Below are positions 1 through 24,597 of a stretch of DNA of 24,597 nt, piece by piece (within the stretch, counting starts at the first letter, position 1; each line of letters starts with the position of its first letter). The DNA comes from a virus. Made by a program: the position numbers and the translations under genes. The notes under the pieces were generated by a model, which was given only the letters and a program-made list of their open reading frames with translations, had not been told where the DNA came from and did no database searches. The stretch spans positions 1 through 24,597 of the IMG/VR virus record IMGVR_UViG_3300023196_002613; one strand, given 5' to 3'.

Positions 1-50
1 CACCGGGTCCACCGGGTCCACCGGGTCCACCGGGTCCACCGGGTCCACCG
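1..50. repeat. 9-bp tandem repeat coding Gly-Gly-Pro
   Basis: The unit caccgggtc repeats with period 9 for about five and a half copies and continues past the left edge. In the minus-strand gene each unit is one GGT-GGA-CCC triplet. Because the unit is a multiple of three, copy-number change would lengthen or shorten the collagen-like rod without shifting the frame. Confidence 0.9.
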
Positions 51-562
51 TTAAATACGCTCAAATTGTTGACTTGTTGAACCGTGTTCGTATTGCTGTC
101 ACCAGTCACGCTCGGACCACCAGTTACGCCCGTGCCACCAGTTACGCCCGTGCCACCAGTTACGCCAGTGCCGCCAGTTCCGCCCGGGCCGCCAGTGCCG
201 CCACCAGACCCGGAGCCACCGGGTCCGGCTGTGCTAATTCCACCTGCGCCGCCCGCACCTTGTGTCCCGCTTGCACCCGTGCCGCCGGGCGCACCCGTGC
301 CGCCGGGCGCACCCGTGCCACCAGTTGCGCCGGGGGCGCCGTTGATTGGCGCATTAAACGTAATGAGCAGCTGCGCCCCGGCGTTCCATCCTGACCCTGT
401 GCGCACCGCTGGTGTAGCCACGCTCGTCGAACCCATTGGACTGCCAAACGTCACGTGCACTTTCACCGGATCGACGGGGTTGCCCGCGGCCGTGCGTATG
501 TTGTGATTATTGCCGCCCGCAGGTGCGAGCACAATCACGCGCTGTGGGATCATTGCCAACAT
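1..562 (-). CDS. Collagen-like / glycine-rich virion protein (3' end beyond window)
   Basis: The reading frame opens with ATG overlapping the stop of the tail fibre gene (TAATG) and has no stop for 187 codons before the window edge. Residues 1 to about 75 form a non-repetitive head containing IPQRVIVLAPAGG and FGSPMGSTSVATP. After that come Gly-X-Y-like triplets rich in GAP, GGT, GVT and GAG, a short non-repetitive spacer with NTVQQVNNLSVF, and a pure Gly-Gly-Pro run at the edge. Collagen-like triplets are known in phage tail fibres, where they form trimeric rods. Position directly after the tail fibre gene and coupled start suggest a fibre-associated adhesin or rod; that role is inferred. 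The total length and C-terminal domain cannot be seen. Confidence 0.8.
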   Translation of the reverse strand, partial: MLAMIPQRVIVLAPAGGNNHNIRTAAGNPVDPVKVHVTFGSPMGSTSVATPAVRTGSGWNAGAQLLITFNAPINGAPGATGGTGAPGGTGAPGGTGASGTQGAGGAGGISTAGPGGSGSGGGTGGPGGTGGTGVTGGTGVTGGTGVTGGPSVTGDSNTNTVQQVNNLSVFNGGPGGPGGPGGPGGPG

Positions 563-3438
563 TACGCGACACCTCTGATATAACTGCCGTAAAGATTCGT
601 GCCGTCCGAGATGAACGAAATGACGTCACGCGCACCAGCGGCTGTTGATAACACTGGTGCAGCGCCGCCGGGCCATTTAAATACAGCGGGCCATGTGATG
701 TTAAATCCACCAGCGCCACCTTGAATGACATGTAGCACGTAGGTTCCGACCTGCAGATTGCTTGGTGAACCCATGGTGCGTGTCGCACCGATCGTAACGG
801 TTGCGACGGATCCCGAGTTTGTATTCCACGCAATTGTGGCCGCGTCAGTCAGCGTCTGCGCGCTGTAATTCGGATTGGTCAGTGTCGGATTGACACTCAA
901 CACGTTGTTGCCTGAGCCCGTCGAGCTGGTGACACCCGTGCCGCCGCGAGCGACCGACAAGGTGCCTGTGGTTCCGGTGATGATCGGCAGGCTGGTTCCG
1001 TTGCTCAGGTTCACGCTGGACGGAGTGCCTAGCGCACCGTTGACGTAGATCACCGTGCCGCCTGCGCCGAATGCGATCGACGCCGCATCCGTTCCGGTAA
1101 ACGTCAGTGAGTTTGAGCAGGTGAGTGTTTTGCCGTCTGCGATCGCCAGTGTGGCACCGGTAGCCGGCGGGGTAATCGCCAGTTTGTTCACCGAGGTTGC
1201 TGTTGCAACACCTATATTTGGCGTGGTCAACGTCGGCGACACAGCACGCAACGGAGCACCCGATCCTTCGGCAGCGGTCCACACTGGCAGAGCGGATGCG
1301 CCACCACCAACAAGAATCTGTGTCGTCAGGCCAGCGGCCAATGTCTGATGAGCACCCGTTGCCGTCGTGCCGGCCGCGATCAGGCCATAAGCCGTAGTGC
1401 TCGTCGTCCGGCCGGTGCCGCCGTTGGCCACAGCGACGGTGCCTGTGACATTGGCCGCGGTGCCAGAGACGTTGCCGGTCACATTACCGGTCATCGTTGT
1501 GATGGTGGCCGCTGTGATCGTTCCTGATATGGATCCGGAGACGGTTGGGTTGGTCAGTGTCGGTGTGGTCAGCGATGCGGACGTTGCGCGCACGGGAGCG
1601 CCGGATCCAGTCGCAGCCGTCCAGACCGGCAGAGCTGACACGCCGCCGCCAACAAGGATCTCGGTCGTCAGACCAGCGGCGAGGGTTTGATGTGCACCTG
1701 TAGCCGTGGTGCCTGCTGCGATGATGCCATAAGCAGTCGTGCTGGTTGCACGGCCAGTACCGCCGTTAGCGACAGGCAGGTTGTTTGTAACTTGCGACGT
1801 GAGATCGATCGCCGAGAGTGAACCACCCAACGTGATGTTGCCCGACGCAGTAACCGTGCCGCTCAACGTCAACCCCTGCACAGTGCCCGTGCCGGTGACC
1901 GATGTAACTGTGCCACCCGCCAACGTGGATGTCACTGTAATAGAGCCCGCGCCGTTGGTGATGGAGATGCCGTCGCCTGCAATCAATGTAGCCTTGACCA
2001 GCGTGCCGCCGGTTGTATTTCCGATCAGCAGTTGACCGTCTGTATACGTTGTCTGACCGGTGCCGCCGTTGGCCACAGCGACGGTGCCTGTGACATTGGC
2101 CGCGGTGCCAGAGACGTTGCCGGTCACATTGCCGACCACGTCACCTGTCATCGTCGTGATCGAAGCCGATGTGATAGTGCCTGAAACAATGCCTGTAATC
2201 GTCGGTGCAGTCAGCGTCTTGTTGGTCAGCGTCTGCACGCTGGTCAGCTGAGCGATTTCCGCCGGAAACGTCGGCGTGCCACCAATAGTGTATGTGCCGG
2301 TTATCGTGCCGCTGAATACGGGCGTGGTGATTGTCGGTGATGTTGACAGCACTACGCTGACAGATCCGGTCGAGCTCGTAACGCCTGTGCCGCCACGAAG
2401 CACAGGAAGTGTCCCGACAGTGCCTGTGTCAATCAGAAGCCCTGTTGCGTTAGTGAGTGTCGCGGTTAATGGTGTGCCGAGATTGCCGCCGTTGTAGAGC
2501 ACCGTGCCGCCAGTGCCGAAGGCGACTGACGAAGCATCCGTGCCAGTAAAGGTTAAGGTATTCGACGCGGTCAGCGTCTTACCTTCTGCGATCGTCAACG
2601 TTGCATTGGTTGCCGGTGCCGTGACGGTGAGCTTGTTCAACGTCGTTACAGTCGTTACACCGAGGGTGGACGCACCGGCACCAAGCGTGCCGGTCGTGGT
2701 CAGGTTTTCATTGTCGAACGAAATCCCGCCAGTGGTTGATGTGATACTGCCGTTGGCTAGTATCAACGTGCTACTTACCGTGTGCGTGCCGCTGGCGATT
2801 GTTCCGGTCGTGGTCAGGTTTTCATTGCTGAACGAGATTGTGCCGGACGCCGAGGTGATGCTGCCGGTGCTGATCACTATATCCGAGCTGACAGTGATCG
2901 CGCCACTGGCCAACGTGCCCGACGTAGTCAGGTTAGCCGTGCCAAACGTAAGAGAGCCTGTGCCTGAAGATATGCTGCCGATCGACAGAGCAAGACTACC
3001 GCCAAGCGTTAGCGACGTGCCGGTCGCAACGCCAATGTTAGGCGTCACCAGTGTCGGCGAGGTCGCAAAGACACTCACGCCAGTTCCGGTCTTGTCGCTG
3101 AGTGATGCCAGCAACTCAGCAGAACTCATGCTCGATACCAGTGTGCTATACACACGACCGCTGGTCGGCAGCGTAACCGAAGTTGCCGCGGTCAGCGTAA
3201 GCGTCAAATTAAACGCGCTGATCGCCAGATTGGCAGGTAGCGATAACGTGCCGGCGCTGGTTGTCATTCGATCCGCGCCGGGCGCAATAAGGACCACCTT
3301 GTTTGCGTTACCAGAAAGATCAGGCATCTTCGCGCTGAGCGAAGTTTCAATAAGTTCGAACTCGGCGCGCGCTGCAGCAGAGCTACCGGCAGCACCTTGC
3401 GACGGATAAGTTGAGTGTGAATAATATTCGTTGATCAT
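562..3438 (-). CDS. Tail fibre protein with NGGTG repeats
   Basis: This is a 958-residue probable tail fibre or spike. The N-terminal part (about 1-60, with YPSQGAAGSSAAARAEF and LSGNANKVVLI) resembles the virion-anchoring start of many phage tail fibres. The middle is a long Thr/Gly/Ser-rich beta-repeat region with GSLTFGTANLTTSGTLASG-type modules and five GGTG motifs (RGGTGVTSSTGS, VANGGTGQTT, VANGGTGRATSTTAYG and similar). The last 90 or so residues (TIGATRTMGSPSNL, then FKWPGGAAPVLSTAA and SDGTNLYG) match a compact C-terminal domain common in such fibres. No enzyme motif is seen. The SD AAGGTG lies 5 nt before ATG. It follows the nozzle-like gene and is coupled by TAATG to the collagen-like gene. 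Receptor binding is inferred. Confidence 0.85.
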   Translation of the reverse strand: MINEYYSHSTYPSQGAAGSSAAARAEFELIETSLSAKMPDLSGNANKVVLIAPGADRMTTSAGTLSLPANLAISAFNLTLTLTAATSVTLPTSGRVYSTLVSSMSSAELLASLSDKTGTGVSVFATSPTLVTPNIGVATGTSLTLGGSLALSIGSISSGTGSLTFGTANLTTSGTLASGAITVSSDIVISTGSITSASGTISFSNENLTTTGTIASGTHTVSSTLILANGSITSTTGGISFDNENLTTTGTLGAGASTLGVTTVTTLNKLTVTAPATNATLTIAEGKTLTASNTLTFTGTDASSVAFGTGGTVLYNGGNLGTPLTATLTNATGLLIDTGTVGTLPVLRGGTGVTSSTGSVSVVLSTSPTITTPVFSGTITGTYTIGGTPTFPAEIAQLTSVQTLTNKTLTAPTITGIVSGTITSASITTMTGDVVGNVTGNVSGTAANVTGTVAVANGGTGQTTYTDGQLLIGNTTGGTLVKATLIAGDGISITNGAGSITVTSTLAGGTVTSVTGTGTVQGLTLSGTVTASGNITLGGSLSAIDLTSQVTNNLPVANGGTGRATSTTAYGIIAAGTTATGAHQTLAAGLTTEILVGGGVSALPVWTAATGSGAPVRATSASLTTPTLTNPTVSGSISGTITAATITTMTGNVTGNVSGTAANVTGTVAVANGGTGRTTSTTAYGLIAAGTTATGAHQTLAAGLTTQILVGGGASALPVWTAAEGSGAPLRAVSPTLTTPNIGVATATSVNKLAITPPATGATLAIADGKTLTCSNSLTFTGTDAASIAFGAGGTVIYVNGALGTPSSVNLSNGTSLPIITGTTGTLSVARGGTGVTSSTGSGNNVLSVNPTLTNPNYSAQTLTDAATIAWNTNSGSVATVTIGATRTMGSPSNLQVGTYVLHVIQGGAGGFNITWPAVFKWPGGAAPVLSTAAGARDVISFISDGTNLYGSYIRGVA
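1412..1485. repeat. 74-bp perfect direct repeat, copy 1 (partner 2057-2130)
   Basis: The stretch is base-for-base identical to 2057-2130, with an offset of 645 bp (215 codons), so both copies are in the same frame of the tail fibre gene. It codes NVTGNVSGTAANVTGTVAVANGG-type sequence around an NGGTG motif. Perfect identity at synonymous positions suggests recent duplication or gene conversion. Confidence 0.9.
2057..2130. repeat. 74-bp perfect direct repeat, copy 2 (partner 1412-1485)
   Basis: Identical to 1412-1485 and in the same frame of the tail fibre gene. Recombination between the copies would remove 215 codons cleanly from the fibre shaft. Confidence 0.9.
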
Positions 3439-3442
3439 CTTG

Positions 3443-5488
3443 TCACCTTATCCGTGTGCGTGGAGTGAAATGCAGTAACGCACCTGTTATCGTAAAAGGA
3501 CCGAACTCATCGCTGTTGCCGGTGATGGCGATGGCAATGTTTTCGGCCGTTCCCTCGAGGGCGAATTCCTTCGGGATCAGTGTTTGACCGTCCCAGAAAA
3601 ACTCGTCCCATATGAAACTGTCCCAAAATGCAGCAGCAAAACCAGTGTCGGTCGTGACAGACTGTGGCTGCGACAGCGACGCACTGTTATATCCGAGCTG
3701 ATATCCAACGGTCATCTCGCCATAGCTTTGACCAGACACCTCGAGGACGAGCTTTCGCCAGCGCTTGTTTAGCTGGGGCGACTTCTGATTGTTGTAGGCC
3801 AGTGTCAGCGTATAGACGATCGGCTCACCGTCATGACTCGTCCCTTTTTCCATCTGGTAAACGAACCCGTTGTCGGACCCAAAGAACACGACCTCATCGC
3901 CGCCCGTATCTTCAGTAGAGTGAATAACCGACACGACATGCGCGTAGCCGACCGGCATCATGCCGACCAGCTTGTTGCCGTTCATCGTTATATGCAGCCC
4001 CTGTTTGTCGCTGAAGAAAAGTCGGTATTGATTTTTCTCACGTATACGGCAGGAGGATATTGCCAGCGTCCGTTGCGCACGCACAAAAGGCTGAATCAAA
4101 TTACTTATCGTGTTGTGCGCAAAGTTTCCGTAGTTCTGACTGGTGCCGATGTATGTCACACCGCGATCGTCTAGGGCCAACGACCCGCTCAGATGCTGCA
4201 TCGTGTATGCAATAGCACCTGCGTCTGGTTGCAATACGACCAGATTCCAATCCGCGGAGTCGTTGCCATAAAGCACGAAAGCGCGGTTCCTTGTTGATAT
4301 CAGCAGCGCACTCGTTGTCACATCGCCGGGCTGCACCATATATCCGGTGATCGTATCTCCGACTGCAATTTCCGATGCGCCGAAGACAGCTGAAAAAACA
4401 TACGGTGCGCCCGGGGCGCTATGTTGACTTGACGCGCCGAAGGCAAAAAACAATTGTTCAGAATGCGCAACAACAAACGACGGGGTGTCAACAGGAACGC
4501 CGGTATTGATCGGAACAAACACTGTGCCGTCGAACTCGAATCCTCGATGCACACCGCTCGCACCATAGACGCGGGTCGTGTTCGCGGCGCCACCAAAGTT
4601 ATGAATGTCAAACTCGTAGCGGCCGTTTGGTGCGAGAGTTATTGTTGCGCTGTTGGCTGCGATCGTGGCGACATTTAGATTGGCACCGACGTCTATGTTT
4701 TCAGCAACGAAGGTGCCGGTTTGTGACGCGAAGATCAAACTACCCACCGCATCACCAGCCGCCCACGAGCCAGTCTCGGCCGCAACCCTCGTCACGACTG
4801 CGGTAGCACCGCTGGTCGCTCCGGTGATGGTGTCGCCCTCGGCTATCTCATACGTGCCGCCACTCGTAAACGGCAGCTCTCTGCCCAACGGAACTGCAAC
4901 CCACCCTGCCGCTGATGATTTATAAAGCTCGGCAGCCAGCCCGGCTAGGTTGTTGCGAAAAGCGTAAGTCACATTCTTGTATCGAACGACACCCAGAATG
5001 CCACCGGATCCGGGCACCTCAAGAATGTCCGCGCGGTATTGATCCGCGGCCAGATTTTTAAACGTAGCCTCGAGTGCCGAGGTTGGGGCGCCACCTGCAT
5101 ACTGCGCGCCAGTCGCGACGCCACCTCCGCCGTTTAGCGTTTCTGCCTCGAATGTTCCGGCGGTTTTAGTTACTATAATTCCAGCGTCTGTCTGCGCGAT
5201 ATAGACAGCAGTCGCTCCGCTGTTGGCGCCAGTGACGGGATCACCCTGCGCCCATGTCCCGATCGTGCTGCACGGGATCGTGTCGAACAGCGCCATGCTC
5301 GGAGATGCCTGCCCGTCATAACGCTCATACCCGGTGGTGCGGGCGTAACCGCCGTTGATGTCGCACTCAAAGTTCAATACGCTGATTGCGTAGCCCGGCG
5401 GCATCGTGAGCGGTGGGGTGGTTAGATTGAGTCCACCCTTCAGCGCGAAGTAATCCATCCGAACAGGAACGGATGGCAGTTCTCTCAT
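3443..5488 (-). CDS. Tail nozzle / stabilisation-like virion protein
   Basis: A 681-residue protein in the position of podovirus tail-closing proteins, directly after the adaptor. The N-terminus, with MDYFALKGGLNLTTPPLTMPPGYAISV and LNFECDINGGYARTTGYERY (read as two adjoining pieces), is typical of phage proteins that begin with a GGL-N/D-x-x-TPP motif and a Y-R/E-R-Y strand. Two copies of a small beta module (GANSGATAVYIAQTD and GATSGATAVVTRVAAETG, each followed by a TGTFxAExL/I segment) look like inserted repeats. Repeated beta-strand segments in the middle (about 300-600) would fit a propeller-like fold. The C-terminus has the WDxFxWDEFFWDG signature. I chose ATG 5488, which gives a 4-base ATGA overlap with the adaptor stop; an upstream in-frame ATG at 5512 would overlap more. 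The nozzle role is inferred from order and general resemblance. Confidence 0.7.
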   Translation of the reverse strand: MRELPSVPVRMDYFALKGGLNLTTPPLTMPPGYAISVLNFECDINGGYARTTGYERYDGQASPSMALFDTIPCSTIGTWAQGDPVTGANSGATAVYIAQTDAGIIVTKTAGTFEAETLNGGGGVATGAQYAGGAPTSALEATFKNLAADQYRADILEVPGSGGILGVVRYKNVTYAFRNNLAGLAAELYKSSAAGWVAVPLGRELPFTSGGTYEIAEGDTITGATSGATAVVTRVAAETGSWAAGDAVGSLIFASQTGTFVAENIDVGANLNVATIAANSATITLAPNGRYEFDIHNFGGAANTTRVYGASGVHRGFEFDGTVFVPINTGVPVDTPSFVVAHSEQLFFAFGASSQHSAPGAPYVFSAVFGASEIAVGDTITGYMVQPGDVTTSALLISTRNRAFVLYGNDSADWNLVVLQPDAGAIAYTMQHLSGSLALDDRGVTYIGTSQNYGNFAHNTISNLIQPFVRAQRTLAISSCRIREKNQYRLFFSDKQGLHITMNGNKLVGMMPVGYAHVVSVIHSTEDTGGDEVVFFGSDNGFVYQMEKGTSHDGEPIVYTLTLAYNNQKSPQLNKRWRKLVLEVSGQSYGEMTVGYQLGYNSASLSQPQSVTTDTGFAAAFWDSFIWDEFFWDGQTLIPKEFALEGTAENIAIAITGNSDEFGPFTITGALLHFTPRTRIR

Positions 5489-6168
5489 GCCAGCGCCCCA
5501 CCAGTGGTCCACCGCGGCAGCTGCTGTCGCTCCAGTTTGTTCTCTACACGAGTGTGCTCGTCCTTGAAGCTCGCATATATCTCGGGTGCCGCCTCGTTCA
5601 CCGCATACTTTTTCAGCGCGCGGTAGACAATGGCCATGTGAAAATCTTCTGGCAGACCGATCGGCACGTCAGCATCGATCGTCATCGACGATCCTGAGCT
5701 CCAGTATTCGCCGACAAGTGTGTAGTCGTCATCGGGCAGCGGACCGAACCCTAGTCGATCAGTCGGCTTGATGGTGATTGAATTCGGCCGGCTGGGCGTG
5801 CGCACGCCGTAGTCCCATACGTCGCGCCACGTGTTGTAAGACAGGCATGTGAGGAACTGCTCGTCCGCGATGCCGGCGGATGTGCGATAGAGACGGAACG
5901 ATCCTTCAATCCATTTGGCAAAATCAGTGATGCCCGCAACGCTCGCCGCGTAATCATTGCTTGCAGCGCTGATAGGCATCGTGAAGTCTTTACGCTTCCA
6001 CCGCCAGTCATCGTGCTTCAGCTGCAGGTCGCGCCACGCATCGTTGGTCCAGTTGACAACGTTTGCAAGCTGGCCGACCTGATTAGTTACTGTCGATGGC
6101 GTGTTGATACCGCCGGCAATGCCGCCAGCCTCCTGTCGCACACGCTGACACAGCTGAAGAAAGTTCAT
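5485..6168 (-). CDS. Head-tail adaptor (connector) protein
   Basis: A 227-residue protein. The N-terminus MNFLQLCQRVRQEAGGIAGG and the Trp-rich segment at about residues 40-62 (WTNDAWRDLQLKHDDWRW) resemble a widespread family of podophage and siphophage adaptor proteins that dock under the portal. The C-terminal half includes PEDFHMAIVYRALKKYA and a helical end, as expected for a helical ring subunit. The SD AAGGAA sits 5 nt before ATG. Its stop is shared with the ATG of the nozzle-like gene by an ATGA overlap, which suggests coupled expression. The family call rests on recalled sequence resemblance plus gene order, not a search. Confidence 0.7.
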   Translation of the reverse strand: MNFLQLCQRVRQEAGGIAGGINTPSTVTNQVGQLANVVNWTNDAWRDLQLKHDDWRWKRKDFTMPISAASNDYAASVAGITDFAKWIEGSFRLYRTSAGIADEQFLTCLSYNTWRDVWDYGVRTPSRPNSITIKPTDRLGFGPLPDDDYTLVGEYWSSGSSMTIDADVPIGLPEDFHMAIVYRALKKYAVNEAAPEIYASFKDEHTRVENKLERQQLPRWTTGGALA

Positions 6169-6371
6169 GGCGTTTCCTTCAATTTCAATCGCAACGCTTC
6201 GCGTTGATCAGGCGTAAGTGTGTTTAAGCTCACGATCGCCGCAGCTGCTGCCTTGCGCTTACGAAGCTCTGCTTCTATCGCAAGGCGCTCGGTTCGCAGA
6301 TCTTGTATCTGGCCGGCTGTGTTGCGAAAGCGGGTCAGCAGCTGCGGCGTCGTGAAGCTCGAAATGTCCAT
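6165..6371 (-). CDS. Small helical phage protein, unknown function
   Basis: This 68-residue protein is mostly helical. Residues 1-45 (MDISSFTTPQLLTRFRN, then IQDLRTERLAIEAELRKRK) look like a short coiled coil, and the tail is basic (LTPDQREALRLKLKETP). I chose ATG 6371 rather than the upstream in-frame ATG at 6404. The SD GAAGGAT lies 4 nt before 6371, and the longer start would run through the end of the preceding gene. Its stop overlaps the adaptor start by 4 bases (ATGA). The position between virion genes suggests a small assembly or head-completion factor, but nothing in it is diagnostic. Confidence 0.7.
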   Translation of the reverse strand: MDISSFTTPQLLTRFRNTAGQIQDLRTERLAIEAELRKRKAAAAAIVSLNTLTPDQREALRLKLKETP

Positions 6372-6373
6372 GT

Positions 6374-6892
6374 TTATCCTTCGTTGAGAACCGACCGCAG
6401 CCAATCAGCGCCACGCGGATGCGGGTCGTTCATAACACTGAACGGATAGCGCAGACCGGTATGTTGATCGTAGACAACATCACGACCACCCTCGCTTGAC
6501 GTAACCTCGCGATGGGTGAATGTCGTCGGCTTCAGTCGCGCGAGCAGGTCCACGAAACGACGCTTCACTTTCTTGCGTTCGTTGCGACGGAACACTTCGC
6601 GTTGACCGTTGATGAAGAGCTCGAATATCTGCTCGGCGTTTTTGTCTTGCACCGAGTGAATGTGCACATCGATCTCTTCGTTCATGAATGCCATCATCGC
6701 CATCTTTTCAGAATCCAGATGCGCCATCGGCCGGTCGACAGGCTCGATGACCGCCGGTGAAATTGCTTCACGTGCATCGCCGGTGCTCTTAACAACACGC
6801 GGCGCGTCTTGTCCGATTGTCTGCTCCATCGGCTCAAATATGTTTGATGGCGCAACGTTCGGTGTTGATGTTGCTTTGAATTTACGGGGCAT
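6374..6892 (-). CDS. Conserved-type phage protein, unknown function
   Basis: A 172-residue protein with no recognised domain. Residues 1-60 are polar and proline-containing, probably disordered. About 60-125 is charged and helical (SEKMAMMAFMNEEIDVHIHS, FRRNERKKVKRRFVDLLARL). The C-terminal 45 residues contain VVYDQHTGLRYPFSVMNDPH. The SD TAGGAG lies 6 nt before ATG. A 10-bp intercistronic hairpin (6916-6939) lies between its start and the stop of the upstream gene. Genes of this size between capsid and adaptor are common in podophages and are sometimes virion-associated. I infer a head-associated or assembly role only weakly. Confidence 0.7.
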   Translation of the reverse strand: MPRKFKATSTPNVAPSNIFEPMEQTIGQDAPRVVKSTGDAREAISPAVIEPVDRPMAHLDSEKMAMMAFMNEEIDVHIHSVQDKNAEQIFELFINGQREVFRRNERKKVKRRFVDLLARLKPTTFTHREVTSSEGGRDVVYDQHTGLRYPFSVMNDPHPRGADWLRSVLNEG

Positions 6893-6915
6893 GCTCGTCT
6901 CCTAATGGGTAAGGG

Positions 6916-6939
6916 CAGGGCAGCACAATTGCCGCCCTG
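6916..6939 (-). other. Intercistronic mRNA hairpin
   Basis: In the minus-strand transcript CAGGGCGGCA pairs with TGCTGCCCTG around an ATTG loop, a 10-bp stem including one G-U pair. On the plus strand that pair is an A-C mismatch, so the structure favours the minus-strand RNA. No U-tract follows in the leftward direction, so this is more likely an mRNA processing or stability element than a terminator. Confidence 0.5.
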
Positions 6940-6957
6940 TTTGTTCAGCTACATAGA

Positions 6958-7467
6958 TCAGCTCACGGTCGTCATGGTGATTGCATCGAACAAGGAACAC
7001 TTGGCCGACGAGAACCAGTTCACACCATCACTGTGCAGCTCGACAACGTCACCTGCTACTGCTTTGGCGCTGACGAAGCTGATGGTGTCTGCACCTGACG
7101 TCTCGATGTCACCATCACCAGCCGCGTTCAAGTCCGCAGACAGAACATGACCCTTGATGATGTTGGCCGAGTTTGCCGTGACGATCGTGTAGTCAGCGCC
7201 CGAAGGTGCAGCTTTCACGATGAAACGGAATGACAGGCCGAGGGCCGGCATGGGCAAGGTGGTTGCGAACTCGGCTGCGGCGTTCAGGTAGAACGTCTTG
7301 CCACTGTCCTCGGCCTTCAGTGTTTTTGCAGCTACCAGCTCAACAGCAGCCGGGTTGAAAAAGCCTTGCGATTTGTCGCCGTTCTCGGACCGAATGCTTG
7401 CGCCCTTTTGAAGAACAGCTTCGTTGCCGATAACGACACGGCTGAAACGACGTTGAAGTAAGCTCAT
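6958..7467 (-). CDS. Small beta-rich virion protein, possible decoration protein
   Basis: A 169-residue protein rich in Ala, Gly and short beta strands (SGKTFYLNAAAEFATTLPMP, LSFRFIVKAAPSGADYTIVT). The second half has DGVNWFSSAKCSLFDAITM. This pattern (a 'TFYLNAA ... TLP' strand, then 'FIV' and 'SDGVNWF') recurs in small phage proteins near capsid genes that form trimeric beta caps or head fibres. The SD AAAGGA is 7 nt before ATG. The gene follows the capsid and another small virion protein, with a UUCG hairpin just upstream. A capsid decoration or vertex role is inferred; no signal peptide or enzyme motif is present. Confidence 0.65.
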   Translation of the reverse strand: MSLLQRRFSRVVIGNEAVLQKGASIRSENGDKSQGFFNPAAVELVAAKTLKAEDSGKTFYLNAAAEFATTLPMPALGLSFRFIVKAAPSGADYTIVTANSANIIKGHVLSADLNAAGDGDIETSGADTISFVSAKAVAGDVVELHSDGVNWFSSAKCSLFDAITMTTVS

Positions 7468-7489
7468 GATATTTCCTTTATTAGATCAA

Positions 7490-7509
7490 CCAACCCCCGA
7501 AGGGGCTGG
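7490..7509 (-). other. UUCG-tetraloop hairpin between virion genes
   Basis: In the minus-strand RNA CCAGCCCC pairs with GGGGTTGG around a TTCG tetraloop closed by C-G, a very stable fold. It lies between the stop of the 158-aa gene and the SD of the 169-aa gene. The bases after it (TTGATCT) are not a proper U-tract, so it may be a weak terminator, a pause or an RNA-stability element that sets relative expression of the capsid block. Confidence 0.6.
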
Positions 7510-7535
7510 CCGATATTTATAAAACAACCGTTGAC

Positions 7536-8012
7536 TTACGAGGCGAGCGGTGCGGTCGGCATGCCGGCTGCAAAGTCGTAGTAGGTCGACGTAACACTTG
7601 CTGCGTCCAACTCTGTGGTGCCCGCGGTGAACGTTGCTGAGCCGGCCGTGACGACCTTTACAGCACCAACCGGGCACAGACCAGCAGGAACCGTCGGCCA
7701 GTCCAGAACCTTGGTTCCGTTGGTCAGGTCGGCGGTCAGCTGCTCAGTGCCTTTGACGGTTGAGTAAGTGCCGCTGCTATTGATGCACACCAGATACAGG
7801 CATGTGCTCAGCAACCCTTGGACAGCGGCTGCAGTGAGCGGCACGTCGGTGGCAGCTTCGGCCTTGTGATAAGCAAGACCGTCGATACCAAACTCCAGAC
7901 CGGCGCCGTTAGGTGCCGCGGTGCCGAAGCCAGTCTTGGCGCCGTCACCGATTTGAAGCCCGGCTTTGGACAGCATGCCGGTAAAGCCGTTTTGAATGCG
8001 ATGCGAAAACAT
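7536..8012 (-). CDS. Small virion-type protein after the capsid gene
   Basis: A 158-residue protein, Gly/Ala/Thr-rich with beta-strand character and no recognised catalytic motif. The N-terminus is MFSHRIQNGFTGMLSKAGLQ. The middle has LCLYLV-like hydrophobic strand CLYLVCINSSGTYSTVKGTE, and the C-terminal third reads GAVKVVTAGSATFTAGTTEL before ending in YYDFAAGMPTAPLAS. The SD AAGGAG is 7 nt before ATG. Directly downstream of the major capsid gene with a strong SD, it is likely made in quantity, so a capsid cementing or head-surface protein is a reasonable inference. It could equally be a scaffold-related or hypothetical virion component. Confidence 0.65.
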   Translation of the reverse strand: MFSHRIQNGFTGMLSKAGLQIGDGAKTGFGTAAPNGAGLEFGIDGLAYHKAEAATDVPLTAAAVQGLLSTCLYLVCINSSGTYSTVKGTEQLTADLTNGTKVLDWPTVPAGLCPVGAVKVVTAGSATFTAGTTELDAASVTSTYYDFAAGMPTAPLAS

Positions 8013-8065
8013 AGTGGTTCTCCTTGAATGAAAATTAAGCTACGTGATGATCCGGCAACTACCGA

Positions 8066-9103
8066 TTACGCCAGTTCTTTCACGCCCGCTTCGATGACGC
8101 CGATCCAGCCGTTGTTCGCCACAAGCACGGCGGACCAGAAGCTGGCACCGACGTAACCGCGTTGACCGAACGGATCTTCCTTCGTCTTCTGCTTGTGCGG
8201 AATGTGCGTCAGGTCGAACGGGCTGTCGCCTTTCAGCGCGATATCGAACACGCCGTCCTCGCAACATACGATGTGCGGATACACGTCGACGTTGGCTGTG
8301 CCGACCAGACCCGTAGCGGCAACAGCAGCGCCGGCAGCGGGATACGGGGCCAGTTCGGGTGACACGATGAAGCGGAAGCGCTCACATGAGCCAATCTCGT
8401 TTTCATTCAGCATCGAGCGCTGACCGTATTTCGCAACAGGCACGAAGCCCGGCAGCTCGCGAATGTCCGGCTCGCAATCGGTGTGGCAGAACACCACGAA
8501 GCCCGCTTCGATCGCGGAGGTGTCGTATGCCGGTCCCGGGGCGAGGATCTTGTTTTTCATCTTGGCGTGGTTTGCCAAGAGAGTCTTCGCCATGTTGCGC
8601 AGGTTGTTCAGCGAGATCGCTTCGTCAACCGTGGGACGGGTGGTGCCACCTGCATACAGAACGTTCGTGGCGGCTTTCATGGAGCCATAACGAATCATCT
8701 CGCGCACAAGGCCCATGCGCTCGGCGGTCTGGATCTTCTGATCGCCCGGGATGTCGTCTTCATAGAGCTCGGCCGCTTTGTCCGTGTAGGCGTAGAGCAC
8801 GGCGTATTGCTGAATGGCGACGTTGACATCCTGATAGGTCAGGGTCGTTGCAACCGGAGTCACACCTTCAGACACCGCATGCGCGGCGGCCGTGACGGAC
8901 CAGCGGTTGATGGTGTTGGCATTTGTCGTGCTGCCACCGGTGGGGATCACGCGACGATAGGAGATGTTGTCGCCTTGACGACGGGGCATCTTCTTCATCG
9001 AGCAACCCATTGCAAGAACTTCGAACGGCTCAGCGTGAGCAAGCATCTCGCCCTTGATCTCGTTGATCCGGCCCTCTTGGGTCGTATATTTTTGAACAGT
9101 CAT
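8066..9103 (-). CDS. Major capsid protein, N4-gp56 type
   Basis: A 345-residue HK97-fold-type major head protein. The N-terminal helix region (INEIKGEMLAHAEPFEVLAM) is followed by PRRQGDNISYRRVIPTGG. The middle has VTPVATTLTYQDVNVAIQQY and YTDKAAELYEDD. The C-terminus ends with DPFGQRGYVGASFWSAVLV and NNGWIGVIEAGV, all hallmarks I recognise from the N4-gp56 family of capsid proteins. The length is normal for that family. The SD AAAGGA is 5 nt before ATG. It follows the scaffold gene, as expected for portal-scaffold-capsid order. Four hundred or so copies would form the icosahedral shell in this fold class; the exact number is not visible here. Confidence 0.9.
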   Translation of the reverse strand: MTVQKYTTQEGRINEIKGEMLAHAEPFEVLAMGCSMKKMPRRQGDNISYRRVIPTGGSTTNANTINRWSVTAAAHAVSEGVTPVATTLTYQDVNVAIQQYAVLYAYTDKAAELYEDDIPGDQKIQTAERMGLVREMIRYGSMKAATNVLYAGGTTRPTVDEAISLNNLRNMAKTLLANHAKMKNKILAPGPAYDTSAIEAGFVVFCHTDCEPDIRELPGFVPVAKYGQRSMLNENEIGSCERFRFIVSPELAPYPAAGAAVAATGLVGTANVDVYPHIVCCEDGVFDIALKGDSPFDLTHIPHKQKTKEDPFGQRGYVGASFWSAVLVANNGWIGVIEAGVKELA

Positions 9104-9112
9104 GATTTTCCT

Positions 9113-10021
9113 TTATGCGCGCTTCAGCTTCCGGACTTTTTCATAGCCAACGGAAAGGCCTGCGCTGTCGGGTAATTTTGCCGACGCCGGAACACCGTCA
9201 CCTTTGGGGGTGATCGCTGCTTCGAGTCGACTCGTTTTTGCTGCCTTTGCTACCTTTGCCTTCTCACGCCATGCCTTGAATTCATTCAGGCCTTTCGACA
9301 CGATCTGGGCATTCCACGTATTGTTAAATTGCGTGCGGAACGCTTCGTCCTTGCTGGTCAGCCATTCCTTGTATTCCGGAGTCGTGCGCACAGTAACGTA
9401 GTCGGGGTGATCGAACTTCAAGAGCTCGATCGCATCCAGCTGCCGTTGCTTTGCTATCCCTTCGTTTAGTGCAGAAGTGATATCAACCGCCGGGCTACTT
9501 GCCGCCGCAGGGCGATGCGCGCTGATAACTTTCAGCACGTTCACCAGCGGACCCGCGAGTTCCGGGTATTCCTTCGCGACGTCTTCGGCAGACTTCAGAG
9601 CAGCATCAACTTCAGCACTGGACGTGCCGCCTTTGGGTTGCTCTTGCAGCTGCTTCAACGCGCGCTGGATGTTCCCCAGTTCTCCGTAGATCTTCCGGAC
9701 GCTTGCGGGAGTTTCATTGAGGACGTCGACCTTTGCGGCCAGCTCGCTGATGATCTCGTCCACGTTAGGCTTTGCCGGTTCCGCCGGTGTGGCGGGCTCA
9801 GCTGCCGTAACAGGTTCTGCTTCATCAGTTGCAACTACCGGTGCGTCAGTCTCGACCTCGCCTTTGTCATCGGACGTAACTTCGTCCACGACCGGTTCGG
9901 CTTTGACTTCAACGTCTGGTTCGATGTGTCGCTGCCGTTTGTAGCCAGCGGTCATCGATGCCATTGCGGCAGATGCGTTGTCGTCCTCGTTTTCCACTTC
10001 GCTTACGCTTTTCTCAGTCAT
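9113..10021 (-). CDS. Capsid scaffolding protein
   Basis: A 302-residue, strongly acidic and low-complexity protein located between portal and major capsid. Residues 1-90 are rich in Glu, Asp, Val, Pro and Ala (EVKAEPVVDEVTSDDKGEVE, AEPVTAAEPATPAEPAKP). Residues 90-200 are helical and charged. The C-terminus is basic and helical (KAWREKAKVAKAAKTSRLEA, then EKVRKLKRA), the usual shape of a scaffold whose basic end binds the capsid lattice. The SD GGAG lies 8 nt before ATG. Composition, size and gene order support the call. No protease active site is seen in this protein or its neighbours, so the scaffold may be expelled rather than digested, as in P22; that is inference. Confidence 0.8.
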   Translation of the reverse strand: MTEKSVSEVENEDDNASAAMASMTAGYKRQRHIEPDVEVKAEPVVDEVTSDDKGEVETDAPVVATDEAEPVTAAEPATPAEPAKPNVDEIISELAAKVDVLNETPASVRKIYGELGNIQRALKQLQEQPKGGTSSAEVDAALKSAEDVAKEYPELAGPLVNVLKVISAHRPAAASSPAVDITSALNEGIAKQRQLDAIELLKFDHPDYVTVRTTPEYKEWLTSKDEAFRTQFNNTWNAQIVSKGLNEFKAWREKAKVAKAAKTSRLEAAITPKGDGVPASAKLPDSAGLSVGYEKVRKLKRA

Positions 10022-10074
10022 AACAACATCTCCGTTTCAGCATGCCCGTGAGGGCTCTTCGGTAGAGGGCAGGC

Positions 10075-10293
10075 TCATCGCCCGGCGTCCACCACTATTC
10101 CCCGGGGTGCTCTCGCAACGCGGAGGAATACTTTGAGCTCGTCAATGCGGCCACGAATCTTTGCCGTCTCAACGTCGCCCTTATCTTTTTCAAGCTCAAT
10201 GCGCAACGACTCGATACGTCGTTCCATGTATGCCTCGACCTTCACCCATGCGGATGATCCGAGCTCGGCTGCATTGAGCAATGGTTCGTTCAT
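10075..10293 (-). CDS. Small helical protein coupled to portal
   Basis: A 72-residue charged, helical protein (SSAWVKVEAYMERRIESLRI, KDKGDVETAKIRGRIDELKV). Its ATG overlaps the portal stop (ATGA), so it is probably translated by reinitiation after portal. Small helical proteins at this place next to portal occur in many podophages, with mostly unknown roles. The 53 bases between its stop and the scaffold start carry only the scaffold SD and weak G/C-rich inverted repeats. Confidence 0.75.
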   Translation of the reverse strand: MNEPLLNAAELGSSAWVKVEAYMERRIESLRIELEKDKGDVETAKIRGRIDELKVFLRVARAPRGIVVDAGR

Positions 10294-12755
10294 TTTTGAA
10301 ACGCCTGTCCGTTAGGTGCTCGACCCGGCGGCTCTATCGCCGCATGCGCCACCTCTTTCGCGGCCATTGCATTGCTTGCCGCGGCGAGCTCTTTCTGGGT
10401 GCGCAGCTCGAGCGCCGTTTCGGTAAGACTGGCCTTCACCTGATCCAGCGTGATCTGCCTCGTGTTGGCATACAGCAGCAGCGCCAGCTCGCGCTTGACT
10501 GCGAGCTCCTTCATGCGACCCTCGTGCTCGCTCTGCGTGCGGGCAGTCTCGGCCTCGACGTAAGTGAGATCGCGATCGGTATCGTTCTGCACTTTCTCCA
10601 TCTCCACCTGCAGCTTCTGCGCGGTGGTCTTCTCTGTGCTGGCGAGCTTCTTCTCGTCGACGGCGGCACGGATCTTGGCGACCTCGAGCTGTGGCGGTGC
10701 CGGCGGCGGCGTTGCGTCGAGCTTGGCCTGCTCCTCTTCGGTGTAGTTGAATGTCTCCGGATCGAAGCGACGCGACTTAAGATACTCGTTCATCGCTTTC
10801 TTCGGGTTCTTGCCGAATGCAGGATTCAACGTCATGCCGACGATCTGTGTGAGCTCCATGCTCTGCGCGTCACGCTCGACCAACGCACTCGATCCGCGCG
10901 CTTGCACGAACAGGTCACCCTTCTCGTCCAGGTCTTCCCCGTAATACATGAGCCAGTCGTAGTATCGATCGACGTGCGGCAACGTCAGGTCGTTGTCGAA
11001 ATGCCGCGCAACGCGACGCAACACCGAGGTGCCGTTGTTGTTGAGTATCTGCATGCCGCCCACGGTGTCCGGCGCCTGACCCTGCTGACCCTGCAGCAGC
11101 ATAGGCATGCCTGTGCAGTCCTCGGCCATCTTCATGCCGAGCATGATGATTGCCTCTAGTTCTTTTTGCAGCATCGGAATGACGATAGCTTTCATGTCCT
11201 GATCGACAGGGCGATCGTCACTCTCCTGATCACGGACCCAGATCTTGCGCGGCCGTATCTCCCAAATGCCATCTTGCGGGGATATGCCGCGGCCCAAGAT
11301 CAACATCGGGCCGGCGCCCAGACCTGCGTTGTCCATCATGTTTCGCGTCGCAGCAACTACCATGCGTTGCGGCGTGCGCATCTGGCGCGAAACGCCTACA
11401 CCGGTCCAGCTGTTCTTGCGGCGCTTCCAGCGAATAACGTCATAGGGAAACTCGCCGGTGTCCAGCGGATTGAGCGCTGCACGTATCACGCGATCGTTGA
11501 CCATCGTGATCAGCACGTCATGTTTTTTCTTGCTGCCGTCGCACACGCATCCGGCAGCCTCGAGCTCCTCGCTGTCGATCTGCCCGTGGAAATACCAGAT
11601 CTCAAAGCTGCGCGTCCTTTTGTTCTTCACATCAGGCAGCTGCTTGCCGCCACCGACGTAAGCTGCCGGACCCTCGTCAAGGCAGAGATCGATCTGCTCG
11701 TCGATGTATCCCGGCAATCCCTTGAGCGCCTCGATCTTCTTCGGCGTTAATGTGTCTTTTTCCCATATGTAACTGCCGTTATGAATGGACTCACCGCATG
11801 CTGGATCAGGGAACAAATTCCAGTAGCTGATGTGGGTCGTGGCCGGATTGATCTCGACCGTCGTGGTGAGCATGGCGCCGCCGTTCGGGTCAGAGCTCCA
11901 TGTCGTGCGTTGACGCTTGACCGGGCACGGACCCTTGATAACACCCGTGCCCACCTTGGCGCAGTCATCGAATGCGGTGCGCACCTTGCCGATATAGTCG
12001 CACTCGGTCAGCCAGTCATCGATGCGATCTTGCGCCTTGTCCGTGCGGCGACGGGCCTCGGCTTTGGTTTCGGCTATTTTCTTACGCAGCTCCTCTTCCG
12101 GCATCTCGGTCCCATCAGCCAGCTTGATCATGCGAGGCGGTGCCTGTGGGGGTGCTGGTGGCGCTTGCGGCTGCGCGGACAGGGGATTGGGTGCCGGGTT
12201 GGCCGGCGCTGCAGCAGCGGGCTGTGCCGCAAGTAAACCGGGTGCCCCGCCAGCCGGCGACTGCTGACTCAACGGAGGAGGAAAGGCGGCAGGTCCGGAA
12301 GGAACCGGGACCGGAGGCGGGGCATTCGGTGTTGACGACAACGCGTCTTCGAGCCCCGACAGCTCAGGGATCGGCGTCGGCTCTAGCGAGAAGTTGCGGT
12401 CGTCCGTCGGAAGCAGCATGTCGCCAATGCGAGCAGCTGCTGCGTCAACGTAAGGCTGGGTAATGTTCGGGAATACGGTCGACTTCAGCGCCGCGCCGTC
12501 AGCTCCGGACGGGCGGACAGGCTGCCCTGCTGTCGGTGGCTTGTCGATGCTTCCGGATAGCTCATCACGGTTCGCATCGTCGATGCCCATGTAGAACTCT
12601 TCGTCTTCCGTCCATATCCCTTCGATACCGGAATTGGCGCGCGCATCGATCGCGTCCTGACGTTTTCCAGACAAGGTGATACCCAACGCATCCAGTATTT
12701 CGATGCGCCGGGCATTGTCTTCACCGTCCAGCTGTTCGTTCTCTTCTTGTTGCAT
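10290..12755 (-). CDS. Portal protein (P22-like podophage type)
   Basis: An 821-residue portal, the dodecameric DNA gate at the capsid vertex to which terminase docks. The N-terminus has IEGIWTEDEEFYMGIDDANR, a feature of this family. The core has NPATTHISYWNLFPDPAC, FPYDVIRWKRRKNSWTGVGV and VVAATRNMMDNAGLGAGPM, typical of P22/epsilon15-type portals. The C-terminal 250 residues are a long Glu/Lys/Arg/Ala helix (barrel-like). Residues about 143-207 are an unusual Pro/Ala-rich insertion. I chose ATG 12755: an SD (GGGAGG) lies 10 nt upstream inside a hairpin, and the alternative ATGs at 12806 and 12794 fall inside the predicted promoter. The gene begins its own transcription unit. Confidence 0.88.
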   Translation of the reverse strand: MQQEENEQLDGEDNARRIEILDALGITLSGKRQDAIDARANSGIEGIWTEDEEFYMGIDDANRDELSGSIDKPPTAGQPVRPSGADGAALKSTVFPNITQPYVDAAAARIGDMLLPTDDRNFSLEPTPIPELSGLEDALSSTPNAPPPVPVPSGPAAFPPPLSQQSPAGGAPGLLAAQPAAAAPANPAPNPLSAQPQAPPAPPQAPPRMIKLADGTEMPEEELRKKIAETKAEARRRTDKAQDRIDDWLTECDYIGKVRTAFDDCAKVGTGVIKGPCPVKRQRTTWSSDPNGGAMLTTTVEINPATTHISYWNLFPDPACGESIHNGSYIWEKDTLTPKKIEALKGLPGYIDEQIDLCLDEGPAAYVGGGKQLPDVKNKRTRSFEIWYFHGQIDSEELEAAGCVCDGSKKKHDVLITMVNDRVIRAALNPLDTGEFPYDVIRWKRRKNSWTGVGVSRQMRTPQRMVVAATRNMMDNAGLGAGPMLILGRGISPQDGIWEIRPRKIWVRDQESDDRPVDQDMKAIVIPMLQKELEAIIMLGMKMAEDCTGMPMLLQGQQGQAPDTVGGMQILNNNGTSVLRRVARHFDNDLTLPHVDRYYDWLMYYGEDLDEKGDLFVQARGSSALVERDAQSMELTQIVGMTLNPAFGKNPKKAMNEYLKSRRFDPETFNYTEEEQAKLDATPPPAPPQLEVAKIRAAVDEKKLASTEKTTAQKLQVEMEKVQNDTDRDLTYVEAETARTQSEHEGRMKELAVKRELALLLYANTRQITLDQVKASLTETALELRTQKELAAASNAMAAKEVAHAAIEPPGRAPNGQAFQK

Positions 12756-12760
12756 AGATC

Positions 12761-12779
12761 CAGCGCCTCCCGGCGTTAG
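12761..12779 (-). promoter_or_regulatory. SD-bearing GNRA hairpin before portal (copy 2 of a shared leader)
   Basis: On the minus strand TAACGCCGGGAGGCGCTG can fold as CGCC-GGGA-GGCG, a 4-bp stem closed by a GGGA loop (a GNRA tetraloop). The SD GGGAGG is in the loop and 3' arm. The same 19 bases occur at 21083-21101 before the 89-aa gene. Folding would hide the SD; a protein or ribosome could open it. Confidence 0.6.
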
Positions 12780-12792
12780 GGTCTTAACTCGC

Positions 12793-12820
12793 ATTATGGC
12801 AGCCAAACCTCGACTGTCAA
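12793..12820 (-). promoter_or_regulatory. Sigma70-type promoter for portal and downstream virion genes
   Basis: On the minus strand a perfect -35 TTGACA (12815-12820) is followed by a 16-bp spacer and -10 CATAAT (12793-12798), five of six consensus bases. The start is expected near 12786, giving a leader of about 30 nt before the portal ATG at 12755. It lies in the gap between the 65-aa gene and portal. Confidence 0.75.
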
Positions 12821-12827
12821 TCCATGT

Positions 12828-13025
12828 TCATCGACGGTCGCGCCGCCTCGCTCTTACGATCCATTCCGAGGCTGGCGTCGATGGTGGTGCGCGACCGCTG
12901 TTGCCAACAGGAATACCTGTGAAATCCAACATACCCCGGAAACCCTCACCAGCGACTGGCGGCACGCCCGTGTTGCCTACCGGGTAGCCGACCCAGTCGA
13001 AGCCGCCGTGTAGTCCCTCAGCCAT
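12828..13025 (-). CDS. 65-aa miniprotein downstream of fibre gene
   Basis: A 65-residue protein starting at an ATG that overlaps the stop of the 985-aa fibre gene (TGATG), so likely translated by coupling. It contains two related segments, DWVGYPVGNTGVPPV and DFTGIPVGNSGRAPP, 23 residues apart, and a very basic end (IVRARRRDRR). I do not recognise it. The internal duplication and Gly/Pro-rich turns suggest a short structural peptide, possibly linked to the fibre. It could be a non-functional frame, but the coupled start and the fit of the gap make a real gene more likely. Confidence 0.6.
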   Translation of the reverse strand: MAEGLHGGFDWVGYPVGNTGVPPVAGEGFRGMLDFTGIPVGNSGRAPPSTPASEWIVRARRRDRR

Positions 13026-15982
13026 CAGACCGTGTCCAGCTCATTGATCGGATTCAGCCCGGCAGACCCCGTCACAGCCTGTGTGCCGATCGTTGTGGTG
13101 TCGTCTTCCTCATACACGTTCAGCGTGCTGGCTGCGATGTTCCAGCGGTTCACCAGCTTGGCCATCATGCCCAGACCCGAGCGGAACGCCACCCCATCCC
13201 CGTCACTCGAGGTGCGGATGGCAGCGAAGCCGCGACGCCAGTTGTGGTCAGCGATCTTGTTGCCGGCGGCGGCGCTCACAGCCGCGGCGCTGATCCAGTC
13301 GGTGGGCGCTGCCGGGAGCGTGACGGCCGCCGTCACCGAGCCTACCGATCCGCTAAGGTTGCCAGTCCACGTGCCGGTGTTGTTGAACGTCTGGGTGCCC
13401 GACAGGTTGTAGCCCGTCTTGCCGATGTTCCAGTCACCCTTGCCGTTGAGCGCACCCGCGGTGATCCCGGCAGCCGTAAGCCACCCGGCGGGGATACTCG
13501 GCAGGTTGGTAAGGGTCGTCACGGTGCCTACGGTGGTCACAGTGCTCACGGCGCCGGCAGACGTGGTGATGGCCCCGCCCGACACGATCGCGGTCGCTGC
13601 AATGTCGTTGAAGCCCGTCACACCCACACCCTTGGCCAGCACGATGTTGGTGCCAGCAGTCAGCAGACGGACAGCCGTGCCCCAGACCTTATCGGCCGCA
13701 GCTTGCGTGATGTCAACCAGACCACCAGCCGTGATGCTGAGCGCGCTGAAGTTCGTCGGGAACGCCTGCGTCAGCGTGTAGCCCGTCTTGCCGATGTTCC
13801 AGTTGCCTTTACCATTGAGCGCTGCGGCTGCAATGCCCGCGGCTGTGATCCAGTTCGACGGGATCGTCGGCAGCGTGATGGCCGTCGTCACTGATCCGAC
13901 AGAGCCCGTGACGTTGCCGGTCCACGTGCCGGTGTTGTTGAATGTCTGGGTGCCCGAGAGTGCGTAGCCCGTCTTGTCCGACACGGTGCCTGCGGTCACA
14001 GCGCCACCGCCGGTAATGGCCAGTGACGCAAAGTTCGTCGGGAACGCCTGCGTCAGCGTGTAACCGGTCTTGCCGATGTTCCAGTCACCCTTGCCGTTGA
14101 GCGCGCCCGCAACGATCGACGCCGCGGTGATCACGTTCGCATCTATGTCAGACACACGAACACTGTATGCGGGGTAAATATTGATCTCACTGGTTGCGTC
14201 TGGGTTGGTAACCCACGGGGTCGCAACAGTCGCCACGCGAGTTGATCCGACATACGTATCTACCCGACGAGCTTGCCCGGCACCAGCGCCACCGTGGATG
14301 ATGATAAGCGCAGGTTTGTAGAAGTCATCCAGCGCGCTCGCATCGCTGCTCAGCGTGATCGTGCTCGTAGCACCTGCCGTCGCCATACCAGAGTAAAGAA
14401 TGTCGTTCGATTCGTGCGCATAGCCGACTGAAATCTGGTCGACGTAGGTATTGCATGTCGTCAATCCCGTGTTGTAAACCCGGATGCGAACGAGTCCTGC
14501 GTTTGCGCCAGAGCCAACCATGCTGCTGAACAGCAGCCCCGTGAATATTGAATCCGATGTTCCGTTGGTCCCGACAATCAACGCTACTTGCACCCACGTC
14601 GTATCGCTCCACCGATAACCCATGATCCGGATGTTGTCGTTGTTGCTGGTGGAACGCCCGGTGATGCTGACCGACACCGGCGAGTTGCTGCTGCCGATGT
14701 TGAATTCATAATACGCATCGAGCGTCCCTGCGGAATCCTGCAGCTGGTGATACGTCTGTTCCACACCGAACGTGTCGGTATAGGTTCCGCTTGCTACGGT
14801 CCCTGTGGTCAGCGTGAACCCGGACGCCAGTTTGTTCAGCGCAGAGCTCGTGGACACAACCGCTATGCTGGACACCGTAGCGTCAAGGTTGTTGCCGATG
14901 ATGTAGCCTGCGCTTCCGGCGCCGTATGCACCCGGCAGCGCGGTCGTCCACGGATCACCCGCAGCGCCAGCCGCATTCAATGCGTTACCGGTGGTGCCTG
15001 CCGTCAGGTGACCTGATAACACTTCGTCCCACACCGCATCAGCAACAGCCGCTGCAGTAGGCGCCGTCGCTCCCGATACCGGCGCGTCGAGATTGGTTTC
15101 GATCAGCTCGCCATACGTGCCCGCAGTACCGTAGCTGGCGGTCAAAGCGTTCCATACCGCGTCAGCAGTCTGCGCACCGGACAGATCAGTGAAGCCTGTT
15201 ACGCCTACACCTTTGGCCAACACGATGTTGGTGCCAGCGGTGAGCACGCGCGTCGTGGTGCCCCATACTTTATCGGCACCGACTTGCGTGATGCCGACGT
15301 CGTTGGTGACGCTGGTGATGCTACCGGCGATGTTCGCCGTCTGGTTACCCAGTCCTGTGGTGGCCGTCAGCGTGTAACCGGTCTTGCCGATGTTCCAGTC
15401 ACCCTTGCCGTTGAGCGCTGAGGCTGCGATGCCTGCTGCGGTTAGCCAGCCTGCTGTAATCGCCGGAAGGTTGGTCAGCGTCGTGACCGTCGATATCGTG
15501 CCTGTGATGTTCGCCGTCTGGTTACCCAGTCCTGTGGTGGCCGTCAGCGTGTAACCGGTCTTGCCGATGTTCCAGTCACCCTTGCCGTTGAGCGCTGAGG
15601 CTGCGATGCCTGCTGCGGTGATCACGTTCGCACCGATCGCGCTGACTGTGATACCGGTCGCCGCGGTGATGTTGGTCGGCGTGGCCAAGTCGTCATTGGT
15701 CCGCGCGTTCACCTTAAACTGAAGATTCGCACGTTTAGCACTTGCATGGCTGATCGATATAGACAGCGCGCCCAGTGTGTCGGAGTGCGCTGTCGACAGT
15801 GGCAACGAATACCAGCCGTTCTCCATCTCGGTAATCGTCACCGTCATCGCGGCGAACGCACCACCGTTCTTGCTGATACGTTTTGTGAACTCGGCATCAA
15901 CCAGCCCAGTAACACCGTCCCCGTTCACGTCATGCGCGAAGAACGGCCAAGTGATGGCGGTCGACTGTTTGATGTCAATCAT
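13025..15982 (-). CDS. Large repetitive fibre / adhesin protein
   Basis: A 985-residue probable virion fibre. Residues 1-95 form a beta domain (WPFFAHDVNGDGVTGLVDAE, SKNGGAFAAMTVTITEMENG, WYSLPLSTAHSDTLGALSIS) known at the N-terminus of many phage surface proteins; DVNGDGVTGLVD also resembles a Ca-binding loop. Residues after 110 contain several copies of ALNGKGDWNIGKTGYTLT separated by Val/Thr/Gly-rich strands, and AVWDEVLSGH / AVWNALTASYG motifs. A non-repetitive beta domain lies at about 375-600 (ASGFTLTTGTVASGTYTDTF, SISVGYAHESND-type). The C-terminal 60 residues have NKIADHNWRRGFAAIRTS and EEDDTTTIGTQAVTGSAGL. The start follows the 49-aa gene without a gap (TAA-ATG), with SD AAGGAT/GGAT upstream. 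Host binding is inferred. Confidence 0.8.
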   Translation of the reverse strand: MIDIKQSTAITWPFFAHDVNGDGVTGLVDAEFTKRISKNGGAFAAMTVTITEMENGWYSLPLSTAHSDTLGALSISISHASAKRANLQFKVNARTNDDLATPTNITAATGITVSAIGANVITAAGIAASALNGKGDWNIGKTGYTLTATTGLGNQTANITGTISTVTTLTNLPAITAGWLTAAGIAASALNGKGDWNIGKTGYTLTATTGLGNQTANIAGSITSVTNDVGITQVGADKVWGTTTRVLTAGTNIVLAKGVGVTGFTDLSGAQTADAVWNALTASYGTAGTYGELIETNLDAPVSGATAPTAAAVADAVWDEVLSGHLTAGTTGNALNAAGAAGDPWTTALPGAYGAGSAGYIIGNNLDATVSSIAVVSTSSALNKLASGFTLTTGTVASGTYTDTFGVEQTYHQLQDSAGTLDAYYEFNIGSSNSPVSVSITGRSTSNNDNIRIMGYRWSDTTWVQVALIVGTNGTSDSIFTGLLFSSMVGSGANAGLVRIRVYNTGLTTCNTYVDQISVGYAHESNDILYSGMATAGATSTITLSSDASALDDFYKPALIIIHGGAGAGQARRVDTYVGSTRVATVATPWVTNPDATSEINIYPAYSVRVSDIDANVITAASIVAGALNGKGDWNIGKTGYTLTQAFPTNFASLAITGGGAVTAGTVSDKTGYALSGTQTFNNTGTWTGNVTGSVGSVTTAITLPTIPSNWITAAGIAAAALNGKGNWNIGKTGYTLTQAFPTNFSALSITAGGLVDITQAAADKVWGTAVRLLTAGTNIVLAKGVGVTGFNDIAATAIVSGGAITTSAGAVSTVTTVGTVTTLTNLPSIPAGWLTAAGITAGALNGKGDWNIGKTGYNLSGTQTFNNTGTWTGNLSGSVGSVTAAVTLPAAPTDWISAAAVSAAAGNKIADHNWRRGFAAIRTSSDGDGVAFRSGLGMMAKLVNRWNIAASTLNVYEEDDTTTIGTQAVTGSAGLNPINELDTV
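15329..15442. repeat. 114-bp perfect direct repeat, copy 1 (partner 15506-15619)
   Basis: Identical over 114 bp to 15506-15619 with an offset of 177 bp (59 codons), so in the same frame of the fibre gene. It encodes one GKGDWNIGKTGYTLT module and its flanks. Identity at every synonymous site points to very recent duplication or ongoing gene conversion. Confidence 0.92.
15506..15619. repeat. 114-bp perfect direct repeat, copy 2 (partner 15329-15442)
   Basis: Identical to 15329-15442. Other NIGKTGYTLT modules in the gene (near 13400, 13780, 14060) are similar but diverged, so this pair is the youngest. Confidence 0.92.
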
Positions 15983-16132
15983 TTATCCGATCCTTCCGAA
16001 GATTCGTGCGAAGACCATGCTGACGATTGGCTTCAACTGAGAAACCAATACGCTAGATGGCGGCCCGCCACCAGACAGGGACACATCAAATGTCGGAGTT
16101 CCGTTATCTCTAAGTGCGACGTCAAATGCCAT
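15983..16132 (-). CDS. 49-aa miniprotein between two surface proteins
   Basis: A tight 49-codon gene filling the gap between the 651-aa and 985-aa genes. Its ATG overlaps the upstream stop (TAATG) and its TAA directly abuts the next ATG. It begins MAFDVALRDNGTPTFDVSLS, has a GGGPPSS turn, and ends in a hydrophobic/basic stretch KPIVSMVFARIFGRIG. That end could be an amphipathic helix or a membrane-active segment. I do not recognise the family. Its exact packing between coupled genes supports a real gene; a small fibre-associated or folding peptide is one possibility. Confidence 0.65.
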   Translation of the reverse strand: MAFDVALRDNGTPTFDVSLSGGGPPSSVLVSQLKPIVSMVFARIFGRIG

Positions 16133-18087
16133 TACACGGCCACTCCATCGTCAGACCGCCCGATGAGGGTGCCGCTCTCGCGAGCCTCAACGAATAGCAA
16201 CGATGCGTTGTCATACCACGTCATCGAATAGGCACCGTTGCCAGAGCGTGACGTGGATGCCACCGTCGTGCCAGCAGCCGATGCCCCGACTTCATCCTTG
16301 TAATGCGCAGCTATGTTCACAGTGCCGCCAGCGCTTCCGGTGATGTCTCCCGCGACGGTGTAAGTGATGCTGTGATACGTGAGCATCAGGTCCATCTGCC
16401 ACATGGCGCAGGAATTCACGTTGCAGTCGTAGCGGTAGTTGCGGGCCGTCTCCACATTGAGGCGGCTGGTATCAGGATCATTCGGGAAACGCTTGAACTC
16501 TGTTCGCGCCCGTGCATACATCAAGCTGACACCTGACTCCGCATCAGCCGAATACAACGCGCTGTAGGTCGGACGCCATCCCGCAGCTTCAGCCTCACCG
16601 GACTGAACTTCAGTTTGCACCGCAAGCGCGAGGTTAGCGGACGCAGTGCCCGACGGAATGAACACGATCTCGTAGCCAACCCCGACAATCCAGTAGGTTG
16701 ACTCGGGAATGTTTGGAACAATAGTCCCCGCAACCTGCAGCCGCTGCACCAAGTTGCCTGTCGCCCACGGGCGCTGGAGCCAGCGTGTGGTGTGGTTGTG
16801 CACACCGTCTCCGCTTGCATGCTTGTCGCTGGTGTAATTCAGGAACACGAGCGAGCTCATGTTGCTGCCGATATTGCCAGCCGTGGCGCTGGTCGTGAAC
16901 CAGTCCATCACAATGCTGTTGAACCCTCGTGTCAGCGTCATGCCTTCGCCACCGATAGCACCGGAGTCAAAGCGCCGCATGTTCGTCACGCAGCCGCCTC
17001 GGACAGTCGCAGGGTGTGCATACACGCGGCTGGCCTGCGCCCCCACCCTGAAGTCCAGCGATACAGCGCCAGCGTCGATATAGCACGGCATGATTGCGGA
17101 CTGCACCAGCGTGATTGTGCCCGGCTCTTGAATGCTGAAGTCACGCGTAAACCGACTCTTGTCACCCGTAGCCGTGCCGCCCATCCAGCCAACCTCATCC
17201 ATCGCGCTGACTTGGATGCTGTTCATGATCTGAGTGCTGGCGCTGTGATCGTATTCATACGTCACCACGATGACGCCGCTCAAGCACGGGTAAGGCGCAC
17301 CATTCACGCTAGTTGTCAGCGCCTCAATGCTGTGCGTGGCATTGGTTGTCACCAGCCCTTGTAGCTTGTCGATGCGGCGCACGAAGATGTCAGAATTCAA
17401 TGTGTGAGCGTGACTCAGATCAGACACAGAGGTCGATCCGTCATAGCGCATCGTCAGCACCTGAGCAGCCGCAGCGGTCGTGCCGGTATGCACGTTCATC
17501 TCAAAGAAGATGTCGCGGTAGACCTTGCTCGCTTCCGGCAAGAAGGAATCCAGATTCGGCCACTGGTCGGCGGTCGTGCCCACGGTGGTGAAGCCTGTAG
17601 TCAAATTGCCGATGTTGCCATCGATCGGTATCTTGACCGTCTTGACGCGAGTCGTCGCCGCTGCGTCATCGTATTCATACGTGATGATGAGCTTCGCCGT
17701 AGCGTTACTAGTGATCGGGCCGGTGATCGTCAGGCGCGCATCAGCCGTCATGGATGCGCCAGTGTAGTTCGCGTTGAAGTATGCCGTCACATCGCGCTTG
17801 AAAATCCACGCCTGATTCTCACCGGAGTTGGAGATGGTGTGAGTAACCGTGGCCGTGGAGATCGCAACACCACCGAGCGCAACACCCATCAGCACGGCAG
17901 TCACGCTGGTCGCTGTAGTTCCGTTGTCCACCGCCGACACCTCAAGCACCACCGAGCGGAACGTGCGGCTCGTTGTCTCCGGTATGGCCAGCGCCGCTAT
18001 CTGAGTGAAGTTACGGGCGGTAGCTGAAGCTGCGCTGGCCGTGCTCAGGTCGAACGCATACTCGATAGTCTTGACGCGCTGAGCCAT
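16132..18087 (-). CDS. 651-aa virion surface protein with Ig-like C-terminal domain
   Basis: A 651-residue, beta-rich protein with no enzyme motif. Two related halves are visible: IITYEYDDAAATTRVKTVKI (about 150-170) and VVTYEYDHSASTQIMNSIQV (about 270-295), each followed by a similar strand pattern, suggesting an internal duplication. The last 85 residues (TVAGDITGSAGGTVNIAAHY, SGNGAYSMTWYDNASLLFVE) look like a carboxypeptidase-regulatory or Ig-like beta sandwich, a domain often used on virion surfaces. The SD is weak (AGAG 3 nt upstream region). Position between the coiled-coil protein and the fibre suggests one adhesion module. Role as a head or tail surface protein is inferred. Confidence 0.7.
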   Translation of the reverse strand: MAQRVKTIEYAFDLSTASAASATARNFTQIAALAIPETTSRTFRSVVLEVSAVDNGTTATSVTAVLMGVALGGVAISTATVTHTISNSGENQAWIFKRDVTAYFNANYTGASMTADARLTITGPITSNATAKLIITYEYDDAAATTRVKTVKIPIDGNIGNLTTGFTTVGTTADQWPNLDSFLPEASKVYRDIFFEMNVHTGTTAAAAQVLTMRYDGSTSVSDLSHAHTLNSDIFVRRIDKLQGLVTTNATHSIEALTTSVNGAPYPCLSGVIVVTYEYDHSASTQIMNSIQVSAMDEVGWMGGTATGDKSRFTRDFSIQEPGTITLVQSAIMPCYIDAGAVSLDFRVGAQASRVYAHPATVRGGCVTNMRRFDSGAIGGEGMTLTRGFNSIVMDWFTTSATAGNIGSNMSSLVFLNYTSDKHASGDGVHNHTTRWLQRPWATGNLVQRLQVAGTIVPNIPESTYWIVGVGYEIVFIPSGTASANLALAVQTEVQSGEAEAAGWRPTYSALYSADAESGVSLMYARARTEFKRFPNDPDTSRLNVETARNYRYDCNVNSCAMWQMDLMLTYHSITYTVAGDITGSAGGTVNIAAHYKDEVGASAAGTTVASTSRSGNGAYSMTWYDNASLLFVEARESGTLIGRSDDGVAV

Positions 18088-18096
18088 GCTCTACAC

Positions 18097-18627
18097 TCAG
18101 GCAGCCAGCAGACTTCTGATCTGATCCTGAACGGCCTTGTATTGCGCGTTGGCTCCGTTGATACGATCAGCGAGATCAATGAGCTCAGCCTTGCTGTTGG
18201 CAATGTCTGCGCGGAGCTGCTCAGCCTGCTCCCGAAGCTCGGGGAGCTGCTCGTCGATCTTGGCCTTGGCACGCTCAGCATCCTGTCGGATACCGCTCGC
18301 TGTGTGCACAGCGGCTTCCGTCTTTTCCTTCACGATCGCTGCCGCTTGCTGCTCGGCGTTCTGCACAACCTGACCTGCAGCGCGGTGCGCGTCCTCGACG
18401 ATTGACGCAGCATGTGTCTTGGTCGCCTCGGCCTTAGCCTCTGCCTCGGCCTGTGCTGTCAACGCAAGATCGCGTGATGCTAATGCCTTGTCGCATGCAG
18501 CTTGCGCCTCAGCAGTTGCCTGCTCCAGCGATCCGATCTGCTCGAGTATCTCGGCAGCCGTAACGAACAGCTCGTGCTTTTTCGCTGCGCGACGGATCGC
18601 ATCAGCTGCATCAGTTGCTTTGCTCAT
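18097..18627 (-). CDS. Long coiled-coil protein
   Basis: A 176-residue protein that is almost wholly Ala/Glu/Lys/Gln-rich heptad-like helix (EQATAEAQAACDKALASRDL, QAEAEAKAEATKTHAASIVE, KIDEQLPELREQAEQLRADI). It lacks a signal peptide or membrane segment and ends in VQDQIRSLLAA. I chose ATG 18627, which has AGGAGG 6 nt upstream; a TTG two codons earlier would overlap that SD. It sits 9 nt before the 651-aa gene and directly after the 122-aa gene. A fibrous virion part, a scaffold-like helper or a chaperone for the large surface proteins would all fit; none can be chosen from sequence alone. Confidence 0.75.
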   Translation of the reverse strand: MSKATDAADAIRRAAKKHELFVTAAEILEQIGSLEQATAEAQAACDKALASRDLALTAQAEAEAKAEATKTHAASIVEDAHRAAGQVVQNAEQQAAAIVKEKTEAAVHTASGIRQDAERAKAKIDEQLPELREQAEQLRADIANSKAELIDLADRINGANAQYKAVQDQIRSLLAA

Positions 18628-18629
18628 GA

Positions 18630-18998
18630 TCAACCTCCTCTACGATAGCCGCGGCGTGCGATGCACACAGCAGTGATGACCGCGCCGGCGCCGGGAGTGG
18701 ACAGGCGTGGTCGTGATACTTCGGGCACCTCGACAACAGCCTCGATGCCGTTCGATGTCTTGGTGATCGCTGTGCCTTGGGGATCGGTGAGCGGCATGTA
18801 TGCCGTGCCGTCACCACCTTCCCACGCGGCCGTAGCGCCGCCCCACGTGCCGGTGAAGTAGACCGAGCGATCCGCGTGCTCAGCGTAACGCGCAGGAATG
18901 GGTGCGCCGTCGTTGTTGGCGGTGGTCAATGCCCACTGAAACTTGACGACCTGTCCGTTGCCGGAGAGATCGGTGATGGTCGGATTTACTGTTGACAT
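18630..18998 (-). CDS. Small beta-type phage protein, unknown function
   Basis: A 122-residue protein that begins MSTVNPTITDLSGNGQVVKF, with the beta-like segment QWALTTANNDGAPIPARYAE and GTWGGATAAWEGGDGTAYMP. The composition (Gly, Ala, Thr, Trp) and the pattern 'W-x-G-A-T-x-x-W-E-G-x-D' resemble small phage proteins that sit near terminase in several podophage and siphophage genomes. The SD AAAGGAG is 6 nt before ATG, directly after the TerL stop. A virion or fibre-base protein is the likeliest guess. Confidence 0.65.
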   Translation of the reverse strand: MSTVNPTITDLSGNGQVVKFQWALTTANNDGAPIPARYAEHADRSVYFTGTWGGATAAWEGGDGTAYMPLTDPQGTAITKTSNGIEAVVEVPEVSRPRLSTPGAGAVITAVCIARRGYRRGG

Positions 18999-19009
18999 TG
19001 CGCGCTCCT

Positions 19010-20371
19010 TTAATAACCCATGCCAGTGTCCGCCGGCTTCCAGTCACGGATGACCCGCGGTGCCTTTTCCTTCTGCCGGGTCAAGCCCGGGAACAGCTCA
19101 GCCATTGCCCAGACGAACGCATCGGCACGATTCGGGGAATTCTCACCGATATACCCGTTGGTTGTGAAGCCCCCCAGTTCTGACTCCAAAACAGGGAACA
19201 CACCGCAGAACCTGATCTTGCCCTGCTCGGTCAGCGCCGCAGCAGGCTCAGCGCGCACCACCTTGCCACGGGACGCGCTGACCAGCTTCGTGCGGACACC
19301 CTCGATTAACGCTGCGATGCGTGCCGTCTTGACCACGTGGTCGACCATGGCGCCGCCATAGTTCTTCTCAGCCACGATGATGTCCGCCTCGTGCCGCATG
19401 AACGCCTGCACCACAACGTTGCCCCACGTAGCAGGGCCAGCCTTGACCGAGCAGTCCTCGAGCACATAGGCGCGACCATCGGTGCCCAGACCAGCGACGA
19501 CGATGCCGATCTCGTCATTGCTCGCGTTGTCGATATCACCAGCACCGCTCGGATCGACAGCCACGACGACGCGGATCAGGTCAGGCGTCTCCTCGAGCCA
19601 GCGCTGCTTCTCGATGAGCTCATCACTCCACAGCGCACCCTCGGTCATGTCGGCGAACTTGCCCTCGAGGAAACGTGCGCGCTCTCGTGCCGGCAGCGCG
19701 GCCAGCTGCTTCAGGTATTCCGGCGGCAGATTCTCAACGTTGTCCGCAGGATTCATGAACAGGTGCGCGTAATTCTCCGGATCGGTGAGAGAACGCCCGG
19801 TGTCGGGCATCACGTGCTTGACGAACAGCTTGTAAGTCCAGTGCTGCTTGTTCGGTGGGTTCTCATCGTAGAACGCCTTCAGTCGCATCGGGCGCGTCGT
19901 GCCATCCTTCAGCACATAGTCGACCTTTTGCGCGAGACGCGTCATCGCCATGTTGCGCGATGCCCACGGTATCTGCGACGACTCGTTCATCAGGATCGTT
20001 GCGTATTCCTGCCCGAGAATTTTCTCTGTGCGATCACTCTCGTCGAGCCCGCCGAACCACACCTGCGAGTCGTTCTGCAGCCGCATATACCAGTCAGACT
20101 TGTCGATCTCGTAGTCGACCTCTGGGTAGCAGAGCTTCATCATCTTCGGCAGCGTATCGAGCACGACAGACGCCTTGACGTGATTGAAGCGCAGGCGCGT
20201 GATCAGGTGACGTGATGTCGGTGCCGCCATTGCGCGCACAGTCACTGCACGGCACGCTTCGAATGTTTTACCGCTACGTGATCCTCCGACAAGCAGCACG
20301 TTCATTGCAGGGCCGCCCATCAACGCACAGGCCTTCTGCTGGATTACGGTCGGCTTATAAGAGGTTGACAT
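19010..20371 (-). CDS. terL: Terminase large subunit (packaging ATPase/nuclease)
   Basis: A 453-residue large terminase that pumps DNA through the portal and cuts it. Walker A is GGSRSGKT at residues 29-36. Walker B-like ILMNE is at about 126-130, with Asn in place of the more common Asp before the catalytic Glu. ENPPN at 170-174 fits the coupling motif. The nuclease domain opens with VVVAVDPSG (Asp 273), continues with DEIGIVVAGLG and IIVAEKNYGG, and ends with the acidic NRADAFVWAMAEL. RARFLEGKFAD before the nuclease is typical of the family. ATG 20371 lies inside the TerS end (17-base overlap), which supports coupled expression. Length is normal. TerL with TerS, portal and scaffold gives a complete packaging set. 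Confidence 0.93.
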   Translation of the reverse strand: MSTSYKPTVIQQKACALMGGPAMNVLLVGGSRSGKTFEACRAVTVRAMAAPTSRHLITRLRFNHVKASVVLDTLPKMMKLCYPEVDYEIDKSDWYMRLQNDSQVWFGGLDESDRTEKILGQEYATILMNESSQIPWASRNMAMTRLAQKVDYVLKDGTTRPMRLKAFYDENPPNKQHWTYKLFVKHVMPDTGRSLTDPENYAHLFMNPADNVENLPPEYLKQLAALPARERARFLEGKFADMTEGALWSDELIEKQRWLEETPDLIRVVVAVDPSGAGDIDNASNDEIGIVVAGLGTDGRAYVLEDCSVKAGPATWGNVVVQAFMRHEADIIVAEKNYGGAMVDHVVKTARIAALIEGVRTKLVSASRGKVVRAEPAAALTEQGKIRFCGVFPVLESELGGFTTNGYIGENSPNRADAFVWAMAELFPGLTRQKEKAPRVIRDWKPADTGMGY

Positions 20372-20792
20372 CTGCCTGCGTCAACGCCACGGTCAATCCA
20401 CCTTTGTGCTCGACTTCCTGCTTGTCCTTCCACGCATCCGGGTGACGGTTCTTCAACCAGAATTGTGCCGCCTGCACGTCGGGCGGAAAGTGTTTAACGA
20501 TCGGCGTCTTGATGATCACGCCCATGTGCATCTTGATGTCTGTGTCCGGGTGCGTGTAGCCCGTGGCGCGACGATACAGAGCGTTCACCACCTGCGCATC
20601 GCTCTCGACCTTGCCTGACCTCACCGCTTCTGAAAATTCAGGAATCTCTGCGAGCCACTTGGATACGCTGGCGATGGATACGCCCAGCATCTCAGCGAGC
20701 TCAGCGTTTGTTCCGCCAGCCTTGAGACGGAAGAAACGTGTAGCAATCCCGCAAAACTTAGGATCGTAGAGTGTGGGGCGCCCGGCCGCCAT
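20355..20792 (-). CDS. terS: Terminase small subunit
   Basis: A 145-residue DNA-recognition subunit of the packaging motor. A helix-turn-helix lies at about residues 28-48 (TNAELAEMLGVSIASVSKWL). It is followed by SGKVESDAQVVNALYRRATG, then KHFPPDVQAAQFWLKNRHPD (about 100-120), all characteristic of small terminases of this class. It overlaps the TerL start by 17 bases. The ATG at 20792 lacks a clear SD: the 17 bases before it are almost pure A/T, so translation may depend on A/U-rich ribosome binding or on coupling to the 89-aa gene just upstream. Confidence 0.9.
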   Translation of the reverse strand: MAAGRPTLYDPKFCGIATRFFRLKAGGTNAELAEMLGVSIASVSKWLAEIPEFSEAVRSGKVESDAQVVNALYRRATGYTHPDTDIKMHMGVIIKTPIVKHFPPDVQAAQFWLKNRHPDAWKDKQEVEHKGGLTVALTQADVNLL

Positions 20793-20809
20793 AATTTTAA
20801 TATATTTTA

Positions 20810-21079
20810 CTATTCGCCGAAGACGCTGGACATGCTCGACATTCCGGCCTTCGGCTTGTTGCCGGCAACCTTGTCGTATCCAGCACTCATCGCAGCGTTT
20901 GCTTGATCTGGCGACGCAGGCTCGCGCAGCAACTCCATTGCAGCGTTGCTCGCATCTTCGGCATTGTCGAATGTTTTGCCGGAACCTTCAGCAGATTCCT
21001 TGCCCATCTCTTCGCTCGGCGCACACTCGATGACAGTGAACGTGCCCTCGTCGGACAACATGATTTCCACGCATTTCAT
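20810..21079 (-). CDS. 89-aa unknown protein, first gene of the packaging operon
   Basis: An 89-residue acidic protein that I do not recognise. It opens MKCVEIMLSDEGTFTVIECA, has an acidic/Ser-rich middle (SEEMGKESAEGSGKTFDNAE), a helical segment AEDASNAAMELL and a flexible end SMSSVFGE. The SD GGGAGG is 8 nt before ATG, in a small hairpin shared with the portal leader. It is the first gene after the leftward promoter, 17 nt before TerS. A regulator or packaging cofactor is possible, but nothing in the sequence decides it. Confidence 0.7.
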   Translation of the reverse strand: MKCVEIMLSDEGTFTVIECAPSEEMGKESAEGSGKTFDNAEDASNAAMELLREPASPDQANAAMSAGYDKVAGNKPKAGMSSMSSVFGE

Positions 21080-21082
21080 GAT

Positions 21083-21101
21083 CAGCGCCTCCCGGCGTTA
21101 G
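21083..21101 (-). promoter_or_regulatory. SD-bearing GNRA hairpin before 89-aa gene (copy 1 of a shared leader)
   Basis: The same 19 bases (plus strand cagcgcctcccggcgttag) occur at 12761-12779 before portal. In RNA, CGCC-GGGA-GGCG folds with the SD inside. Here it sits 8 nt before the ATG at 21079 and 18 nt after the promoter -10. Confidence 0.6.
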
Positions 21102-21118
21102 ATAAAGGTATCGGCGCC

Positions 21119-21147
21119 ACGGTAGTCCGGCTTTTCAAACCTGTCAA
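21119..21147 (-). promoter_or_regulatory. Leftward promoter for the packaging operon
   Basis: On the minus strand a perfect -35 TTGACA (21142-21147) is followed by a 17-bp spacer and a weak -10 TACCGT (21119-21124). The weak -10 and the palindrome over the -35 suggest a regulated, perhaps activator-dependent or late promoter. Confidence 0.5.
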
Positions 21148-21158
21148 TAAGTTATTGA
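21144..21158. promoter_or_regulatory. Operator-like palindrome over leftward -35
   Basis: TCAATAA-G-TTATTGA is a perfect 7-bp inverted repeat with a one-base centre. It overlaps the leftward -35 (21142-21147), so a dimeric DNA-binding protein here would block or modulate that promoter. Confidence 0.5.
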
Positions 21159-21192
21159 TTGCTTTAACTTTAAAAAATATTCCATGAGGGTA

Positions 21193-21221
21193 TTGACAGA
21201 CCACTTAGAACTAAGTAATAT
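21193..21221 (+). promoter_or_regulatory. Strong rightward (early) promoter
   Basis: A perfect -35 TTGACA (21193-21198), 17-bp spacer, and -10 TAATAT (21216-21221). Transcription should begin about 21228-21229 and read the small-gene block on the plus strand. The spacer contains a second palindrome. Confidence 0.8.
21203..21216. promoter_or_regulatory. Operator-like palindrome in rightward promoter spacer
   Basis: ACTTAG-AA-CTAAGT is a perfect 6-bp inverted repeat with a 2-bp centre. It lies between the -35 and -10 of the rightward promoter, a usual place for a phage repressor to act. It differs from the leftward palindrome, so two proteins may be involved. Confidence 0.5.
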
Positions 21222-21228
21222 TCGTTTC

Positions 21229-21459
21229 GTAGTAGGTAGTTTGGTTAGGGACTCCCAGCAGTTTGGACTCAAGGCCGCTCAGGTAAGACGGTCGCCCGAA
21301 ACCCCCGGTAGCAGACTTAAGTCGATGCGCTGATCTAGGCCACGCGATGGCAAGGCTCATCTGGTCGGGGGAGACACCAATAACCGGGAAACCCAACATT
21401 GACAAGCAACCAACCCTTCCGGTCCTACTACCTGAGCATCTTCCAACGAGGGTGCTCAG
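21229..21459 (+). ncRNA. Candidate structured leader RNA of the early operon
   Basis: The first 230 or so nt of the rightward transcript fold by hand into nested helices. A closing 8-bp stem pairs GTAGTAGG (21229-21236, at the predicted start) with CCTACTAC (21424-21431). Inside are TTGGTT/AACCAA (21241-21246 with 21408-21413), GGCCG/CGGTC (21273-21277 with 21289-21293), CCCG/CGGG (21295-21298 with 21385-21388), CCCCCG/CGGGGG (21302-21307 with 21366-21371), and an arm GATG-c-GCT/GGC-t-CATC (21324-21331 with 21354-21361). Immediately after the closing stem a 9-bp hairpin (21432-21440 with 21451-21459, loop of 10) sits just before the SD of the first gene. No gene with a good SD occupies the stretch. 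It may be a riboregulator, an antitermination RNA or a processed small RNA. I match it to no known class. Confidence 0.45.
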
Positions 21460-21483
21460 CTGTTCAACACTACGGAGGTTCAA

Positions 21484-21699
21484 ATGAGAGCTCAAATCGA
21501 ATGCCCGAAATATGTCAACGCAGCAACGTTCGCTGCGATCGACAACGCGACCAAACAGGCTGACCTGAATGCCGCGGCGCAATACCTCAAGCAACCGGGT
21601 CGACTGCCCCCGACACTGAGGGTTCTCTACCTCGGCGACAGAGTTTCGCTGATGACTGGTTCATTGCGTTACTGCAGCCGCGTGGCGGTGATCGTATGA
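21484..21699 (+). CDS. 71-aa unknown early protein
   Basis: The first gene of the rightward block. SD GGAGG is 5 nt before ATG. The N-terminal half is helical and polar (YVNAATFAAIDNATKQADLN, AAAQYLKQPG); the C-terminal half has two hydrophobic strands (LRVLYLGDRVSLM, CSRVAVIV). No recognised domain, signal peptide or catalytic motif. Its stop overlaps the next ATG (ATGA), so the two are probably co-translated. Being first behind a strong promoter and a long structured leader suggests an early host-takeover or regulatory protein, which is inference from position only. Confidence 0.7.
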   Translation: MRAQIECPKYVNAATFAAIDNATKQADLNAAAQYLKQPGRLPPTLRVLYLGDRVSLMTGSLRYCSRVAVIV

Positions 21700-21881
21700 G
21701 CATCAACGAATCGTTCAACGCACCCACCGACAAGTATCCGACGGTGCTGAATGCAAAGCGCGCACGTGATGTAAGAGCACGAGAGCTCAGAAAGCAAGGC
21801 TACTTCGTCGTCACCCAGAAATGGGACTTGTCTGATCTGGCACGAGTTATCCGGTTCACACTCACAGCAGTCAATAAATAG
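21696..21881 (+). CDS. 61-aa unknown early protein
   Basis: A 61-residue protein with a basic centre (NAKRARDVRARELRKQGYFV) followed by TQKWDLSDLARVIRFTLTAV. The basic helix could bind nucleic acid, but no named fold is visible. The start overlaps the preceding stop by ATGA. Its end is followed closely by a strong SD (AGGAG) that has no ATG after it, only ATA, for the next small frame. Confidence 0.7.
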   Translation: MSINESFNAPTDKYPTVLNAKRARDVRARELRKQGYFVVTQKWDLSDLARVIRFTLTAVNK

Positions 21882-21890
21882 GAGATCAAC

Positions 21891-22031
21891 ATACCACTGG
21901 AGCAATTTCAGTCCACGCTCACAGGGAAGCACGTTCACTGGGTCAAGCAGCTGAACGTCGGCCAGTCCATCGTTCTCAAAAAGAATGCGGGCTCGAACGT
22001 TGTTGAGGTCGTTATCGACCGCATCGAATAA
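21891..22031 (+). CDS. 46-aa small protein with apparent ATA start
   Basis: An open frame of 46 codons begins at ATA, 6 nt after a good SD (AGGAG, 21880-21884), with an in-frame TAG just before it at 21879-21881. The product reads (I/M)PLEQFQSTLTGKHVHWVK, then VGQSIVLKKNAGSNVVEVV and IDRIE. That is a normal, compact beta-strand-like protein rather than random sequence, and it fills the gap exactly up to the first two-hairpin element. No ATG, GTG or TTG is available at the start. ATA may be a rare real initiation codon, or a mutated ATG that has weakened or killed the gene, or a base error. Confidence 0.6.
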   Translation: MPLEQFQSTLTGKHVHWVKQLNVGQSIVLKKNAGSNVVEVVIDRIE

Positions 22032-22042
22032 AGCCCAGCGTC

Positions 22043-22078
22043 GTGCCCCACGGGGCACCGCGATGCGCTTTTGCATCG
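22043..22078 (+). ncRNA. Two-hairpin RNA element, copy 1
   Basis: Eleven nt after the preceding stop, GTGCCCC (22043-22049) pairs with GGGGCAC (22052-22058). After 2 nt, CGATGC (22061-22066) pairs with GCATCG (22073-22078) around a 6-nt loop GCTTTT. Six nt later comes GGAG. The spacing is the same as in copies 2 and 3, while stem 1 differs completely in sequence and stem 2 has a compensatory C-G to T-A change. Confidence 0.65.
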
Positions 22079-22094
22079 ATCAACGGAGAATGAC

Positions 22095-22388
22095 ATGAGC
22101 AAGCAATCAATCGCACGTGACTGTGACGCACTGGGTGAGCTTCTGGCCGATCAGGCTGATCTGAAAAAACAGATCGACAAGATCAAGGCTCACCTGAAGG
22201 CCGAGGGTGTCGCCGCATACGAGGGTGAGCTGTTCCGCGTCGTGGTATCTGAGTCGGTCAGCTACAGGCTCGACATGGATGCGGTGCGCGCCAAGCTGAG
22301 CGCACAGTTCATCACCGCCAATCAGCAGCGCTGCGTTGCCATCAACGTGAAGTGCAGCGCACGTAACAACGAGGCGCTGGCGGCGTAG
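22095..22388 (+). CDS. 97-aa coiled-coil phage protein
   Basis: A 97-residue protein. Residues 10-40 are a charged coiled coil (LGELLADQADLKKQIDKIKA), followed by AYEGELFRVVVSESVSYRLD and DAVRAKLSAQFITANQQRCV. This pattern (short coiled coil, a 'GxxFRVxVS' strand pair, then 'VRAKLS..FI') recurs in small proteins of early regions in many phages, with no assigned function. I chose ATG 22095 (GGAG 6 nt upstream) over an in-frame TTG at 22071, which lies inside the hairpin. It follows the first two-hairpin element. Confidence 0.75.
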   Translation: MSKQSIARDCDALGELLADQADLKKQIDKIKAHLKAEGVAAYEGELFRVVVSESVSYRLDMDAVRAKLSAQFITANQQRCVAINVKCSARNNEALAA

Positions 22389-22446
22389 CACGCAGCAACC
22401 TGCATCCGTCACTGGGTGCAGTGTGATGCGCTGTTGCATCAATCAA
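22383..22446. repeat. 64-bp perfect intergenic repeat, copy 1 (partner 22838-22901)
   Basis: Identical over 64 bp to 22838-22901, 455 bp away. It begins just inside the preceding gene, includes the TAG stop and the whole two-hairpin element, and ends just before the SD. The pair brackets the 128-aa gene as a cassette. Confidence 0.93.
22400..22441 (+). ncRNA. Two-hairpin RNA element, copy 2
   Basis: CTGCATCC (22400-22407) pairs with GGGTGCAG (22414-22421) with one G-U. After 2 nt, TGATGC (22424-22429) pairs with GCATCA (22436-22441) around GCTGTT. Stop-to-stem distance is 11 nt and stem-to-GGAG distance is 6 nt, the same as copy 1. Confidence 0.7.
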
Positions 22447-22456
22447 TGGAGGTTAT

Positions 22457-22843
22457 ATGCCACGAGTCCTACTCAACGCACCAGAGCTCAAAATCGACAA
22501 GGTGCTGTTCAAGGATCGCCCGATGCCGCCACACTGCAAGCTCGAGCGGCGCATCGTCTTCAACCTGCTGAACCATCTACACAAGGCTGGCTTCAACGTT
22601 CAGCACACGTTTGACGGTGAGCAGTTCGAGGTTGTCACCACACCGACGGAAGCAATGGAATTCATATTCAACCTCGATGAAGTGTCGGTGCGGTTTCGCA
22701 AACCGGGTTTCAAACCGGAACATGGCGTCCTGCTGGTGCTGGGCAATGACATCGACGTTATTGCAGACTGGAATTACACCGAGGGTGACCCGGACGGGTT
22801 TGACGCAGCGATGAATGCTTTCGACGCGGAGGATTACGCGTAG
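22457..22843 (+). CDS. 128-aa unknown phage protein
   Basis: A 128-residue soluble protein. A helical N-terminal half (KLERRIVFNLLNHLHKAGFN) is followed by a beta-rich half (GEQFEVVTTPTEAMEFIFNL, VSVRFRKPG, HGVLLVLGNDIDVIADWNYT) and an acidic end (EGDPDGFDAAMNAFDAEDYA). I recall similar unassigned proteins in other phages but know no function. The SD is GGAGG, 4-5 nt before ATG. The gene is flanked on both sides by the 64-bp repeat and its two-hairpin element, so it could be gained, lost or duplicated as one unit. Confidence 0.75.
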   Translation: MPRVLLNAPELKIDKVLFKDRPMPPHCKLERRIVFNLLNHLHKAGFNVQHTFDGEQFEVVTTPTEAMEFIFNLDEVSVRFRKPGFKPEHGVLLVLGNDIDVIADWNYTEGDPDGFDAAMNAFDAEDYA

Positions 22844-22901
22844 CACGCAGCAACCTGCATCCGTCACTGGGTGCAGTGTGATGCGCTGTTGCATCAATCA
22901 A
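22838..22901. repeat. 64-bp perfect intergenic repeat, copy 2 (partner 22383-22446)
   Basis: Identical to 22383-22446. It includes the last base pairs and TAG stop of the 128-aa gene and the full two-hairpin element; the two sequences diverge directly outside the 64 bp. Confidence 0.93.
22855..22896 (+). ncRNA. Two-hairpin RNA element, copy 3
   Basis: Same pairing as copy 2: 22855-22862 with 22869-22876, then 22879-22884 with 22891-22896. It is followed after 6 nt by GGAG and the ATG at 22915. Confidence 0.7.
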
Positions 22902-22914
22902 CGGAGATTTAAAC

Positions 22915-23100
22915 ATGAGCGCAACACGTAAAAGTTTTCCCGGCTACCCGAATGTCAAAGCCGGCTGGGTGCACACCGATCGATACGGTGAGGTGAAGCT
23001 GGTCGAGGTCAACGAAACCAGCGACGGGTTCCTGATCGGCTCAGCAGTTACACGATCCGGTGAGCACGTATTCAACCTGTTCATCGGGAGGGCGCAATGA
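22915..23100 (+). CDS. 61-aa unknown protein, start of the coupled gene chain
   Basis: A 61-residue small beta-rich protein (NVKAGWVHTDRYGEVKLVEV, SDGFLIGSAVTRSGEHVFNL). No recognised domain. GGAG lies 8 nt before ATG, right after copy 3 of the two-hairpin element. From here every gene to the window edge starts inside the stop of the previous one by ATGA. The stop of this gene overlaps the next ATG at 23097. Confidence 0.7.
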   Translation: MSATRKSFPGYPNVKAGWVHTDRYGEVKLVEVNETSDGFLIGSAVTRSGEHVFNLFIGRAQ

Positions 23101-23324
23101 CCCCGACTATTAAATCCGTTCGACGAGTCACCGTAGGCACCCACCGTGGCCGTCGCACAGTGGTAGCCATAGGACCGGGTGACCTGCTGAGCTTTCGCGA
23201 GCACGGCCGTCGTCGCACCTTCTACCTCACCATCGCAGCCGGCTTTGATTTGGCTATAAAGATTCACGCAGCACACGCCCGCGCTGAGAAAGCGCGGCTT
23301 AAAAAACTGAAAGGAAAGTCATGA
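23097..23324 (+). CDS. 75-aa basic unknown protein
   Basis: A 75-residue strongly basic protein (SVRRVTVGTHRGRRTVVAIG, REHGRRRTFYLTIAAGFDLA) ending in a Lys/Arg helix (ARAEKARLKKLKGKS). The charge suggests nucleic-acid binding, but no named motif supports it. It starts by ATGA overlap with the preceding gene, with GGGAGG upstream, and its own stop overlaps the next start. Confidence 0.7.
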   Translation: MTPTIKSVRRVTVGTHRGRRTVVAIGPGDLLSFREHGRRRTFYLTIAAGFDLAIKIHAAHARAEKARLKKLKGKS

Positions 23325-23629
23325 ACGATAAACTCAAAGAGGGCGGCTGCAACCCCGAGCCCACCGACGTCCAACGCGCGCAATGGCGCAAGCACCACAA
23401 GGCGGGCACCACGCCCGGTAACCCGAAGTGGTATCGCGCCAGCAACCCGACGCCGAAGGCGCCATTCACGATCAGGCCTGCTCCGGTCTACCCGGCGCTC
23501 AAGCCTGCGACGTATTTCAAAAATCCGAAGTGGGACTACAAGAACGAAGCGCGCAAGGCGAAAGACAACATCCGCAATTACGTTGCGGCCTTTAACGAGC
23601 ACATGCACTTTACGGAGGTGGACAAATGA
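23321..23629 (+). CDS. 102-aa Pro/Trp/Lys-rich unknown protein
   Basis: A 102-residue protein with repeated Trp/Lys/Asn-Pro elements: AQWRKHHKAGTTPGNPKWYR, SNPTPKAPFTIRPAPVYPAL, FKNPKWDYKNEARKAKDNIR. The spaced N-P-K-W motif occurs twice (about residues 33-36 and 68-71). The basic, Pro-rich composition suggests an extended nucleic-acid- or protein-binding peptide. No family recognised. The last residues TEVDK come from the SD of the next gene (ACGGAGGTGG), so the C-terminus is partly shaped by translation signals. Confidence 0.7.
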   Translation: MNDKLKEGGCNPEPTDVQRAQWRKHHKAGTTPGNPKWYRASNPTPKAPFTIRPAPVYPALKPATYFKNPKWDYKNEARKAKDNIRNYVAAFNEHMHFTEVDK

Positions 23630-23997
23630 GCTTATCGCTACGCAAGTATGAGCAGGACATCATCGACGAGGTCGTCGCGCAAGCCAAGGGTGAGGGCCTT
23701 CTGGTCTTCCTCGCTGAGCGCGGCACCTACGGCTTCATCACCAACGACACCGGATCATCGGTGGTCTGCTTTCAAGTCGATCTGGGCATAGTGTCATTCA
23801 GCGGCAACTACATCTCGCACAACTCCGGCACCGGCTGGCAGATATGCAAGGGTATGCCGTCCGCCGGGCTCGCTGACCTGCTGACGCACGGCGCGCCACA
23901 ATGGGCGACGAGGGGGGAGGCTGTCAAGCGCACTACACTCGCCCATCACCTGAAGATCTATCAATCCTCATCACGCTACACGGAGGTGGTTAAATGA
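23626..23997 (+). CDS. 123-aa unknown phage protein
   Basis: A 123-residue soluble protein: a helical start (KYEQDIIDEVVAQAKGEGLL), a beta core (GTYGFITNDTGSSVVCFQVD, LGIVSFSGNYISHNSGTGWQ) and a short C-terminal helix. The 'VVCFQVDLGIVSFSGNY' strand pair recurs in unassigned phage early proteins that I recall, but no function is known to me. The start overlaps the previous stop. It ends in TEVVK, again dictated by the next gene's SD. Confidence 0.7.
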   Translation: MSLSLRKYEQDIIDEVVAQAKGEGLLVFLAERGTYGFITNDTGSSVVCFQVDLGIVSFSGNYISHNSGTGWQICKGMPSAGLADLLTHGAPQWATRGEAVKRTTLAHHLKIYQSSSRYTEVVK

Positions 23998-24266
23998 AAC
24001 AGATCACACAAGCGGAACTGCTGGAACTGTTCGACTCTGAGGTGCACGCGCAGGTGGCTCTACTCGCGTCCCTCGCCGGCACGTCACACATCGTCGTCGT
24101 TGAAAATGAAGACATGTGCTCGAGTCACTTCGGTGCTCGCTCAGCACTGGCGGTCGGCCCGGGGCGCACGTTCACCTTCGAGCAGGCAAGTGATGTAGCG
24201 TTCAGGACCGGTGACGTCCCGTCCCGGTTTCAATATCCAAGATTCTACTGTGAGGTGAGCGCATGA
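23994..24266 (+). CDS. 90-aa unknown protein
   Basis: A 90-residue protein: helix (ITQAELLELFDSEVHAQVAL), then strand and loop (TSHIVVVENEDMCSSHFGAR) and FTFEQASDVAFRTGDVPSRF. Mildly acidic, with no membrane segment or catalytic motif that I can name. It continues the ATGA-coupled chain (start in the stop of the 123-aa gene, stop in the start of the 77-aa gene) with SD GGAGGT. Confidence 0.7.
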   Translation: MKQITQAELLELFDSEVHAQVALLASLAGTSHIVVVENEDMCSSHFGARSALAVGPGRTFTFEQASDVAFRTGDVPSRFQYPRFYCEVSA

Positions 24267-24496
24267 GCCCGAAACTTCAAAACGCATTCATCACCGAGCT
24301 CACGGACAACATTGCAAAAGAGCTCCGGGCGCAGATCAACACGGGCCAGATCCCTGAGCACTGGGACGGGCACGAGCTGCGGGCATTGCTGGCCATACGC
24401 TTCACCGAGTCGGCCGCAATGTCACTGATCACACGCGAGCCGCGCAGCAAGCGCACTCGCGATTTCATCAACACTCGAATCACGGAGAACCTATGA
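24263..24496 (+). CDS. 77-aa unknown helical protein
   Basis: A 77-residue mainly helical protein (LQNAFITELTDNIAKELRAQ, WDGHELRALLAIRFTESAAM) with a basic stretch REPRSKRTRDFINTRITENL at the end. The SD is GAGGT 7 nt upstream inside the preceding gene. Coupled by ATGA at both ends. Unknown function. Confidence 0.7.
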   Translation: MSPKLQNAFITELTDNIAKELRAQINTGQIPEHWDGHELRALLAIRFTESAAMSLITREPRSKRTRDFINTRITENL

Positions 24497-24594
24497 CACC
24501 GAAACATGACTGGTCGTTCTTGAAGGACTGGGTATTCTGGGCGGCCGTCGGGCTGCTCTGGTTTTTTATCTACTGGGGATTGGATACACTATGA
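24493..24594 (+). CDS. 33-aa single-pass membrane miniprotein
   Basis: A 33-residue protein that overlaps the preceding stop by ATGA. Residues 1-12 (MTPKHDWSFLKD) are polar; residues 13-30 (WVFWAAVGLLWFFIYWGL) form one hydrophobic, Trp-rich transmembrane segment; DTL is the tail. The SD GGAG lies 5-6 nt upstream. It is too short for a classical holin, and no lysis genes are visible next to it. A small inner-membrane peptide acting early, for example on host membrane function or superinfection, is possible but inferred only from its shape. Confidence 0.7.
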   Translation: MTPKHDWSFLKDWVFWAAVGLLWFFIYWGLDTL

Positions 24595-24597
24595 TCA
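24591..24597 (+). CDS. Start of a further gene, cut by the window edge
   Basis: The last seven bases, ATGATCA, contain an ATG overlapping the stop of the 33-aa gene (ATGA). By the pattern of the preceding genes this is probably the next coupled gene, but only two codons are visible. Confidence 0.35.

Follow-up and report, generated by a model that had tools for sequence, protein, structure and literature searches.

The window, a 24.6-kb virus record (24,597 nucleotides), belongs to a tailed phage whose portal and adaptor proteins are of the SU10 type. The minus strand carries the structural genes, and from ~21.2 kb onward the plus strand carries a small-gene operon. Nearly all junctions between the operon genes are 4-nt overlaps. 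Apart from one 9-nt junction, only three gaps (63, 68 and 71 nt) depart from this pattern; they are the sole operon gaps longer than 9 nt and carry the RNA element described here (Table 1). As the record is a fragment, further copies of the element may be missing from it.

Table 1. Features of the small-gene operon and of the three element copies in the window
Feature	Position	Strand	Details
Promoter-like site TTGACA-17-TAATAT	21193..21221	+	sole plus-strand candidate of the operon; consensus match only
Copy 1, whole element	22029..22097	+	stop TAA (22029-22031) to ATG of the next gene (22095-22097); matched by model R3, built without window sequence
Copy 1, 5' pseudoknot strand AAAGC	22030..22034	+	overlaps the stop codon; pairs with GCTTT (22067-22071) of the P2 loop, 5 Watson-Crick pairs, family column
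Copy 1, possible lower P1 pairs	GCG 22038-22040 with CGC 22059-22061	+	
Copy 1, hairpin P1	22043..22058	+	GTGCCC / CACG loop / GGGCAC
Copy 1, hairpin P2	22062..22077	+	GATGC / GCTTTT loop / GCATC; extended by C22061-G22078
Copy 1, Shine-Dalgarno GGAG	22085..22088	+	
Copy 2, whole element	22386..22459	+	stop TAG (22386-22388) to ATG (22457-22459); matched by R3
Copy 2, candidate 5' pseudoknot strands for loop GCTGT	22385..22396	+	two registers possible
Copy 2, first candidate strand GTAGC	22385-22389	+	overlaps the stop codon; 2 G-U
Copy 2, second candidate strand GCAGC	22392-22396	+	1 G-U
Copy 2, hairpin P1	22400..22421	+	CTGCATCC / GTCACT loop / GGGTGCAG
Copy 2, hairpin P2	22425..22440	+	GATGC / GCTGTT loop / GCATC; extended by T22424-A22441
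Copy 2, Shine-Dalgarno GGAG	22448..22451	+	
Copy 3, whole element	22841..22917	+	stop TAG (22841-22843) to ATG (22915-22917); matched by R3
Copy 3, hairpin P1	22855..22876	+	
Copy 3, hairpin P2	22880..22895	+	
Copy 3, Shine-Dalgarno GGAG	22903..22906	+	8 nt before ATG

Several other features of the window were recorded. A noncoding leader of ~260 nt (21222-21483) with an ordinary folding energy (z -0.18) follows the only strong promoter-like site. Within it, the leader of the first operon gene (21414-21482) has a 12-bp stem and then a Shine-Dalgarno (SD) sequence but no P2, and is the fourth-best match in the window to the covariance model R3 described below (10.3 bits, E 0.72). It may be a degenerate fourth copy, but we did not accept it as one, as the likeness is not significant once the SD is left out. 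An open reading frame (ORF) between two operon genes (21891-22031) has the SD GGAG six bases before ATA and lacks an ATG, GTG or TTG start, so that either a rare start codon or a broken gene is involved. The gene behind copy 2 (22457-22843, phrog_4158) has ~48% identity to Pseudomonas phage genes, and its counterpart in Phobos and PspYZU01 forms the C-terminal part of a longer protein. None of the three genes behind the copies has a Pfam match. The large terminase (19010-20371) and the capsid module (8066-9103) have different relatives: long contigs with a similar capsid have no similar terminase, and contigs with a similar terminase have, except for single weak matches, none of the other structural genes.

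The initial annotation had reported the same two-hairpin layout in three consecutive gaps, and a naive scan for two hairpins, an SD and a start finds exactly these three sites on the plus strand, with 0.4 expected in shuffled sequences. All three sites are real, but copies 2 and 3 form a 72-nt repeat with 97% identity and count as one observation, so the window alone provides only two independent ones. The geometry had been called fixed. The order of the parts is indeed the same, and P2 is followed by the SD after 7 nt and by the ATG after 16-19 nt, but the spacing from GGAG to ATG differs (6, 5 and 8 nt in copies 1 to 3), as does P1, with 6 bp and a 4-nt loop in copy 1 and 8 bp and a 6-nt loop in copies 2 and 3. 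Stem 1 of copy 1 was also said to share no sequence with that of the other two copies. Both versions pair, but the divergence was overstated, since the arms do share sequence when aligned by structure (GTGC-CCC/GGG-GCAC against CTGCATCC/GGGTGCAG); the changes are a basal G-C to C-G flip, one A-U pair missing in both arms, and a U-G pair replaced by C-G. Shuffles or background segments have a 6-bp stem directly next to stem 2, as in copy 1, in ~3-4% of cases, and the single-sequence folding energies of the copies have z scores of -1.1 to -1.9. We found no promoter at the three window elements and no plus-strand intrinsic terminator (GC stem plus U run). Sequestration of the SD appears only in the predicted fold of copy 3 and is not conserved. 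Taken by itself, the window makes a weak-to-middling case, and it is the homologues that decide it.

An exact 21-base pattern had no match, and a looser DNA pattern (P2, spacer and SD) was then used. It matched one unrelated phage, represented by three contigs (L163, L165 and L166), while its other matches looked like chance and were rejected. This phage carries two elements, the second not selected by the pattern, with the layout of stop, 11 nt, 8-bp stem, 2 nt, GATGC/GCATC, SD and ATG. Relatives collected via its CobS-like ATPase (80 loci) contain many more elements, located among small genes upstream of the CobS gene in the loci examined. Searches with covariance models R2 and then R3, the latter built without any window sequence, yielded variants with AGTGC/GCACT and other changes. 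In a 1.32-Mb search R3 ranks the three window copies first, with E-values (2.4e-6, 2.7e-5 and 1.1e-4; 4.4e-8 to 2e-6 on the window alone with filters off) that are rough owing to short calibration but with a clear ranking, the next matches (E 0.16 and worse) being bacterial sites picked earlier by the pattern. In all, ~85 further instances (77 distinct) were found in uncultivated phages sharing no detected protein with the window phage. Contigs L162-L169, among them those of the L163 phage, encode no relative of any window protein, and 19 CobS contigs encode no relative of the window capsid; nor are the genes that follow the window copies related to the genes that follow the other copies. This shows that the RNA is common to phages sharing no detected protein. 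No Rfam 15 family reaches its gathering score or gives a meaningful sub-threshold match, and the element is a previously uncatalogued RNA family with respect to Rfam and the open-access literature, a description in a closed journal being possible.

Searches outside the CobS phages gave little. Relatives of the window capsid, terminase and TerS (L003-L161) have conserved structural genes and no element. No viral relatives came from protein scans for the genes that follow copies 1 and 2, and the Pseudomonas phages carrying the gene behind copy 2 have no element. A match of model R1 in L146 was rejected as lying within a 1317-aa ORF. Seven pattern matches in bacterial genomes scored E 0.16 at best with the model and were also rejected; at E 0.001 under stricter filters, 299 genomes from one phylum had none. 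Cultured phages with CobS, SprT-like or DUF7417 genes had nothing beyond a weak match in Limnohabitans phage DC33 (E 0.023), rejected because it is inside an ORF and has no P1. GenBank places this 39-kb genome (PQ492659.1, L260) in Inoviridae, a misfit with its size and gene layout. In addition, two CobS phages carry the Betaproteobacteria-1 RNA (RF02932) on the minus strand (L219 10275-10390 and L171 15058-15179), a hint of betaproteobacterial hosts.

Across the family, P1 is very variable in sequence and strongly covarying, and P2 is GATGC/GCATC or also AGTGC/GCACT. In a structure-free MAFFT alignment of 29 instances, covariation is 0.405, compared with 0.136 in shuffled alignments (0 of 500 reaching it) and at most 0.121 when the pairing is slid. 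All of this signal comes from P1, because P2 had been selected by regular expression and was unable to vary. The R3 alignment of 77 distinct rows has 95.3% of its cells paired and two-sided changes in 14 of 17 pairs, with covariation of 0.567 against 0.167 shuffled and 0.147 for the best slid pairing; such later alignments were fitted to the structure and have rows related to each other, so the MAFFT result and the window test bear the argument. In P1 and P2 together, G-U pairs far outnumber A-C mismatches (103 against 6), which indicates that the RNA in the sense of the genes is conserved and speaks against a DNA cruciform. The proposal that the RNA fold is kept through compensatory changes is borne out by this covariation. 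Homologues without paired covariation, named beforehand as evidence against the fold, were looked for, and those found do covary in pairs. In some variants (L196 1195-1285, L198 2292-2381 and L200 6937-7027) an extra small hairpin is inserted in the P2 loop.

The initial annotation missed a third pairing. The P2 loop is complementary to a strand at a nearly fixed distance 5' of P1, and strand and loop change together: GAGATT/AATCTC, GAAATT/AATTTC, GGGATT/AATCCC and GACATT/AATGTC in some instances, and AAGAC/GTCTT, AAAAC/GTTTT, AGGGT/ACCCT and others elsewhere. In register, 86% of the pseudoknot cells are paired, compared with 60% or less for other slides and with a mean of 65% and a maximum of 72% among 2000 permuted loops. 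The covariance model contains no information on this pairing. The loop group GCCTT has one A-C mismatch in the pseudoknot. Among the window copies, the pseudoknot is clean in copy 1, with five Watson-Crick pairs, and ambiguous in copies 2 and 3, which can form five pairs including one or two G-U in either of two possible registers. The 11 nt before stem 1 are more than a spacer, as together with the stop codon they house the 5' strand of this pseudoknot. The fold is an H-type pseudoknot with an inserted hairpin, and covariation shows P1, P2 and the loop-strand pairing alike. A local hairpin of at least 5 bp could compete for the pseudoknot strand in 13 of the 42 distinct rows (2.4 in shuffles); we rejected it as a family feature, as it occurs in only about a third of the distinct rows and is absent in copy 1. 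In L193 1965-2042, L219 1377-1452 and their relatives the strand can also form a local hairpin, such as GAGATTTAATCTC, and this alternative fold could act as a switch in that subgroup.

The element lies at a short and restricted distance from a start codon. P2 is followed by 4-10 nt, GGAG(G) and a start codon, with 14-23 nt from the end of P2 to the start codon in nearly all copies. Since the SD was built into the first pattern and the models, its association with the element is inflated in those sets. A search that did not require an SD gave 54 P1+P2 sites, of which 45 have both SD and start within 35 nt; of the other nine, no fewer than two (L172 and L188) are genuine elements whose SD is unusual or distant. 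For 20 of the 64 distinct instances with a detectable upstream ORF, the end of that ORF falls at element position 4-5. This peak, much the sharpest, includes window copies 2 and 3; the TAA of copy 1 is also at position 5, behind the ORF without a standard start codon. In many intergenic copies the stop codon therefore overlaps the 5' pseudoknot strand, while leader-type copies have no upstream stop there. Of 33 tested contigs, 26 contain the element one to three times, the third match in one of these being the reverse strand of its first. The 86 downstream ORFs encode 33-150 aa and fall into 30 unrelated families, and this makes the element a portable 5' module rather than the operator of one gene. 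Between P2 and the SD the stable hairpins give way to an A/U-rich single-stranded spacer, and column frequencies reveal few conserved unpaired bases besides the SD.

From these features we infer a function at translation initiation. The element is probably a cis-acting translation-initiation or insulator module placed between a stop codon and the SD of the following gene. Translational regulation had already been raised as an alternative on account of the location directly before the SD, and the location does matter. The folded knot of P1, P2 and pseudoknot would leave the SD single-stranded just outside the fold and separate the downstream gene from its neighbor, so that the downstream ribosome site would stay insulated when the upstream gene is not translated. 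A ribosome terminating on the upstream gene would cover the 5' pseudoknot strand and have to open the pseudoknot, and upstream translation could thus tune downstream initiation. As a portable 5' module, the element would travel with, or receive, small early genes. The genes behind the element are unrelated and change while the element stays, which is the behavior of a general part rather than of an operator for one gene product. Since leader-type copies have no upstream stop, ribosome sensing is not general and not the whole story, and as the SD is not sequestered, a simple on/off switch is not evident. In a more specific version, put forward tentatively and with less than even confidence, the pseudoknot across the stop and ribosome site would open whenever a ribosome terminates, and in this way sense upstream translation and govern initiation downstream; it would be a structural alternative to coupling by 4-nt overlaps that wires newly acquired early genes into the operons of unrelated phages.

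The first rival, which we judge rather unlikely, is that the pseudoknot is a site recognized by a single protein of phage or host origin, which would regulate the translation of early genes in general and block or help initiation on all carrier genes. The conserved P2 core and the location beside the SD are consistent with this, T4 gp32 recognizes its own leader pseudoknot (PMC3014915), and one element before 30 gene families would make a regulon. However, no candidate protein common to the window phage and the CobS phages was found, and with P1 very variable and P2 and its loop changing too, little is left for sequence-specific recognition. Processing or stability is somewhat harder to uphold, and we consider it doubtful. 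An RNase would cut the A/U-rich spacer between P2 and the SD, and the knot would guard the upstream 3' end or mark the new downstream 5' end. A typical RNase III site would need longer stems than P1 and P2, and neither the tight distance to the SD and start codon nor the overlap of pseudoknot and stop codon is explained in this way. The combination of stable hairpins with an A/U-rich single-stranded spacer does fit a processing site, and RNase E cuts T4 gene 32 mRNA next to its pseudoknot (PMC3014915).

A small-molecule riboswitch acting on translation is improbable. A pseudoknot before the SD and the competing local hairpin in part of the rows would suit one, but the scarcity of conserved unpaired bases apart from the SD, the absence of a common function among the downstream genes and the lack of any Rfam riboswitch match all argue against it. 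Still less probable, and already disfavored by the pairing data, is an element acting as DNA, either a recombination linker or a dyad operator with incidental hairpins: copies 2 and 3 are a recent 72-nt duplication with limits close to the gene borders, and the downstream genes are exchanged, but the G-U to A-C asymmetry and the fixed order and distance to SD and ATG oppose it, and a dyad operator has no use for a pseudoknot. The element may nevertheless serve as a linker in addition to its role as RNA. Least credible is an RNA of the put type, bound to RNA polymerase and preventing termination, as the initial annotation had suggested from the ~70-nt size, the two stem-loops with a short gap and the early operons, because the element is pseudoknotted, tied to start codons, present one to three times per phage, and not limited to promoter-proximal leaders, with up to three copies in consecutive gaps 0.8-1.7 kb past the promoter candidate, while in HK022 each early operon has a single promoter-proximal put (PMC9378689).

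With this module, uncultivated phage genomes gain an RNA family supported by covariation; most early accessory genes in these genomes are unexplained. The element marks early operons in contigs without gene homology, and R3 linked two phage groups sharing no detected protein. If the proposed role is true, phages plug interchangeable small genes into a dense operon via a generic translation-control part, which would also be a compact part for synthetic operons.

In comparison with known systems, the likeness to HK022 put is confined to a length of ~70 nt, two stem-loops close together and an occurrence in early phage transcripts. The put RNA binds the beta' zinc-binding domain of RNA polymerase and suppresses termination; it is near the promoter, one per operon, and not associated with starts, whereas the present element is tied to start codons and has three copies in the window. 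In HK022 each of the two early promoters is followed by a put site that acts on RNA polymerase (PMC9378689). The STAXI motif (RF01728) is also a phage- and plasmid-linked pseudoknot in several copies, but it forms tandem pseudoknot repeats near DNA-handling genes, in contrast to a single element between stop and SD with no Rfam match (PMC2864571). Like the operator of T4 gene 32, the present element is an H-type pseudoknot upstream of the ribosome site. The PeSL mobile regulatory cassettes of T4-type phages (Arbiol et al. 2010) are intergenic stem-loop cassettes that reportedly accompany the shuffling of small early genes and, unlike the present elements, are said to carry an early promoter; to our knowledge they have no pseudoknot.

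The closest parallels are found in two other phage elements. The T4-type gene 32 pseudoknot likewise precedes the ribosome binding site of a phage mRNA, has an A/U-rich stretch behind it and is associated with the control of translation; in 2010 the T4 gene 32 leader was called perhaps the only viral pseudoknot in translation autoregulation (PMC3014915). It serves one autoregulated gene from a leader 67 nt upstream of the start codon and has no inserted hairpin of the P1 type (PMC3014915), whereas the present element adjoins the SD, overlaps the preceding stop, contains an inserted hairpin and precedes 30 unrelated gene families. The start-associated sequences (SAS) and extended SAS (ESAS) of Cluster K mycobacteriophages are repeated, start-associated intergenic elements with inverted repeats at many non-structural genes of unrelated families (PMC3203893), and motifs like SAS also occur in Microbacterium phages (PMC7302621). 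According to their authors, who considered DNA-binding sites, the departures found among ESAS repeats give no support to an RNA pairing (PMC3203893); the ESAS of Adephagia contain SigA-like promoters (PMC11373665). In contrast, the present element pairs in 95% of cells with strong covariation and has no promoter seen, and the window copies (CGGAGAA, TGGAGGT and CGGAGAT) lack the 13-bp GGGATAGGAGCCC found at the ribosome site in SAS. The element thus resembles the T4 gene 32 pseudoknot in its fold and the Cluster K repeats in its distribution, and departs from each in a defining feature.
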